64,000 bases of DNA from Aeropyrum camini SY1 = JCM 12091 (GTDB lineage Archaea; Thermoproteota; Thermoprotei_A; Sulfolobales; Acidilobaceae): contig NC_022521.1 in assembly GCF_000591035.1 (NCBI RefSeq), positions 930,001 to 994,000 on the forward strand, written 5' to 3'. The position numbers and the translations under genes are program-made. Each line of letters starts with the position of its first letter. Within the stretch, counting starts at the first letter, position 1. Shown here piece by piece: positions 1 to 64,000 of the stretch. Under the pieces are notes generated by a model. The model ran no database searches. It was not told the origin of the DNA and was given only the letters and a program-made list of their open reading frames with translations.

Positions 1-163
1 CCTGACCCTAGCTGTCGAGCTGGGTAAACAGGCTATATTCGGCTCTGCCACTCCGGCGGAAGCCCTGGCTGGGGCCTGGCCCCTCTACATAACACTAGCC
101 CTGGCGGGCATCGTGGGTGTATTGTCATACAGGAGGGTTATGGCCCTAGCGGTGGAGGAGTAG
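1..163 (+). CDS. C-terminal end of an unidentified membrane protein (cut by window edge)
   Basis: The frame beginning at base 2 is open from the window edge to a TAG at 161-163 and encodes 53 residues. They contain one hydrophobic stretch (AWPLYITLALAGIVGVLSY) followed by a short basic then acidic tail, as at the C-terminus of a polytopic membrane protein, for example an ABC-2 type permease. The gene converges on the ClC gene, with only about 20 bases between the two stops. The family cannot be decided from this fragment. Confidence 0.55.
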   Translation, partial: LTLAVELGKQAIFGSATPAEALAGAWPLYITLALAGIVGVLSYRRVMALAVEE

Positions 164-184
164 GAGGCGGGGAGCGAGGAGCCT

Positions 185-1981
185 CTACCCTACAGCCTGG
201 GCTGGGCGGCGCCTTATAGGTGTGGAGGCCGGGCCGGCCTCCTGGATGATGTAGGCTAGCGCCGCTATAACCTCCTCCGCCAGCACAACACCCCGGTACC
301 TGCCATCTTTGCCAACAACTATGGCGGCCTCGGACTCGTATGTCAGCATTCTCTCTAGGATAACGTCCACACCCTCATCCTCCCTCACTATCGGCACCTC
401 CATGTACGCCAGCATGGAGGCAGGTGTTGTGGACAGGTCTACCCCCTCCTCTATAGCCTCCTCCACCGCCTCCGGTGTTATCACGCCGACCGGTCTCCCA
501 TCGCTGTCAACAACCGGCACTATTGGGAGGCCCCTCTCCATCAGCTTGAGCACCTCCCCCGCGGGGGTTTCGGGCCCCACGGGCTTCACACCCCCGTCGG
601 CGAGCTGCCCAGCGGTTAGCTGCACCTTTATACCCTTCTCCCTTAGTAGAGCCAGCAGGGCCTCGGCATCGATAACCTCCCTAGGCGGCCTGTGGAGGAG
701 CTGGCTGGAGTATATGGATGTGTTCCCCGAGATCTCCCTGGCCACTATAGAGGCCAGGAGGCTTGGGGGTATTAGGAGGTAGTTGTTCCCCATCTCCGCC
801 ACCATGATACTCGTCGCCAGGGGTACCTTGGCTGCGGCAGCGAAGAAGGCTGACATGCCCAGGTAGGCGTACGCCATCGCCGGGAGAGGTGTATCCGCCG
901 TCCCCTCTAGTAGGGCGTAGAATGAGAGGCCCAGGAGGGCTCCTCCCAGCAGGCCGGGCGCGAAAACACCCCCGCTGCCACCCGAGCCTATGGAGAGGCT
1001 GGTGGCCGCTATCTTTAGCAGGCCAGCGGCCGCCAGGGCAAGGGCCGCCCCAAGCCCGGCGGCCCCCACCGGCAGCCAGGAGACGGGCTCCCCCGAGAGT
1101 ACGGCGGCCAGCACCCCTCTCCCGCTCCCCGCGGCGAAGGGGGCTGCGTATATTAGGAGTGAGAGGCCCGCCGCCCCCACCACCGGCCTGAGGCTCCGGG
1201 GCAGGCCTAGGTCCTCGAGCCTCCTGAAGGCCCGCTCAGACTCCCTGAAAACCCTGGCATAGAGGTAGCCGAAGGGTGCGAGGAAGATGCCGAGGAGTAT
1301 GTAGCTAGCTATAGACTCGGGGGTGTAGAGGTTTGAACCGTCTATCTCCAGCCTGGGGAGGGGGGGCTCGTAGCCTGCTATAGTTGCTAGGGTGTAGGCT
1401 GTGATGGAGGATATGAAGGCTGGGACGAGCGCCTGCACCTCTAGATCCCTCTTGTAGAGGACCTCGGCGGCGAAGAAGGTGCTTCCCAGTGGCGCGTGGA
1501 ATAGGGCTGAGAGGGCTCCCGACATGCCGGCTACAAGGGCTATCCTCCTATCCTCGATCCTGAGCCTAAGCATCCTCGCTATGGTCGAGCCTATGGAGGC
1601 TCCTATCTGGACGCTCGGCCCCTCAACCCCCCCGCTACCCCCGGTGCCCACGAGTATGGATGAGGCCACCGCCTTTACAATGCCGGTTTTAAACGGTATC
1701 TGGGCGGCCCTGCGGTGGAACGCCTTCACAGCTGCGTCGGTCCCGTGCCCCTCAGCCTCGGGAGACAGCCTATACACTATAACGGAGCTCACCAGGGCAC
1801 CCCCGAGTATGACCAGGGGGGCGAGGATGGGAGGGCTGCCTATTTCTGAGAGCACAAGACCGAGGTCTCCTGTAGACGCGGCTCCCCCCAAGGCCGCCGT
1901 TGCAATCCCAGCCACAGCATTGAGGAGCTGGTAGAACGCTAGAGCAGCCAATCCCGAGGCCGCCCCTATAGCGACCCCCAT
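185..1981 (-). CDS. ClC-family chloride channel/antiporter with C-terminal CBS pair
   Basis: Integral membrane Cl- channel or Cl-/H+ antiporter of the ClC family. The signature motifs are present: GSGGVEGPSVQIG near residues 112-124 and GSGGSGGVFAPG near 334-345, within roughly ten hydrophobic segments. The last ~150 residues read as two CBS motifs (VVDSDGRPVGVIT, VVGKDGRYRGVV), which often bind adenylates. The ATG at 1981 is the first canonical start in frame, but it opens directly in the first membrane helix. The same frame upstream encodes a plausible natural continuation (residues AEKWIV just before the Met) without ATG, GTG or TTG before an in-frame TGA. The annotated N-terminus may therefore be incomplete (see findings). 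Family assignment is secure; the start is not. Confidence 0.92.
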   Translation of the reverse strand: MGVAIGAASGLAALAFYQLLNAVAGIATAALGGAASTGDLGLVLSEIGSPPILAPLVILGGALVSSVIVYRLSPEAEGHGTDAAVKAFHRRAAQIPFKTGIVKAVASSILVGTGGSGGVEGPSVQIGASIGSTIARMLRLRIEDRRIALVAGMSGALSALFHAPLGSTFFAAEVLYKRDLEVQALVPAFISSITAYTLATIAGYEPPLPRLEIDGSNLYTPESIASYILLGIFLAPFGYLYARVFRESERAFRRLEDLGLPRSLRPVVGAAGLSLLIYAAPFAAGSGRGVLAAVLSGEPVSWLPVGAAGLGAALALAAAGLLKIAATSLSIGSGGSGGVFAPGLLGGALLGLSFYALLEGTADTPLPAMAYAYLGMSAFFAAAAKVPLATSIMVAEMGNNYLLIPPSLLASIVAREISGNTSIYSSQLLHRPPREVIDAEALLALLREKGIKVQLTAGQLADGGVKPVGPETPAGEVLKLMERGLPIVPVVDSDGRPVGVITPEAVEEAIEEGVDLSTTPASMLAYMEVPIVREDEGVDVILERMLTYESEAAIVVGKDGRYRGVVLAEEVIAALAYIIQEAGPASTPIRRRPAQAVG

Positions 1982-1983
1982 GA

Positions 1984-2142
1984 CTATCCACTTCTCCGCA
2001 TACGCAGCCCTGGCAGCATCTGGGAGATGGTGTAGCTCAGCCAGCCTACAACGCGAGCCGCCTTCTCAATGGTTGAGCCATCCATCTCGGTCCTGCACCC
2101 TTCAAAGAGGCCTCGACAACGCCCTCCGCATCCACTACACAT
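1984..2142 (-). CDS. Possible 52-residue leader ORF or displaced N-terminus of the ClC protein
   Basis: A short frame runs from ATG 2142 to a TAG two bases before the ClC ATG. It starts with a cysteine cluster (MCSGCGGRCRGLFEGC) and continues into a helix-like segment; a second ATG at 2085 would give 33 residues. A TATA-like sequence on the same strand lies at 2158-2168. It could be a translationally coupled small protein. Alternatively its second half, joined by a -1 shift near the ATC TCC C sequence, could supply the missing N-terminus of the channel. No family recognised. Confidence 0.3.
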   Translation of the reverse strand: MCSGCGGRCRGLFEGCRTEMDGSTIEKAARVVGWLSYTISQMLPGLRMRRSG

Positions 2143-2157
2143 ATCCACATAATCTGC

Positions 2158-2168
2158 GATTATAATAG
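2158..2168 (-). promoter_or_regulatory. Candidate TATA box for the small ORF / ClC transcript
   Basis: On the minus strand the sequence reads CTATTATAATC, a good archaeal TATA element about 20-25 bases before ATG 2142. It is the only strong candidate in the 390-base gap between the ClC gene and the divergent dehydrogenase gene. Confidence 0.4.
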
Positions 2169-2370
2169 AAGCCCGGGACAAGCAGGCAGAGGGACCACGG
2201 TACAGCATGGCACCTTGGGGGTGGACTAGATAGCCAGCATCGGCCTCGAGGTTCAGGGAGCATGCAGCCGAGATATCGGCACACTCGGTGTCTAAAGCCT
2301 CTGTAAAAGATCTATTAATGACTGTCGCGACTCCAATATTGGTTGTCCGGTCTGGTGGCACGGGTGGTTT

Positions 2371-3318
2371 ATGTTGGGAGACAAGTTTAGGGCTGCCGTG
2401 CTGTACGGCTGGAGAGAGCCTTTCAGGCTTGAGGAGTTCGAGGTCGACCCTCCTGAGGGCTGGGTGCCTGTGGAGGTTAGGAGCGTGGGCATGTGCGGCC
2501 GGGATCTTGTGGTGTGGAAGGGAGGGTTCCCCAACCTCAAACCGCCCCTTGTCCTGGGCCACGAGGTCTTCGGCCTCTATGAGGGTCAGCCCGTCTCCGT
2601 CTACCCCGCCATACCGGACCCGGGCTGCCTGGGGGGCGATTGTCCCCCGGCTATACTGGGGGAGAACCTGCCGGGGGGTTATGCGGAGAGGGTTTACGCC
2701 CCCCGGGAGAACCTCATACCCCTCCCCGACGGGGATTTCAACAAGTACGCCGCCGCAACATGCGGGGTGGCGACTATGATGCACGCCGCAAGCGTCGCCC
2801 GCGTCAGGCCGGGTGAGAGGGTTCTGGTGACGGGTGCGAGCGGCGGGGTGGCGGTCCACGGGATACAGTACCTACAGCTCCTTGGGGCTGAGGTTGTGGC
2901 CTACACTAGGAGCAGGGAGAAGGGCAGGGTGCTCGAGGAGGAGATCGGGGTCGAGACGGTGACAAGCCTAGACTTCTACAGGGAGAGGGGCAGGGTGGAC
3001 GTCGTCATGGAGACAGTCGGGGCGCCCACGATAAACGAGAGCATGAGAGCCCTCCGCCCCCGGGGACGCCTGGTCCTCATAGGCAACATATCAGGAGAGC
3101 CAGTAACCATCAAACGCCCAGCACTACTAGTAATGAGAGAGATAACACTCACAGGATCAGCAGCATTCACCCGGAAAGAATGGGAAGCCGCCATAAAAAC
3201 CATAGGCAAAGGAGGAGTCAAACCATTCTACAAAGCCTACAGCCTAGACCAGATAAACACCGCCCTAAAAGAAGCACTAGAAGGAGGAAGAATAGGAAGA
3301 ATCGTAATAAACCCCTAG
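2371..3318 (+). CDS. Zinc-type alcohol dehydrogenase-like protein (MDR superfamily)
   Basis: Medium-chain dehydrogenase/reductase of 315 residues. The GroES-like N-terminal half carries the catalytic-zinc signatures GMCGRD (~40-45) and GHEVFG (~64-69). The Rossmann half has a nucleotide-binding turn (VTGASGGVAVHG). The four-cysteine structural zinc loop of classical enzymes is missing and the protein is ~30 residues shorter than usual, so it is an MDR paralogue of unknown substrate rather than a typical ADH. ATG 2371 follows GGTGGTTT. Codon choice changes sharply inside the gene: up to about 3070 it uses AGG, GGG and AAG like its neighbours, then AAA, GGA, ATA, GCA and AGA dominate to the stop (see findings). 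Confidence 0.85.
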   Translation: MLGDKFRAAVLYGWREPFRLEEFEVDPPEGWVPVEVRSVGMCGRDLVVWKGGFPNLKPPLVLGHEVFGLYEGQPVSVYPAIPDPGCLGGDCPPAILGENLPGGYAERVYAPRENLIPLPDGDFNKYAAATCGVATMMHAASVARVRPGERVLVTGASGGVAVHGIQYLQLLGAEVVAYTRSREKGRVLEEEIGVETVTSLDFYRERGRVDVVMETVGAPTINESMRALRPRGRLVLIGNISGEPVTIKRPALLVMREITLTGSAAFTRKEWEAAIKTIGKGGVKPFYKAYSLDQINTALKEALEGGRIGRIVINP

Positions 3319-3831
3319 GAAAACGGGGCAACACAGGGAAAAACTACCCATTGACATAGAAAGAAAAAGTCAAAAGCCGAACCAGCCCGACTAATAGACA
3401 CGTTATTTACATCAAAGAACTCCTAGTCTTGCTTGTTTTCAACTTTGGTAAAGCCTGGGTGCATTGCAGCCAAGGCTCCCTCTTAGTCTTGCTTGTTTTC
3501 AACAATGTTGTTTTGTGGGGTTCCTTGTTGTTGTTTGTAGGTTAGGTGTTTTTAAGGTTTTCGGTGGTAGTACGAATTCCTGGTTTCCCCCGTGTTGAGG
3601 GGCCTTGGTTTTTCGTAGAAAAGCTTATAAGCTTGGATGCTTTTATAGGTTAGCCTTTGTTTTCCTGTTTTAGCGGGATAAGGGATGGGGGTTTAGGTGT
3701 ATATGGGTTGCTTAGCTTTCTTAAATTTCCCAATGCTATTCTTGTCCGTTGTCTAGGAGGTGTTGATATAATCAGGGCTTTGGGTGGATGATTCTTGGTA
3801 TGATGCGTTGGTGATGGTGAGGAGGTGTTTG
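3319..3831. other. Gene-free spacer with reversal of strand composition
   Basis: No convincing coding frame lies between the dehydrogenase stop and tRNA-Gly. The left part, up to about 3419, is A-rich and T-poor on the top strand. The right part, from about 3481, is strongly T- and G-rich. By hand count A:T is about 106:30 over 3181-3420 and about 48:128 over 3481-3780. The change coincides with the repeat pair at 3420-3503. Confidence 0.6.
3420..3503. CRISPR. Candidate two-repeat mini CRISPR-like unit (24-base repeats, 36-base spacer)
   Basis: Two copies of a 24-base sequence lie at 3420-3443 and 3480-3503. They differ at one position (CTCCTAG versus CTCTTAG at the left end), share the right end CTTGCTTGTTTTCAAC, and are separated by a unique 36-base spacer, giving an exact 60-base period. 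On the minus strand the repeat begins GTTGAAAACAAGC. Crenarchaeal CRISPRs typically have 24-25 base repeats with 35-40 base spacers. There are only two repeats and no cas genes here, so it could equally be a pair of protein-binding sites or a remnant. Confidence 0.4.
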
Positions 3832-3910
3832 TGGTGCGGCCGCCGGGATTTGAACCCGGGACCACCGGCTTGGGAGGCCGGCGTCCTAGTCCAGGCTAGA
3901 CGACGGCCGC
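3832..3910 (-). tRNA. tRNA-Gly (CCC)
   Basis: The full cloverleaf reads on the minus strand. The acceptor GCGGCCG pairs with CGGCCGC, discriminator A is followed by an encoded CCA (3832-3834), the T arm is CCGGG-TTCAAAT-CCCGG, and the anticodon stem is CCGGC/GCCGG around loop CTCCCAA, so the anticodon is CCC. No intron. A TATA-like element (GATAATAT) lies just upstream on this strand at about 3913-3921. Confidence 0.95.
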
Positions 3911-4001
3911 GCCATATTATCTTCTTGTTTCGGCCGGGGGGTTAAAGCGTTAGGGTTTTGCTCCTCTTAGGTTAGCTGTTATAGCCTCCTGCGGGTGATA
4001 G

Positions 4002-5027
4002 TTGTATGTGGCCTGTGACTCCCCCGCGTGCGGGGGTTTGAGTGAGCGGGCCTGGGACGTGTTCACCGCCTCCACCCACCTCTCTGGGGGTTGGTCTGGG
4101 TTGGCTCGCGCTAGGCTGGTGCCTGGGCCTTTGAGCGGTAGGTTCCCCTATAGTAATTGTCTGCTTGTTGAGGATGGTGGTTTCAAGGTTCTGGTTGATA
4201 CTGGCTGCGAGCCGTGGGCCTATGGTTTGGAGGGTGTTGACGCCCTGGTGTTCACCCATTTCCACCCCGACCATATCAGGGGGTTCCACAGGGTCCGGGC
4301 TGGGAGGGTTCTTGCGCCTGTGGGTGAGGAGCCTTACGCCGGGAGTCTTGAGAGGCTTGCGCTGAGGTTTGCCGGGGAGATGTGGAGGGAGTGGATTGAT
4401 ATGGCGAGGCTCGCCATGGACCTCCAGGGCGTCCCGGAGCCGTCGGAGTATTTCAGGCCGGGGGAAGACCTCTGCCTCCGGGGCGTGTGCCTCAAGACGT
4501 ACCCGGCGAGGGGACACCTCCTGACGCACACCCTCCTGGAGGCCCCCGGGGGGGTGGTGCATCTTGTCGACATAGATTTAACGGGGTTCGGGCCCTGGTA
4601 CGGCAACCCCGAGGCGAGCCCCGAGCTGTTCCTCCTCGACATTAGGGCGGCGGCGGGGCTTGAGGCGGGGGAGTACGTGTCGGCCCATAAGGACAGGGTG
4701 TACACCCGGGGGGAGGCGTTGGAGGCTCTCGCCAGGTTTGCCAGTAGGATAGTGGAGCAGGCCGAGGGGGTTCACAGGGCTCTAGCACAGCTAGGCAGGC
4801 CTGGGGGGCCTGAGGACCTCGCTGGCCGGGGGGTAATATATCGGAGGTATCTGGAGGGTCTCGAGGCTGTTATGGGCTACTTCGAGAGGATGATGATCGA
4901 GAAGCTCCTCGGCCTCCTGGGCGTTTGGGGCTGCGTCAGCAAAACCCCCCGGGGGTTCGCGGCCGTGGACTGCGGCTTCGGCGAGATTAGGGATAGGGTG
5001 GTGGGCCAGATACTCTCCCAGCTCTAA
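4002..5027 (+). CDS. Metallo-beta-lactamase-fold hydrolase
   Basis: A 341-residue MBL-superfamily protein. The metal-binding motif FTHFHPDH is at about residues 85-92, preceded by LVDTGCEP, where the Asp-Thr-Gly turn is typical of the fold. Further histidines (ARGHLLTH, VHLVDIDL, SAHKD) can complete a dinuclear zinc site. The substrate cannot be told from sequence. The start is TTG 4002, preceded by GGTGATAG, a good match to the 16S tail. The first third uses many T- and G-ending codons, continuing the strand bias of the adjoining spacer. Confidence 0.8.
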   Translation: MYVACDSPACGGLSERAWDVFTASTHLSGGWSGLARARLVPGPLSGRFPYSNCLLVEDGGFKVLVDTGCEPWAYGLEGVDALVFTHFHPDHIRGFHRVRAGRVLAPVGEEPYAGSLERLALRFAGEMWREWIDMARLAMDLQGVPEPSEYFRPGEDLCLRGVCLKTYPARGHLLTHTLLEAPGGVVHLVDIDLTGFGPWYGNPEASPELFLLDIRAAAGLEAGEYVSAHKDRVYTRGEALEALARFASRIVEQAEGVHRALAQLGRPGGPEDLAGRGVIYRRYLEGLEAVMGYFERMMIEKLLGLLGVWGCVSKTPRGFAAVDCGFGEIRDRVVGQILSQL

Positions 5028-5090
5028 ACACGCCCACGCCCCACAGGAGGTTACCCCGGGGGTAGTGGCTGGCCCCACGTATAGGGAGAC

Positions 5091-5098
5091 GTTATATA
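5091..5098 (+). promoter_or_regulatory. TATA box of the CDGSH gene
   Basis: GTTATATA lies about 40 bases before ATG 5134, which predicts a short leader and supports the internal ATG over longer in-frame starts at 5065. Confidence 0.6.
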
Positions 5099-5133
5099 GA
5101 ACGGCCCCTAAAGAGTGGAGTGGTGCAGGGGCA

Positions 5134-5313
5134 ATGGCGAAGGTCAGGATAATTGCGAAGAAGAACGGCCCCTACCTGCTCGAGGTCGACGGTAGAGTGC
5201 AGACGGCCCTATGCCGCTGCGGCCACTCCAACAACAAGCCCTACTGCGACGGCACCCACGCGAAGGTGGGGTTCCAGGCCGAGGAGAAGGTGGCTTTCGA
5301 GGCCGAATTCTAG
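5134..5313 (+). CDS. Minimal CDGSH iron-sulfur domain protein
   Basis: A 59-residue protein consisting almost only of a CDGSH domain. The cluster-binding motif CRCGHSNNKPYCDGTH supplies the three Cys and one His that ligate a [2Fe-2S] cluster. There is no membrane segment, unlike mitoNEET. Likely a small redox or cluster-transfer protein; partner unknown. The start at ATG 5134 is chosen because it follows a GGTG element and a TATA box at the right distance; the frame extends further up but would place the promoter inside the gene. Confidence 0.9.
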   Translation: MAKVRIIAKKNGPYLLEVDGRVQTALCRCGHSNNKPYCDGTHAKVGFQAEEKVAFEAEF

Positions 5314-5417
5314 CCGCCAAGCCTCCACGATAGCCGAGAGACACGCCCCATAGAACCCCCGCCCCCACATCGGGTATCCCACCCCCTTTTTACTCTAGAC
5401 GCGGCTCCACCATCCTG

Positions 5418-5858
5418 GTGGTGGCTGGGGGTTTGGGGAGGGTTAGGTACGAGAGGGCGCCCGAGGTCTGTAGGGCTGTTGAGGTCCTCGTCACCGCACT
5501 GGGGCTTGACTATGTGGACGTCTCCCGCGTCTACTGTGTAAGGAGTAGGGGGAGCAGGAGTAGGGCTTATGCAAGGATCTACGGCACCCCAGGAGCCTGG
5601 GCGGCGGCCCTCGGCTATAACCCAGGGTATGTTATTGAGGTTGTCTCCGAGAGGTTCGATCCCCTCCCCCTGGAGGAGAAGGTTAAGGTCGTTATACACG
5701 AGATACTGCACATTCCCCGCACTTTCAGCGGCGGGCTCAGGGCCCACGGGCCCCTGGTCAACGGGAGGAGGGTGGCGGTCCTCTACAGGAGGGTTAGGAG
5801 CAGCCCCGGGGTTATGGACATCCTCCGCGAAGCCTTGGATGGACGCCCTCGAGAATAG
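5418..5858 (+). CDS. Putative zinc metallopeptidase-like protein
   Basis: A 146-residue protein with an HExxH motif (VIHEILHIPRTF, about residues 93-104) followed by a Gly-rich turn and another His (GGLRAHG), consistent with a small predicted archaeal metallopeptidase family. No signal peptide is visible. The GTG start at 5418 lies about 30 bases after a T-rich TATA-like element (5386-5393), suggesting a leaderless message; TTG 5433 is an alternative. The 3' end overlaps the convergent secreted-protein gene by 47 bases. Activity and substrate are unproven. Confidence 0.6.
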   Translation: MVAGGLGRVRYERAPEVCRAVEVLVTALGLDYVDVSRVYCVRSRGSRSRAYARIYGTPGAWAAALGYNPGYVIEVVSERFDPLPLEEKVKVVIHEILHIPRTFSGGLRAHGPLVNGRRVAVLYRRVRSSPGVMDILREALDGRPRE

Positions 5859-6534
5859 CGCCCAATATAGCCGCGGAGAGGGCTAGGGCTAGGATGGCCA
5901 GGCTGCCGAGGCCTAGGGGAAGCCCGCTATCCCTTCCTTCCCTAGCCGTCACACCCGGGTCTACAGGGGGCTCCCCGCCCTGGGCCCCTCCTTCCGAGGG
6001 TTCGGGGGCTGGCTGGAAGGCTATTATGAGCAGGGCTGCCCCCGGGGCGAGGGTTATGGTTATCGTCATAAGCTCCCCCGGGTCTGGGTGGGCCAGGGCT
6101 AGCACGCCGTCTAGGTCCACCAGGACCTCGGCCATCCCGCCCCCGCAGGAGACTCTTGTATACCCCATGGCTATCTCGCCTATACTAACCCTGCCGAGGT
6201 AGGCGTGCACCATTGGCTCGAGGTCCTCGCAGCCCCTGGGCAGGGTTGCCTTAGCTCTAAGAGCGCCATCATCTACTCCACCGCTTAGCCTGAGGCCCTC
6301 GCTACCCGTCACGACTATAATAGTATCCCCCTTAAGCTGCGTTCTAAAGGCTTCAGCGTAGGCCAGGTCCCCGGGGGAGTAGGCTAGCCCCTGGCCCTCC
6401 GGCAGCTGGAGGGTTGAAACCCCCTGGGGGAGGCTGAGGTGGGGGGCTTTAGCCTCTCCCGCGGCGGAGGAGTATGGTAGGTTGGACGCCAGTAGCAGGG
6501 CTAGGAGGAGGGTGAGGAGGGTCCTACTCCTCAA
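5812..6534 (-). CDS. Secreted or membrane-anchored protein of unknown function
   Basis: The N-terminus is a signal peptide: basic residues, then a leucine-rich core and an Ala-rich cleavage region (YSSAAGEA). The middle is beta-rich. The C-terminus has a Pro/Gly/Glu linker and a transmembrane helix followed by a short basic tail, so the body should face outside. No family recognised. TTG 6534 is chosen because GAGGAGGTC lies seven bases upstream; a TTG at 6555 lacks this. The start lies 11 bases inside the end of the PIN gene, implying translational coupling to the RNA ligase/PIN pair. Confidence 0.6.
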   Translation of the reverse strand: MRSRTLLTLLLALLLASNLPYSSAAGEAKAPHLSLPQGVSTLQLPEGQGLAYSPGDLAYAEAFRTQLKGDTIIVVTGSEGLRLSGGVDDGALRAKATLPRGCEDLEPMVHAYLGRVSIGEIAMGYTRVSCGGGMAEVLVDLDGVLALAHPDPGELMTITITLAPGAALLIIAFQPAPEPSEGGAQGGEPPVDPGVTAREGRDSGLPLGLGSLAILALALSAAILGAILEGVHPRLRGGCP

Positions 6535-7168
6535 CCGACTTGACCTCCTCCTCAAGGGCGAGTATATACTCCAGCAGCTCGACGGGCGTTAGGACAGTGA
6601 GCCCCAGGTCCTCGGCCGCCTTGCGAAGCCCCTCATCGCTAGTAACCACGGCCGCGCCAAGCTCGAGGGCGAGGAGAAGGGTGTCCACATCCTCCACGCT
6701 ATCCAGCATACCCTTCCTAGTGTGCTCCCTGTACTTCTCCCTCAGCGACCTCACTATAACGCCCTCCTCATCCCTACTCCTAAGAGCCCTCCTCACATGG
6801 TCCTCCGCCACCCTAAGCCCCTTATCCAGCCTAGCCCTAACAGTCTCAACATACCTCCTGAACATGGCCGCCGGCAGGCGGAGCTCGTGTGTGGTGGGGG
6901 GTTTAACCCTCACCCACGCCAGGAGCCGGGCTAGGGTTGCGGGCTGGACCCCGTTCCCTAGCATGAACCTCTCTATCTCCGCCCTGACGCTGGGGGTTAT
7001 GTAGACTGTCAGCCCCATCCTGGACGCCCTGGCTAGCACCCTAGCCATTATCCTGGCGGCCTCCTCCAAGCTCCTGGCGCCGAGGACCTCGCGTAGCTTG
7101 GCGTCGGTGAACATTGTAGTGTCGGCCACCACAACGTTGCCCACGCTAGGCGGAGGCCTCTCACCCAA
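6524..7168 (-). CDS. PIN-domain RNA ligase partner protein
   Basis: A PIN-fold protein of about 214 residues. Conserved acidic positions are seen in VVADTTMFTD near the N-terminus, EDVDTLLLALEL near 155-166 and VVTSDEGL near 170-177, as expected for a metal-dependent nuclease active site. It belongs by appearance and position to the archaeal family annotated as RNA ligase partner, almost always next to Pab1020-type RNA ligase. TTG 7168 follows GGGGGTGG; an in-frame TTG at 7195 would begin 11 bases after the ligase stop. Its nuclease activity has to my knowledge not been firmly defined. Confidence 0.8.
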   Translation of the reverse strand: MGERPPPSVGNVVVADTTMFTDAKLREVLGARSLEEAARIMARVLARASRMGLTVYITPSVRAEIERFMLGNGVQPATLARLLAWVRVKPPTTHELRLPAAMFRRYVETVRARLDKGLRVAEDHVRRALRSRDEEGVIVRSLREKYREHTRKGMLDSVEDVDTLLLALELGAAVVTSDEGLRKAAEDLGLTVLTPVELLEYILALEEEVKSVEE

Positions 7169-7206
7169 CACCAGCCACCCCCGACGGCACCGCAAACAAA
7201 GGCCCT

Positions 7207-8376
7207 CTAGTCTAGGGGGCTAATGCCGGTCTCCAGTATTTTCGCTATCTCCCCCTCACTCTTCCTCGGCTTCCTGAAGGAAACCCTCACACCATCAACC
7301 CCTCGCGAGACTCCGGCTATCTCGAGATGCACGCCTAGGCTGGCGAAGTAGGCTATAACCTCCTCAGTCTCATCCTCGCCCCCGAGGACAAGCTCGAACT
7401 CCTCCACAAGCCTCTCACCCCTGCTCACAGCCTCCACAGCCTCTATAGCAGGGGCGAGTATAGCCTCCCCCAGCTCGCCGTAGCTCCTCCGGCCCGTCTC
7501 CCACTCCCTGAAGATCTCCCTGAGAATCCGGGGAAATAGGAAGGACCTCCCCTCCTCGAACGGGTACCTCATCCCAAGCCTGATGTCCCCTATGTTTGTG
7601 CTGCTCGTGGTGTACTTCAGGGGCTCCACCCTACCCTCAGGATCCTTCACTATAACCCCCTCCCTACCCCTCCTCTCCAGGTCCTCGACTATCCTGTAGA
7701 GCCTCTCCACACCCAGGCCGTCCACGGGGAGTTCTGCGAGCAGGTTAACCGTCCTGAGGCCGTGCTCGGGGGCTAGGGCGAACTTCGCCCTAGGAGGCAG
7801 CGGTGTCCCCTCCTTGAATATGTCGAATATGAAGTAGCCGAAGCCGGGGGCCTCCTCGTAGTAGTATCTGGTGTAGGGGTTCTCAAGCCCCACAACCTCC
7901 CCGGCTATGTAGGAGCCAGGGCCAAGGCTGTCTAGAAGGCTCTGGAGAGCCTCCCCATGGAGCCTCCTGAGCCTTCTGGTGGTGTAGGGGCATACCAAGC
8001 CTCCTCGTGTAGCAGCGTATATCCTGCCGCCGAGGGAGAAGACCCTGACGTTGTAGCCGTTCATCTTCTCCTCGACAAGCACCGTCGGCCCGGGGAACCA
8101 CCTGGGAACAGCGATCCTGGGCAGCAGCATCCTCCTTATCGAGGGGTATCCCCAGACGACGAGATGCTCACCACGCCTGAACGCCACGAGGGTGCCTTCA
8201 GGAACCCCGCGGAACTGCCGCCTAAACCCCACGTAGACGAGGTCCTCGAACCTGGATACCCTCACGCTCCTCCTCGTCGAGAGGCTCTCGAGGTCTACGG
8301 TAGACGGGTCTACGCCCACGGCTGTCAATGCCCTGCCGAGGACCTCAGACGCTCCGGCCAAAGCAGGAGCACCCAT
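7207..8376 (-). CDS. ATP-dependent RNA ligase (Pab1020 family)
   Basis: Nucleotidyltransferase RNA ligase of 389 residues. Motif I is EEKMNGYNVR (catalytic Lys at about 104, K-x-N-G form). Motifs IIIa and IV appear as FGYFIFDI and EGVIVKDP, and motif V as EPLKYTT. The Pyrococcus abyssi homologue circularises single-stranded RNA and works as a dimer. Here it starts at ATG 8376 and heads a run of three genes (ligase, PIN partner, secreted protein) on the same strand with gaps under 40 bases or overlaps. The biological RNA substrate is unknown. Confidence 0.9.
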   Translation of the reverse strand: MGAPALAGASEVLGRALTAVGVDPSTVDLESLSTRRSVRVSRFEDLVYVGFRRQFRGVPEGTLVAFRRGEHLVVWGYPSIRRMLLPRIAVPRWFPGPTVLVEEKMNGYNVRVFSLGGRIYAATRGGLVCPYTTRRLRRLHGEALQSLLDSLGPGSYIAGEVVGLENPYTRYYYEEAPGFGYFIFDIFKEGTPLPPRAKFALAPEHGLRTVNLLAELPVDGLGVERLYRIVEDLERRGREGVIVKDPEGRVEPLKYTTSSTNIGDIRLGMRYPFEEGRSFLFPRILREIFREWETGRRSYGELGEAILAPAIEAVEAVSRGERLVEEFELVLGGEDETEEVIAYFASLGVHLEIAGVSRGVDGVRVSFRKPRKSEGEIAKILETGISPLD

Positions 8377-8431
8377 GATAAGTCTTGTAATAGGCCAGAC
8401 AAAACTGTGTATCCAAGACTGAGAGTCTAGG

Positions 8432-8761
8432 CTAGAATACTAGGGGTGTATATCCTTTGCCTAGGAGCTCCGCTATCTTAGCCCCCACGTACTCTACCCT
8501 CACCTTATCCTTCAACGCCTCCTCAAAGCCGCCGATCTCCGCCACCCTCTTGCACGCTAGGGGGGTTCCCTTAACCTCGGAGTAGGCCGCTATAGCCTCC
8601 AGGAGCCTCTGGTTGCCTCTAGCTATCTCAGCCTCGATAGGCCCGAAAAATATTAGCTCCACATCCTCGGCCCAGCCTCTCTTCAAAGCGTTGGTAGCCC
8701 AGAGCATTCCCGTCAAAGCCTTGTCAACGTCGCTGCTCGATATTATGACAAGGGCTTTCAC
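8432..8761 (-). CDS. DsrE-family protein
   Basis: About 109 residues with the DsrE/YchN-like pattern: a hydrophobic first strand with SSSD, then ALTGMLWATNAL helix, VELIFFGPIEA strand and the closing strand VRVEYVGAKIAELL. A Cys (LACKRV) lies where DsrE-like sulfur relay proteins often have the reactive cysteine. GTG 8761 or the adjoining TTG 8764 is the start, downstream of a clear TATA box and a palindrome (8773-8789). Function is predicted only from the family: possible persulfide transfer or sensing. Confidence 0.75.
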   Translation of the reverse strand: MKALVIISSSDVDKALTGMLWATNALKRGWAEDVELIFFGPIEAEIARGNQRLLEAIAAYSEVKGTPLACKRVAEIGGFEEALKDKVRVEYVGAKIAELLGKGYTPLVF

Positions 8762-8772
8762 CAAAGCCTGAC

Positions 8773-8789
8773 ACCATTAGAATAATGGT
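8773..8789. promoter_or_regulatory. Palindromic operator at the DsrE-gene transcription start
   Basis: A perfect inverted repeat, ACCATTA-gaa-TAATGGT, sits between the TATA box (8801-8808) and the start codon, over the expected transcription start. This is the usual position of an archaeal repressor site. No regulator gene adjoins it. Confidence 0.5.
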
Positions 8790-8800
8790 CGGCATAAGTT

Positions 8801-8808
8801 ATTTATAA
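8801..8808 (-). promoter_or_regulatory. TATA box of the DsrE-family gene
   Basis: Minus-strand TTATAAAT (in the context CGTTATAAATAACTT) lies about 40 bases before the start codon. Confidence 0.6.
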
Positions 8809-8891
8809 CGATGGGTAGTGGGCTGTAGTCCCCTCAGGCCTTGCTCAACAAGCCAGCCCAGCTCCTGCTTCGGCTAAAAGACCGGGGCAGG

Positions 8892-9335
8892 CTAGCCTCC
8901 AACCCTGAATTCAGCTTCGACCAGTATGTGCTCCTCGCTATTAACGTCTTCAAGGATTTTCACGATCTTATATTCACCCGGATTGAAGTCAAAAGATTCT
9001 GGTTTAAAAACTGCTACAACCTTGGTTTCTCCAGGCTTTATAGTGTCTTTGGAGATGGGAAAAACAGGATTAAACTTGGGGTCCGCCACCCATGTCCCGC
9101 CGTCCCAAGTGTACAGGGTCCACCCGATATAGTACTCTAGAGTGCGGTAGCCGTTATTCACAAGCTTGACTGTTACAGTGTCGCCGCTACCGTAGACTTG
9201 CTTATCCGGCTCCAGATAAACAGCCTCACCCACCATATCCTCCGCCGGGAGATTTATGTTTGTTAAGGCGAGGTAGGTCGAGGGCACAGCTACTAGAATG
9301 CCCAGGAGTAAACCTGCAAGTATATATTTTAACAT
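8892..9335 (-). CDS. Secreted or membrane-anchored protein with Ig-like fold
   Basis: An N-terminal hydrophobic segment (KYILAGLLLGILVAV) is followed by about 120 residues of beta-strand pattern. Motifs resemble bacterial Ig-like or BsuPI-type domains: SGDTVTVKLVNNGY, then a Trp-rich centre (GWTLYTWDGGTWV), then PGETKVVAVF and PGEYKI. ATG 9335 is preceded by GGTGTT. Probably an extracytoplasmic binding or structural protein; function unknown. It uses more A/T-ending codons than its neighbours. Confidence 0.6.
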   Translation of the reverse strand: MLKYILAGLLLGILVAVPSTYLALTNINLPAEDMVGEAVYLEPDKQVYGSGDTVTVKLVNNGYRTLEYYIGWTLYTWDGGTWVADPKFNPVFPISKDTIKPGETKVVAVFKPESFDFNPGEYKIVKILEDVNSEEHILVEAEFRVGG

Positions 9336-9408
9336 AACACCTGCACAACCAGGCACTAAACCCATTAAACCAGAGAGAAGCCAAACTGTTATACGGGAAT
9401 ATGTATCT

Positions 9409-9423
9409 AGGCTATTTTAGCCT
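9409..9423. repeat. Short inverted repeat upstream of the Ig-like protein gene
   Basis: AGGCTA-ttt-TAGCCT, six-base perfect arms, lies between copB (whose stop is to the right) and the Ig-like gene. It may be an operator for the latter or a hairpin at the end of the copB message. Confidence 0.3.
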
Positions 9424-9548
9424 CTAATCAGCTGGAAAGCTATCCACTGCGAGTACCCCTACCGGGAGTATGCCTCCTGGGAGAGCTTGCTTGGCTCTCC
9501 AGCTTTTACGTCTTCTTCTAATCAGGCGTGATCAAGTGCATTCTATGT

Positions 9549-11555
9549 CTATCGTAGTAGTGTTGCGTTGACCGCGACTATCACGGTGCTCATGCTCATT
9601 AGGAAGGCGCCTGCCGCGGGAGGTAGTAGTATGCCGATGGGGTATAGGATGCCTGCCGCCAGTGGGAGCGCTATCGCGTTGTATCCTGTAGCCCAGGCCA
9701 AGTTCTGGACGACCTTCCTGTATGTTTTCCTGGAGAGTTCAATAGCCACGGGCACGTCGCGCGGGTCATTCTTAACTAGGACTATGTCTGCCGACTCTAT
9801 GGCAATGTCCGTTCCGGCTCCTATCGCTATGCCCACGTCGGCTTCGATGAGGGCCGGCGCGTCGTTGACCCCGTCGCCTACCATCGCTACTATATGCCCC
9901 TTCGACCTTACCTGCCTAACAACCTCCACCTTCTCATGAGGAAGGACTTCTGCGTAGAACTCGTCGATCCCGAGCTCTTTGGCAACCCACTCGGCGACGC
10001 GCCTGTTATCGCCGGTGAGCATTATAGGCTTTATGCCCATCTTCTTCAAGGTAGCTATAGCCTCTCTGCTCTCCTCCCTTATCACGTCAGAGAGGGCTAT
10101 AGCTGCGGCTGGCCTCCGGTTCACTAGGAGGAAGACAACGGTCTTCCCCTGCCGTACGAGAGTATCTACCCTGCCGTCGGAGACCTCCAAGCCAGCTTCC
10201 TTTAAGTACCCGGGGCTCACTACCATTGCCTCAATGCCGTTTACCCTACCCACAACCCCCTTGCCAGGCATCGCTCTGAAATCCTCAACAGGCCGGAGCT
10301 TTACTCCTCTGGACTTCGCATACCTCACTATGCTCTGGGCTATGGGGTGTTCGCTCCGACCCTCGAGACTGGCGGCTATGGCCAGAGCCTCCTCCGGGTC
10401 CATGCTCCCGAGGGCCACCAAGTCCGTGACCTCGAAAACGCCCTTCGTCAGTGTGCCTGTCTTGTCGAAAACAACTGCCGTAACCTCCCTAGCTTTCTCA
10501 AAGCCTATCCTATCCCTAATCAGTATACCCTTGGCTGCCGCCAGAGCTGTAGAGCGGGCTATGACGAGGGGGACCGCCAGGCCTAGGGCGTGGGGGCAGG
10601 CTATAACCATGACTGTAACAGCCCGTTCTAGGGCGAAGGTGGCTGGCTGCCCTAGGTAGAGCCATGTGAAGGCGGTAAAGCCCCCACCGGTGAGAGCTAT
10701 AACGGTTAGCCACTTTGCCACCCTGTTGGATATGTCCTGGGCCCTCGACTTGCTCTCCTGTATACTCTTGATAAGCTCTATAACCTGTGCTATGTAAGTC
10801 TCCCTACCGGTCTTTTCAGCCCTCACTATAATAGAGCCCTCTAGGTTGACAGCCCCCGCTATGACCTTATCCCCGGGCCGTTTCGTGACGGGTTTAGATT
10901 CGCCTGTGACCAGAGCCTCGTCAACGCTGGTGACACCCTCCACCACTACACCGTCAACGGGCATCTTCTCTCCAGGCTTGACCAAAACCTTGTCACCAGG
11001 CTTCACCATAGATACGTCAACATTGACTATCTCACCCTCCTCTGTGACCAGGTGGGCGGTGGCGGGGAGGGACTTGGCCAGAAGCTCGAGGGCACGTGAA
11101 GCCCTCGAGATCGTCTTCATCTCAATCCAGTGTCCGAGGAGCATCACGTCTATAAGGGTTGCCAGTTCCCAGAAGAACGTCGCCCCTTCTATGAAGAAGA
11201 CCACTGCACTGCTGTATATATATGCTGTTGTGATGGCAATGCCGATAAGAGTCATCATACCCGGTGTCCATCTCCTAAGCTCCCTAACGAGCCCGCTGAG
11301 GAAGGGCGAGCCTCCGTAGACGTAGACGGCTGTTGACAAGCCCCATAGGAGGGGTAGCGAGCCTGGCATTGCCAGCTCTGAGCCCAGCACCCACCTCTGG
11401 ATCGATGGCGAGAGGATGAGGATTGGGACCGTTAGTATTGAGGAGACTATAAACCTCCTCTTATACTCGCCCGCGTGATCCGCATGGTCTTGTCGACTCT
11501 TCGCCCGGGAGTGATGATCGTGCCCATGGTTACCGTGGTCTCCATGCATTTTCAT
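9549..11555 (-). CDS. copB: Copper-translocating P1B-type ATPase, CopB-like
   Basis: A P-type ATPase of about 668 residues that exports copper across the cytoplasmic membrane. The N-terminus is a His-rich metal-binding tail (HGDHGNHGHDHH), not a CxxC domain. The ion-binding membrane motif is CPH (VIACPHALGLAVP), the P1B-3 form associated with Cu2+/Cu+ CopB pumps. The phosphorylation site is DKTGTLTKG, the TGES loop is LVTGESKPV, and the hinge is GDGVNDAPAL. A TATA element (CTTAAATTA on the minus strand, about 11598-11606) precedes ATG 11555. No copper regulator or chaperone gene adjoins it. Confidence 0.95.
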   Translation of the reverse strand: MKMHGDHGNHGHDHHSRAKSRQDHADHAGEYKRRFIVSSILTVPILILSPSIQRWVLGSELAMPGSLPLLWGLSTAVYVYGGSPFLSGLVRELRRWTPGMMTLIGIAITTAYIYSSAVVFFIEGATFFWELATLIDVMLLGHWIEMKTISRASRALELLAKSLPATAHLVTEEGEIVNVDVSMVKPGDKVLVKPGEKMPVDGVVVEGVTSVDEALVTGESKPVTKRPGDKVIAGAVNLEGSIIVRAEKTGRETYIAQVIELIKSIQESKSRAQDISNRVAKWLTVIALTGGGFTAFTWLYLGQPATFALERAVTVMVIACPHALGLAVPLVIARSTALAAAKGILIRDRIGFEKAREVTAVVFDKTGTLTKGVFEVTDLVALGSMDPEEALAIAASLEGRSEHPIAQSIVRYAKSRGVKLRPVEDFRAMPGKGVVGRVNGIEAMVVSPGYLKEAGLEVSDGRVDTLVRQGKTVVFLLVNRRPAAAIALSDVIREESREAIATLKKMGIKPIMLTGDNRRVAEWVAKELGIDEFYAEVLPHEKVEVVRQVRSKGHIVAMVGDGVNDAPALIEADVGIAIGAGTDIAIESADIVLVKNDPRDVPVAIELSRKTYRKVVQNLAWATGYNAIALPLAAGILYPIGILLPPAAGAFLMSMSTVIVAVNATLLR

Positions 11556-11682
11556 CACAGCCTAAACTAGCCAACTGTAAGGGAGGGTGCACAAGCATAA
11601 TTTAAGCCATAAAGTTCTGCGGCTGACATGGTGATAAATATTCGATACAAACAAAGGCTAATTAAACTACAGACAGTTCAGA

Positions 11683-11704
11683 GGTAGCAAGCCCCAATGC
11701 TACC
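11683..11704. repeat. Small inverted repeat downstream of ubiA
   Basis: GGTAGC and GCTACC are separated by ten bases in the 240-base gap between ubiA and copB. It may form a hairpin at the 3' end of the ubiA message. The rest of this gap holds the copB promoter and no gene. Confidence 0.3.
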
Positions 11705-11794
11705 AGGCCTAAGCCTGTCCCACGCCACTTGCAGAGAGGCTTTATCACAGTACCAGGATCAGTCAACAGCTTATGTTGTCAGGAGATGGTTCAC

Positions 11795-12745
11795 TCACCC
11801 ATCCGAGAAGAATCGGAGTTTATGTTGGAGTGTATCTATTATAATGCCAATGCCTATGAGGATTGGCACGGCAAGGTTCAGGTTGAAGCTCTCCTTAACC
11901 CTTCCCAGCCAGGCCATAGTCTGCACAAGTATTATCACTGAGGCTGTGAGGGCCGTAGAGGCTGTGGCTATAGCTCCGAGGTCGTAGGCTTCTACCCCCA
12001 TAGCGAAGAGGGCTATGGATGCTGCGTGCATGGCTAGGGATGCTGCGAGGGCTCCTTTCTCGCCTATCGCTGCTGGTATGCTCTTCAGCCCGTGGTTCCT
12101 GTCGAAGTCTATGTCCATAATGCTGTATATGGTGTCGAACCCCGCGACCCAGAGTGACACGGCCGCGACGTACAGCCATGGAACGCTTCTGAGGACCTCG
12201 GCCAGGCTTGAGGCCTCGTCTCCCGAGGCCGCCACGGCACCCCCAAAGACCACGCTCCCAAGGACTACGCCGAGGTGGAGGTGAGGTAGGGGGTGAATGC
12301 GTTTAGCGTGGGGGTAGGTAAGGGCTATAGCCAGGACTAGTGGGGAGAGTAGTAGGGCATACTTGTTCAGGAGGGCTGCGGAGGCGAAGTAGATGGCCGA
12401 GCCCAAGGCAACTATAGCCCACGCCTCCCTCATAGTCACCGCACCAACTACAAGCGGCCTCCTCATGGTCCTTGGGTTCAGCCTGTCTATGTCCAGGTCG
12501 GCTATATTATTGTAGGCCATCCCCGCGAGCCTCAGGCCGACGACCGCGGCAGCCATGAGGATGGCGTCGGCCAGGGTGAATGGGTATCCGGATAGTAGGG
12601 CTCCCACGTAGGCGAAGGGGAGGCTGAATATAGTGTGCTCTATCCTCACGAGCCTCATGTAGGCGTGGAGCCTCCCTCCCTTCCTGAGAGCTCCCGCGTC
12701 CCACGAGAGGCTAGTCGAGCCCGTACTCTCCCCACCTGGCCTCAA
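11795..12745 (-). CDS. UbiA-family prenyltransferase
   Basis: Polytopic membrane prenyltransferase with about eight hydrophobic helices. The first Asp-rich motif is NNIADLDIDRLNPRT (about residues 80-94) and the second is YSIMDIDFDRNHGLKS, both binding Mg2+-diphosphate. A preceding TTG (12745) fits a GGTGA motif and makes the gene overlap the end of the UbiD gene by about 35 bases; ATG 12658 would remove about 30 N-terminal residues. The acceptor is not determined by sequence: a hydroxybenzoate or naphthoate ring (quinone synthesis) is likely from the UbiD partner. Confidence 0.85.
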   Translation of the reverse strand: MRPGGESTGSTSLSWDAGALRKGGRLHAYMRLVRIEHTIFSLPFAYVGALLSGYPFTLADAILMAAAVVGLRLAGMAYNNIADLDIDRLNPRTMRRPLVVGAVTMREAWAIVALGSAIYFASAALLNKYALLLSPLVLAIALTYPHAKRIHPLPHLHLGVVLGSVVFGGAVAASGDEASSLAEVLRSVPWLYVAAVSLWVAGFDTIYSIMDIDFDRNHGLKSIPAAIGEKGALAASLAMHAASIALFAMGVEAYDLGAIATASTALTASVIILVQTMAWLGRVKESFNLNLAVPILIGIGIIIDTLQHKLRFFSDG

Positions 12746-14174
12746 CAAGCCTCACCGTCTCCGGATCTGGGGCCACCTCCTCGGGCCACTCCCTCCCCCC
12801 ATACTCCTCGGGGAGCTTCCTGGTGGCGTCTATACCCAGCTTGCTGCCGTACATGGGGGTGGGGGTGGCTGGGTCTAGCTCGTCTGTGTGGCTGTGGGGG
12901 ACGACGAGGACGTCCCTCTGGGGGTCTACGTGGCTTGACACGGCCCATATAACCTGGTTTACATCGTGCACGTCTATGTCGTGGTCGACGACAACTATAA
13001 TCTTCGTCAGGCTAAGCTGGCCGAGGCCCATGAGCGCTAGCAGAGCCTTCTTCCCGTGGCCGGGATACCTCTTCTTTATCGAAACGAAGGCCATCCCCTG
13101 GAACACCCCGTGGGGGGGCAGGTCGATGTCCACAACCTCCGGGAGTAGAGTCTGTATCGCGGGGAGGAATATCCTCTCCGCGAACTTCCCTATAACCACG
13201 TCCTCGAGAGGCGGCTTGCCAGTGACGCTGCCATAGTATATAGGCTCGTCCCTGTGCCACACCCTCTCCAGGTGGAACGTGGGGAAGAGCCTGGAGGGCT
13301 TGTCGTAGTAGCCGAAGTGGTCGCCGTAGGGCCCCTCCTCCCTGAGGTCCTCAAGGTCTATATAACCCTCGAGCACTATCTCCGCGTTAGCAGGCACGTG
13401 GATCCCGTTGGGGAGCCTATACACCGGCAGCCCCTCCCCCCGGACGACGCCAGCGAAGAGGTGCTTATCTATAGGGTAGGGAACGGGCATAGCGCCGGTG
13501 AGTAGCGTGCCTGGGTCGGAGCCTATAACCAGCGCCGCTGGTATCCTATTCTCACCCTTCTCCACAGAATCCTGCTGCGCCTGCATACCCCTCTTGTGTA
13601 TCTGCCAGTGAACCACTCCCTCCCTCTCACCGGCTATCATAACCCTGTAGACACCCATGTTCATGACCCCCCTGACAGGGTCTCTAACGTGGACGAGGGC
13701 ATAGGTGAGGTAGCGCCCCCCATCCTTAGGCCACACCTTGAAGGCGGGTATAGAGTGGAAGCTCGCCTCGCGGCCCTCGAGAACGTTGGCCGTGAACCCC
13801 GCCCTACCCACAGCCCTGGGCATGTACCTACCCAGGCTGAGGACCTCGCCGAGGCTCCTAAGCTTCCCGCCGATACCCAGGGGTGGGGGACCCTTTAGCG
13901 GTTCGAAAAGCCTCTCACCTATGTCCTCTAGCCTCTCAACACCGAGGGCCTCCCTGACGGCTTCGAGGCTGCAGAATATATTGCCAGCAACCCTGAACCC
14001 TCTATGTCCCTTCACCCTTTCGAATAGCACCGCATAGCCTGAGCCCTTGTACATGATCCTCCTAAGAATCTCAGGGATCTCCAGCACCGGGGTGACCTCG
14101 GCCCTGACCCTCCTCAGCATACCCTTGGACTCGAGGAACTCGAGGTAGGATCTAAGGTCGGCTGTGGGCTTCAA
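12711..14174 (-). CDS. UbiD-family prenyl-FMN-dependent decarboxylase
   Basis: A 487-residue UbiD-type (de)carboxylase. Signatures include the cofactor/substrate region HKRGMQAQQDS, ENRIPAALVIGSDPG and the acidic active-site segment EGPYGDHFGYYD. It requires prenylated FMN made by UbiX, which is encoded at 62354-62947. Possible roles are aromatic-acid decarboxylation in menaquinone synthesis, suggested by the adjoining UbiA, or decarboxylation of trans-anhydromevalonate 5-phosphate, an archaeal isoprenoid step established in A. pernix for a UbiD homologue. Sequence alone does not separate these. The start is TTG 14174. Confidence 0.9.
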   Translation of the reverse strand: MKPTADLRSYLEFLESKGMLRRVRAEVTPVLEIPEILRRIMYKGSGYAVLFERVKGHRGFRVAGNIFCSLEAVREALGVERLEDIGERLFEPLKGPPPLGIGGKLRSLGEVLSLGRYMPRAVGRAGFTANVLEGREASFHSIPAFKVWPKDGGRYLTYALVHVRDPVRGVMNMGVYRVMIAGEREGVVHWQIHKRGMQAQQDSVEKGENRIPAALVIGSDPGTLLTGAMPVPYPIDKHLFAGVVRGEGLPVYRLPNGIHVPANAEIVLEGYIDLEDLREEGPYGDHFGYYDKPSRLFPTFHLERVWHRDEPIYYGSVTGKPPLEDVVIGKFAERIFLPAIQTLLPEVVDIDLPPHGVFQGMAFVSIKKRYPGHGKKALLALMGLGQLSLTKIIVVVDHDIDVHDVNQVIWAVSSHVDPQRDVLVVPHSHTDELDPATPTPMYGSKLGIDATRKLPEEYGGREWPEEVAPDPETVRLVEARWGEYGLD

Positions 14175-14336
14175 AACAGGGGCACCCCATCAACCGGGAG
14201 TTGGAGGCCGAGGGTATAAACGGGGGGTATAGGCCTGGGGGCTGGCTGTAGTTCCGCCCATGCATGGTATATCCACGCACCTCCTCCCCTAGGGTAACAC
14301 CATCCATCACAGCTCTAACAGGCCGAGGGCCTTAGG

Positions 14337-14573
14337 ATGTGTAGGGTGCAGGCTATGGCAGGGCCGGCTGACGGCGAGGTGGTGATAACATACAGCCCTC
14401 ACGCCAGGAGGAGGGCTGAAGCCCTGGCGTGGTTCTTCCAGAGGCTAGGCCTGAAGGTAGTCATGAGGGAGGCGGGTGATGAGGGGGTTAGCGTTAGGTA
14501 CGCTGGTGTGTGGTGGGGGGACCCGGACGAGGCGATCCGCCACATAGTCTCAAGGCTGTACAGCTCCGGCTAG
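14337..14573 (+). CDS. Small hypothetical protein
   Basis: Up to 78 residues with alternating strand-helix-strand-helix pattern (VVITYSPHARRRAEALAWFF, then LKVVMREAG and VSVRYAGVWWGD). It resembles a small alpha/beta domain but I recognise no family. Starts at ATG 14337 or internal ATG 14355 are possible. It lies between the UbiD gene (divergent) and an unknown gene (convergent, stop two bases away). Coding potential is supported by ordered pattern and codon use only. Confidence 0.45.
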   Translation: MCRVQAMAGPADGEVVITYSPHARRRAEALAWFFQRLGLKVVMREAGDEGVSVRYAGVWWGDPDEAIRHIVSRLYSSG

Positions 14574-14575
14574 CA

Positions 14576-16225
14576 TCATATTACCAGCCTGAAGCTGCCG
14601 GGCTGCCTGTATATCTCGGTGGCCCTCCGGAGGTCCTCGGGCGAGGCTAGGGGTCTCGCCACGAATATCCTGGCGGAGGATGGTATGTAGTTGAAGGGCG
14701 GGTTCATCCTCCTCCTCGCGCAAGCCCCCACGAGCTCCGATATGGCCTCCAGGTCCTCGGGGCTCTCCAGCTTTGACTTAGGATCGCAGGGCGGTCCCGG
14801 TTCGAGGGCTTCGAGGAGGGCCAGGGGTTCGAGGCCGACGTCAGCCGCCGCGGCCTCGAGGCTGATGGGTAGTATGTACACGTAAACAGGCTTCGCCAGG
14901 GCCTGGGCCCTCGCAACCTCGTTATACACCCCCTGGCTCTCCACGCTCCACGCCCTCAGCCTATAACCCTCGCCCCCCGCCTCCTCCGTGCTGTAGAGGG
15001 TGGGCATCAATACTATGAGGTATTTCGACTGCTCAACATACTTGTAGTCCCTAATCTCTATATGGCTGTCCACAACCTCCTCAACCCTCCTCGCTAGGGG
15101 GGTGTAGCCAGCCCAGAGGCTCCCGCCCCGGCATACATCGTTGAGCAGCTCAACCTCCTCAGAGCCAGCCAGCTTTCCTATGGCTGGGACGAGGTTGAGA
15201 GAGCCTCTGAGATGCTTGTACCTACCGGCCTCGGCCTTCGGGGAGTCCGGGGGCGTTGGCCACCTGTTGCTGTGGTTCACGTGTATGAACGAGTAGACCG
15301 GCCTGCCCTCTAGGCTCGCCTCCCCGCCGCAGATGGCCTTGTAGACCTCCCTGTCTAGGTCGAGTATCTTCTCGTCAATAGTTGTTGGGTCGAAGAGTAT
15401 GGTGTCCGGCCTGCTCTCCATGTAGGCCCTCTTAAACCCCTCCATAGCCTTAACAAGCGGTAGACTCCCAAGAGGCCTATCGACCCCCCTCTCCTTAAGC
15501 CTGAGGTAAAGGCTCCTCACCCTGGTTATCGGGTGGGAAACGTAGACCATCTCATACACTCCCAACCCCAGGAGGCTCCTCAGGAGCCTGACCGTGGTTT
15601 CCCTGGGGTGTTTTACAGCGTATATCATGCTCTCCACGTTGGGGAAGAAGTCCCTCAGCATCTCGGCCACACTCATGTCGATACCCCGCCAGTAGAGGAG
15701 GGTGAGGGGGTTGAAGCTGTACGGCGAGTACTGGGGCGCACACCCGCCCTTATGCAGCCTCTCAGCAATAGCGTCTAGAAGGTCGTACCAGTCCTCAGAA
15801 ACGTGGACAACAATAACCTCCCTGGCGAGGCCTACAACATCCCCTAGAACCGGATTGGGCGTAGGCACATCACGGCTAAGGTAGGAGAGGTGCATACTCA
15901 CAACGGCAACCCTACATCCAGCCCTCTCCACCCTCTCCCTAAGACTATCCAGGGCGCGCCTGAACGCCCCCCTAGCACTAGGCCTGGAGACCTGGAGAAG
16001 CTTGACCAGCTGGCTGATATCACCACAGGGGCCCAAGGCAAGGTCCTCCACGAGCTCCTCAAACTTGAACACACACCTGCCACAACCCAAAGCCCTATAG
16101 ACATCCTGCTCCCCCTCGGCCGCGCTGAGGAGCGAAGATATCTCGGTGCCCGTCACTCCCGATAATATAACAAGCCTTTCTAGAGGGCGCTCCTCCAAAC
16201 CTCCACAACCCAACACAAAATACAA
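14576..16225 (-). CDS. Large protein of unknown function, NTPase-like N-terminus
   Basis: About 549 residues, soluble. The N-terminal part (LVILSGVTGTEISSLL) looks like a degenerate nucleotide-kinase P-loop, and later strands (RVAVVSMHLSYLSRD, VIVVHVSEDWYDLLDAIAERL) fit an adenylate-kinase-like core. It has several cysteines early on (LGCGRC, GPCGD). The C-terminal half has no motif I can name. TTG 16225, GTG 16216 and TTG 16198 are all possible starts near a TATA-like ATTTTAATTTA at 16240-16250. Single gene, not obviously in an operon. Confidence 0.55.
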   Translation of the reverse strand: MYFVLGCGGLEERPLERLVILSGVTGTEISSLLSAAEGEQDVYRALGCGRCVFKFEELVEDLALGPCGDISQLVKLLQVSRPSARGAFRRALDSLRERVERAGCRVAVVSMHLSYLSRDVPTPNPVLGDVVGLAREVIVVHVSEDWYDLLDAIAERLHKGGCAPQYSPYSFNPLTLLYWRGIDMSVAEMLRDFFPNVESMIYAVKHPRETTVRLLRSLLGLGVYEMVYVSHPITRVRSLYLRLKERGVDRPLGSLPLVKAMEGFKRAYMESRPDTILFDPTTIDEKILDLDREVYKAICGGEASLEGRPVYSFIHVNHSNRWPTPPDSPKAEAGRYKHLRGSLNLVPAIGKLAGSEEVELLNDVCRGGSLWAGYTPLARRVEEVVDSHIEIRDYKYVEQSKYLIVLMPTLYSTEEAGGEGYRLRAWSVESQGVYNEVARAQALAKPVYVYILPISLEAAAADVGLEPLALLEALEPGPPCDPKSKLESPEDLEAISELVGACARRRMNPPFNYIPSSARIFVARPLASPEDLRRATEIYRQPGSFRLVI

Positions 16226-16572
16226 CCTGGCCCAACCGCCTAAATTAAAATCGGGGTAAGCGCCCTAGCACGCGCGCCCAGGACAGGATTAAAACTAATA
16301 GTGCCTCATAAAACCAATCAAACCCACTGCGGCTAAAGCCCCATAACCCCCCGTCATTGAGGATGGAAGCCCCGCTACCACCTAAACTCCCACGCCAAAA
16401 GATTTTCAATTGGCCCGGCTGAACAGATTCCGGTAGTTAGTAAAAGCTTGTAAATAAGCCTAGGGGTGGGGTGTGGGAAATCCGCGGGAAGCTGCCTATG
16501 GTTACACAAGCTATAAACCAGAGGTAAACTCTTACCCCCCTATTTAGAGTTAGGGTATGCGGGCGGCGTGTT
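16226..16572. promoter_or_regulatory. Divergent promoter region, no gene
   Basis: About 350 bases separate two divergent genes. A minus-strand TATA element lies at 16240-16250 and a plus-strand TATTTAGA at about 16541-16548. No coding frame or repeat stands out. Confidence 0.5.
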
Positions 16573-17211
16573 GTGAAGAGTTTTTCAATCAAGCTAGCTA
16601 GGCTCTTCTTCAAGGCCTGTAATAGGAGGGAGGCTCTTGCAGGGGAGGCTCTGGCTATAGCGTTTAACGTTCTCGTAGCACTCTATATTGGAAAATTGTT
16701 CTGGCGGCTTCTAGGGGTTGAGCTCCACCCAGGATACGGGCTTAAGCTCCTTGGGGGTGCTGTAACGCTGCTGGGGCTAATTCTAGTGGCCTGGGTTTTG
16801 ACAGTTTTCCGCCCACTCCACATGCTGGGCTCGACTCTAGATACGTCTAGATGGTTTATAGGAAACTATATCCTGGGTCTTAGGATCCGGACACGGCCAA
16901 GGTCAATGCTGGTTACCCACGGGCCTTACAGGTGTACACGAAACCCCCTATACCTGGGGGTGTTAACCATGATGTTTGGCCTGGGTCTGATATATGGCTA
17001 CCCCTTAATATCGACTCTACTGCTCTACGCCTGGTTCACACTTGTAATAAGGATTGAGGAGAAGTACATGGAGGATGCGTATGGTGAGGAGTTTAGGAGG
17101 TATGCTCTTGAAACGCCAAGTCTAATACCCGGTATCAAGCACCTGAGAAGATGCCTAGCTCTTATAGTTGGAGAGAAGGGAGCCCGCTCCATGCAAGGAC
17201 AGAAAGTTTAA
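16573..17211 (+). CDS. Isoprenylcysteine carboxyl methyltransferase / PEMT-like membrane protein
   Basis: About 212 residues with four to five hydrophobic segments. The C-terminal half contains the family signature: GPYRCTRNPLYLGVLTMMFG, then RIEEKYMEDAYGEEFRRYA. The His/Arg-Asn-Pro-x-Y and E-E motifs are those of membrane methyltransferases using S-adenosylmethionine. The substrate in archaea is unknown; phospholipid, quinone or prenyl-cysteine are options. GTG 16573 fits a leaderless message about 28 bases after the TATA element. Composition is more T-rich than most neighbours. Confidence 0.75.
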   Translation: MKSFSIKLARLFFKACNRREALAGEALAIAFNVLVALYIGKLFWRLLGVELHPGYGLKLLGGAVTLLGLILVAWVLTVFRPLHMLGSTLDTSRWFIGNYILGLRIRTRPRSMLVTHGPYRCTRNPLYLGVLTMMFGLGLIYGYPLISTLLLYAWFTLVIRIEEKYMEDAYGEEFRRYALETPSLIPGIKHLRRCLALIVGEKGARSMQGQKV

Positions 17212-17266
17212 ATATTCGAAGCAGAATACCACGTCCCAGGTGCCTACCGCCTAAGATTTAGGTTTG

Positions 17267-17342
17267 TGGAGCCGCCGCCGGGATTCGAACCCGGGGCCTC
17301 CGCCTTACCAGGGCGGCGCTCTGCCAGCTGAGCTACGGCGGC
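17267..17342 (-). tRNA. tRNA-Thr (GGT)
   Basis: Cloverleaf on the minus strand: acceptor GCCGCCG/CGGCGGC, discriminator U, encoded CCA (17267-17269), anticodon stem CCGCC/GGCGG with loop CTGGTAA giving anticodon GGT, T arm CCGGG-TTCGAAT-CCCGG. U73 is a known feature of archaeal threonine tRNAs. No intron. Confidence 0.95.
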
Positions 17343-17383
17343 TCCCGGTGTATTGAGGTTGCCGCCCCTACGGTTTTAATTGG

Positions 17384-17665
17384 TTAGCCTGGGTTTTTCA
17401 GTCTTATCTCTACTTTGTAGCCGCCTCTCTCCACGTCCCAGCCGAGGACCTCGGCCTCCGTCTCTAGCCCCGCCTCTTTGAAGGCGTTTTCCAGCTCTTC
17501 TTTCAGGCTGAAGTCCAGGCTACAAGCGCAGTTCTGCTTTACAAGGGCTTTTATAATGCCGTCCCTTATCGAGTCTATAACCAGCTCCATATCACCCATC
17601 AGCCAGTTGTTGAACGTCTCCACCGCAGTCTTGACCGCCCTCATAACCTCCGCGAGGCTAGACAA
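17384..17665 (-). CDS. Small hypothetical protein
   Basis: About 93 residues, mostly helical and acidic, ending with a strand pair (AEVLGWDVERGGYKVEIRL). It contains a Cys-x-Cys (NCACSLDF). TTG 17665 is the first start. It lies between tRNA-Thr and the oligopeptide transporter on the same strand and may be co-transcribed with oppF (gap 34 bases). No family recognised. Confidence 0.5.
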   Translation of the reverse strand: MSSLAEVMRAVKTAVETFNNWLMGDMELVIDSIRDGIIKALVKQNCACSLDFSLKEELENAFKEAGLETEAEVLGWDVERGGYKVEIRLKNPG

Positions 17666-17699
17666 CCCTGAACCATCCCCCGTTCTTCTACGGTTCCCC

Positions 17700-18833
17700 C
17701 TAGCTCCATGGTATGTATCTCCAGCACGCCACTCTTCTGCTTTCCTCCCCCTCAGTAGGCCTCTTGAGAGGCGGCTCCTTAACGGGGCACATCTCCCTCA
17801 GCCTGTCTATGTCTTGCTCGTACTCGACGCAGCGAGGGTGGAAGCGGCAGCCGGGGGGTATGGCGGCGGCGCTGGGCACCTCGCCCTTTATCGGAACCTC
17901 CCTTAGCTTCTTCCTGTTGGAGGGGTCTGGCTCGGGTATTGCGGCTACTAGGGCTTTTGTGTAGGGGTGGATAGGCCTCTCGATTATTCTCCTGGCGTCA
18001 CCCGTCTCCACTATCTTGCCGAGGTACATCACCGCTATCCTATCGCAGATGTACCTCGCCACGGCTAGGTCGTGGGTTATGAATAGGAGGCTGGTGCCCA
18101 GCTTCTCCCTGAAGCCCAGGAGGAGCTCCAGTATCTCGGCCCTTATGGAGACGTCGAGCATTGAGACGGGCTCGTCAGCAACCACCAGGCTCGGGTTTAG
18201 TATGAAGGCCCTGGCTATGGCCACCCTCTGCCTCTGGCCCCCGCTGAGCTGGTGGGGGTAGCGGTCCATGAAGTCGCTCGCCGGCGTCAGCTTGACGGCC
18301 TCCAGCATCCTGGCAACCATCTCCTCCCTCTCCCTGGCGTCTCCTATGCCGTGTATCAGCAGCGGGTCCTCGAGTATCCTCTTTACTGTGAACCTGGGGT
18401 TTAGGCTGCCATAGGGGTCCTGGTAGACGATCTGCAGCTCCCTCCTCAGGGGTTTGAACTTCCTCTTGGGCACGGCTAGGAGGTCTATGAAGCCGTCGCC
18501 CAGGCTCCTGACACCCCTCCTCTCAAGCTCGTCGAGAATCTCCTTCTTCGGCTTGAAGAAAACCCTTCCACCAGTAGCCTTTACGAGCCTGAGTATGGCC
18601 TTGCCCGTGGTCGTCTTGCCGCAGCCGCTCTCTCCCACGAGGCAGAAGACCTCTCCCCTGGCTATGCTGAACGTCACGCCGTCAACGGCCTTCACGAACC
18701 TCTGGGGCTTCATCGTTATGAGTTCCGTGATGCTCCTCCTCAGGGGGAACCAGACCCTGAGGTCCTCGACCCTCAGGACCTCGCCACCCAGAGCCCCGGG
18801 GCTCTGGGCCGCCTCCGTCTGAACCTTAGACAT
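17700..18833 (-). CDS. oppF: Oligopeptide ABC transporter ATP-binding protein (OppF-like)
   Basis: ABC ATPase of 377 residues. Walker A GESGCGKTT, signature LSGGQRQRVAIARA, Walker B LVVADEPVSMLD, H-loop FITHDLAV. The C-terminal oligopeptide-transporter extension carries a Cys-rich segment (PPGCRFHPRCVEYEQD ... MCPVKEPP) typical of OppD/OppF, which may hold an iron-sulfur cluster. An insert of about 35 residues after Walker A (residues ~88-125) is longer than in bacterial homologues. ATG 18833; stop of oppD two bases upstream. Confidence 0.93.
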   Translation of the reverse strand: MSKVQTEAAQSPGALGGEVLRVEDLRVWFPLRRSITELITMKPQRFVKAVDGVTFSIARGEVFCLVGESGCGKTTTGKAILRLVKATGGRVFFKPKKEILDELERRGVRSLGDGFIDLLAVPKRKFKPLRRELQIVYQDPYGSLNPRFTVKRILEDPLLIHGIGDAREREEMVARMLEAVKLTPASDFMDRYPHQLSGGQRQRVAIARAFILNPSLVVADEPVSMLDVSIRAEILELLLGFREKLGTSLLFITHDLAVARYICDRIAVMYLGKIVETGDARRIIERPIHPYTKALVAAIPEPDPSNRKKLREVPIKGEVPSAAAIPPGCRFHPRCVEYEQDIDRLREMCPVKEPPLKRPTEGEESRRVACWRYIPWS

Positions 18834-18835
18834 GC

Positions 18836-19810
18836 CTACTCACCCCCTCCCTCGCTAAGCCAGCACGCGCTCAGGTGGCGCTCGCCCACCTTGAAGAGCG
18901 GGGGCTCCTCTCTGGAGCACCTGTCGAAAGCCTTCGGGCAGCGGGGGTGGAACCTGCAGCCCGGCGGGGGGTTGCGGAGGTCCGGGGGGGAGCCGGGTAT
19001 GTAGGCGAGCCTGTCTATGGGGCCCCTTAGCTTCGGTATGGCTCTGAGTAGGGCTTGTGTGTAGGGGTGCTGGGGTTTTGTGAAGACGGTGTCGCTGGGC
19101 CCGTACTCCGCTATCTTGCCCCCATACATCACCATAACCGTCTCCGCAAGCTCGGCTATGACCGAGAGGTCGTGGGTTATCAGTATTATCGATAGGTTCT
19201 TCTCCCAGGCCAGCTTCTTGAGGAGGTTTAGTATCTGGGCCTGGACCACCACGTCTAGGGCGGTGGTGGGCTCGTCGGCTATCACTATATCCGGCTCCAG
19301 CGCGAGGGCCATCGCAATGACAACCCTCTGCTTCTGGCCCCCGCTAAGCTCGTGGGGGTAGCGGTCGGCTATGCTCCTGTGGAGCCCCACGCTCTCAAGC
19401 AGCTCGTAAACCCTCTGCCTAGCCTCGCTCCTTCCAACCCCCTTGTGGACTTGGAGCACCTCCTCGATCTGCCTCCCAACAGTGTAGACCGGGGTTAGCA
19501 CGTTCATAGCGCCCTGGAACACCATGCTAACCTTCTTCCACCTCACCTTCCTCCTCAGCTCGGTCTCGCTCATCGCCGTAACATCCATCCCGTCTATCAT
19601 TATCCTTCCGCCGACGATCCTGCCCGGCGGGGGGACGAGGCCTAGGATGCTCCATGCTAGGGTGCTTTTACCGCTGCCGCTCTCCCCCGCTATACCCAGG
19701 ATCTCGCCCCTCCTCAGTGTGAAGGAGACGCCGTCCACAGCCCTGACTATCCCCCTGAGGGTGTAGAAGTATGTCTTGAGGTCCTCTACAACCAGAAGCT
19801 CCTCAGCCAC
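18836..19810 (-). CDS. oppD: Oligopeptide ABC transporter ATP-binding protein (OppD-like)
   Basis: ABC ATPase of 324 residues: Walker A GESGSGKST, signature LSGGQKQRVVIAMA, Walker B IVIADEPTTALD, H-loop LITHDLSV. The C-terminal Cys motif is PPGCRFHPRCPKAFDRCS. GTG 19810 is preceded by GAGGTGA and lies seven bases after the oppC stop. It pairs with OppF to drive the B/C permease. Confidence 0.93.
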   Translation of the reverse strand: MAEELLVVEDLKTYFYTLRGIVRAVDGVSFTLRRGEILGIAGESGSGKSTLAWSILGLVPPPGRIVGGRIMIDGMDVTAMSETELRRKVRWKKVSMVFQGAMNVLTPVYTVGRQIEEVLQVHKGVGRSEARQRVYELLESVGLHRSIADRYPHELSGGQKQRVVIAMALALEPDIVIADEPTTALDVVVQAQILNLLKKLAWEKNLSIILITHDLSVIAELAETVMVMYGGKIAEYGPSDTVFTKPQHPYTQALLRAIPKLRGPIDRLAYIPGSPPDLRNPPPGCRFHPRCPKAFDRCSREEPPLFKVGERHLSACWLSEGGGE

Positions 19811-19817
19811 GGGGCAC

Positions 19818-21383
19818 TCACCTCTTCAGCTTGGGGTTCAGGATCGCGTCCAGAGCGTTCCCTATGAACACGAATGTCATCCCCACAACAGCTATCGCCA
19901 GCCCGGGGGGGATGACCCACCACCAGTACCCGTTCAACGCTGCCCCAGCGTCCTGGGCTTCGAAGAGGATCTTACCCCACGTTACAAGGTCGGGGTCTCC
20001 CAGGTTTAGGAAGCTGAGGCTGGCCTCCGCTATAACCGCGCCTGGGACGCTGAGGGCCATGCTCGCGAACATGTAGGGGAGCACCTGCGGGGCTAGGTAG
20101 AGGAGCACAACTCTTATGGTGCTCGCCCCGCTGGCTATAGCGGCCTCCACGTAGGGCTCGCTCTTTATCTGGAACGCCATGCTCCTTGTTACGAACGCTA
20201 TCCCAGGCCAGCTGAAGGCTACTATGAGGAATATGATAACCCATATGTTACCGCCTATTATCGCCGCGAATAGTATGAGGAGGGGGAGGGCTGGCAGGCT
20301 GTATATTATCTGGGCGAACCTGAGCATAACCTCGTCCGCCAACCCCCCGAGGTAGCCGGAGACTATGCCGTAGAGGCTGCCGAAGACCACCGTTATAGCG
20401 CTCGTCAGGAGCCCCACTATAAGGGCCCATCTGGTGCCGTAGATGAGGCCTTGGAACAGGTCTCTACCCTGGTCGTCAGTCCCCAGGAAGCCGAAGCAGA
20501 AGCCCTTAACCACAAGCTTCTCCGGCTCCACGCTTATCTCTGCGTCCTGCGCGACGAAAACTATGTTCAGCCTGTAGGTTCCGTTAAGCACGTCATAGCT
20601 CCCGGTCACCAGGGAGTTTATCGGGTCGGTCGAGAATATTGCTTTGTAAAGGTTTGTGACTATGTTGCCGAAGCCGATCTGGTTAACGTCGATACCCTGC
20701 TCCTGGAGGCTTGGTATTACGAACCTTTGGAGGAGGGACTGGCTTGTGGCCATGCTTTTGAGGCTGAAGCTCACTGAGGAGCCCTTCAGCTTCTTTAGAG
20801 GCATGCCTGGGAAGACGTTGTCGATCCTAACCCCAGGCTGTTGGAGCTGTGCTGGGAGGCCTCCTACTATGGGTAGCTGGGGGGCCTCGCTCTTCTCCAC
20901 GAAAACAAACTCCGAGCCGTCTGGCCTCTCAAGGTATATCTTCTCAACGTACATAAACCCTTCTGTCACGTTGTAGGCCATGTAGAGGGTTGAGTACACG
21001 TCCACGGGAGGCTTGTTCCCGGGAACGTCGAACTCCATGTTGATTACCAGCCTCACATAGCCGTCGTCACCCCTCTCCACCGAGGCCCTCAGCTTCTCCG
21101 CGAGCAGCTGACTAGTCTCTGGATCGTCAGACCTCAGCACAAGAGTGGGAGTGGGGTTTCCGCCCCTAAGCTCTTCGAACCAGCATGGCGGGACAGTCTT
21201 CGGATAGTCCTCGAAATACTGTGTGTTCGTGAACCAGTTCTTTATCGCCTCCTGGTCACCGTAAATCTCGAAGGATGCTGCCATAAACAGAAGTATAACG
21301 AAGAGTATAAGCCCGACTATGCCTATAGGGTACCTTAGATACTCCCGGAAGAAGCCCTTAACACTCTCAGCCGTCAAGCTCAA
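19818..21383 (-). CDS. oppC: Oligopeptide ABC transporter permease (OppC-like) with large external insert
   Basis: A 521-residue permease. A first helix (residues ~17-34) is followed by about 260 mostly hydrophilic residues predicted outside, then the permease core with the ATPase-contacting loop EPYVEAAIASGASTIRV. Typical OppC proteins are about 300 residues, so the insert nearly doubles the length. The insert may help receive substrate from the anchored binding protein. TTG 21383 follows GGTGTACTAGG. Confidence 0.9.
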   Translation of the reverse strand: MSLTAESVKGFFREYLRYPIGIVGLILFVILLFMAASFEIYGDQEAIKNWFTNTQYFEDYPKTVPPCWFEELRGGNPTPTLVLRSDDPETSQLLAEKLRASVERGDDGYVRLVINMEFDVPGNKPPVDVYSTLYMAYNVTEGFMYVEKIYLERPDGSEFVFVEKSEAPQLPIVGGLPAQLQQPGVRIDNVFPGMPLKKLKGSSVSFSLKSMATSQSLLQRFVIPSLQEQGIDVNQIGFGNIVTNLYKAIFSTDPINSLVTGSYDVLNGTYRLNIVFVAQDAEISVEPEKLVVKGFCFGFLGTDDQGRDLFQGLIYGTRWALIVGLLTSAITVVFGSLYGIVSGYLGGLADEVMLRFAQIIYSLPALPLLILFAAIIGGNIWVIIFLIVAFSWPGIAFVTRSMAFQIKSEPYVEAAIASGASTIRVVLLYLAPQVLPYMFASMALSVPGAVIAEASLSFLNLGDPDLVTWGKILFEAQDAGAALNGYWWWVIPPGLAIAVVGMTFVFIGNALDAILNPKLKR

Positions 21384-21416
21384 CCTAGTACACCCCAGTT
21401 ATACTCTTCGTCTCCA

Positions 21417-22508
21417 CTAAGCTCCTCCCGTCCTGACCCTCGGGTCTAGCAGGCTGTAGATGAAGTCCAATATAAGGATAGTCAGTATGAAGAACACCGT
21501 GAGGACCCAGGTGCTCGCCACTAGAACCCTCGCGTCGCTCTGCTGTATCGCTATCCAGTAGACAAGCCCCATACCTGGCCAGCCAAAGACCGCCTCGGTT
21601 ATAATCGCGCCTCCAAAAGCCCCCACTATGCTGAGCGCGAGATAAGTCACGATTGGAGGGCTGCTCGTCCTCAGGACGTGGCCATATATAACCCTCCTCT
21701 CCGGCAGCCCCCGGGCCCTTGCCGCGGTCACAAAGTCCTCCTGAAGTATTCCCAAGACTATGTTCCGGATGAGGTAGGATGCGCCTCCGAAGCTCACCAA
21801 AACTATGGTCATAACCGGCATCGTCATGTACTTCAGCCATATCTTAGCCTGCTCCAGTAGCGTCTCGAGGAAAGGCATGTCAGGCGGGATCTTGCTGAGC
21901 TCGAAGTAGACGTACTGGGCCTGCGCGGGGAAGATGCGGAGGTAGAAGGAGAAGAGGAGTATCATTATAATGGCGACCCACCATGTGGGGAAGCTCCAGC
22001 TTATCATACCGAAGACCGAGAGCCCCCTGTCAAGTATGCTGCCAGGCTTCCTAGCCATCTGGAAGCCCAGTATTATCCCTATAGCGAAGGTTATGAGAGT
22101 GGCGGTCAGGAAGAGTATAGCTGTGTTCTTCATAGCGAGGAGAAGTATATCGCCTATAACGTTAGTGCCGCCGATGTAGGAGTACTGGGTGGTGCCGAAG
22201 TCGAATGTAATATTACTCTTTATAAGCTTAACAGTCCACGTGACAACATCCTGAGCAAAATTGCCGGTCAAGCCATACCTCTCCATAAGATTCTCGTACA
22301 GCTGCCTAGACTTCTCCTCAAGAAGCTCAGGATTATTCCTATACTGCACCTCAAGCTGCCTCAAAGCCAGCACATACTCCTCCGCCAGCCTCCCCCTAAG
22401 CTCGGTAACCGTGTAGACGGCGAAAATCCCCGATATAAGGAGTAGAGCGACTAGCAGCGTAATAGCGGCATTAAATATCTTGGCGCCGGCAAAGCGGAGA
22501 ACTGACAT
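21417..22508 (-). CDS. oppB: Oligopeptide ABC transporter permease (OppB-like)
   Basis: Permease of about 363 residues with six hydrophobic helices. The EAA loop is EDFVTAARARGLPERRVIYGH (minus its last residue). About 90 residues lie between helix 1 and helix 2, containing a charged, coiled-coil-like stretch, longer than in bacterial OppB. ATG 22508 is preceded by a G-run at SD distance; GTG 22523 is an alternative. A TATA element (CATATTTAG on the minus strand, about 22562-22570) suggests an internal promoter in addition to that of oppA. Confidence 0.9.
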   Translation of the reverse strand: MSVLRFAGAKIFNAAITLLVALLLISGIFAVYTVTELRGRLAEEYVLALRQLEVQYRNNPELLEEKSRQLYENLMERYGLTGNFAQDVVTWTVKLIKSNITFDFGTTQYSYIGGTNVIGDILLLAMKNTAILFLTATLITFAIGIILGFQMARKPGSILDRGLSVFGMISWSFPTWWVAIIMILLFSFYLRIFPAQAQYVYFELSKIPPDMPFLETLLEQAKIWLKYMTMPVMTIVLVSFGGASYLIRNIVLGILQEDFVTAARARGLPERRVIYGHVLRTSSPPIVTYLALSIVGAFGGAIITEAVFGWPGMGLVYWIAIQQSDARVLVASTWVLTVFFILTILILDFIYSLLDPRVRTGGA

Positions 22509-22740
22509 CCAGTAGCCCCCCACTAGCTCCTATTATGAAACCTTATTAGTGATCCAACTGCTAAATATGCCTCTCCTCGACTAGACGATGAAGCTGAAAC
22601 CGGTGAAATCTACGCCTGGTAAGGAAGACCTAACGAGGTAGCATAAGACTAGGGGAGGACCTGGGAGAAGCCATGTGTTTAAACGAGGCCCTAAAAAACT
22701 TGTACAAAGTTAAAATAGTATGGGGTTGTGGAGGCTACGT

Positions 22741-25488
22741 TTAACCCTGCCTCCTTAGGTAGAAGAACGCCGCGGCCGCCAGTATTATCAGTATTATTAT
22801 CGCGGCCAGCACCGTAGTGCTTACGCCCGTCGTCACTGTAGTTGTCTGGGTGACCACGGAGGTTTGTGTCTGCACCTGAGTCTTGGTCACCGTCTCAGTC
22901 TGCACCTGGGTCACAGTCTTCTCAAGGGTCTTGGTTATGACTACTGTCTGGGCTGGAGCGGTCTCCGTTGGTGTGGTCTCTGTGGGCGTTGTGGTTGTTT
23001 CTGGGGTTGTCGTCTCTGTGGGCGTTGTCTCAGTCGTGGTTGTCGGCGGCGCCGTTTCTATGGTTCCGTAGACGTTGTTCCTAGTTACCTCGAGGAGCTG
23101 CGGCGGTATGAAGCCCTTGCCCAGCGGGTAGTCTTGGAAGAAGACTAGCTCCATAACGTTGGCGTTGGGGTCGTAGCTCTCTACCATGAAGGGCCCGTTG
23201 AACACGACGGCGTGGCCCTTCTCATTTATGAAGTTCACGTAGGCCTGGAGCCTGGCGTCCATGTCGCTCTGGCTCATGATGTTGAGACCGTTCACGTACT
23301 TCAGAGCCTCGGTCTGGCCTACCAGCTCGGAGGCCATCTGGGCTATCACATCAGGGTGCTTCAGCAGATCCACAGCTATCTCGCCAGTAGCCTCCCTGTC
23401 CGTCCAGCCGTAGTTAGTGCCTCCGGGATCCTCCACAACAGCCTTCTCCAGGGCCATTATCATGTGCAGCGGGGTCCACACCCACATGTCTATAGTGGAT
23501 GCTATCAGCGCGGGGTCTACGTCCAGGTAGGGTGTGTAGACCTCTATAGTGTCATCGTCGACAATCTTAATACCGTATATCAGCTCCAGCGTGCCCGTCA
23601 CTGCACCGTCTATCTCGGAATCGTAGAACGGGTCTGTCTCGCCCGTCACCTGGCTGTCGTCGAACGCCCACTCGTAGTAGAAGGCTAGCACACCCAGTAT
23701 GTCTGCTAGGGTCATGTCGGTGCCGTCGTGCCACTTGCCCAGGACGAAGTCGAACGTGACTTTGGCCGATGCCTGGGCGCCCTCTGAGACTACGCTGCCC
23801 ACACCTGGTATGTAGTCCTTGCCCTGGGCCTTGGCCTCACCCACTGTTATCCACTTGTTCTCAACGGGGTCGTAGACCATGGCGTCGTCAGGCACGGGTA
23901 TGCCGTCGGGGTTGACCTCTACGTTCCAGCTCTCCCTGATGGGCACAGGTATGCCGGTTACTGGGTGTGCGTACATTCCGAAGTCAGCGACCTGGTACCT
24001 GATTACCTCGCTGTATATGTCTGTGAAGCCTAGCACCGGGTTCCAGGGGCTTAGGAAGAGCGCTCCAGCGGCGCTGAACTCTATCACAGTCAGGTTGCCG
24101 TCGACGGTCCTTGATGTCCTGACGCCCCACATGCTCCAGAGGCCTGTCGTTGTGCCGAATATCAGTCCGGTGACCCTGTTCTTATTTATGGGGAAGAACT
24201 CTAGGTTCTCGGTCAGGAATACCCTGGGTACCTCCTCCAGGCCGAGCCTTGTCAGCGCCCTAATGTCCTCCCTTAGCTGGTCCACCTGGTCTGGAGTATA
24301 GTTGCCGAAGTACAGCTTGTAGCCCAGCTCGTACATCTCAGGGTTGAACCAGAACCACCAGTCCTGGACCCTGTGGTTGGGGCCGTAGCCCCTTAGCGGG
24401 GCGTAGAAGAACGCTACGTCGTACCTGGCCCAGTATATCGGGTCGTCGGTTACCGAGACCCAGCCCTTGGTGTAGAGGTGCCATAGCCTGCCTCCTATGG
24501 TATCGCTTGTCTGTATCGGGTTTATACCGTAGACCAGTGGCGTGACTATTGTTCTCGTCCTCTCTATTCTGTTAACCTTTATCCAGAGGTAGCTCTCGAT
24601 CCAGTTTGCGATCTGCCTACCGCTGTCTAGCCTCTCATCCTCAACTCTAATCAGGAAGTTTACCTCTACCTGAACCTCGGTGCCGTCGGGGTAGACGAAG
24701 TACAGCCACTTGCCTCCGGGGGCTAGTGGGTCGTCCTTGAACACCAGCTGGTAGCCGTACTCGGCGTATATCTGGTTCAGCTCGTTTATCGCCTCCTCCA
24801 TCAGCTGCTCGGCTGTGGCGACATCAGCAACGCTTGTGACGCCCAGCTCCTCTGGTATATCAGCCACCCACTCGTAAGCCGGGTGGCCAGACCTGATGGC
24901 CGTCAGCATGGGGTTGGCGCTGCCCTGGTAGATGCCGTTTACTAGGAAGCTCCTGTCAATTATCAGCTGGAGCGCCTGCCTTATCTTCTTCACGCCGAAG
25001 GGGTTGAACTCTATGTTCCTGTCGTTGGGGTCGACCTGGGTTATGTCGACCCAGTTGCTGCCGAAGGCGCTGTCGGCGTTCTTATAGACAAGACCAGGTA
25101 TCTGGACTCCCTGAATGGTTTCATAGTCTCCGGGGCCGTTGACCTTAACCACTATCTCGCCCTGCTTGGTGGAATCGTAAATGTTGCTCGCGAGGTTGAT
25201 TGCGAGGGCAGTGAAGGTTGAGCTGCTGGGTATGAGGTCTATGTTAGCCATGACGTCCTGGGGTATGTCGAGGTAGTTCTTCAGGGGCTGGCTCCAGAGG
25301 AATATGTCTGCGTTGCCGCTCCCGACCTCGACGATGCCAGCCGTCATGTCGGTGACCGTCTTAAACGTTATCCTCTCAACAGGCTGGCCGGCCTGTGCTG
25401 AGGCTAGAGTGACCAGCGGGATCGATGGTAGGACGAATATGGCTATCATAACCGCTGCTATGAGTATCCTGGTTAAACCGGCTTTCAT
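22741..25488 (-). CDS. oppA: Oligopeptide-binding protein of the ABC transporter (membrane-anchored)
   Basis: Extracytoplasmic solute-binding protein of 915 residues (family 5 type, longer than the usual ~550). An N-terminal signal peptide with cleavage near LASAQAG is followed by the binding domains. A Thr-rich linker then extends to a C-terminal membrane helix (AAIIILIILAAAAFFYL) and basic tail. This is the class of archaeal binding protein held in the membrane by its C-terminus, with the linker probably glycosylated. It is first in the operon A-B-C-D-F. ATG 25488 follows GGTGG; a TATA-like TTATAATAA lies at about 25515-25524. Confidence 0.9.
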   Translation of the reverse strand: MKAGLTRILIAAVMIAIFVLPSIPLVTLASAQAGQPVERITFKTVTDMTAGIVEVGSGNADIFLWSQPLKNYLDIPQDVMANIDLIPSSSTFTALAINLASNIYDSTKQGEIVVKVNGPGDYETIQGVQIPGLVYKNADSAFGSNWVDITQVDPNDRNIEFNPFGVKKIRQALQLIIDRSFLVNGIYQGSANPMLTAIRSGHPAYEWVADIPEELGVTSVADVATAEQLMEEAINELNQIYAEYGYQLVFKDDPLAPGGKWLYFVYPDGTEVQVEVNFLIRVEDERLDSGRQIANWIESYLWIKVNRIERTRTIVTPLVYGINPIQTSDTIGGRLWHLYTKGWVSVTDDPIYWARYDVAFFYAPLRGYGPNHRVQDWWFWFNPEMYELGYKLYFGNYTPDQVDQLREDIRALTRLGLEEVPRVFLTENLEFFPINKNRVTGLIFGTTTGLWSMWGVRTSRTVDGNLTVIEFSAAGALFLSPWNPVLGFTDIYSEVIRYQVADFGMYAHPVTGIPVPIRESWNVEVNPDGIPVPDDAMVYDPVENKWITVGEAKAQGKDYIPGVGSVVSEGAQASAKVTFDFVLGKWHDGTDMTLADILGVLAFYYEWAFDDSQVTGETDPFYDSEIDGAVTGTLELIYGIKIVDDDTIEVYTPYLDVDPALIASTIDMWVWTPLHMIMALEKAVVEDPGGTNYGWTDREATGEIAVDLLKHPDVIAQMASELVGQTEALKYVNGLNIMSQSDMDARLQAYVNFINEKGHAVVFNGPFMVESYDPNANVMELVFFQDYPLGKGFIPPQLLEVTRNNVYGTIETAPPTTTTETTPTETTTPETTTTPTETTPTETAPAQTVVITKTLEKTVTQVQTETVTKTQVQTQTSVVTQTTTVTTGVSTTVLAAIIILIILAAAAFFYLRRQG

Positions 25489-25641
25489 TATCTATCCACC
25501 CACCATACGGTCATTATTATAACGCTTCTACATAACTGGCTTTAAATTAAGCTTCAAACCTGTGTATAGATTCATCAACAGAATAGGTGGTTCTCAGGCT
25601 TATACTGCTTCAACCCCAAAGAATGCCCTGGTGGTGCTTGT

Positions 25642-26082
25642 TTGGAGGGCGAGCTGTGCCTCCACATCTCCCTCGACCCCTCAACACCCATATCGTCCAT
25701 CATCGACAGCGTGGAGGTAGCCCACAATATCGTGTACGTCGACTCCGGAGCTACGGTTGCAGATGCTGTAGATAAGTGCGTTCACGAGGGATGCGAGTTC
25801 ATAGTAGTGAAGAGCGGGGAAGGCGAGTTCGCTGTGAGCATTGGCGACGCCGTCAAGAGCTATAGCAGGGAGAAACCGGTCTCCGAGCTTAGGGAGGAGG
25901 CGCTGTTCGAAGTCGGCGGGGCTGCTAGTATACAGAGGGTGATAACAATGCTTCTAGCCAGCGGAAAGCCCGGTGTCGCCGTGAAGGAGGGGGGCAAGAT
26001 CGTTAGCATAGTTGCCCTGAGGCTGGTATCCAAACTGCTGTCCCTTGAGATCGACGTGGAGGAGCTAAGGGGTGCTGATTAG
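25642..26082 (+). CDS. CBS-domain protein upstream of the cysteine synthase
   Basis: About 146 residues forming two CBS-like halves: VDSGATVADAVDKCVHEGC ... FIVVKSGEGEFAVSIGD, then ASIQRVITMLLASGKPGVAVKEGG ... IVSIVALRLV. CBS pairs bind AMP, ATP or S-adenosylmethionine and often regulate a neighbouring enzyme. It is the first gene before O-phosphoserine sulfhydrylase (gap 42 bases), so a regulatory link with cysteine synthesis is plausible but inferred. TTG 25642 follows GGTGGTG; a TATA-like TTATACTG lies near 25600. Confidence 0.65.
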   Translation: MEGELCLHISLDPSTPISSIIDSVEVAHNIVYVDSGATVADAVDKCVHEGCEFIVVKSGEGEFAVSIGDAVKSYSREKPVSELREEALFEVGGAASIQRVITMLLASGKPGVAVKEGGKIVSIVALRLVSKLLSLEIDVEELRGAD

Positions 26083-26115
26083 GCGGGGCGGGTAGCTGGG
26101 TGCACCTGGGGGTAG

Positions 26116-27273
<1,158 letters not shown>

Positions 27274-27391
27274 AGGATGGGTTAGGGGCCTAGGCTAAAT
27301 ACTCCTGGCTAGACCGAGTAGAATGCTGGCCATTCCCGGGGGGCTGGGGTCGGGGGTGGGTGTTTTGGCTGTTCCAAGCGTTAAGGACAGT

Positions 27392-27667
27392 ATGGTCAGG
27401 GCCAGGATTGTTGTGAGGGGCGTTGTGCAGGGCGTGTTTTTCAGGGCTAGCATGCGTGAGGAGGCCAGGCGTCTCGGGCTGTCTGGGTGGGTTAGGAATC
27501 TGCCTGACGGTGAGAGTGTAGAGGCTGTTGTCGAGGGTGAGGGGGAGGCTGTTGAGAGGCTGATATGCTGGGCCCTCCGAGGTCCTCCGGCGGCTAGAGT
27601 TAAGGAGCTGAGGGTGGAGCTGAAGCCCTACAGGGGGGAGTTCAGGGGGTTTGAGATAAGGTATTGA
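27392..27667 (+). CDS. acyP: Acylphosphatase
   Basis: A 91-residue small phosphatase hydrolysing carboxyl-phosphate bonds. The motif GVVQGVFFRASMREEA contains the phosphate-binding loop and catalytic Arg, and GWVRNLPDGESVEAVVEG contains the catalytic Asn. Length equals that of typical acylphosphatases when started at ATG 27392; an in-frame ATG at 27323 would add a 23-residue tail without family support. Confidence 0.92.
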   Translation: MVRARIVVRGVVQGVFFRASMREEARRLGLSGWVRNLPDGESVEAVVEGEGEAVERLICWALRGPPAARVKELRVELKPYRGEFRGFEIRY

Positions 27668-27715
27668 GGCCCAGCACTCCACTCCTTTCTACCCGGGATT
27701 CTCGGTGGGTGCTAC

Positions 27716-29137
27716 GTGTTGATACGGGTCTTTAACACGCTCGGTAGGAGGAAGGAGGTTTTCACCCCCCACAGGCCGCCTCTCGTCGGTATGTATGTGT
27801 GTGGGCCTACTGTCTACGACTACACCCATATAGGCCACGCTAGGACCTTCACAGTATTCGACGCGGTTAAGCGCTACCTCAGGCTCCGGGGTTTCGACGT
27901 CTTCCACGTGCAGAACATCACGGATATTGACGATAAGATTATAAACAGGGCGAGGGAGGAGGGGAGGGACTGGAGGGATGTTGTGGAGGAGTATAGCAGG
28001 GACTATTTCGAGGGGCTCCGGAGCCTGGGCATACAGATAGACCACCATCCGAGGGTCACCGACCATATACCGGATATAATCAGGTTCGTCCACGGCCTCA
28101 TCGAGAAGGGTTACGCCTACGTTGCCGAAAGCGGTAGCGTCTACTTCGAGGTCGACAAGTACCCTGGATACGGCATGCTAAGCGGCTCCCTCTCGAAGGA
28201 GGCTTGGAGGCAGGAGGAGGATGTGATGCACGAGAAGAAGAGCCCCTATGACTTCGCCCTATGGAAGGCGGCCAAGCCCGGCGAGCCAAGCTGGGAAAGC
28301 CCCTGGGGGAGGGGTAGGCCTGGATGGCATATCGAGTGCAGCGTCATGAGCAGCAGGTACCTGGGAAGCAGGATTGACATTCACGGGGGAGGGGTTGACC
28401 TGGTCTTCCCTCACCACGAGAATGAGAGGGCGCAGAGCGAGAGCTACTTCGGCCACAGATGGGTCAAGTACTGGCTGCACGCAAGCTACCTCACTATAAA
28501 AGGTGAGAAGATGAGCAAGAGCCTGGGGAACATCATACCCCTCAGGGAGGCGCTGAGGGAGTGGGGTCCGGGCCCCCTGAGGCTCTGGCTACTCAGCTCC
28601 CACTACAGGAGCAACCTAGACTATAGCGAGGAGGCTCTAGGCCAGTATAGGAGGCTGTATGAGAGGCTTAGACAAGCGGCAGACTCCATCGGTAGGAGGC
28701 TAGAGAGGGCTGAGCCTAGCGGCAGGCTCGGGGATAACGAGCTTGAGACTCTCGCCAAGCTCAAGAGGGTGATCTCGGGGTGGCATGAGGCCATGTCCGA
28801 CGACTTCAACATGGGCAAGGCCATGAGCAGCCTATGGGAGTTCACCACAACATACTTCAGGGAGGTTGAGCAAACGGAGAGCTACACACTCCTATGGCTA
28901 TCCTGGAGGATACTCACTGCATTCAACAGCGTCTACGCCTTCTCCCCCGACATAATGGAGTCTAGGAGACCCGAGAAGACTCTCGAGGACAGCCTGGTGC
29001 AGGCGCTTGTTGATGTGAGGAGTGAGCTGAGGAAGAGGAGGATGTACGACCTCGCAGACGATATCAGGAACAGGCTGGCAGAGCTCGGCTTCATACTCCA
29101 CGACATGGGGGAGAAGACGGAGTGGAGGAGAAAGTAG
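27716..29137 (+). CDS. cysS: Cysteinyl-tRNA synthetase
   Basis: Class I synthetase of 473 residues. HIGH motif HIGHART (~39-45), KMSKS motif [10 protein letters not shown] (~262-271), zinc ligands in [19 protein letters not shown] and [12 protein letters not shown]. It charges tRNA-Cys directly, so this organism need not rely on the SepRS/SepCysS route even though cysteine comes from O-phosphoserine. GTG 27716 (or TTG 27719) follows GGTGGGTG. The stop overlaps the next gene by 16 bases. Confidence 0.96.
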
Positions 29138-29925
29138 GGCTGGAGCCCCTCGACCCCAGGGCTATAGAGAGGCTGGACCTCAACCTGTACTCCAGGCAGC
29201 TGGGCCTCCTCGGCGCCCGGGGGCAGCTGAGGCTGGCCAGCGCGAGAGTCGCCGTGGTGGGTCTAGGCGGGCTTGGGAGCCTCGCGGCCGCCTACCTTGC
29301 CGCAGCGGGCGTCGGCAGGCTAATCCTAGTCGACAGGGATGTTGTTGAGCCGAGCAACCTTAACAGACAAGTCCTCTACGGGAGAGGCGACGTTGGCAAG
29401 TACAAGGCCGTAGTTGCAGCGGAGAGGCTGGCTGAAATGAACCCGGAGGCCGAGGTGGAGCCCATCCCCGAACCTCTAGACCCGATCCTCGCCGAGGACC
29501 TCGCCCAGGAGGCCGACGTCATCGTGGACGGGCTGGACAACTGGATGGCTAGGCTATGGCTCGACGCGGCAGCTTGGAGACGCGGCAGGCCACTGGTCCA
29601 CGGGGCTGCCGAGAGGATGCACGGCCAGGTAACCACGGTTGAGAGGGGTAGGAGTTCGTGTCTAGCGTGCATAGCCCCCTCGAACCCGGAGCTGTCGGGC
29701 TGCACAGCCATAATCGCCCCCACCGTCGGGGTGGTATCGTCCCTCGAGGTCCTTGAAGCCTTGAAACTCCTGGCCGGCGTAGGGGAGCCCCTCTACAGCA
29801 GGCTAGCCATAATCGACCTCACCTACCCAAGGATTGAGGTCCTCAGGCTAGCCCAAATGGACTGTGGGCTATGCCTCACCAGGCTCAAAGGCGGTGAGGA
29901 CCTCGCCAGCCTATACGGTCTCTAA
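29122..29925 (+). CDS. E1-like adenylyltransferase (ThiF/MoeB/HesA family)
   Basis: A 267-residue activating enzyme for ubiquitin-like sulfur carriers. The nucleotide loop is VVGLGGLGS (~46-54), followed by the SNLNRQ motif (LVDRDVVEPSNLNRQ). The candidate catalytic cysteine is in SGCTAI, and two Cys-x-x-Cys pairs (SCLAC, CGLC) form a structural zinc site. It would adenylate the C-terminal glycine of a ThiS/MoaD/SAMP-like protein. GTG 29122 lies inside the end of cysS, so expression is coupled to cysteine charging. Target protein not in the window. Confidence 0.9.
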   Translation: MEEKVGLEPLDPRAIERLDLNLYSRQLGLLGARGQLRLASARVAVVGLGGLGSLAAAYLAAAGVGRLILVDRDVVEPSNLNRQVLYGRGDVGKYKAVVAAERLAEMNPEAEVEPIPEPLDPILAEDLAQEADVIVDGLDNWMARLWLDAAAWRRGRPLVHGAAERMHGQVTTVERGRSSCLACIAPSNPELSGCTAIIAPTVGVVSSLEVLEALKLLAGVGEPLYSRLAIIDLTYPRIEVLRLAQMDCGLCLTRLKGGEDLASLYGL

Positions 29926-29949
29926 GGGAGGGCGTGCCAGCGGCTCCAC

Positions 29950-29957
29950 ATTATAAA
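29950..29957 (+). promoter_or_regulatory. TATA box of tRNA-Arg
   Basis: ATTATAAA lies about 38 bases upstream of the mature tRNA 5' end. Confidence 0.55.
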
Positions 29958-29990
29958 GGCTTCCAGAGTAGAGAATAAACCATCCGGAGC

Positions 29991-30112
29991 GGGCCCGTAG
30001 CTCAGCCAGGACAGAGCGCCGGCCTTCTAAGCGCGGGGGGTCGGGAGAGCCCCTGTCTCTGCTGCGCGGGGAAAGCCGGTGGTCCCGGGTTCAAATCCCG
30101 GCGGGCCCGCCA
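29991..30112 (+). tRNA. tRNA-Arg (TCT) with a 44-base intron
   Basis: Acceptor GGGCCCG/CGGGCCC, discriminator G and encoded CCA (30110-30112); T arm CCGGG-TTCAAAT-CCCGG; anticodon stem CCGGC/GCCGG; loop CTTCTA|A gives anticodon TCT. The intron is 30030-30073, between positions 37 and 38. A strict bulge-helix-bulge can be drawn: CTTC (30024-30027) pairs with GGGG (30068-30071), bulges are TAA (30028-30030) and AAA (30072-30074), and GCGC (30031-30034) pairs with GCGC (30064-30067). The endonuclease EndA is encoded at 61797-62357. Confidence 0.96.
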
Positions 30113-30117
30113 CACAA

Positions 30118-30142
30118 CAGCCCCCCTGGTGGCGGGGGGCTG
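30118..30142. terminator. Strong hairpin after tRNA-Arg
   Basis: CAGCCCCCC and GGGGGGCTG form a perfect nine-base-pair stem with a seven-base loop six bases after the tRNA CCA. It could mark the tRNA 3' end or end transcription, although no T-run follows, as would be expected for an archaeal terminator. Confidence 0.4.
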
Positions 30143-30168
30143 CGCCGGGGCTCCTAACCCTTGGGTTG

Positions 30169-30492
30169 ATGGCGGGGGTTCGGGTGTTGAAGGCTAACGT
30201 GGCGGCTGCAGGTGTTGTAGGGGCTTCTCTAGCGCTGGCGTCGGCCCTGGCCACGGGGCTGGTGGGTCTGGCGCCCTCTATTTGGGGGGTTGAGCCTGGT
30301 CTCGCGCTGGGGGTGGGGGGTGTTGCTCTGTGTCTGGCTGTCGCGTTAGCTCTCTACCCCGTCTACTCGAGGCTCTCGGGAGGCTCGATATCTGGGGTGG
30401 TGGAGTCTATTCTCTCCCAGGTTATGGTCTACCTGGTTCTGTGGCCGTCTCTCCACGCCTCCATAAGGCTAATATTCGGGCTTGGAGGGTGA
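30169..30492 (+). CDS. Small membrane protein of unknown function
   Basis: About 107 residues with three hydrophobic helices (ASLALASALATGLVGLA, LGVGGVALCLAVALALY, VMVYLVLWPSLHASIRLIFG). Start at ATG 30169 (or TTG 30166). A longer in-frame start would lie within the tRNA and is rejected. No family recognised. It may be read through from the tRNA-Arg promoter, since no separate TATA box is evident. Confidence 0.5.
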   Translation: MAGVRVLKANVAAAGVVGASLALASALATGLVGLAPSIWGVEPGLALGVGGVALCLAVALALYPVYSRLSGGSISGVVESILSQVMVYLVLWPSLHASIRLIFGLGG

Positions 30493-30520
30493 GCCTCGCC
30501 TCCCTGGTGTATGGCAGTAC

Positions 30521-30529
30521 AATATATTT
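30521..30529 (+). promoter_or_regulatory. TATA box of the S-adenosylmethionine synthetase gene
   Basis: AATATATTT lies about 48 bases before GTG 30573, ruling out the much longer frame that begins at 30330 inside the preceding gene. Confidence 0.6.
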
Positions 30530-30572
30530 CCCTCGACTGGAACCCCCCGGTAACTTAGGGTGTGTAGTAGCA

Positions 30573-31793
30573 GTGGCCCGTAGGATTGTGGTGGAGAGCT
30601 ACCCCTACCCTAGGGTTGAGGACCTGCAGGTGGAGCTTGTGGAGCGTAAGGGGCTCGGGCACCCTGACACGATCTGTGACGCTGCGGCTGAGGCTGTGAG
30701 CAGGGAGCTGAGTAAATACTATGTGGAGAGGTTTGGCAAGGTTCTGCACCATAACGTTGACAAGGTGCTTCTCGTCGGCGGCCAGGCCGCGCCTAGGCTG
30801 GGCGGGGGGGAGGTCCTCCAGCCCATCTATATCCTTGTCTCGGGTAGGGCGACCACCGACGTCAAGACCGGGGGCGGTGTGGAGAGCGTGCCCGTCGGCC
30901 CAATGATCCTGAGGGCGGTGAAGAACTACATCAGGGAGAACTTTAGATTCCTAGACCCTGAGGAGCACGTCATAGTAGACTACAGGGTGGGTCGGGGTAG
31001 CGTGGATCTCGTAGGTATTTTCGAGGCTGAGGAGAGAGTGCCCCTAGCCAACGACACCAGCATAGGCTCGGGCTACGCACCCCTATCAACACTTGAAAGG
31101 CTCGTTCTCGAGACCGAGAAGCTCCTGAACAGCAGGAAGACTAAGGCGAGGCTGCCAGCCGTCGGGGAGGATGTGAAGGTGATGGGAGTGAGGGACGGGA
31201 AGACGATAACACTCACCGTGGCCATGGCCGTAGTAAGCAGCCAGGTGGACAGTGTTAGCGACTACCTGTCCGTCAAGGAGGAGGCTGAGAACCTTATACT
31301 CGATCTAGCGTCGAGGATCGCTCCAGACTATGACGTCAAGGTTAACATCAACACCGGCGACATACCCGAGAAGAACATTCTCTACCTGACCGTAACGGGA
31401 ACGAGTGCCGAGCACGGTGACGATGGTGCAACCGGGAGGGGCAACAGGGTTAACGGGCTTATAACGCCTATGAGGCCTATGAGCATGGAGGCCGCGGCGG
31501 GCAAGAACCCTGTAAACCACGTTGGTAAGATATACAACGTCGTCGCCAACGACATAGCAGCCCTAATCCACCGCGAGGTGAAGAGCGTGGAGGAGGTGTA
31601 CGTGAAGCTGGTGAGCCAGATAGGCAAGCCTATCGACAGGCCTCTAATAGTCGATGTGAAAGTTAGGATGGAGGGCGGTAGGGAGATCACCGCAGACGCC
31701 AAGAGAGAGATAGAGGCTATAGCCAACTCAGTCCTAGACGGTATAACAGGCTATACCGAGAAGTTTGTGAGAGGCGATATAACAGTCTACTAG
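30573..31793 (+). CDS. mat: S-adenosylmethionine synthetase, archaeal type
   Basis: A 406-residue archaeal methionine adenosyltransferase making S-adenosylmethionine from methionine and ATP. Recognisable segments are [20 protein letters not shown] near the N-terminus, [29 protein letters not shown], and [20 protein letters not shown] near 290. The bacterial and archaeal forms are very divergent and this is clearly the archaeal one. The GTG start gives MARRIVVES. Confidence 0.95.
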
Positions 31794-31811
31794 ACGCTGC
31801 GGAAGGGGGGG

Positions 31812-33782
31812 TTAGCGGCGGGAGGACCTCCGGTACTCCTCAACTATCCTCATGATATCCACAGCCGCATCTCTCCTACGCCTCCACTCAGCCCTCATCT
31901 CCCCCGCTATTCTCAGGACCTCGCTTGACACTAGCACGTAGCCGCCGAGCCTGAGGACCTGGACCTCACTGAGGGGTATTACCGGGACTCGCCTGCTCTT
32001 CAGGGCGTTGGCCGCGGGGGAGTCTGGGTGCTCCGCCACCACAGCCTCCACGCCAGTCTTCGCCAGCTCCTCCACGGCGTCCCAGGTGAAGGTGTCCCCG
32101 CCTCTAAGCACGATTATGAGACGGCCGCCCCGGGCCGTAGAGGCGGTCTCTCTAACCGTCTTCAGCGTGAGCCTGTCCAGCTCCACCGCCAGTAGGTGAG
32201 TGCCGCGTCCCAGAAGCTCGACAGCCCTCCTAAGCTCCCCCACGGTAGCCTTCAGCTCCTCAATCCTGAGCGTAGACTCCTCGAGCCTCTGCTCCAGCTT
32301 CCTCACCCTCTCCCTCACAATCTCCGTCTCCCTCTTCAGGCTGTGCTCGCTCCTAGCCCGCGCCCTGGCTCTCTCCAACTGCGCCCTGAGCGCTCTAACC
32401 TCGCTCTCCATGTCCTCAAGCCGCCTCCTAAGGCTCGAGTTCTCTATCCTTAGGGCCTCGAGGGCCTCTCTTAGATTGTTTATCTCCCTGTAGACACTAC
32501 CCCCATCCCCAGAACCCTGGGACTGATGGTTGTTTTGACCCTGCTCGGGCTTGGTGAGCTCCGGCTCACCCCCTCCAAGCTCCTCCTCTATAGCGCGCTC
32601 CAGCGCCTCAGCCAGCGTAACCCCCCTTATAACGTCAATCTTCACACGCTCTACATCAACATCTATCCCCATCTTCTCGATAGCCCTCTCGACAGAGCGG
32701 AGTTTGGACTCGAGAGTCATGTAGGCTTTATATGCCGCTGCCGCGGCGTCCCTAACATGTGTGTCATCAACGGAGGGACCGAGGACCCGCCTAGCAAGAC
32801 CCCATTTTTCAGAGGTCGTGAGGTCTGCAGGCGGGGTGTAGAGTATGGCGCCCCATTGGGCTGCGAGCTTCTTGGCCGTCTCCGGAGGGTCTGACACGTC
32901 TACAGCAACCATCACCGGCCTCCCAAGGCTGTAGACTATCTCCGTCACCCTGCTCCTATCCAGGTTCTTACCGCTCTCCGCGTGGAGAAGCCTGCCGTTG
33001 ATGTCAAGGACTGCCAGCCCAGTTGTTATCCCGGGGTCTATCCCCACTATCACGGGGGAGCCCCTATCCGGCGTGCTCGGGAGTGTTAGTATCCTGCTCC
33101 TAGCCACCGGCTTTATCCTAATTGAGTAGTCGGGACCCTCCCTACGCCTCACAACACCCTCCAGCTTCTCTCTGGGAGCATAGACTATGAAGGTTGCAGA
33201 CTCTATCCCGCCCTCGCTCCTCCTATAGTTTAGATCGTAGTCGAGCCCCGCCCTGTCGAGCGACTCCCTAATGCGGGAGACCGCCTGTGATATTGCAGCC
33301 CTAACCCTCCTCTGATACCTAGCCTGGCTCCAGCCCCCCGCGCTCCCGCTCCTAGCCCTAGAGACTGTTACCAGAGTCTTCTCCTCGAGGACGCTCACAG
33401 GGTTTCCAGCCCCCTCTAGGGCGAGCACGGCTAGGAGGTATGCGGTAGCTGTTGGAGTCGGCTTCTTATCGATCCTTATACCATACTTCTCGGCAACCTC
33501 CCTCAGGCTCGCCAGCCTTCCGCCATCCAGGGTAACCTGGACCAGCCTTGTCTTGGGGGGTAGCATGGAGGCGACCCTGCCGACATCCCTCTCACCCCTG
33601 CCGAGCTCGAAGACGTTGTCCACCGCCAGTACGTCGGGCTGCCTGTTCCACGCTATCCTTATAAGCCTAGCCAGGCTTATTGACTCGTGCCTCTCCACAA
33701 CCCTACCACTGCCGTCAAGTATAACCGCTGCGTACCTGGCGCTCCTGCTTCCTGGCTCTCCGGAAACTATATCGACGCCCAT
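31812..33782 (-). CDS. DUF460 protein with RuvC-like nuclease core and coiled coil (COG2433)
   Basis: About 656 residues. An RNase H/RuvC-like domain is marked by VIVGIDPGITTGLAVLD (~247-263), with further acidic positions in VAVDVSDP and DDTHVRDAAAAAYKAY. An earlier half repeats a similar fold (MGVDIVSGEPG, VLAVDNVFELGRG). A long coiled coil spans about 425-535, then a small C-terminal domain (LIIVLRGGDTFTWDAVEEL). Widely conserved in archaea; predicted nuclease, role unknown. ATG 33782 lies 42 bases after the rio2 stop, so the two are probably co-transcribed. Confidence 0.85.
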   Translation of the reverse strand: MGVDIVSGEPGSRSARYAAVILDGSGRVVERHESISLARLIRIAWNRQPDVLAVDNVFELGRGERDVGRVASMLPPKTRLVQVTLDGGRLASLREVAEKYGIRIDKKPTPTATAYLLAVLALEGAGNPVSVLEEKTLVTVSRARSGSAGGWSQARYQRRVRAAISQAVSRIRESLDRAGLDYDLNYRRSEGGIESATFIVYAPREKLEGVVRRREGPDYSIRIKPVARSRILTLPSTPDRGSPVIVGIDPGITTGLAVLDINGRLLHAESGKNLDRSRVTEIVYSLGRPVMVAVDVSDPPETAKKLAAQWGAILYTPPADLTTSEKWGLARRVLGPSVDDTHVRDAAAAAYKAYMTLESKLRSVERAIEKMGIDVDVERVKIDVIRGVTLAEALERAIEEELGGGEPELTKPEQGQNNHQSQGSGDGGSVYREINNLREALEALRIENSSLRRRLEDMESEVRALRAQLERARARARSEHSLKRETEIVRERVRKLEQRLEESTLRIEELKATVGELRRAVELLGRGTHLLAVELDRLTLKTVRETASTARGGRLIIVLRGGDTFTWDAVEELAKTGVEAVVAEHPDSPAANALKSRRVPVIPLSEVQVLRLGGYVLVSSEVLRIAGEMRAEWRRRRDAAVDIMRIVEEYRRSSRR

Positions 33783-33824
33783 AACGGCGCGCGTTACAAC
33801 ACCACCCCCCTGTCGGGGCCTGGT

Positions 33825-34730
33825 CTACACAGGGGGCTCTCCTGTCTCCCCCATCACATATTTTATAGCGGGGGCTAATTCAACCTTTAGCCCCGCCCTC
33901 CTCCTGAAATATCTTAGAATATAGTCTACATCCCTCGTGAGCAGCTCGTGGGCGTGGGGCTCGTCCCTGTAGACGTACTGGGGCCAGTCTATCACCACGC
34001 CCCCGCCCTCAGCGGTTGCTATGACATTATACTCGCTAAGGTCGCCGTGGACCACTCCGACTCGCGTATAAGCTATCCTCAGGGTTTCAAGCACATCCCT
34101 AAGGATGGACGCGGCTGTTTCGGCGTCGAGAACTCTAACCTCGGCTAGTAGAACCCCCTCAACGTACCTCTGGACAACGGCGTGCCTGTTCCACGCTACA
34201 GGGCTGGGAACCCTGGCGCCCTCCTCCTCGAGCCTCACGAGTATCTTGAACTCCCTCTCAGCCAGGGCTTTGGAGACGTCGAGCCAGCTCGTGGGCCTCA
34301 GGTCTAGCGCGTAGCTCCTGTGCCTCCTAATCTTCCTAAAGCTTTCCCTACCAGCCCTATGCAGCTTAACCGTCAGCCTGGAGCCTGCCGGCGAGACGGC
34401 TATGTAGACGTCCCCCTCTTTACCGAGCCCTATCTTGTCGCCTAGGACCTCTATAATCCCGCGAGACCTCAGATTGTCTATCGCCAGCACGTCAAGCCCC
34501 GTGTATGTTAGCGTGTAGCCGCTCAGGCTACCGAGCCTCCTCTTAATAAGCTTCATAGTTACAAGCGTCTTCACAGCCCTCGAGAACCTTGAGGGGGGTA
34601 GGCGGGAAGACCTCTCGACAAGCTCTACCGGCACGTAGCGGTACCTCCTCATCCACTTCTCAATAGCCCTAAGCACCCTCAGCTCGTCGCCGCCCAAGCT
34701 GGTGTAGACGCTCCACAGGTTCAACGGCAA
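33825..34730 (-). CDS. rio2: Rio2 serine protein kinase/ATPase (ribosome biogenesis)
   Basis: An N-terminal winged helix (SVYTSLGGDELRVLRAIEKW) is followed by the RIO domain: P-loop GLGKEGDVYIA, catalytic VVHGDLSEYNV, metal-binding VIDWPQYV. Archaeal and eukaryotic Rio2 act in maturation of the small ribosomal subunit. TTG 34730 (or 34724) is chosen because a TATA box (34767-34775) lies just upstream. The frame extends to 35000 but would run through the promoter and into the divergent regulator gene. Confidence 0.93.
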   Translation of the reverse strand: MPLNLWSVYTSLGGDELRVLRAIEKWMRRYRYVPVELVERSSRLPPSRFSRAVKTLVTMKLIKRRLGSLSGYTLTYTGLDVLAIDNLRSRGIIEVLGDKIGLGKEGDVYIAVSPAGSRLTVKLHRAGRESFRKIRRHRSYALDLRPTSWLDVSKALAEREFKILVRLEEEGARVPSPVAWNRHAVVQRYVEGVLLAEVRVLDAETAASILRDVLETLRIAYTRVGVVHGDLSEYNVIATAEGGGVVIDWPQYVYRDEPHAHELLTRDVDYILRYFRRRAGLKVELAPAIKYVMGETGEPPV

Positions 34731-34766
34731 CCGGCACGTACCCGTACTGACTTGTGGCGCCAGGAG

Positions 34767-34775
34767 GGTATAACG
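34767..34775 (-). promoter_or_regulatory. TATA box of the rio2-DUF460 operon
   Basis: Minus-strand CGTTATACC lies about 37 bases before TTG 34730. The neighbouring gap also holds the divergent promoter at 34857-34866 and a second AT-rich element (CATATTATAAAAA, 34831-34843). Confidence 0.5.
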
Positions 34776-34856
34776 CTGGGGGAGCCCTCCTAACCTTAGG
34801 TGGGAGTGTCTAACCTGTTCAACAGCACTGCATATTATAAAAACTTGTTCTAACAC

Positions 34857-34866
34857 TTTAAAATTT
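34857..34866 (+). promoter_or_regulatory. TATA box of the ArsR-type gene
   Basis: CTTTAAAATT lies about 30-35 bases before GTG 34896. Confidence 0.55.
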
Positions 34867-34895
34867 GCTGGTAACCGAATATTGGGGGGGTAAGA

Positions 34896-35228
34896 GTGGG
34901 CTCCACGCCTGATAGTATAGCCGGGAAGGAGGAGGGAATAGTTGAGGAGGAGGGTGTCATGTATGTTAGGGGGTATAGGCATATAGCCAAGGTAGCCCAC
35001 GCGCTGGCTAACGAGACTAGGACGAGGATTATAGAGCTGCTTGCAGATGGCCCTAAGACTCTCGACGAGCTCTCGGAGGTCCTCGGCCAGAGCAAGGCTA
35101 ACATAAGCAGCCAGATAAGAAAGTTGGAGGAGATAGGGATTGTTGTGCCACGCTACCAGCCGGGGGACAGGGGTATAAGGAAGACTGTTGAGCTCAGGGC
35201 TAGGCGGATAGTACTCATGCTTGAGTAG
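34896..35228 (+). CDS. ArsR-family winged-helix DNA-binding protein
   Basis: A 110-residue regulator. The helix-turn-helix is clear: ALANETRTRIIELLADGPKT, then LDELSEVLGQSKANISSQIR, followed by a wing (VVPRYQPGDRGIRKTVEL). No cysteine is present in the recognition helix, so it is probably not a metal sensor of the CxC type. It is divergent from rio2 and convergent with pyrG; its target may include its own promoter region. GTG 34896 is preceded by a G-rich stretch. Confidence 0.82.
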   Translation: MGSTPDSIAGKEEGIVEEEGVMYVRGYRHIAKVAHALANETRTRIIELLADGPKTLDELSEVLGQSKANISSQIRKLEEIGIVVPRYQPGDRGIRKTVELRARRIVLMLE

Positions 35229-35241
35229 CGGGTCCGGCGGG

Positions 35242-36891
<1,650 letters not shown>

Positions 36892-36958
36892 CTAATAAGT
36901 TGTAAAACCCAAGCTAAATCACCTCCGCCATCCGAGTATCTCAGGCGGGGTTGGAGGG

Positions 36959-37762
36959 TTGCAGGGCTGCCCTGGACTGGACGGCTACGATATAGTGTTC
37001 GCCGATCTAGACGGCGTTATATGGATTGGGGGAGAGCCTATAGAGGATAATCTAGCGGTGCTGAGGAGACTAGCCTCTGAAGGGAGACTTGTGGTCTTGA
37101 CGAACAACTCCACCCGCAGCAGGAGAGTCTACGCGTCAATGCTGAGGAGTATAGGGCTTAATATACCCCCGGAGAGGATAGTCACCAGCGCCTACAGCGC
37201 GGCTGTCCTGCTGAAGAAGGAGAGGGGCCCCTCAACAGCGATGGTAGTCGGGGAGGAGGGGCTTGTCGAGGAGCTTGTTTTGGAGGGCCATACCGTGGCC
37301 AGCTCCGGCGACGATGTCGATGTGGATGCTGTTGTTGTGGGGCTCGACAGGAACCTCACCTACGGGAAGCTGGCTAGAGCCGCCTCCGCCATACACGACG
37401 GGAGCCTCTTCGTAGCCACAAACCTCGACCACGCCCTGCCCACGCCCAAGGGCCTTATACCCGGCGCGGGCTCTATAGTAGCCCTCCTCGAGAAGGCCAC
37501 CGGCGTGAGGCCAGCAGTCGTCGCTGGGAAACCCTCCAGAGGCCTGGTCGAGGTCCTACAAACACTATACAGGCCGGGGAAAGCGGTTGTCGTGGGTGAC
37601 AGGATAGATACTGACGTCGAGTTCGCAAGGCTCTGGGGTGTAGACTCCCTGCTTGTGCTAACAGGAATGTACAGGATCGTAGGCGTGGAGGAGGCCGCTA
37701 GAATGGCGGGTGAGGGGGTTAAGGTTGCCAGGAGCCTCGGGGAATTCTGCAGGGGAGGGTAG
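36959..37762 (+). CDS. HAD-superfamily phosphatase, NagD/p-nitrophenylphosphatase type
   Basis: A 267-residue HAD hydrolase. Motif I FADLDGVIWIG (nucleophile Asp), motif II LTNNSTRS, motif III lysine in VAGKPSRGL, motif IV VVGDRIDTDVEF. The C2-type cap between motifs II and III places it with NagD, pyridoxal phosphatase and phosphoglycolate phosphatase; the substrate cannot be specified. TTG 36959 follows GGAGGG. Confidence 0.88.
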   Translation: MQGCPGLDGYDIVFADLDGVIWIGGEPIEDNLAVLRRLASEGRLVVLTNNSTRSRRVYASMLRSIGLNIPPERIVTSAYSAAVLLKKERGPSTAMVVGEEGLVEELVLEGHTVASSGDDVDVDAVVVGLDRNLTYGKLARAASAIHDGSLFVATNLDHALPTPKGLIPGAGSIVALLEKATGVRPAVVAGKPSRGLVEVLQTLYRPGKAVVVGDRIDTDVEFARLWGVDSLLVLTGMYRIVGVEEAARMAGEGVKVARSLGEFCRGG

Positions 37763-37790
37763 CGGGGGCTGCGGTCTCGAGGAGAGGGCG

Positions 37791-38015
37791 GTGGCCCTGG
37801 TCAGCGGGCTAGCCGAGTCAAACCCTCAGCTTGAGGCTGTGCTCGAGGTCACAGGCGGTGTTGCCCGTGTTTATGTCAGGGAGGAGTGCGAGGGGGAGTG
37901 CGGCCTGGAGGATTGGAAGGTCCATTTGAGCCTCCAAGCCTCCAGGCTTGGGCTGAGGATCAGGTCCTACAGAAGGGAGGACGGATGGAGCGTTGTTGAG
38001 CTTACGTGCGGCTAG
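37791..38015 (+). CDS. Small hypothetical protein
   Basis: About 75 residues with a helix (SGLAESNPQLEAVLEV) and alternating strands; it has a Cys pair (REECEGECGLEDW) and a terminal Cys. GTG 37791 is preceded by GAGGAGAGGG at a suitable distance; in-frame GTG 37710 and TTG 37725 would overlap the HAD gene. The stop overlaps the convergent membrane-protein gene by four bases. No family recognised. Confidence 0.5.
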   Translation: MALVSGLAESNPQLEAVLEVTGGVARVYVREECEGECGLEDWKVHLSLQASRLGLRIRSYRREDGWSVVELTCG

Positions 38016-38821
38016 GACCTGAACATCCTCCTCACATCCATACCCAGCAGATCCTTGTAGGCCCTGCTGATGGGTGAGGCGCCTAGGACTATCTCCTCAA
38101 GATCCTCGCTGCTGAGCCGGCAGGCACTCCATCCACGCTCCACGTTGAGGAGGTAGAACCTAGCCCCATCCCTCCTCATAACCCACCATAGCGCTGCAGT
38201 AGCCATGCCCAGCGGGACGAAGCTTAGCGGCCCGAAGAATACCGGGGCTACGATGTATGCGGGGATTAGGAGGGCGAGGCCTACTCCATAAGCTTTCATC
38301 CTAGACTCGTACCTCCTTATCTCGTCCTCCAACACGGGGTTCAGACTGCAGGGTCTAGAAGCCTCCCTCAGAATCGCGCCAGCTAGGTCAACTAGACTAC
38401 CTAGGCTGGGCTTCCTGACGTACCGCCAGATGGAGGAGAGGAGCCCGGCAAGCCCATATACATTCCCTTGATAGCCTCTCGCCACACCCGATATTAGGGG
38501 CTCGAGAGGCCTCCTAGCAATCCCCTCCAGCTCATCCTCCGGCAGCATACTCACTATAACCCTCGAGACCTCGTCGAACACCCTGCAACAGTCTCCACCA
38601 CGCCTCGCCCTATATACGCTCTCCGCCATGAAGACGGCGGCATGCTGGCCGCTTATGCCGCCCCCGCCCACACCCCCCTCCAAGACAGGCTCCGTCTCAT
38701 CCCCAAGATCGCTGGCGAGCCTTAGGCTTGAGCAGCGTGAGAGCTTGCAGAGGAGGCGCGATAGCCTGAAAGCCTCGAACCCCTCAAACCTGCCTTGCCT
38801 CCTCCGCTGTCGCCCGGACAA
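38012..38821 (-). CDS. Membrane-associated protein of unknown function
   Basis: About 269 residues. The first 170 are soluble and helical with a Gly-rich patch (LEGGVGGGGISGQHA). Two hydrophobic helices follow (GVGLALLIPAYIVAPVFF, LSFVPLGMATAALWWVM), then a helical C-terminus. TTG 38821 is preceded by GGAGGTG seven bases upstream and lies 38 bases inside the end of the next gene, indicating coupled translation. No family recognised. Confidence 0.55.
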   Translation of the reverse strand: MSGRQRRRQGRFEGFEAFRLSRLLCKLSRCSSLRLASDLGDETEPVLEGGVGGGGISGQHAAVFMAESVYRARRGGDCCRVFDEVSRVIVSMLPEDELEGIARRPLEPLISGVARGYQGNVYGLAGLLSSIWRYVRKPSLGSLVDLAGAILREASRPCSLNPVLEDEIRRYESRMKAYGVGLALLIPAYIVAPVFFGPLSFVPLGMATAALWWVMRRDGARFYLLNVERGWSACRLSSEDLEEIVLGASPISRAYKDLLGMDVRRMFRS

Positions 38822-39470
38822 CTGACAACACCTCCTCCACCACCGCTCCAAAGGAATCGGGCCTGGGGGACGTTACCGCCAGTACAAGCCTCCTGCCGGG
38901 CACCACGGAGACCCGGAACACCGACCCGAGACGGGAGAGCCTCCTCCAAAGCTCCCTAGCTAAGTCCAAAGCCTCCCCCTCAGTGGCGTAGGCCTCGGCA
39001 CCTAGATCCGGCAGCTTAAGCCTCCTCAGCTTTCTCCTCAGGGGGCTCTGTTTAACATCCTTATACACAAGCTGGACAACATCTATACCGCCCCGCCTGT
39101 ATATGTGTGCCTCGCCCTTGACACCCAGCGAGTCCCTAACCTCCACTGCAACCTCAAGCTTCTCGCGCCTCCTGAACAGCATAATGATGGGTAGGTAGAA
39201 GAAGGCGTGGTATGGGGGTGTCGTATACGTTATATAAACCTTCTTTATAGGCCCTCTGTTGACCCAGTATTCCGCAGTGAACCCGACTAGATACCCGTGC
39301 ACCACATACCTCTGGTCCCGGGGGCCTATAACCTGCTCGAAAACCCTGACCAGACCCGCCTGCCGCCTTATCATCTTCTTCCTAACCTGGAAGAACCAGG
39401 CTACGCTGGGAAGCGCCGCCAGTATAAGCACTAGCAGAGCGTTAGCTAGAGTCTCCCCCGTTATCTCCAC
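38784..39470 (-). CDS. Membrane-anchored protein of unknown function
   Basis: About 228 residues. One N-terminal hydrophobic helix (ALLVLILAALPSVAWFF) is followed by a basic stretch, a beta-rich middle with another short hydrophobic segment (AFFYLPIIMLF), and a mixed C-terminal domain (RRLVLAVTSPRP). GTG 39470 or TTG 39473; GGAGGGG lies just upstream. It overlaps the following gene, so the two products probably work together. No family recognised. Confidence 0.55.
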   Translation of the reverse strand: MEITGETLANALLVLILAALPSVAWFFQVRKKMIRRQAGLVRVFEQVIGPRDQRYVVHGYLVGFTAEYWVNRGPIKKVYITYTTPPYHAFFYLPIIMLFRRREKLEVAVEVRDSLGVKGEAHIYRRGGIDVVQLVYKDVKQSPLRRKLRRLKLPDLGAEAYATEGEALDLARELWRRLSRLGSVFRVSVVPGRRLVLAVTSPRPDSFGAVVEEVLSVVRATAEEARQV

Positions 39471-39600
39471 CAAAGCCCCTCCACACCCAAGCCCCTTTGG
39501 GGTGCCCGGCGGAGGCTCTAGGCAGCCCTTTACTAGAGCCTACACCCCCCTAGTTAGATTTGTTGTGGTCTCCTAGGGTTTAACCATTGTTCCGCCGCAC

Positions 39601-41541
39601 TTAGGCCTCTGAAGAGGCGTATCTTTTCAGGGCTTCCTCGAAAAGCCGTGCATCGCCACTGCCAGCCCTGGCCCCAGCTATCCTGGATCTCCCGGGGAGT
39701 CTTGCCTCGATCTCCCCCGACGGTAAGGCCTCTACCTTGAGAGCCGCCTCCTCGCCCACAGCCCTCGAGACGATCCTGGAGAGGGTAGCTCTCAGCTTCT
39801 CCGCCGCCTCTCCCACACTCATATCCCCGGGCAGTAGTATAGCGTAGGCTATGGCATATCTAGACACCGCGTCCTCGCTGCCTACTACTATTTGGGGGAG
39901 ATCCCTGTGCATGGCTACTCCGAGGGCTAGCCTAAGGGGTACGTGGTGTATATAGTTTCTCTTGCCGTAGACCATGAACGCGCCGCGGGCCAGATACTCG
40001 CCGGATGGAGGGGTTTTAGACACCTGCCTCCCATAGACCCAGTAGACGCTTACACCTCCAGCCCCCGCCTTCCAGGCCTTGCTGTACGCTGCTGCCAGAA
40101 CCGCCGCGTCATATATGTCCTCCTCGCCTGGCATGAGCCTTCTCGTGAGCAGTACTGTGGCGGGGGCTCCGTGTATGTCGGCGTGGAGGAATATATCCTC
40201 GTGCCCTAGATATCTCTTTACCACACTCTCATTCTGACCAGCATCCCTACCCCCTATTGCCAAGAACCCTCCCCTCGTTATAGTCCAATGGTACTTCTCG
40301 AACCAGAACCTCCTCCGGCTCTCTAAGATCCTCCTGAGACGCCTGAGCCTAGCCCTCCTAACAGCCTCCTCCAGCCTAGACCTAGCCTCGGCAAAGGCCT
40401 TTTCAGCCCTTTCAGCTTTCGCCTCAAGCTCGCCCGCCTCCCGGTAGAGCCTCAGTATCAGCCTCCCCGCATCCTCACCCCGGGTAGCCTCAACTCTAAT
40501 ACCGCCTAGCTCCAAGATTACCTTGTTCCCTCTAACCTCAGCCACCGGGGGGAGCGCCTCGCCCCTAACAGCCCTGCGGAGCGCCTCATCCACCTGCTGA
40601 TACGAGGATGCTACAGCCTCGGCAGCCCTCCTCAGCTCGCCAGCCCTACGCCTGTACTCCTCAGCAAGCTTCACAGCCTCCTCCATACTCCTCCGTAGCC
40701 TCGCCACCTCAGGCTCCTCTCCAGCCTCGCCGCCTCCGGGTGTGAAGAGTTCGTCGAGCGCGCTGTGGAAAGTGGGGTGCTCGCTGCACTCTAGCCTCTC
40801 CCTCCTGAAGGGATTTGCCTCCAGCCCCTTCTCCCCCCTGCATAGATAGCCTCTCCCCTGGAGCGACTCCCTATAGATGTCTTGTAGAACCCCAGCTACA
40901 CACTCCCAAACACCTCCCCCTAGGCTGGAGGGGTGTGCAGCGTAGTCCACTCCACACCTGTCGAGCGCTTCCTCCGCCGCCTCACCCGGCACCCTAGCGC
41001 CCCTAATAAGGCCTCTCACAGCGTCAGCCCCCTTTGACGCGAGCTCCGCCAGCGCCTCGGGGGGTAGAAGGAACGGGTTATCCTCCTGTAGCGGGGGAGG
41101 CCTGTACCGGACCTTCGGCTTCAAAACCCTATCTCTAAACTCGGCCACTAGCGTAGTGGCCTCAACAACGCCGTCGCCATTTACGAGGACTAGGGCGCCC
41201 CTCGGCATTATCTCCACGTATAGCTTATGGCCCGTGGAGAAGGAGAGTTCCGCGAGCCTGTCAAAGCCAAGTTGCCTCACACCCTCCAGTCTAGAGCCTC
41301 TAACCCTCCTCCTCATAACAGCCACGAACCCTGTAGGCACTACCTCTCTTAGAACCGCAGCCCTGCTCGTGGCATGAATCCTTACCGAAGGCTCTGCTAT
41401 GACGTTTACACTGCCACCCGGCCCCTTGAACTTCATCAACACACCGTTCCTACCTGGAGGCCAGTATATATTGTCGAGCCTCGCCCCCCTTAGTGTTTGG
41501 TGAAGGAGATTTACAGCTACATGCACGTCAAGGCTGTTCAT
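39601..41541 (-). CDS. rqcH: NFACT-family protein, archaeal RqcH/Rqc2 (NEMF) homologue
   Basis: About 646 residues. NFACT-N domain starts SLDVHVAVNLLHQTLRGA and keeps an Asp-Arg pair (GFDRLAELSF) important in homologues for tRNA-dependent tail synthesis. A coiled-coil middle (~280-420) follows, then the NFACT-R domain (WTITRGGFLAIGGRDAGQNE ... DIFLHADIHGAPATVLL). These proteins bind obstructed large ribosomal subunits with peptidyl-tRNA; bacterial RqcH adds alanine tails. ATG 41541 follows AGGAAGG; GTG 41556 is an alternative. Confidence 0.9.
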   Translation of the reverse strand: MNSLDVHVAVNLLHQTLRGARLDNIYWPPGRNGVLMKFKGPGGSVNVIAEPSVRIHATSRAAVLREVVPTGFVAVMRRRVRGSRLEGVRQLGFDRLAELSFSTGHKLYVEIMPRGALVLVNGDGVVEATTLVAEFRDRVLKPKVRYRPPPLQEDNPFLLPPEALAELASKGADAVRGLIRGARVPGEAAEEALDRCGVDYAAHPSSLGGGVWECVAGVLQDIYRESLQGRGYLCRGEKGLEANPFRRERLECSEHPTFHSALDELFTPGGGEAGEEPEVARLRRSMEEAVKLAEEYRRRAGELRRAAEAVASSYQQVDEALRRAVRGEALPPVAEVRGNKVILELGGIRVEATRGEDAGRLILRLYREAGELEAKAERAEKAFAEARSRLEEAVRRARLRRLRRILESRRRFWFEKYHWTITRGGFLAIGGRDAGQNESVVKRYLGHEDIFLHADIHGAPATVLLTRRLMPGEEDIYDAAVLAAAYSKAWKAGAGGVSVYWVYGRQVSKTPPSGEYLARGAFMVYGKRNYIHHVPLRLALGVAMHRDLPQIVVGSEDAVSRYAIAYAILLPGDMSVGEAAEKLRATLSRIVSRAVGEEAALKVEALPSGEIEARLPGRSRIAGARAGSGDARLFEEALKRYASSEA

Positions 41542-41622
41542 AGCCTTCCTAGCCACACCTCTCTCCCTGAACTCTTTTCCAGCACAGGAGGCTCAAGTAC
41601 GGTTTGCAGGCTCCCTCGCTGC

Positions 41623-42045
41623 TCAGTCCTTCTCCTTATACTCTACCACGGCCCCTGTAGCCCAGTCTATGAACACAACCTCCTTTACACCCACACTCTT
41701 GATCTTCGCCTCCACATCGGCTAGGAGCCTCTTCCAAAGACTCCAGTTGATAAACTTGCAGTAGTAGCAGCCGGGGTCGCTACCGGTGTAGTCTATGAAT
41801 ATAGCCGCTTTCGACCCGTCGCGGGAGAGCCTTATCCTCTTCACGACACCAGATGTTATGAGGTCAATGTCGAAGCCCGGCACCTCTGTGGACGCTAGGA
41901 CCTCCTCAACCCTCCTCAGCGTAGCAACTATGTTCCCAGGAAGCCCGGCTTGCTGCAAGCCAGGGCCAGGCTCGGCGGGGCGAGGGCTCCTACCGCTGGT
42001 TCCACCGAAGAGCCTACCCAGAATGCTTCTCAGACTCTTCTCCAT
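41623..42045 (-). CDS. DUF59/MIP18-like protein with an unusual cysteine pair
   Basis: About 140 residues. A Gly/Pro-rich N-terminal linker precedes a single DUF59-like alpha/beta domain (EVLASTEVPGFDIDLITSGV ... AAIFIDYTG ... KEVVFIDWATG). The family acts in iron-sulfur cluster assembly or carriage. Here the loop reads DPGCYYCKF, giving a Cys-x-x-Cys where relatives usually have one Cys. ATG 42045 fits a TATA-like TTTTTATTG near 42078-42086; longer starts in frame lie upstream of it. Confidence 0.65.
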   Translation of the reverse strand: MEKSLRSILGRLFGGTSGRSPRPAEPGPGLQQAGLPGNIVATLRRVEEVLASTEVPGFDIDLITSGVVKRIRLSRDGSKAAIFIDYTGSDPGCYYCKFINWSLWKRLLADVEAKIKSVGVKEVVFIDWATGAVVEYKEKD

Positions 42046-42120
42046 ACCCCGAACCCCCTGTAAGAGGTGTTGGCACTGCTTCAATAAAAACCTCAATAAT
42101 AATTTTTATTTAAGCGGGGT

Positions 42121-42449
42121 TTAAGCAGGGGCGTCGCGGCCCAGCGCTGATATGTTCTGCACCATATACAGCCTCTCCCCCATTGTTGCCCGCCGGTCCC
42201 TTCCCGCTTCCTCCGACAGCGTTACACGGTTTCTTGTGATGGCATTGTTGAGTAGTTTTCACCGACTCAAACCATGCTATCCCGGTTACACTGGAGCTTA
42301 AAGTTGTGTAATTGGCGGCACGGGCATCCCTCGGCTAATCTGGGAGAACCCGCCCCCCACTACAAGGGCTCAAGATAAACGGCCATGTAAGGGGAAGATA
42401 CAAGCGCTACCAAAGGGATAAAGCACGGTTCAACATAGGAAACAGAATT
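42121..42449. other. Gene-free spacer
   Basis: About 330 bases between the DUF59 promoter and the CDF-like gene. I see no frame longer than about 20 codons with a start and SD, no tRNA, no repeat and no clear C/D-box pair. It could hold a small RNA but there is no positive evidence. Confidence 0.4.
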
Positions 42450-43487
42450 CTAACGTCTCTGCCCCGTCCTCTGGTACCGCCTCACTAGAGTCCTCCTGAC
42501 GGGAACCATTATTACAACGGCCCTTAGAAGCTCGGGTATCCTTGCCACAAGCGATCTTGCTATGGCTACCGAGGTTCTAAACGACTTGTCGAGGGTGGCG
42601 CGGGCGGGGTATTCGACCCACACTTCCGCCTCGGCGAACGTGCCGTAGGACTCCACCCTTATCCTCCTGGGCTTGTAGCCCATGTCTGAAAGCACCAGTT
42701 CTATCTGTCTTCTAACCCTCTCCCTCTCGTCTCCAGGGCCCGGGCCTACCAGGTATAGGAGGTTCTTGAGGGCTATTGAGCCCAGGCCGTACACGAGGTA
42801 GAGGCCTACACCCACTACTATTATGGTCTCGAAGATAGTGAGACCCGTTAGGTTGGACACTATTATAGCCGCCGCGCCGGCCTCCTCCAGCAGCACATCA
42901 AGCTTTAGCTTCTCCGCAACGAACTTCAGCGATACCAGCCTAACCTCAAGCCTCCTAAGCTTCCCGAAAAGGTACCTCTCTATAGCATACGAGACCAGGC
43001 CGCTGACGCCGGGGTAGAGGGCAAGCATTATCGGCGTGGGCTCGCTTCCCTTGGAGAAAACGGCTTTACCCATTATAAACACTACTATCGCGACGCCGAT
43101 CAACGCCGAGTGGAGTGCCATGAGGCTCTCTATCCTCAGTATCTCGAATCTCGCCTTGTAGTATACAGTTCGTGAAGCCGCTATGTTGAAGGCTACGGCG
43201 AGGCTGAGGAAGGTTATGGCTTCGACGAACCAGACGAAGGCTTCGACAAGCACTACACCGCTGGGGAAGACTAGGAGGTATAGCGCGACTCCGGCCGTGG
43301 CCATTACCGCTGAGGCGAGGGCTGAGGCGTAGATATATCTTATCAGGTTTGTAGCCTTCAATATTTTACGCGCCGAGACGCTCGGGGCCTGTACCCTCCT
43401 AGCCCACCTAACACCAGCTGAGTTTGAGGACCTCCCCGCCTTTCCCTCTCCGGGCGATTCTGGGCCGCCGGTGTTTCCCGGTGCCAC
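42450..43487 (-). CDS. Divergent cation diffusion facilitator-like membrane protein
   Basis: About 345 residues with six hydrophobic helices after a 45-residue basic N-terminus, and a ~90-residue cytoplasmic C-terminal alpha/beta domain (RQIELVLSDMGYKPRRIRVES ..., minus last residue). Layout and the helix-2/helix-5 pattern (YKARFEILRIESLMALHSAL, LKLDVLLEEAGAAA) follow CDF zinc/iron exporters. The Asp/His pairs that bind the metal are not evident in either helix, so it may transport something else or be regulatory. GTG 43487 is preceded by GGAGGTA; the gap to apgM is 36 bases. Confidence 0.65.
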   Translation of the reverse strand: MAPGNTGGPESPGEGKAGRSSNSAGVRWARRVQAPSVSARKILKATNLIRYIYASALASAVMATAGVALYLLVFPSGVVLVEAFVWFVEAITFLSLAVAFNIAASRTVYYKARFEILRIESLMALHSALIGVAIVVFIMGKAVFSKGSEPTPIMLALYPGVSGLVSYAIERYLFGKLRRLEVRLVSLKFVAEKLKLDVLLEEAGAAAIIVSNLTGLTIFETIIVVGVGLYLVYGLGSIALKNLLYLVGPGPGDERERVRRQIELVLSDMGYKPRRIRVESYGTFAEAEVWVEYPARATLDKSFRTSVAIARSLVARIPELLRAVVIMVPVRRTLVRRYQRTGQRR

Positions 43488-43523
43488 TACCTCCTTCTCC
43501 TCCCGCAGGACCTAGGCCACCGG

Positions 43524-44807
43524 CTACCCTACATAGTCTTTCAGGAGGCTAAGAGCTTTTGGGATTATTCTATAGCCGCCTATAATAGTCCCTAACCCCC
43601 CCGAGAGACATGTAGATTCTGAGAACCTGTCCACACTACCCCGTAGGCCCGGGTGGGATATCATTAGGGGGACCGGGTCGGCGCTATGGGCTCCTTTATC
43701 CCAGGGTGTTGCATGGTCGGATGTAATTACAAAGGCCGGCTCCAGGCCCTTGGAGCTTATCCCGTCCAAAAGCGGTGCGAAGAAATGCTTATCTATCTCC
43801 TCTACAGCCTTTAGCTTGCCCTCGAAACTCCCGTCGTGCCCAGGCTCATCAGGCCCCTTGAGATGCACGTACACGAGATCATATGTCTCCAGAGCTTCGA
43901 CAGCTCTAGCGGCCTCCTCCCTGTAGACCTCCTCCCTAGCCCTACCTTCAATCTCGACATGGATGTCCTCCAGGCCGATATACCTGGCTATACCCCTCTC
44001 GACAACCATCTCAACTATACTCACCCCCCTGAGCCCGAACTTCTCCTGGAAGCCGGGAGGCTTCTCCTGGGGGAGGACACCAGCGTCTCTCGATAGAATG
44101 GCGTTGGCCTTCAAGAGGCCCCTGCTCTCCCTAGCCTTGTTAACCGGGTGGTTGTCTAGGACTTCAATAGCTCTCAAGGTGAACTCGTTGAGCATTCTGG
44201 CCGCCAGCACTGCTGACTCGTCCGTGGAGAGGGGGTTGGACAGCTTTATATACGGCTCGTATTTCTCAAGGGCGACGCTGAACCGCCCCCTCCTCTCGTA
44301 CGCCGGGTCGGTGTTCGATATGGCATCGCTCAGAGGCTTCCTCCTGTGCCTGAGGACTAGAACGCCTCTATGGCCTATTGTAGCCCGGAAGAGCGCCACC
44401 CCCTCGCCCTCCTCCAGCTCCATCCCATCCACCGCGGAGGCCAGCTCCCTGGCCTCGCGGGATGTAAGGCTCCTCCCAACCCTCCTGTCAATTATCCTCA
44501 GCGTCCCGGGATCGACCGTGGCGAAATTGGCTCTTAAAGCCACGTCACCCCTCCTCATCTCTATCCCAGCGCCAAACGCCTCCAGAGGTCCTCGGCCCGG
44601 ATAGTACTCCTCCGGGTTATAGCCGAGCAGGCTTAGTGTGGCGTAGTCGCTCTGAGGAGCTACTCCAGGCTTGACAGTGTACACCATACCGCAGACCGCG
44701 TGAGAACCGAGGGAGTCGATGTTCGGCTTGTTAGCCTCCTCCAAAGTCCTTCGAGGCGAGCTCGGCGAGTCGGCGGCCCCGTCTAGAACCACGTACAGTA
44801 TCTTCAA
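43524..44807 (-). CDS. apgM: Cofactor-independent phosphoglycerate mutase, archaeal type
   Basis: A 427-residue alkaline-phosphatase-superfamily enzyme interconverting 3- and 2-phosphoglycerate. Metal and active-site segments: LYVVLDGAADSP at the N-terminus, VAPQSDYATLSLLGYNP (nucleophile Ser region), VHLKGPDEPGHDG and VITSDHATPWDKGAHSADPV near the C-terminus. TTG 44807. It serves glycolysis and gluconeogenesis. Confidence 0.95.
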   Translation of the reverse strand: MKILYVVLDGAADSPSSPRRTLEEANKPNIDSLGSHAVCGMVYTVKPGVAPQSDYATLSLLGYNPEEYYPGRGPLEAFGAGIEMRRGDVALRANFATVDPGTLRIIDRRVGRSLTSREARELASAVDGMELEEGEGVALFRATIGHRGVLVLRHRRKPLSDAISNTDPAYERRGRFSVALEKYEPYIKLSNPLSTDESAVLAARMLNEFTLRAIEVLDNHPVNKARESRGLLKANAILSRDAGVLPQEKPPGFQEKFGLRGVSIVEMVVERGIARYIGLEDIHVEIEGRAREEVYREEAARAVEALETYDLVYVHLKGPDEPGHDGSFEGKLKAVEEIDKHFFAPLLDGISSKGLEPAFVITSDHATPWDKGAHSADPVPLMISHPGLRGSVDRFSESTCLSGGLGTIIGGYRIIPKALSLLKDYVG

Positions 44808-44871
44808 TGCTGCGACACCGGAGACCCTTAATATCAGCCTCGAACAATAAGTCTTCGCCTGGGGCCGCAGG

Positions 44872-45036
44872 TTGAAGGCCAGGCTCAGAAGGCTAACGGG
44901 GAATCTCGTCCTAGTGGAGACGGAGCTTGGGCAGAAGTGCGTTGTCCCCGAGAGCGAGCTGTGCTCGCTAGCCGAGCGGTTCGGCCTGGATATAGAGGGG
45001 GTTGAGTGCCGCTCCCCCTCTAAGGCGGGGTTTTAA
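44872..45036 (+). CDS. Small hypothetical protein (54 residues)
   Basis: Frame from TTG 44872 to TAA 45034-45036. The basic start (KARLRRLTGNLVLVETE) leads to a helix (ESELCSLAERFGLDIEG) and a tail RSPSKAGF. A TATA-like ACAATAAG at 44844-44851 stands about 25 bases before the start, fitting a leaderless message. Divergent from apgM. Codon use resembles neighbours. Too short for the usual gene cut-offs; no family recognised. Confidence 0.45.
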   Translation: MKARLRRLTGNLVLVETELGQKCVVPESELCSLAERFGLDIEGVECRSPSKAGF

Positions 45037-45080
45037 GCTGTTCTTCAAAACTATATTAGCCCCAGGCCTGTTATGACTCT

Positions 45081-45088
45081 AATAAATA
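45081..45088 (+). promoter_or_regulatory. TATA box of initiator tRNA-Met
   Basis: AATAAATA lies 15-22 bases upstream of the mature tRNA, implying a very short 5' leader. Confidence 0.45.
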
Positions 45089-45102
45089 TGGCGGGGTAGC
45101 CT

Positions 45103-45179
45103 AGCGGGGTAGGGTAGCCTGGCAGCCCGCGGGGCTCATAACCCCGAGGTCGGTGGTTCAAATCCACCCCCCGCTACCA
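45103..45179 (+). tRNA. Initiator tRNA-Met (CAT)
   Basis: Acceptor AGCGGGG/CCCCGCT with the A1:U72 pair typical of archaeal initiators, discriminator A, encoded CCA (45177-45179). The anticodon stem CGGGG/CCCCG contains the three consecutive G-C pairs that mark initiator tRNAs, and loop CTCATAA gives anticodon CAT. T arm GGTGG-TTCAAAT-CCACC. The 12 bases just before it, GCGGGGTAGCCT, imitate its 5' end. Confidence 0.95.
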
Positions 45180-45198
45180 TCAGCGGGGCCCCGCCGCC

Positions 45199-45633
45199 AT
45201 GTCCCGGTTAGATTGCGGCGAGGGGGAGGCTCGGATCCGCGAGGTCCTCAAACTCTATCCATGGCTACTCCCAGTGCTCTGGCTATTCTCCCAGGGGAGC
45301 AGCGGTTCTGAGATAGTCACCGCCGACTCGGCCTCCCGAATCCTCGGCGTTCCAAAGAGGCTTGCACGTACACTCCTCCACTATGCAGCAAAGGCTGGTG
45401 TTGCTGAGAGGGAGGTTTGGGGCTACAGGGCTCCCAGCCAGGTCTGCATCGAGGTTAGGAGGAGTGGTAGGTACTACGCGGCTGTAGTTGGTAGCACAGT
45501 CTACGTTGCGAAGACTTTGGCCAGGAGGGTTAGATGGTTTACCGTCCCCATAGAATATTTGGAGAATGTTGAGGCTCTCCAGGGGAAGGCCCGTTTTAGG
45601 GCGGTTATCGCAAAAAAGGTTCTCGAGGCGTGA
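45199..45633 (+). CDS. Hypothetical protein, possible winged-helix N-terminal half
   Basis: A 144-residue protein. The first half is helical with a helix-turn-helix-like stretch (IVTADSASRILGVPKRLART). The second half is a set of strands (VCIEVRRSGRYYAAVVGSTV). ATG 45199 lies 20 bases after the tRNA-Met CCA, so it is probably read from the same promoter. Convergent with the aconitase gene. Not a family I can name. Confidence 0.55.
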   Translation: MSRLDCGEGEARIREVLKLYPWLLPVLWLFSQGSSGSEIVTADSASRILGVPKRLARTLLHYAAKAGVAEREVWGYRAPSQVCIEVRRSGRYYAAVVGSTVYVAKTLARRVRWFTVPIEYLENVEALQGKARFRAVIAKKVLEA

Positions 45634-45658
45634 TAGGCAGCCGCCTCCACCCTTAATG

Positions 45659-48370
45659 CTAGTTGCCCCTTCCATGCTCCCTTATAAGCTTCCTTAGCAC
45701 GTACTGGAGTATGCCTCCGTGCTTGTAGTACTCTACCTCTATGGGCGTGTCGAGCCTGGCCTTCACCTTGAACTCTATGACCCGGCCGTCGCTCTTCCTA
45801 GCCCTCACCGTCAGTATCTTGCCGGGGTGGAGGCCCTCCTCTATACCTATTATGTCGTACTCCTCGCTGCCGTCCAAACCAAGCTTTTCCGCGTTCTCTC
45901 CGGGCATGAATTCGAGGGGCAGCACGCCCATGCCCACTAGGTTGCTCCTATGTATCCTCTCGTAGCTCTCGGCTATAACAGCCTTCACACCCAGGAGTGC
46001 TGGGCCTTTCGCCGCCCAGTCCCTGCTAGACCCGACCCCGTACTGCTTGCCAGCCAGCACTATGAGCGGTATCCCCATCTCCCTGTACTTCATGGCGGCG
46101 TCGAACACGTGCATGACCTCGCCTGTCGGCCAGAATATGGTCCAGCCTCCCTCCCTGTCGGGCACCAGCCTGTTCCTGAATCTCGGGTTGTCGAAGGTAC
46201 ACCTCATCATAACCTCGTGGTTTCCTCTTCTAGAGCCGCAGGTGTTGAGCTGTGACGGCAGGACTCCCTGCTCTATGAGATACTGGCCTGCCTTGGAATC
46301 GGGGCTTATCCTGCCAGCGGGGCTTATGTGGTCTGTGCTCGTCCTGTCAGGCGCCCACACGAGGACCCTAGCACCCCTTATATCCTTCGGGGGCTGGGGT
46401 TCTAGGGGCATGTTGTCGAAGTATGGTGGCTTCCTTATGTAGGTGCTCTTCGGGTCCCAGCCGTAGAGCTCTCCCTCCGGCGCCTCCAGCTCCTCCCAGA
46501 ACCTGTCCCCCCTGTCTATGTCCTTGTACTTTTCGATGAAGAGCTGCGGGTCGAGGGCACTCTCTATAGCCTCCCTAACCTCCCTCTGGCTGGGCCAGAG
46601 GTCCCTGAGGTAGACAGGGTTTCCGTTGGGGTCGTAGCCCACGGGCTCCTTCTCGAAGTCTATATCTACCCTGCCAGCGAGGGCGTACGCCACAACCAGC
46701 GGCGGGCTGGCCAGGAAGTTCCCCCTGGCTAGCGGGTGTATCCTGCCGGAGAAGTTTCTGTTGCCGCTGAGAACCGTCGCCACCCAGAGGTCATGCTCCC
46801 TTATCGCCTCCTCAATCTCGGACCTCAGGGGTCCGCTGTTTCCTATGCAGACTGTACAGCCGTAGCCTGTTATATGGAATCCCAGGGCCTCCAGGTACGG
46901 CATCAGGCCAAGCCTGTTCCAGTACTCAGGCACAACCCTGCTACCAGGGGCGTTGCTAGTCTTGACCCAAGGCCGTGTTCTGAGTCCCTTCTTGACGGCG
47001 TTCCTGGCCAGGAGGGCTGCCGCTATCATGACGCTAGGGTTGCTTGTGTTGGTGCAGCTGGTTAGAGCGGCGTAGACTACGCTACCATCCGTTAGATGGA
47101 CCTCCTCGTCCCCTAGCTTAAGCTCCACTATAGCCGGGCCCCTTCCCTTCTTCTCCAGATATTCCAGTATTATCTTCCTTACACGCTCCTTAGCCTCCCT
47201 CAGGGGTATCCTGTCCTCCGGGTGGCTGGGGCCGCTTATACTCGGCTCCACGTCGGAGAGGTCTATCTCGACTACGTCACTATACCTGGGCTCCGGGTCC
47301 TCCAGACTGTACCACAGCCCCGTCTCCTTAGCATACCTCTCGACAAGCTGGACCAGCCACTCAGGCCGGCCTGTCCCCCTGAGATACTCTATAGTGGCCT
47401 CGTCCACCGGGAAGAAGCCCATAGTAGCACCGTACTCGGGGGCCATGTTGGCTATAGTCGCCCTGTCCGGGACACTGAGCTTCTTTACACCCTCCCCAAA
47501 GTACTCGACAAACTTGCCGACAACATTCCTCTTCCTAAGCTTCTCCGTGATGTAGAGGACAAGGTCGGTTGTGGTCACACCCTCCCTCAGCTCGCCAACC
47601 AGCCTCACCCCCACAACCTCGGGGAGGAGCATGTAGTAGGGCTGGCCTAGTATCACGGCCTCAGCCTCTATACCCCCAACCCCCCAGCCGAAGACGCCTA
47701 GACCGTTTATCATAGTAGTGTGGCTGTCGGTCCCTAGCAGGCTGTCGGGGTGTGCGTAGAGGGTGCCGTTCCTCCTGGACAGCCACACCACCCTAGCCAG
47801 GTACTCTAGGTTTACCTGGTGTATAATCCCCTTACCGGGCGGGACGACCCTGAAGTTTGAGAAGGCCTTCTGGGCCCACTTGAGAAGCTGGTACCTCTCC
47901 CTGTTCCTCTCATACTCCCTCTTAAGGTTGAGCCTGAACGCCTCGGCGGTTCCGTAATAGTCGACCTGTATGCTGTGGTCTATGATCAAGTCGACGGGTA
48001 TGAGAGGGTTAACCTTCGAGGGGTCCCCCCCGAACTGTTTCATGGCGTCTCTCATTGCGGCTAGGTCCACCACCGCCGGCACACCGGTGAAGTCCTGCAT
48101 CACCACCCTCACGGGGTGGAATGGAACGTCCTTTCTACCAGCGTATTCACCCCACCTAGCCACCGCCTCTACATCCTCATCTCTTACCACGAAGCCGTCG
48201 TAATGTCTCACAACGTTTTCCAGTAGGACCCGGATCGAGTAGGGTAGAGAATGGAAGTCTGACGGTATCACGCGCTCGATCCTGTTTATCAACAGTATTT
48301 TAGCCCTACCCTCTGGAGTCTCCAGCTCAGACTCTATAGGCTTGAAATCGAAGCCTCCACTGCGGGTCAA
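45659..48370 (-). CDS. acnA: Aconitate hydratase (AcnA/IRP1 type)
   Basis: A 903-residue aconitase converting citrate to isocitrate in the citric acid cycle. The [4Fe-4S] ligands are in ALTSCTNTSNPS (~430) and GYGCTVCIGNSGP (~500). The swivelling C-terminal domain contains QYGVGSSRDWAAKGP. Length and order match the AcnA/IRP1 group. TTG 48370 is the first start. Confidence 0.96.
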   Translation of the reverse strand: MTRSGGFDFKPIESELETPEGRAKILLINRIERVIPSDFHSLPYSIRVLLENVVRHYDGFVVRDEDVEAVARWGEYAGRKDVPFHPVRVVMQDFTGVPAVVDLAAMRDAMKQFGGDPSKVNPLIPVDLIIDHSIQVDYYGTAEAFRLNLKREYERNRERYQLLKWAQKAFSNFRVVPPGKGIIHQVNLEYLARVVWLSRRNGTLYAHPDSLLGTDSHTTMINGLGVFGWGVGGIEAEAVILGQPYYMLLPEVVGVRLVGELREGVTTTDLVLYITEKLRKRNVVGKFVEYFGEGVKKLSVPDRATIANMAPEYGATMGFFPVDEATIEYLRGTGRPEWLVQLVERYAKETGLWYSLEDPEPRYSDVVEIDLSDVEPSISGPSHPEDRIPLREAKERVRKIILEYLEKKGRGPAIVELKLGDEEVHLTDGSVVYAALTSCTNTSNPSVMIAAALLARNAVKKGLRTRPWVKTSNAPGSRVVPEYWNRLGLMPYLEALGFHITGYGCTVCIGNSGPLRSEIEEAIREHDLWVATVLSGNRNFSGRIHPLARGNFLASPPLVVAYALAGRVDIDFEKEPVGYDPNGNPVYLRDLWPSQREVREAIESALDPQLFIEKYKDIDRGDRFWEELEAPEGELYGWDPKSTYIRKPPYFDNMPLEPQPPKDIRGARVLVWAPDRTSTDHISPAGRISPDSKAGQYLIEQGVLPSQLNTCGSRRGNHEVMMRCTFDNPRFRNRLVPDREGGWTIFWPTGEVMHVFDAAMKYREMGIPLIVLAGKQYGVGSSRDWAAKGPALLGVKAVIAESYERIHRSNLVGMGVLPLEFMPGENAEKLGLDGSEEYDIIGIEEGLHPGKILTVRARKSDGRVIEFKVKARLDTPIEVEYYKHGGILQYVLRKLIREHGRGN

Positions 48371-48422
48371 GGCGCTGCAGCACCCCCTCCCTAAGGTGAC
48401 TTATGCTTGGAGAGTATTAGCC

Positions 48423-49592
48423 TTACACTTTGGAGAGTGTGAATGCGGCTAGCCGCCTGTACGTAGACACTGTAGAGTGGTAGAGAATCTTTAGGAGGGA
48501 GAGGGGGGCCTCTACACCACCGCCCTTTAGGGCAGCCGCTATCAGCTTGAGAGAGGGTAGGGGTCCAGCCTGTGCGAGCGTTGAGAGGAGGAGCTGGTGG
48601 TGCGTATCATAGTCGAGCTTAAGCCTTAGGGGTGTGTCTCCTATGGCCCTGGAGATGCTCTCTAGAACCCTGGTGCCATAAACTAGCCTAGCCACAGCGT
48701 ACTGGGCACGTAGCTCGTCTGACACTATGGAGAGCGATCCTGCTAGGGCGTCCACCACGTCAAGCCCCCGCCTAATGAAGCTGGCCGCTAGCTTAGCAGC
48801 CTTGGCGTTGGGGTACAGCCCGCCGCCGCTCAAGGGTTTCACCAGACCGCCAGCATCCCCCACTACAAAAACCCGCCCCTCCCAAAGCATCTCGGCCGGC
48901 GGGCCCGCGGGTATTCTGCCGCCGTATACCTTGAGGGCTCTTGTCCCGAGGCTCTCATAGTACCTTTTAACGCCTTCAAGGGTGCCCATGGCTCCCGCCA
49001 CCGAAAAGCCTCTCGACGAGGGTACTTCCCAGGAGAAGGCCACTCCCCCTTCGAGCCTGAAGTCTACCATAATGGCGCTTTCTCCACCCCCGGGGACTAG
49101 TATGTTCAGCCCGTAGTGGTGGCTCCCCATATAACCAATACCCAGCCTCCTGTGAAGACTCCCGTGGACGCCGTCGGCCAGTATCACAGCGTCGTAACGG
49201 GCCTCACCGCCGTTCGTCCTCACAGCGCCATCGGAGCCAACGCTCTCAACCCTCGTCCTGAGGAGCACCCTTCCGCCTAGGGATCTCAGGGACTCGAGGA
49301 GGAGGTCCTCGAGCCTAACCCTGTCAAGCCTATAAACGCCTCCCACGTCCAGCAGAGCTATGGTCCTCCCCCGGAAGCGTATCTCGAGGCTATTGTAAGA
49401 GTCTAGTATCGTCTCACGCGCTTCCCTGCCTATGATGTCTACGGTTCTTCCCGAAACAATGCCGGTACAGTGCTCCGGCATCCCGACTCTACCGTGCTCC
49501 TCATAAAGCTCTATTGTCAACCCTAGTGAAGCCAGCTCCCTGGCGAACACTAGCCCGGCAAACCCGCCGCCTACTACAGCCACTTTAGCCAA
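48423..49592 (-). CDS. Geranylgeranyl reductase family FAD-dependent oxidoreductase
   Basis: A 389-residue flavoprotein. FAD-binding VAVVGGGFAGLVFARELA at the N-terminus, EEHGRVGMPEHCTGIVSG (~32-49), and VVGDAGGLVKPLSGGGLYP (~252-270). Archaeal relatives saturate the geranylgeranyl chains of ether lipids or menaquinone side chains. TTG 49592. Between aconitase and an oxidase subunit; no operon partner. Exact substrate uncertain. Confidence 0.85.
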   Translation of the reverse strand: MAKVAVVGGGFAGLVFARELASLGLTIELYEEHGRVGMPEHCTGIVSGRTVDIIGREARETILDSYNSLEIRFRGRTIALLDVGGVYRLDRVRLEDLLLESLRSLGGRVLLRTRVESVGSDGAVRTNGGEARYDAVILADGVHGSLHRRLGIGYMGSHHYGLNILVPGGGESAIMVDFRLEGGVAFSWEVPSSRGFSVAGAMGTLEGVKRYYESLGTRALKVYGGRIPAGPPAEMLWEGRVFVVGDAGGLVKPLSGGGLYPNAKAAKLAASFIRRGLDVVDALAGSLSIVSDELRAQYAVARLVYGTRVLESISRAIGDTPLRLKLDYDTHHQLLLSTLAQAGPLPSLKLIAAALKGGGVEAPLSLLKILYHSTVSTYRRLAAFTLSKV

Positions 49593-49743
49593 CGCAGGCC
49601 ACTCCTATCAAAACCGGGAAACCAAATAAGGGGAAAACTGTATTGAGAGGGGTTTAGCCCCCGCTTTGCAGGCAACCGCCCCTAGAACAGATCTGGCCTC
49701 TATGGAGGATAAAAACCCGCTTCACTGTTAGGTAGTTGCTGGA

Positions 49744-51399
49744 TCAGGGTGGTACGGGCCCCACGGGCACAAGTCCTCTCGCGAAGATCTCGTAGAGCGG
49801 GCCTATATAGCCTAGGATCGCTAGAGCTACTGTAACAACTATCCAGAACCTAACCTCCTCTAGAATATACTTGCCGTTCTCTATCTTATCAGGGGTGGTG
49901 CTGTCGAAGGCCAACACCCTCTCATCCTTGGGGACGGCTGTCTTCTTGCCGAATAGTAGGGTCGCAGCTATAAGGCCCACGAGTATCACTCCGGCTATCC
50001 AGAATGTCATACCGCCTATGGCGCCCAGCTGTAGCCATGGAGCCCACTCTGCGGGTGCCAGGCCTCCATATAGTAGCTCCGAGGTTCTTCGTGGAGCCCC
50101 CATGACTCCTGCCACGTAGTAGCCTATGCTAAACAGGTACTGGCCAACGGTCCACATGTAGAAGGCCGCCACAGCAAGCCAAGGCGCCACTATCTCCCTG
50201 TTCATCATCTCCCTAGCCAGCAGTAGCATAGCGGCTATGAACGTGAGTGCGGAGGCCCCGCCCACGGTGGTGTGGAAGTGCCCGACGATCCACGTGGTGT
50301 TGTGGACAACTGTGTTGAGCTGGAAGCTCGCGTTTATCACCCCAGTTATGCCGCCGTTCGCAAACAGCACTATTGGGAGCATCAGCCCTGAGAAAGCTAG
50401 GCTGCCCCAGGGCAGCTTGAATACCCAGCCTACTAGGCCCCTGCCGCCCCTCATCCTGCCAGCCCTCTCTAGGGTGGCGAGTATGTTGAAGGCGGTTAGC
50501 ATGCTAGGCGTTGCTACCACGAACGTTGTTAGCGTGTGAACTAGCTTGAAGAACGGTCCTATGCCCGGGTCTACGAACTGGTGGTGGAGGCCGACGGGTG
50601 TAGAGGCTATCATGTACAGTATATACGCCACCTTGGCCATGGTCTCGCTGAAAAGCGGAACTCCCAGCACCCTAGGTATGGCGTAGTACCATAGAGCCAC
50701 AGCTGGAAGCAGCCAGAAGTAAACCAGTGGGTGACCGAACCACCAGAACAGGGTTCGGGCGAGGAGCACATCCACCTCCATACCGAAGAGGGACATGGGG
50801 ACTAGGAGTAGGAGGACCTCGAGGGCTACAGGCGGTGTTGCCACAAGCCATATAACCCAGGCAGTGAGGATGCCGTAAGTCGCCACGGGGATCTTAAGGT
50901 CGGGGTTTTCCCTCCTAAACCTCAGCACGAGGCGAAAGAGGTCTACCATGAATACCCAGGAGCCCACTATGAGGAGTGCCGCCCCTATGTAGAAGAGGGG
51001 GTTGGCCCTGAGGGGCGGGTAGAAGGTGTAGAGGACCTTTGCCTGCCCCGAGAGTATGGCTACTGCCGCAAGTACAGTGCCCAGCAGTGCCAGACCTAGG
51101 GAGAGGTTTAGTGCTAGCCTGCTGAAGTTGGTCTTGAGCTCTCTCGATACTACGAAAGCTGATATGCCCATTATGAAGAAGGTAGTAAACACTATAGCCA
51201 GGACTACTCCGTGTCCGGTGAGGACAGTGTAGTATGTGGAGTCGCTTACCGGGTCGGGGAAGCCCGGTGTCCTCTTAAACAGCTGTAGGATCCCGAACAG
51301 GCCACCTAAGGGGAGCATCAAGAAGGCTACAAGCATTGTGATCTTAGTAAACCTGTCCTCGGCCTCGTAGGAGACTCTCTCGCCAGGCACAAACAACAC
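49744..51399 (-). CDS. Haem-copper oxidase subunit I, B (ba3) type
   Basis: A 551-residue membrane protein with 13 or more helices: the catalytic subunit of a terminal oxidase reducing O2 to water while pumping protons. Ligands are visible: low-spin haem His in TVLTGHGVVLA, CuB site WFGHPLVYFW and LHHQFVDP, haem a3/low-spin His pair in IVGHFHTTVG. The HPLVYFW form without the Glu of A-type enzymes marks the B family. Subunit II with the CuA site is absent from the window. GTG 51399; minus-strand TATA-like CTATATTTTATCC at about 51450-51462. Confidence 0.93.
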   Translation of the reverse strand: MLFVPGERVSYEAEDRFTKITMLVAFLMLPLGGLFGILQLFKRTPGFPDPVSDSTYYTVLTGHGVVLAIVFTTFFIMGISAFVVSRELKTNFSRLALNLSLGLALLGTVLAAVAILSGQAKVLYTFYPPLRANPLFYIGAALLIVGSWVFMVDLFRLVLRFRRENPDLKIPVATYGILTAWVIWLVATPPVALEVLLLLVPMSLFGMEVDVLLARTLFWWFGHPLVYFWLLPAVALWYYAIPRVLGVPLFSETMAKVAYILYMIASTPVGLHHQFVDPGIGPFFKLVHTLTTFVVATPSMLTAFNILATLERAGRMRGGRGLVGWVFKLPWGSLAFSGLMLPIVLFANGGITGVINASFQLNTVVHNTTWIVGHFHTTVGGASALTFIAAMLLLAREMMNREIVAPWLAVAAFYMWTVGQYLFSIGYYVAGVMGAPRRTSELLYGGLAPAEWAPWLQLGAIGGMTFWIAGVILVGLIAATLLFGKKTAVPKDERVLAFDSTTPDKIENGKYILEEVRFWIVVTVALAILGYIGPLYEIFARGLVPVGPVPP

Positions 51400-51552
51400 C
51401 CCGATTCATTAAGTTCGGTCTCGCCTCCTCAATGGAGTTTCTTTTGATAGGATAAAATATAGTGTTGCAGGTGGAAGAGGTTTGAATTTACATTATAAAA
51501 TATTTATCTAAAATATATCTATCATAACGGGCTGTCATGCCCAGCCGCTTCT

Positions 51553-51879
51553 TCAACTGCCGCTTTTCTTAAGCATCATGTAGCCTCCTACTATTGCCAG
51601 TATAGAGAGTATGCACGGCGCTAGCAGCCCTAGTACGCCGCCTGCTATGACATACTGGCCGTTCTCCTCCCTGGCGAAATAGGCTGCAGCAACTCCGCCT
51701 ATTATCCCTATTACTCCCAGCAGCCTGACTACAGCTCCTGAAATAATCGGTTCGTCAATGACCCCTACAGCCTCCAGCAGGTGGCTCCCGAGTGGTACTG
51801 CGGTCGCGAGGCTTACAAGCCCTGCTATGATTGCGAATACTCCTCCCAGGTATGCCAATATCTTAGCAGTCTCAGCCAT
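51553..51879 (-). CDS. Small four-helix membrane protein
   Basis: A 108-residue protein with three to four hydrophobic helices (ILAYLGGVFAIIAGLVSLA, LLGVIGIIGGVAAAYF, VLGLLAPCILSILAIVGGYM) and a basic end. It resembles DUF4064-type small membrane proteins. ATG 51879 is preceded by GGTGGGATT. It lies upstream of the oxidase gene across an AT-rich 150-base gap and could be an accessory, but this is conjecture. Confidence 0.55.
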   Translation of the reverse strand: MAETAKILAYLGGVFAIIAGLVSLATAVPLGSHLLEAVGVIDEPIISGAVVRLLGVIGIIGGVAAAYFAREENGQYVIAGGVLGLLAPCILSILAIVGGYMMLKKSGS

Positions 51880-51972
51880 AATCCCACCCCAGGAAATATA
51901 CTATTATGTAGGTTTTGAAACTATTAAAAGTTCCATTGTAGAAGCACTCTCTAAAAACATTTATTGGCGACA

Positions 51973-52773
51973 TCAGCGAAGCCCATCTAAAATAGCCAGA
52001 GCCCTTTCAACAGCCCTCGCCATAAATTCGTTGCTCGAACCCCTCCACATCCTGACGAACCCTTCCAACTCCCTCCTAACCTCTCCCACCAGCCTCTCCT
52101 CATGATCCCGGCCGAGCGGCTTCTCCGCCTGGATCTTCTCCCCACCCTCCATAAACCCCTCCGGATGGTACCAGACCTTGAACCACCGGAACCCCCTCCT
52201 CCACAGCTCGAAGCCCAGCCTAGACGCCGGGGCTGGAGCACCCCGCTGGATCTGGTAGAGCGTCTCGCTATCCCAAGCATACTCGACGTAAAGGGGCTCA
52301 GCAGGCCCCAGAGCCTCGGCCGCCAGGTCTAGAAGCACCGCCTCAACAGGAGAGCCCGCTGTAGACGAGAAGCCTATAGTGGGGAGGCTGGGCGATACGT
52401 TGTAGATCTCTATCCAAGGCCTATAGAAGCCTCTTCCGCAGAAAGCTAGAGAGTTACATAGTTCAAGAAGCCCGCCGCCGCCCTCAACTCTAACAGCTAG
52501 AAAGAACTCTCCCGAGAACCTGCCTTGGGATATGGACGCCCTTAGCCTCACAGAGCCGCCACCTGTTCCGCTGCCCACACTGATATTGACCCCGGAGTAT
52601 AAGGCATCGAGAAACCCGGCTATCCCGGGGGAGCACCATGCAGGAACCCCCGGCGACTTCCCCCCCGTCTCCACGGCGAAACCCCTGGTTGGTTTTATAC
52701 AATTATCTAGGATTGATATGATGACGTCTAAACCGCCGCTAGGAAGCTGGCCTCGATACCCTGGGGAAAACAC
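51973..52773 (-). CDS. DUF1122-family protein
   Basis: About 266 residues. The C-terminal signature LGFELWRRGFRWFKVWYHPE followed by GFMEGGEKIQAEKP matches the archaeal/bacterial DUF1122 family as I remember it. The biochemical function is unknown. The N-terminus is uncertain: GTG 52773 fits a leaderless start after ACTATAC near 52800, whereas a TATA-like TTGTATAAAA inside the frame (about 52695-52705) would favour a GTG at 52674. Confidence 0.65.
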   Translation of the reverse strand: MFSPGYRGQLPSGGLDVIISILDNCIKPTRGFAVETGGKSPGVPAWCSPGIAGFLDALYSGVNISVGSGTGGGSVRLRASISQGRFSGEFFLAVRVEGGGGLLELCNSLAFCGRGFYRPWIEIYNVSPSLPTIGFSSTAGSPVEAVLLDLAAEALGPAEPLYVEYAWDSETLYQIQRGAPAPASRLGFELWRRGFRWFKVWYHPEGFMEGGEKIQAEKPLGRDHEERLVGEVRRELEGFVRMWRGSSNEFMARAVERALAILDGLR

Positions 52774-52813
52774 TTTTAGTTCACTGCGTTGATGAGTGCT
52801 GCCGTATAGTTGG

Positions 52814-53119
52814 CTAGTCTATTATCGTTATATTCTCCTCTGGGAAGCCCAGCTCGACGAGTATCTTCTTCACCCTATGCCTATGGTCCCCTTGGAGCTC
52901 TATGCGCCCGTTCTTAGCCGTGCCTCCTGTTGCGAGTCTGCTCTTGAGGGTTGAAGCCAGTTTTTTAAGGTTGAACTCCTTCTCGTTTATGCCTTCTATG
53001 ATAGTTACCTCCCTTCCGAACCGCCTTTTCTCCAGCCTTATCTTTATGATCTGCTCCTCTACGGATAGCTGCTCGCAGATCTCCGGAGGGAGACCTCCAC
53101 ATAGAGACTCGTCCATCAT
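52814..53119 (-). CDS. Translation initiation factor SUI1/eIF1
   Basis: About 101 residues. The SUI1 fold is marked by [20 protein letters not shown], then [18 protein letters not shown] and [20 protein letters not shown]. Archaeal aIF1 monitors start-codon selection on the small subunit, relevant in a genome rich in TTG/GTG starts. Two adjacent ATGs (53119, 53116) are possible. A TATA element (minus strand ACTATATAACG, about 53143-53153) shares the gap with the divergent rpoP promoter. Confidence 0.95.
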
Positions 53120-53249
53120 GGCCTTGCTGACCCGCCTCCAATTGCGTTATATAGTGCTGAGGTGGAGGCTTAAAGCGTTTACTAGGAGGGTAGAGGGTCT
53201 CAGCAGCCGAACTCTTAGGCTTTAATAGGGCCTGGAGAAGTATTGCCCC

Positions 53250-53486
53250 ATGGGGTTGGGTGGCGTGGCCGAGGACATTTGGGGTGTTGAAGAGGAGCTT
53301 GTAGAGGAGGAGCCGCGGCAGGGGCAGGTTGTTTATGTGTGTATACGGTGCGGTGCCCAATATACTATAGACGAGCTGATCCAGGCTGGCCTGGGCTATG
53401 TATGCCAGAGGTGCAGCAGCAGGATCTTCGTAAAGCCGCGGGGAGCGGGGGGGAAGGTTAAGCCCAAGAGAGTCTACGCCGTCTAA
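53250..53486 (+). CDS. rpoP: DNA-directed RNA polymerase subunit P (Rpb12-like)
   Basis: A zinc-ribbon subunit: VYVCIRCGAQYTIDEL, then YVCQRCSSRIFVKPRG, giving two Cys-x-x-Cys knuckles, and an archaeal C-terminus KRVYAV. An acidic N-terminal extension of about 25 residues precedes the ribbon and is not part of the minimal ~45-residue subunit. ATG 53250 sits about 25 bases after TTTAATAG (leaderless); GTG 53265 with GGGTGGC is an alternative. Confidence 0.92.
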   Translation: MGLGGVAEDIWGVEEELVEEEPRQGQVVYVCIRCGAQYTIDELIQAGLGYVCQRCSSRIFVKPRGAGGKVKPKRVYAV

Positions 53487-53537
53487 CACCTCCTTGAGAG
53501 CCCGGCCCTCGCAGGTTTTACACGGCCGAATTCTATA

Positions 53538-53556
53538 ACACCGTTTAACTCGGTGT
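53538..53556. repeat. Inverted repeat between rpoP and the sugar transporter operon
   Basis: ACACCG-tttaact-CGGTGT, six-base perfect arms, about 20 bases upstream of the TATA element ATTAATTTAAAG (53576-53587). It may be an operator for the sugar operon or a 3' hairpin of rpoP. Confidence 0.35.
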
Positions 53557-53575
53557 ACTTACCGGGGATAACGGC

Positions 53576-53587
53576 ATTAATTTAAAG
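53576..53587 (+). promoter_or_regulatory. TATA box of the sugar ABC transporter operon
   Basis: ATTAATTTAAAG predicts a start of transcription near 53608. This places ATG 53611, the first codon of a 42-codon frame overlapping the binding-protein gene, at the very 5' end of the message. Confidence 0.5.
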
Positions 53588-53666
53588 TTTCGCGGCTAAT
53601 CTAGCGTATCATGAGCACCAGTTCCAGGACCTCTTGTAGTGCGGAGATCCCAGAGGTGTATAGGAG

Positions 53667-55091
53667 GTGTCCTCCAGGAGGTCCTTTAGGAGGGGTGAGG
53701 CTACGTCGCGATACCTCCTGGTCGGGGCTGCTATTGTAGTCGTCATAATCCTGCTGGCGCTGGGCTACTACTTCTACTCGCAGGGAGGGGCCGAGACTAC
53801 TACATCGCCTGAGGCCACCGGAGAAGCGGGGACGGCTACGGAGACTACATCGCCGGCTGCCACAGAGACCACGACCGAGAAGGTCACCCTTATATGGGCT
53901 AGCACCCAGCTTGTTCCGCCCACCGAGCAGCAGTTCGTGAAGGAGGAGCTACTCCCGCCCTTCACCCAGGAGACCGGGATTGATGTCGAGTTCATAGGCA
54001 TGAGCTATGGCGACCTGAATGTCAGGCTCCAGAGCGAGATAGAGAGTGGTAAGGTTACTATAAGCCTCATAGCCGACCTCCACGGTGGCCTAGACCTCTA
54101 CGCCAGCAAGGGGTGGCTCGAGGACCTCAGCAAGTTCGGATCCCTAGAGGGGAGGGAGTTCCCACAGGTTCTGGAGGACTATAGCAGGCTCTACGGTATA
54201 AAGGCCTACGTGCCCTGGCTAACCGCTACTTACGTCTTCGTCGTTAACAAGGAGGCATTCAAGTACCTCCCTCCGGGCCTGACAGAGGAGGACGTTATGA
54301 CGGGCAGCGAGAAGTGGACCTACGACGCGCTGCTTGAGTGGGCTAAGAACATAGAGGCGGCCACGGGCCAGAAGCCCCTTGGATTCCCAGCAGGGCCTAA
54401 AGGGCTCTTCCACAGGTTCCTCCACGGCTACCTCTACCCAAGCTTCACGGGGGCCCAGGTTAAGAACTTCGACTCCCCCGAGGCCGTCCAGATGTGGAAC
54501 TACCTTAAGGAGCTGTGGAACTACGTGCACCCGCAGAGCACGGTATACGAGGCGATGGCTGCTCCCCTCCTCAACGGCGAGGTCCTCATAGCCTGGGATC
54601 ACACCGCCAGGATAAAGGACGCTATAGTCCAGAAGCCTGATCAGTTCGTGGTGGTGCCCGCCCCGGCAGGCCCAAAGGGTAGGGGCTACATACTGGTCAT
54701 AGTAGGCCTCGCCATACCCAAGAACGCTCCACACCAGGAAGCAGCCTGGAAGCTCATAGAGTATCTCACGAGGCCCGATGTGCAGCGTCTTATACTGGAG
54801 AAGGTCGGCTTCTTCCCCGCGGTTAGCGGCGTGGCCGAAAAGCTGCCTGAAGGCCCGCTTAAGATACTCGCACAGGGAGTGGGTAACCAGCTGAACACGC
54901 CAGACTCGCTGGTGGCATTGATACCCAGCCTGGGCGAGAAGGGAGGAGACTTCAGCAACACCTACAGGGAGGCCTTCAAGGCTATAGTGCTAGAAGGTAA
55001 GGATCCCCAGCAGGTGCTGCCAGAGCTGAAGCAGTATTTGCTAAGCCTGTTCCAGCAGGCCGGGGCTAGCCTGCCGCCGCCAGACGAGTAG
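53667..55091 (+). CDS. Sugar ABC transporter substrate-binding protein
   Basis: A 474-residue family-1 (CUT1) binding protein. An N-terminal basic segment and hydrophobic helix (YLLVGAAIVVVIILLALGYY) anchor it, then a Thr/Glu-rich linker (residues ~45-70) leads to the binding domain (VTLIWASTQLVPPTEQQF, NVRLQSEIESGKV, AWDHTARIKDAIVQK). Anchor-first topology resembles archaeal class III signal-peptide sugar-binding proteins, but processing is uncertain. GTG 53667 has GAGGTGTATAGGAG upstream. The three genes after it complete the transporter. Confidence 0.88.
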   Translation: MSSRRSFRRGEATSRYLLVGAAIVVVIILLALGYYFYSQGGAETTTSPEATGEAGTATETTSPAATETTTEKVTLIWASTQLVPPTEQQFVKEELLPPFTQETGIDVEFIGMSYGDLNVRLQSEIESGKVTISLIADLHGGLDLYASKGWLEDLSKFGSLEGREFPQVLEDYSRLYGIKAYVPWLTATYVFVVNKEAFKYLPPGLTEEDVMTGSEKWTYDALLEWAKNIEAATGQKPLGFPAGPKGLFHRFLHGYLYPSFTGAQVKNFDSPEAVQMWNYLKELWNYVHPQSTVYEAMAAPLLNGEVLIAWDHTARIKDAIVQKPDQFVVVPAPAGPKGRGYILVIVGLAIPKNAPHQEAAWKLIEYLTRPDVQRLILEKVGFFPAVSGVAEKLPEGPLKILAQGVGNQLNTPDSLVALIPSLGEKGGDFSNTYREAFKAIVLEGKDPQQVLPELKQYLLSLFQQAGASLPPPDE

Positions 55092-55140
55092 CGAGCCCCC
55101 AAGCCGTCAGCTCTGATAATCCCTACCCGGCTAGACACTG

Positions 55141-55146
55141 TTTTTT
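55141..55146 (+). terminator. T-run after the binding-protein gene
   Basis: A run of at least six T residues 50 bases after the stop. Archaeal RNA polymerase terminates at such runs, so this may lower expression of the permease and ATPase genes relative to the binding protein. Confidence 0.35.
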
Positions 55147-55151
55147 ACCTC

Positions 55152-55172
55152 CCTATGCAAAGTCCTATGCAA
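55152..55172 (+). repeat. Direct repeat CCTATGCAA x2
   Basis: Two copies of CCTATGCAA at 55152-55160 and 55164-55172, 12 bases apart, in the gap between the binding-protein and first permease gene. Spacing near one helical turn suggests a regulator site or an RNA element. Confidence 0.35.
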
Positions 55173-55231
55173 CGGTGTTTTAGCCCCATCTCCCAGAATA
55201 TTACACGGTGGGTTTAGCGAGAGGGTGAGCC

Positions 55232-56098
55232 GTGCCGCTGTTCAGCCTTCTCCAGGATAGTAGGGTTAAGGCGTGGCTCCTCCTGTCGCCTACAATACTA
55301 TACCTAACAGTATTCATAGCCTACCCCATAGTAGACTCCTTCAGGATAGCATTCGTCAAAAACGGGAGTCTGTCTTTCGATGCTGTAGACTTCCTCCTCT
55401 ACAGCCCCCTGTCCGAGTTCTGGAGCGCCCTAAAGTACACTTTCCTCCTGGCCATCCTCGTCATACCCACGGAGACCCTCCTAGCCTTGACCGCCGTCAT
55501 ACTTCTGTTCAAGCGGTTCAGGGGGAGGGATGCTGTGATTTATGTCCTCGTCATGCCGCTGGCTCTTAGCGACCTGGCAGCGGGGCTGATATGGTATTCT
55601 ATGCTGACGGGCAAGGGTTTCCTCAACAAGTTGCTCCTCAACCTCGGCCTCATCAGCGAGCCGATAATATTCTTCGGCTATGAGAACAGGTGGCTCACTT
55701 TCCTGGCTGTCTACCTGGCGGAGGTGTGGAGGTCCACGGCCATCGTCTTCGTGATACTCTTCGCCGGGGCACAGCTTATAAACAGGGAGGTCTTCGAGGC
55801 GGCGGAGGTTTTCGGCGCCAGCTTCTACGTAAAGCTGAGGCACATACTTATCCCCATGATAAAGCCTAGCCTGCAGGCCGCCCTCCTGATAAGGACGCTC
55901 TTCGCCTTCCAGGTTTTCGCGGTGGTCTGGATACTGGCCGGCAGGGATATACCGGTGCTGGCGGGGGAGGCATACTACAGTATAGTTGAGCTTCACAAGT
56001 ATGATGTGGCTGCGCTCTACGCGATAGTGATAGCCCTGCTATCCGCCTCCATAGGCCTTATCTACATCAGGGTGTTCAGGGAGACCCTTCTGAGGTGA
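55232..56098 (+). CDS. Sugar ABC transporter permease (MalF/UgpA-like)
   Basis: A 288-residue permease with six helices. The EAA loop is EVFEAAEVFGASFYVKLRHI, which contacts the ATPase. GTG 55232 follows GAGGGTGAG. Seven bases separate its stop from the next permease start. Confidence 0.9.
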   Translation: MPLFSLLQDSRVKAWLLLSPTILYLTVFIAYPIVDSFRIAFVKNGSLSFDAVDFLLYSPLSEFWSALKYTFLLAILVIPTETLLALTAVILLFKRFRGRDAVIYVLVMPLALSDLAAGLIWYSMLTGKGFLNKLLLNLGLISEPIIFFGYENRWLTFLAVYLAEVWRSTAIVFVILFAGAQLINREVFEAAEVFGASFYVKLRHILIPMIKPSLQAALLIRTLFAFQVFAVVWILAGRDIPVLAGEAYYSIVELHKYDVAALYAIVIALLSASIGLIYIRVFRETLLR

Positions 56099-56105
56099 GA
56101 GCGCC

Positions 56106-56918
56106 TTGATCTCGGCTCCTGCGTGGATGGGCGACATAGCGAGGTACGCGTTCCTCGCAGTCCTAGTATCCTGGATCCTAGTGCCCCTAGGCATCTCCAT
56201 AGTCTACGCCTTCACACCCCTAGACGTGTACTACTCCGACGCGATCCTATCAACCACGTTCACCCTAGACCATGTGAGGACACTCTGGGTCCTGGGAGCT
56301 GGGGAGGCTTTCCTGAGGAGCGTTGCCGTGGGGGCTATGACCGTGGGTATAAGCTTCCTACTAGGCCTCCCAGGGGGTTACGCTCTCGCTAGATACGTCT
56401 TCCCTGGGAGGGATGCTGTCAAGCTTGCTATAATAGCAACCAGGATGTTCCCGATAATAGTGATATCCGTCTCCCTCCTCAAAACGTTCTTCGCCCTAGG
56501 CCTCAACGACACGCTGGTCGGCCTCGCCCTAGCCCACACAGCTATGGCCCTTCCCTTCGTAGTCATTATAACGGGCTCTATATTCGGTGGCATCCCGCGG
56601 GAGCTGGAGGAGGCGGGCATGATATTCGGCCTTTCAAGCTTTATGGTGTTCCTAAGGATAACACTGCCCCTGGCGGCGCCGGGGCTGGCGGCGGCGGGCA
56701 TGTTCACCTTCCTCCTCTCCTGGAACGAGGTATTCATGGCCTCGGTATTGACGCTTGTCAACAGGACCCTGCCAGCCTTCATACTCAACAGCGCCTTCGC
56801 GACTCCCATAGAGCCTATAAGGTTCGCCGCCGCCTTCATGCTCATACTGCCAGCCCTGGTATTCATGTTCCTGGCTCGGCGCTACCTCGTTACCATGTGG
56901 GCGATGGCGGCGAGGTGA
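56106..56918 (+). CDS. Sugar ABC transporter permease (MalG/UgpE-like)
   Basis: A 270-residue permease with six helices. EAA loop: PRELEEAGMIFGLSSFMVFL. The C-terminal end matches MalG-type proteins. TTG 56106 follows GAGGTGA, which overlaps the end of the previous gene. Confidence 0.9.
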   Translation: MISAPAWMGDIARYAFLAVLVSWILVPLGISIVYAFTPLDVYYSDAILSTTFTLDHVRTLWVLGAGEAFLRSVAVGAMTVGISFLLGLPGGYALARYVFPGRDAVKLAIIATRMFPIIVISVSLLKTFFALGLNDTLVGLALAHTAMALPFVVIITGSIFGGIPRELEEAGMIFGLSSFMVFLRITLPLAAPGLAAAGMFTFLLSWNEVFMASVLTLVNRTLPAFILNSAFATPIEPIRFAAAFMLILPALVFMFLARRYLVTMWAMAAR

Positions 56919-56924
56919 GCAGCG

Positions 56925-57983
56925 TTGGCGGGCGTGAGGCTCGAGGGGATAGTCAAGAAGTTTGGTAAGACCGTTGCCCTAAAGGGTATAGACCTCGAGA
57001 TCAGGGACGGAGAAGCGGTTGTTCTCCTAGGCCCAAGCGGCTGCGGGAAGACAACGACGCTCAGGATAGTGGCCGGTCTCGAGAGGCCTGACGAGGGTAG
57101 GGTCTACTTCGACGGGAGAGACGTCACTAGGCTGCCGCCGAAGGACCGGAACGTGGCCATGGTTTTCCAGAGCTACGCCCTCTGGCCTCATATGAGGGTG
57201 TTCGACAACATAGCCTTCCCCCTGAAGATAAAAAGGGTTCCCAGGGGTGAGGTTGTCAGGCGTGTTAGGTGGGCTGCCGAGCTTCTCGAGATCGACCATC
57301 TTCTGGACCGCTACCCCCACCAGCTGAGCGGGGGGCAGCAGCAGAGGGTGGCGGTGGCGAGGGCTATAGTGACGGAGCCCGAGGTCCTCCTCATGGACGA
57401 GTCTCTAAGCAACCTAGACGCCATATTGAGGATTAAGATGAGGAGCGAGATAAAGAAGCTGCAGAAGAGGCTTGGCGTGACCATGATCTATGTCACCCAC
57501 GATCAGGTGGAGGCTATGGTTATAGGGGACAGGGTGGTAGTCATGAACTTCGGCGAGATACAGCAGGTGGGAACCCCCTCAGAGGTGTACCACCGTCCAG
57601 CGAACACTTTTGTCGCAACCTTCATAGGGTCGCCCCAGATGAACATCCTGAGGGGCAGGATAGCCGGGGGGAGGCTCGAGGTCCTTGGAGGCGTAGTCGA
57701 GGGGGTAGGGCTCCCCGATGGTGAGGTGCTGGTGGGCGTGAGGCCTGAGGACGTGAAGCTAGGTAGGGGGGACCTAACGTTCGAGGCTCATGTAGACTTC
57801 GTCGAGGACCTGGGGTCGGACTCCGTTGTCCATCTCAAAGCCACTACGGGCGATGTTGTCGTGGCTAAGCTGACAGAAGGAGAGCCTCCAAGCCCGGGCT
57901 CTAGGGTAGTGGCGGGTGTCTACAGGGAGAAAATACATATATTCGACAGGGAGAGGGGGAGGGCTCTGGCCCACGGCGTCTAG
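56925..57983 (+). CDS. Sugar ABC transporter ATP-binding protein (MalK/UgpC-like)
   Basis: A 352-residue ATPase: Walker [11 protein letters not shown]-loop [10 protein letters not shown], signature [14 protein letters not shown], Walker [14 protein letters not shown]-loop YVTHDQVEA. The C-terminal ~110 residues form the MalK-type regulatory OB domain ([11 protein letters not shown]). TTG 56925 follows GAGGTGA. The Glu after the Walker B Asp is present, so it should be active. Stop overlaps the convergent ureohydrolase gene. Confidence 0.94.
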
Positions 57984-58906
57984 CCGTCCCTCCCCATCCT
58001 AAGCCACGCTGAGAGGAGGAGCTCCTGCAGGGTTTTCGCCGCCAGGATCGAGGTAACCCCGCCTGGGTCGTAGGGGGGAGAAACCTCCACAACGTCAACA
58101 CCACAAACCCTCCTGTCGCCCAGCTGTGAAGCCAGCGCTAAGCCCTCCCTACTGCTGGCCCCGCCGGGCTCGGGGTTGCCGACGCCGGGCGCATAGGCAG
58201 GGTCGTAGAAGTCCATGTCTATGCTGATGTATATCCTGTCGCAGCCTCCTGCGAACCGGCGGGCCGCGAGGACCGCTCCCTCCACGCCTATGATGTCGAG
58301 CCGCCCCATAGGTACATACTCTATGAGGCCTGACTCCGAGGCGAGGACCTCCTCGCTCTTCTCATACGCCCTAACACCTATGTAGAGGAGTTTGAGTCCG
58401 AGCTCCTCCACCGTCCTCCTGAAGACTGTCGCGTGGCTGAACCTCTCCCCGAGATAGTCGTTTCTAAGGTCGAAGTGGGCGTCTAGGACGATAACGCAGG
58501 GCCTCAAGCCCGCTGCAGCCAGGCCCCTTAGGACGCCAAGGGTTACCAGGTGCTCGCCGCCCAGGACCACAGGCACCTTACCCTCTCGAGCCAGGTCCTC
58601 GACAACCCTCGCAACCCTCTCGAGGGTTAGCAGGGCGCTACCGGGGACAGCCGCCACGTCGCCCTCATCGGCTATCGGAACCCTGTCTATATCGCCCTCG
58701 ACGTAGTAGCCGTTGGACTCCAGCTCCAGGGAAGCCAGCCTGATCTCCCGGGGGGCGAACCTCTGGCCGGGCCTGTACGATGATGTGGAGTCGAAGGGCA
58801 CGCCCACGACGCTGAACAAGCTCTCCTCCCTGCTCCTCTGGATGCCGAACACGGGCTCCGGGGGCCTCTGGAGGTATAGGTCCCTCGCCCTTGGGCCGCC
58901 CTCCAC
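57980..58906 (-). CDS. Ureohydrolase (agmatinase/arginase family)
   Basis: About 308 residues. Manganese ligands: GGEHLVTLG, VLDAHFDLRNDY and YISIDMDFYDPAYAPGVGNP. Members hydrolyse agmatine to putrescine and urea, or arginine, or related guanidines. In archaea agmatinase supplies polyamines. GTG 58906 is preceded by GGGTGG; GTG 58918 is an in-frame alternative. Substrate not determined by sequence. Confidence 0.88.
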   Translation of the reverse strand: MEGGPRARDLYLQRPPEPVFGIQRSREESLFSVVGVPFDSTSSYRPGQRFAPREIRLASLELESNGYYVEGDIDRVPIADEGDVAAVPGSALLTLERVARVVEDLAREGKVPVVLGGEHLVTLGVLRGLAAAGLRPCVIVLDAHFDLRNDYLGERFSHATVFRRTVEELGLKLLYIGVRAYEKSEEVLASESGLIEYVPMGRLDIIGVEGAVLAARRFAGGCDRIYISIDMDFYDPAYAPGVGNPEPGGASSREGLALASQLGDRRVCGVDVVEVSPPYDPGGVTSILAAKTLQELLLSAWLRMGRDG

Positions 58907-59016
58907 GTGACCACCCACAGTCTATTTGGTGCTGGGGGTTTAGGGCTGTTATCCCCGGGCTGCCCCTCACAATAATACCTCCACCGGGCTTACCAGGCTT
59001 GTAGGGTGCGGGCGCT

Positions 59017-60768
59017 GTGGCCGAGGACCTTTTCGAGAAGCTTGTTGAGATAGGCAAGAGGAGGGGGTTCTTCTGGCCCTCCTACGAGATCTACGGGGGT
59101 GTTGCGGGCTTCTACGACTGGGGGCCCCTGGGCCACCTTCTCAAGAGGAGGATTATAGAGAAGTGGAGGAGATACTTCGTCCTCATGCACCAGGAGCATG
59201 TGGTCGAGATAGAGACACCGGTGATAGGGCCAGAGAAGGTGTACATAGCCAGCGGCCATGTAAAGCACTTTACAGACCCTATAGTGAGGTGCACCAGCTG
59301 CGGCAGGACGTACAGGGCGGACCACCTCGTTGAGGAGGCCCTTGGCATAAGCGCGGAGGGGCTTAGTGTGGACGAGCTAGACAGGCTCATAAGGGAGAAG
59401 GGGCTAAGGTGCCCCGTGTGCCAGGGCCAGTTGGGGAGGGTTGAGACTTTCAACCTACTATTCAAAACACAGATAGGCCCATACGAGGGGAGCGTAGGAT
59501 ACCTCAGGCCCGAGCTAGCGCAGGGCATCTTCGTCGCGTTCAAGAGAGTCTACGAGGCTATGAGGAACAAGATACCCCTGGGTATAGCCCAGGTCGGCCG
59601 GGTAGGGAGGAACGAGATAAGCCCGAGGCAGGCTCTAGTTAGGCTCAGGGAGTTCACTATAATGGAGATGGAGTACTTTATAGACCCTGAGGACCAGTGG
59701 GGGAGCTGCCCCTTCTTCCAGAGGATGGCTGGCGCGAGGCTGCCCATACTGACTTACGAGGCCAAGAGGAGGGGGGAAGAGAGGCCGGAGATTTATAGGC
59801 TTGAGGAGGCTGTGAGGGAGGGCGTCGTCATCAGCCCGTGCCTCGGCTATTGGATGGCCGTCGGCATGAGGTTCGTCGAGGACCTCGGGGTTCCCGAGGA
59901 TAGCATAATGTTCGAGGAGAAGGGGCCCGAGGAGAGGGCCCACTACTCCAGCCAGACCTTCGACCAGCTTGTCAAGGTGTCTAGATGGGGTTGGGTTGAG
60001 GTGGCTGGCCACAGCTACAGGGGAGACTATGACCTCTCGAGGCATATGAGGTACAGTGGCCACGACCTTACGGCGTTCAAACCCTATCCCAAACCCCTGG
60101 TTGTTAAGAAGAGGAAGGTTGTAGCGGACAAGGCGGCCATAGGCAGGGCCCTCAAGTCGCGGGCCAAAGCCGTTCTCGAGGAGCTGGGGAGGATGAGCGA
60201 TGAGGAGCTAGAGAGGCTCGCAACCAGCGATAAGCCCGTTGTGGCCGGTGTAGAGCTTCCTCCAGGCTCCCTCAAGATAGTGGAGGTTGAGGAGAAGGTT
60301 TCGGGGAGGAGGTTCGTGCCCCACGTCGTCGAGCCCTCATTCGGCACGGATAGGAACGTGTATATAGCGCTTGAATACGCTTACAGGGAGGTTGAGGGGC
60401 GTGTCGTACTCTCTTTCCCCCGCGACATAGCGCCCGTACAGGCCGTCGTCCTGCCTCTTGTGGAGAACGATGAGAGGCTCTCGGAGAGGGCACGCGAGAT
60501 ATATGAAAAACTCGTGGAGGCAGGGTTTACGGTGTATTATGACGACTCCGGTAGTATAGGGAGGAGGTATGCAAGGGCCGACGAGATAGGCGTTCCCGCC
60601 GCCGTAACCGTGGACTACCAGACCCTGGAGGACGGGACCGTGACACTCAGGGATAGGGATACGTGGAGGCAGGTCAGGATAGACTCCGAAGAGGTAGTCG
60701 ACAAGCTCAGGAGGTTCATCTACGAGGGCGCCAGGCTTGAGGACCTGGGGACGCCTGTCAGCCCGTAG
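59017..60768 (+). CDS. glyS: Glycyl-tRNA synthetase
   Basis: Class II alpha2-type synthetase of 583 residues. Motif 1 region FLV-type start (FFWPSYEIYGGVAGFYDWGP), zinc motif RCTSCGRTYRAD with RCPVCQGQ, motif 2 FRP-like segment QVGRVGRNEISPRQALVRLR, motif 3 EPSFGTDRNVYIALEYAY, and a C-terminal anticodon-binding domain. It charges tRNA-Gly, one of which (CCC) is at 3832-3910. GTG 59017. Confidence 0.96.
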   Translation: MAEDLFEKLVEIGKRRGFFWPSYEIYGGVAGFYDWGPLGHLLKRRIIEKWRRYFVLMHQEHVVEIETPVIGPEKVYIASGHVKHFTDPIVRCTSCGRTYRADHLVEEALGISAEGLSVDELDRLIREKGLRCPVCQGQLGRVETFNLLFKTQIGPYEGSVGYLRPELAQGIFVAFKRVYEAMRNKIPLGIAQVGRVGRNEISPRQALVRLREFTIMEMEYFIDPEDQWGSCPFFQRMAGARLPILTYEAKRRGEERPEIYRLEEAVREGVVISPCLGYWMAVGMRFVEDLGVPEDSIMFEEKGPEERAHYSSQTFDQLVKVSRWGWVEVAGHSYRGDYDLSRHMRYSGHDLTAFKPYPKPLVVKKRKVVADKAAIGRALKSRAKAVLEELGRMSDEELERLATSDKPVVAGVELPPGSLKIVEVEEKVSGRRFVPHVVEPSFGTDRNVYIALEYAYREVEGRVVLSFPRDIAPVQAVVLPLVENDERLSERAREIYEKLVEAGFTVYYDDSGSIGRRYARADEIGVPAAVTVDYQTLEDGTVTLRDRDTWRQVRIDSEEVVDKLRRFIYEGARLEDLGTPVSP

Positions 60769-60769
60769 A

Positions 60770-60778
60770 CTCTTTATA
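60770..60778 (+). promoter_or_regulatory. TATA-like element after glyS
   Basis: CTTTATAAC just after the glyS stop stands about 65 bases before ATG 60841 and may be a separate promoter for the three genes that follow. Confidence 0.4.
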
Positions 60779-60840
60779 ACTCGCCGTCTAACTATTACAT
60801 ATCAGGCCGTGGAGGTCGAGCCTGAGAGGTGAGGCGACAG

Positions 60841-61263
60841 ATGGATGAGGAGCACAAGCAGGAAGCCGGTGAGGCCCCTGCCCAGGAGGAGGTGAAGCCG
60901 GACAGGCCGAAGGCCCCCATATCCAGGCTCGTTGAAATGATCCCCTCAGCCTCATCCCTAAGGGAGGAGAGGAGGCTCAGGGAGAAGAGGATAAGGCTCA
61001 AGTACGATCCAAGGCTCAAGCCGGAGGAGGCCAGGATAAGCCCGGAGCTGGCGAAGCAGCTCGGGATAGAGGACCTACTTGAAATCACCATAGCCCACAG
61101 GCACCGCTTCGCCTTTAAGGCTATAATAGATGAGGAGGCTGAGCCTAACAGGGTCTACGTAAACCCGGAGCTCATGGAGGAGCATGGGGTGGCGGATAAC
61201 AGCATAGCGACAGTGAGACCCTACCGCGGTGAAGAGAAGCTGGGCGTAAGGCTGGAAGTCTAG
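60841..61263 (+). CDS. Hypothetical archaeal protein with charged N-terminus and barrel-like C-terminus
   Basis: About 140 residues. The first 60 are highly charged and probably flexible (EERRLREKRIRLKYDPRLK). The rest alternates strands and short helices (ARISPELAKQLGIEDLLEIT, RVYVNPELMEEHGVADNSIA), reminiscent of double-psi or SpoVT/AbrB-like barrels. ATG 60841 is preceded by GAGGTGAGG, which itself contains an unlikely GTG start. Function unknown. Confidence 0.65.
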   Translation: MDEEHKQEAGEAPAQEEVKPDRPKAPISRLVEMIPSASSLREERRLREKRIRLKYDPRLKPEEARISPELAKQLGIEDLLEITIAHRHRFAFKAIIDEEAEPNRVYVNPELMEEHGVADNSIATVRPYRGEEKLGVRLEV

Positions 61264-61329
61264 GGTCCCCTGCATAAAATCCGAGAGGCGCGGAGTCTAA
61301 CCCTCACCCGCGAAAGGGTGTATAATGCC

Positions 61330-61767
61330 TTGGACGACGAAGACCTGCTCAAAGCCTATATAGAGAGGCTGGCCGCTGTCCTTCACGACCATCTAGCGAC
61401 CGCAGATAATCTCGAGGCGAACATAGGCATCGCAAGCTCGGGGGGCGGGGTTGAGGGAGTCGCCGACGGGGTTGCAAACCTAAAAACCCTGAGGACCTCG
61501 CTACTCGACATCATAGAAAGCGCTGTCGAGGTTGCGGCCCGCATAGGGGCTGCCCGAATAGATAGGGAGGATCTGCTAGACCTCTACGCCCTCGTGGCAT
61601 ACTACTTTGAGGCTGGCCTGTGGAGGGAAAACACGCTTCTCAAGGAGGCGGGGAAGCATGTTGAGGCTCAGGGAGAGAGAGCCCTTGTAGGCGAGGCCAG
61701 GGAAAGGCTGCAGAGGGTTATGGAGAGGCTCCAGTCCATCCTCTATGAGGCCGGAGTGGAGGCATAG
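61330..61767 (+). CDS. Hypothetical helical protein
   Basis: About 145 residues, nearly all helical ([59 protein letters not shown]) with a Gly-rich break ([14 protein letters not shown]). TTG 61330 is preceded by GGGTG; GTG 61318 is possible. It lies 66 bases after the previous gene and 29 bases before endA. No family recognised. Confidence 0.6.
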
Positions 61768-61796
61768 CTGGCCTCTCGGGGAGTTGGGTGGACGTT

Positions 61797-62357
61797 TTGG
61801 AGGATAAGTGTGCCTCACTAAAAGCCACAGGAGTACTTATCGGAGACTCCGTCCTAGTCATCGATGTTGAGCAGGCGAGGCTTCTCTACAGCTGCGGCTA
61901 CTACGGTCAGCCCCTCGACGTTGAGAAGCCCCGGGGCGCCTCTTTCAACGGTCCCCTGAGGCTGAGCCTTGTAGAGTCGCTATACCTCGTTGAAAACGGT
62001 ATACTCACTGTTCAGAGGCCAGACGGGTCTAGCCTTGGCGTTGAGGACCTGAGGAGCGCGGTTAGGGGGAACCCGAGGTTCTCTATGCTCTACAATATAT
62101 ACAGGGACCTGAGGGAGAGGGGGTTTGTTGTTCGGAGCGGCCTCAAGTTCGGCGGCGACTTCGCGGTATACAGGCTGGGCCCCGGCATCGACCACGCCCC
62201 CTTCATAATCCACGCTTACAGCCCTGAGGACGCTATGGACCCTGTCGAGATTGTTAGGGCGGGTAGGCTCAGCCATAGTGTTAGGAAGAAGTTCGTCTTC
62301 GCGATAGCGAGGGGGAGGGACGTCAACTATCTCATGATAGACTGGTTCAAACCCTAG
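61797..62357 (+). CDS. endA: tRNA-splicing endonuclease catalytic subunit
   Basis: About 186 residues. The catalytic triad appears as Tyr in [18 protein letters not shown], His in the same segment (IDHAPF) and Lys in [11 protein letters not shown]. This is the short catalytic subunit; crenarchaeal enzymes need a second, non-catalytic subunit (not in this window) and cut relaxed bulge-helix-bulge sites. The tRNA-Arg intron at 30030-30073 is a ready substrate. TTG 61797 follows GGTGG; GTG 61788 is possible. Its stop overlaps ubiX by four bases. Confidence 0.92.
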
Positions 62358-62947
62358 TCACCCTCCTCTGGGCCTCTCCACCTCCTGTAGATGTCGACTT
62401 TAACCCCCAGGGCGTCGAGGACCTTACCCGCCGCGAAGTCAACTAGATCCTCAACGCTGGAGGGTCTAATGTAGAATGAGAGGGTTAGAGGCACGATTAT
62501 CCCCCCCATCCTCGCTATAGCGAGCAAGTTCTCAAGTTCGGCGGTGCCGAGGGGCGTCTCCCTGGGCGCCACCACCAGCCTCCTGCCGAGCCTAAGCACT
62601 GCGAGGGCAGCCCTGGCGGGGAGGCTCGAGGGTATACCCCTGGCTATCAGGCCGACCGTCTTCATGCTCGCGGGCACTATAGCCATGGCATCCGGCTGGT
62701 TGCTGCTGCTTGCGAGGGGGCTGGCCATGTCGTTCTCCATGTATAGCGGGGCGTAGGATCTTAAGAGCCTCCTGAGGTCCTCACGCCCCACCCCCTCCTC
62801 ATACCTGGCAACCTCCTCGGCGCCCCGGGTCAGTATGATGCCCCTTATCTCCACCTCCCCCTTCAGCGCCTCCAGCAGCCTAAGGGCAACCCTTATCCCG
62901 CTGCTGCCCGTTATAGCTATACTAACCGAGCTAGGTCTGCAGGACAA
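62354..62947 (-). CDS. ubiX: UbiX-family flavin prenyltransferase
   Basis: A 197-residue flavoprotein that attaches a dimethylallyl unit to FMN, making the prenyl-FMN cofactor of UbiD decarboxylases. Motifs: [18 protein letters not shown] at the N-terminus, [15 protein letters not shown] (~93-107) and [10 protein letters not shown] (~128-137). The partner UbiD is at 12711-14174. TTG 62947 follows GGTGGAGA and overlaps the macrodomain gene by 31 bases, so they form one transcript. Confidence 0.93.
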
Positions 62948-63510
62948 TCTCCACCCTCCACCCCGAGCGCATCCCTAACCCCAGCCTCCATAGCCCTGTA
63001 AGCCTCCTCCCCCCTGGCCACCAAGACCACGTACCTCGGCCACCTCCCCCTGAGTATAGAGGCAGCCATGGCCGCCTCCCTGGCGACGTCGGCCACACTC
63101 AACCCACCCACTCCAGCCCCCATAGCGGGCATAGCCACACTCTCGATTCCAGCCCCAGACGCGAGCCTTAGAGCCGCGTAGGAAGCTTTGAAGGCGTTCA
63201 CAAGGGGTATCCTCATCCCCGGCTCCTCCATGGTGGGTGCGTGTATTACGAACCGGGCGGGAAGGCTGCCGCCACCCGTTATAACAGCCTCTCCCACAGG
63301 CACCGGAGCCTTTCGCATCGCCTCCTCCTCGATCACCCGGCCCCCCGCCCTTTTCAGGGCCCCAGCCGCCCCACCGCCCATTATCATCAGGCTGTTGGCT
63401 GGGTTGACAACGGCCTCAACCCTAACCTTCGTTAGATCCCCCGTAACAACTGCTAGAATCCTACCCCCCAGACTCCAGCACTTCAACCCTGGGCCGACCC
63501 CCGTATACAT
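62917..63510 (-). CDS. Macrodomain (ADP-ribose-binding) protein
   Basis: A 197-residue macrodomain. Ligand-binding signatures: [20 protein letters not shown] (~31-50), [14 protein letters not shown], and the second loop [13 protein letters not shown] (~128-140). Relatives bind or hydrolyse ADP-ribose 1''-phosphate, O-acetyl-ADP-ribose or protein ADP-ribosylation. ATG 63510 lies five bases after the preceding stop; TTG 63486 is possible. Confidence 0.9.
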
Positions 63511-63515
63511 TAATT

Positions 63516-64000
63516 TTAGACTAGTATCCGGCCCCTAATTTCCTCGTAGTACTCCTCCCCCAGCTTAACCCTGCCGAATATAACCTTCTTCACCTCGCCC
63601 TGGAACCTGGTTTTGAACCTGGCTTTCATGCTGTCTAGGTCAACGTCCAGCAGTAGAGCCGGGTGCTCAACCCCCTCCTCGTCGACAAGAGCCGCCAGGA
63701 CCCCCTTCATGCTACCCCTGGAGACCACGATGACCTCGCCCCCCGCTATCTTCCTTGCAGCACCCTTAATCTCGTGGGGCTCTACCTGCCTCTCCGCGTC
63801 AACCACTATGCACACTCCCCCGGGGTATCTAGTCATCAGCTTTACGGGGCTCCCTAGCTGGGACTCTATGCTCGACTTCAGCCTCTCATCCTCGAATGGA
63901 GCACCCCCTATGCATGCTCCCTGTATCTTCACGCTCTTCAGGCTAACCTCCCTCTCACCCCCCTCTAGGAATCTGATGTAATTCTCGCTCCTCAGCCTCC
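63516..64000 (-). CDS. Conserved-looking hypothetical protein, 5' end beyond the window
   Basis: The frame is open from the window edge (64000) to the stop at 63516. An internal GTG at 63932 would give 138 residues, but the open frame upstream (ENYIRFLEGGEREVSLKS) has sensible protein character, so the gene probably starts outside. Ordered strands and helices end with KTRFQGEVKKVIFGRVKLG. No family recognised. It is first in a run with the macrodomain and ubiX genes. Confidence 0.6.
   Translation of the reverse strand, partial: RLRSENYIRFLEGGEREVSLKSVKIQGACIGGAPFEDERLKSSIESQLGSPVKLMTRYPGGVCIVVDAERQVEPHEIKGAARKIAGGEVIVVSRGSMKGVLAALVDEEGVEHPALLLDVDLDSMKARFKTRFQGEVKKVIFGRVKLGEEYYEEIRGRILV

What the first reader, a model, noticed from the sequence alone, without database searches (positions are those of the whole stretch)
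3420..3503. Two 24-base repeats with an exact 60-base period: orphan mini-CRISPR or paired binding site
The sequence shows two 24-base copies, one mismatch, with a unique 36-base spacer. Crenarchaeal CRISPRs have this repeat and spacer size, and a terminal repeat is often degenerate. There are no cas genes in 64 kb and only two repeats, so an orphan unit, a decaying array, or a non-CRISPR element (initiator or regulator sites) are all open. It would be worth knowing whether the spacer matches a virus.
Basis: partly seen in the sequence, partly recalled or inferred. Interest (0 to 1): 0.6.

Follow-up and report, generated by a model that had tools for sequence, protein, structure and literature searches.

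The report
Leader-bearing one-spacer orphan CRISPR array
The two repeats are a genuine, very small CRISPR array with a leader and a single stored spacer, in an archaeon where a key gene of the matching (type I-D) CRISPR machinery was not found, so it is a real but mostly ordinary remnant.

Summary
In detail: two 24-base repeats, one mismatch, 36-base spacer; no other close copy in the window or genome. The mini-CRISPR reading is supported, the paired-binding-site reading is not. The repeat occurs in 11 of 60 searched genomes (own included): 6-104 copies in five genomes with type I-D Cas7d, 1-13 in six without. In G012 two arrays flank a type I-D operon (cas1, cas3d, cas5d, cas7d, cas10d). The right flank of the window pair matches, at 27 of 36 bases in register, the leader of an array from a Thermodiscus bin; no other position in the window, either strand, does as well. 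So the array reads right to left, and the variant repeat is leader-distal. The own genome has two cas1 loci, both with type I-A genes and other repeats, and no Cas7d hit (other type I-D genes were not searched genome-wide). The related genome G001 has a decayed repeat at the same place. No credible spacer target was found. Best reading: a minimal orphan array of the type I-D family, left after loss of its effector. More surprising, one related genome without Cas1, Cas10 or Cas7d hits has eight dispersed leader-bearing loci, five with one spacer.

The parts
3420..3443 (-). leader-distal (terminal) CRISPR repeat, one difference (C at 3423) from the other copy
   Evidence: leader side
3444..3479 (-). 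36-base spacer, the only one; as RNA it would read 5'-GGAGCCTTGGC... leftward; no credible target found
   Evidence: length within the 28-53 nt seen for 328 spacers of the family (only periods of 41-89 were counted)
3480..3503 (-). leader-proximal CRISPR repeat; the same 24 bases occur in the G022 (Thermodiscus bin) arrays
3504..3539 (-). leader, repeat-proximal G/T-rich block, 27 of 36 identical in register to the leader of a Thermodiscus-bin array (L060)
3549..3563 (-). candidate TATA box (CCTTAAAAA) with A-rich BRE-like stretch (GAAAAC), pointing into the array; inferred promoter
   Evidence: sequence; similar element in related flanks; not tested experimentally
3571..3617 (.). short inverted repeat TACGAA (3571-3576) / TTCGTA (3612-3617); the left arm overlaps the GTACGA block of G018, G022 and G034 leaders
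3618..3631 (+). outer leader element GAAAAGCTTATAAG, like an archaeal TATA/BRE pointing away from the array; similar elements occur in related leaders
   Evidence: weak profile match only (E 0.93)
2371..3318 (+). left neighbour: alcohol dehydrogenase-like ORF (name recalled, from no call), syntenic with G001 (91% identity)
3832..3910 (-). right neighbour: tRNA-Gly(CCC), syntenic with G001

Best explanation
This is a minimal, stand-alone CRISPR array (leader - repeat - one spacer - repeat) of the repeat family that serves type I-D CRISPR-Cas in related archaea. Shown: the repeat family, a leader match that fixes the reading direction (right to left, minus strand), the association of the family with type I-D cas genes in relatives, no Cas7d hit in this genome, and a decayed repeat at the same place in the related genome G001. 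Inferred: an ancestor of the genus carried an array of this family here; the effector was lost; the array shrank to one spacer, probably by recombination between repeats; in G001 it decayed to a single degenerate repeat. If still transcribed from its leader it would give one crRNA-like RNA. Whether any remaining Cas protein (the genome has two loci with type I-A genes) processes or uses it is unknown; I think it is most likely inactive or nearly so.
For: Repeat within 3 mismatches in 11 of 60 genomes, own included, with no hit of the reversed control pattern. Cas7d in 6 of 60; 5 of these 6 carry the repeat, against 6 of 54 without Cas7d (Fisher p 4.6e-4, not corrected for relatedness). Copies per genome: 104, 85, 63, 46 and 6 with Cas7d; 13, 7, 5, 2, 2 and 1 without. 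In G012 arrays flank cas1, cas3d, cas5d, cas7d, cas10d; in G018 and G034 cas1 and cas7d lie within about 8 kb of an array. Leader: 27 of 36 identities in register with L060, 26 with L101; 0 of 5000 dinucleotide shuffles reach 27 (best 26); no other position on either strand of the window does; the other flank scores 12. G001: 18 of 24 at the syntenic site, reached by 2 of 2000 simulated stretches; local alignment runs from the intergenic stretch into the repeat (0 of 2000 simulations as good). Both own cas1 loci carry type I-A genes and nearby repeats of other sequence; no hit of the Cas10 model PF22335.
Against: If this were an old neutral relic its repeats and leader should have decayed as in G001, yet both repeats are intact and the leader is recognisable; so loss was recent, or the array came recently, or it is still in use. 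L060 and L101 come from one Thermodiscus bin, and the other 22 leaders compared match the window at only 9-19 of 36. Profile HMMs from related leaders did not find the window leader at significant E-values. The order of events rests on one related genome with a weak relic. Cas7d was the only type I-D gene searched genome-wide. G019 has Cas7d without this repeat, and G042 has the repeat with type I-A and III-B genes and no Cas7d hit.
Confidence: 0.7

Rival explanations
1. An active or conditionally active array used in trans: the resident type I-A proteins, or a Cas protein not detected here, process the single crRNA and use it for defence or for regulating a gene.
For: Repeats and leader are well preserved although the same site is decayed in G001. 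The genome has two cas loci. In Sulfolobales, virus-borne arrays of one or two spacers with leaders and no cas genes are proposed to use host Cas proteins (PMC6858448, passages read).
Against: The repeats beside the two own cas1 genes are quite different, and processing is usually repeat-specific (recalled). The 24 handle-side bases of the spacer have no match within 3 mismatches in the own genome or 196 relatives other than the array itself. No hit of the Cas10 model PF22335 in the genome.
Confidence: 0.17
2. The array came in with a virus or other mobile element integrated near the tRNA-Gly gene and is a leftover of that element.
For: It lies in a 0.5 kb stretch beside a tRNA gene where G001 has about 2.9 kb with other ORFs. 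Virus-borne mini-arrays with leaders are known in Sulfolobales.
Against: Neighbours on both sides are syntenic with G001. A decayed repeat sits at the same place there, which suggests vertical descent. A scan of viral contigs for the repeat gave two contigs of one phage type with a single near-repeat inside a coding region, no array. Mobile genes in the G001 stretch were not searched by profile.
Confidence: 0.08
3. A pair of regulator or initiator binding sites that only looks like a CRISPR.
For: Only two copies in the genome and an exact 60-base period.
Against: The same 24-mer, with small variations, forms arrays of tens of copies in relatives, some beside cas genes, and the flank matches a leader of theirs in register.
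Confidence: 0.02

Closest known systems
Type I-D-associated CRISPR arrays of related archaea (G012, G018, G022, G026, G034 here)
   Same: 24-base repeat family, spacer length, orientation; leader close to that of G022, with motif order shared with G018, G022 and G034
   Different: Here one spacer instead of many, and no Cas7d hit in the genome
[quoted passage not shown] 2020, as cited in PMC8616872; passages of that review read; the paper itself not held)
   Same: CRISPR repeats without a detected cognate cas locus
   Different: Only two repeats; cognate system named by comparison with relatives
Virus-borne mini-CRISPR arrays of SPV1/SPV2 (PMC6858448, passages including parts of the abstract read)
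   Same: One or two spacers, leader present, no adjacent cas genes
   Different: Chromosomal, syntenic with a relative, and its cognate cas system not detected in the host
CRISPR-repeat-derived regulatory RNAs such as CreA/CreR (recalled, not looked up)
   Same: Single repeat-flanked guide-like unit
   Different: Those sit next to cas genes with partial target matches (recalled); here the own cas1 loci are about 200 and 600 kb away and no target match was found

Membership tests
CRISPR array | direct repeats of a repeat family known from multi-spacer arrays | tested here: met
CRISPR array | unique spacer of the family's size | tested here: met
   36 nt; 328 family spacers from 12 loci were 28-53 nt; its handle-side 24 bases occur once in 197 genomes at up to 3 mismatches
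CRISPR array | leader adjoining one end | tested here: met
   supporting motif order (pattern designed after seeing the window); profile HMMs not significant
CRISPR array | more than two repeats | tested here: not met
   two repeats only; hence 'mini-array'
Type I-D CRISPR-Cas system (complete) | cas7d/cas10d effector genes in the genome | tested here: not met
   Cas7d: no candidate in G000; Cas10d, Cas3d, Cas5d tried only on the window and eight own-genome loci
Type I-D CRISPR-Cas system (complete) | repeat of the type found next to I-D cas genes | tested here: met
Virus-borne mini-CRISPR array | located in a virus, provirus or plasmid | tested here: not met
   syntenic chromosomal neighbours
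Virus-borne mini-CRISPR array | spacer targets a related virus | tested here: inconclusive
   no credible match; coverage of viruses of this host was not checked
Functional crRNA source | transcribed and processed RNA | not testable with these tools
   needs small-RNA sequencing

The most novel reading that the evidence does not exclude
One-spacer, leader-bearing CRISPR units are a maintained state in some Cas-poor genomes of this order: each is a stand-alone small-RNA gene that uses the CRISPR leader as promoter and perhaps non-cognate or non-Cas proteins, rather than a dying array. The window unit would be one case. G043, with eight dispersed leader-bearing loci (five with exactly two repeats) and no hit for Cas1, Cas10 (PF22335) or Cas7d, would be the clearest.
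Probability: 0.12. Interest if true: 0.65.

Novelty: new member of a known kind. Interest (0 to 1): 0.36.

Why it matters
It shows how a two-repeat, otherwise doubtful CRISPR can be confirmed from the leader and repeat family of relatives, and it points to loss of type I-D immunity in this lineage. The wider pattern, leader-bearing one-spacer arrays in genomes where the cognate Cas gene is not found, would if general ask whether such units still do something.

Tried and rejected
Spacer target. Phages: 4 records, 17-base matches, E 5. Plasmids: 6 records, E 1-4. An 18-base exact scan of viral contigs gave one contig; the best match there is 23 of 36 bases, taken as chance. Four of the five spacer frames that read open by eye, back-translated, gave 0 viral contigs each; the fifth was not scanned. 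A 20-base exact scan of genome contigs gave 0, an 18-base scan of viral contigs 0, and a 24-base search with up to 3 mismatches hit 1 of 197 genomes, the array itself.

Leader tests. Three profile HMMs built from related leaders found nothing in the window (two) or only E 0.93 (one). The in-register comparison used 24 right-hand flanks taken as leaders: those from 41 listed loci with at least 2 repeats, at least 120 bases of flank and a distinct sequence; several come from one genome, and the 36-base length was chosen after seeing the BLAST match. Two leaders of one bin match at 27 and 26, the other 22 at 9-19. The motif pattern was made after seeing the window; it hits the window, three G018 flanks, one G034 and one G022 flank, and none in the other loci given (G004, G008, G012, G026, G042, G043, G049, G001 and own cas loci); 0 hits in 30 simulated windows, one strand. 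A crude global alignment of the G001 intergenic stretch was no better than shuffled; a local one was (1 of 2000 simulations as good). The window leader has no counterpart in the G001 insert. In G012 the flank taken as leader of one array overlaps the end of the cas1 ORF.

Other. Rfam gave only the tRNA above its gathering score. Viral contigs with the repeat pattern proved to be a phage coding region. ORFs tried near arrays of G004 (2), G026 (4), G034 (4), a second G012 contig (2) and G043 (4 by PADLOC, 2 others by Pfam) had no Cas family hit. One search also left a G018 ORF in the cas10d position without any Pfam hit.

Full report
WHAT IS THERE. The pair is real: 3420-3443 and 3480-3503, 23 of 24 identical, 60-base period. 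Two matches in the window against none in 100 shuffles; in the own genome (1,595,994 bases, one contig) the 19-base core has no other copy except one 3-mismatch site.

THE REPEAT BELONGS TO A CRISPR FAMILY. With up to 3 mismatches the repeat occurs in 11 of 60 genomes, own included, with no hit to the reversed control pattern in any of the 60. Four genomes hold 46-104 copies, a fifth six; single arrays reach 41 (L057) to 49 (L120) repeats. A scan of named genomes with an exact degenerate pattern gives 29 stretches, among them Acidilobaceae, Thermodiscus, Fervidicoccus, Pyrodictiaceae, Thermofilum and Desulfurococcales records. Spacers in 12 loci of the family are 28-53 nt (328 counted; only periods of 41-89 were admitted), most often 34; the window's 36 is typical.

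THE COGNATE SYSTEM IS TYPE I-D IN SEVERAL RELATIVES. Cas7d rings in 6 of 60 genomes. Five of those 6 carry the repeat, 6 of the other 54 do (Fisher p 4.6e-4, relatedness not corrected). In G012 arrays at L091:15-2563 and about 12301-14199 flank cas1, an unnamed ORF, cas3d, cas5d, cas7d, a small ORF and cas10d. In G018 cas1, cas3d and cas7d follow an array; in G034 cas1 and cas7d lie within 8 kb of one. Against exclusivity: G019 has Cas7d but not this repeat, and G042 has the repeat with type I-A and III-B genes and no Cas7d hit. In G022 and G026 the Cas7d hit is on another contig than the arrays held, so adjacency was not seen there.

THE LEADER. In G018 the right-hand flanks of three arrays are alike while the left-hand ones differ; the same holds for most G043 loci. 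So I took right-hand flanks as leaders, 24 of them. The 36 bases right of the window pair match one (L060, whose contig length and repeat positions are those of a Thermodiscus bin) at 27 positions and another of the same bin (L101) at 26, in the same register. No other place in the window on either strand reaches 27; the best of 5000 shuffles is 26; the opposite flank gives 12; the other 22 leaders give 9-19. Farther out the window shows, in the order seen in G018, G022 and G034 leaders, a T/A-rich element, GTACGA, and an A-rich TATA-like element (pattern made after inspection). Profile HMMs of related leaders did not find it. So the array reads right to left, and the one repeat difference, at 3423, lies in the leader-distal copy.

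THE OWN GENOME. Two cas1 genes lie at 315 and 736 kb. Both loci carry type I-A genes (Cas7a in both; Cas8a in one; Cas3 and Cas5a in the other), and the repeats next to them are others, GCATATCCCTAAAGGGAATAGAAAG and GAATCTTCGCGATAGAATTGCGAG. No Cas7d and no Cas10 by PF22335. That Cas10 model also missed G012, which has a Cas10d, so it does not test Cas10d. Type I-D proteins of G012 and G018 hit only the two Cas1 regions, in the window and eight own-genome loci held.

SYNTENY. The neighbours, a dehydrogenase-like ORF and tRNA-Gly, are the same in G001, but G001 has about 2.9 kb between them instead of 0.5 kb, with ORFs that look like a nuclease-domain protein and a toxin-antitoxin pair (read by eye from the translations; not searched). 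At the collinear place G001 has TTCTCGGTATTGCTTGTTTTCTTC, 18 of 24 to the family pattern; 2 of 2000 simulated stretches do as well, and a local alignment passes from the intergenic stretch into it (0 of 2000 simulations as good). A crude global alignment of the intergenic stretch was no better than shuffled. I read this as the same array in decay.

THE SPACER. No credible target in the collections searched. Whether viruses of this host are well represented there was not checked, so this says little.

HOW IT WORKS. Most likely it once made crRNA for a type I-D effector that the genome no longer shows, and is now a minimal remnant; promoter and crRNA are inferred. The good state of both repeats and the leader, against decay in G001, leaves room for recent loss or remaining use.

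A WIDER PATTERN. Genomes without Cas7d hits carry small arrays of the family. G043 (99% complete, 8 contigs) has no hit for Cas1, Cas10 (PF22335) or Cas7d, yet has eight leader-bearing loci: five with two repeats (two of these with a first repeat of 3 or 4 mismatches), one with four, two with one (one of them degenerate). Their leaders are alike, but two (L056, L145) lack the repeat-proximal part and one (L141, minus strand) is more diverged; the spacers printed differ. One further repeat has no such leader, and one 3-mismatch site was not examined. G042 has one two-repeat array and one single repeat with nearly the same leader, plus other single repeats. Other cas families were not searched in G043, so 'without cas' is not established.

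LITERATURE. Only the open library was searched. Papers holding both 'Aeropyrum camini' and 'CRISPR': 1, listing only, not relevant. 'Aeropyrum' with 'type I-D', 'CRISPR' and 'leader': none. 'Desulfurococcales' with 'CRISPR', 'leader', 'I-D': none. 'Fervidicoccus fontis' with 'CRISPR' and 'spacers': 2, listing only. Listings were seen; of these, passages were read in PMC8616872, PMC6858448 and PMC10769869 (which mentions a type I-A array in A. pernix). Orphan and mini-arrays as such are known. The A. camini genome paper (recalled) was not seen.

VERDICT. A genuine mini-array, new member of a known kind, moderate interest.

Noticed in passing
L055, L056, L141-L145 (G043): Eight dispersed loci with similar CRISPR leaders and one to four repeats (five with exactly two) in a 99% complete genome without a hit for Cas1, Cas10 (PF22335) or Cas7d; spacers differ.
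   Followed up: partly
L055, L142-L147; window 3571-3631: Several leaders of this family contain an inverted repeat followed by a TATA/BRE-like element that points away from the array (e.g. TTAGCATTC..GAATGCTAGCCGAAAAACTTATAAA in G043; seen by eye); function unknown.
   Followed up: partly
L053:7698-8824 (G018) and L060:7605-9335 (G022): In two genera a lone repeat, an ORF without Pfam match and then the array lie in the same order, with similar sequence next to the lone repeat, as if a gene sat inside the array's distal end.
   Followed up: partly
L050:5200-7930 (G001): About 2.7 kb with a nuclease-like ORF and what reads like a toxin-antitoxin pair, at the site where the window has the mini-array.
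   Followed up: no
L058:6307-9823 and L059:4611-5624: mad3/mad8-like proteins (PADLOC) on contigs that carry arrays of this repeat family in G034 and G012.
   Followed up: no
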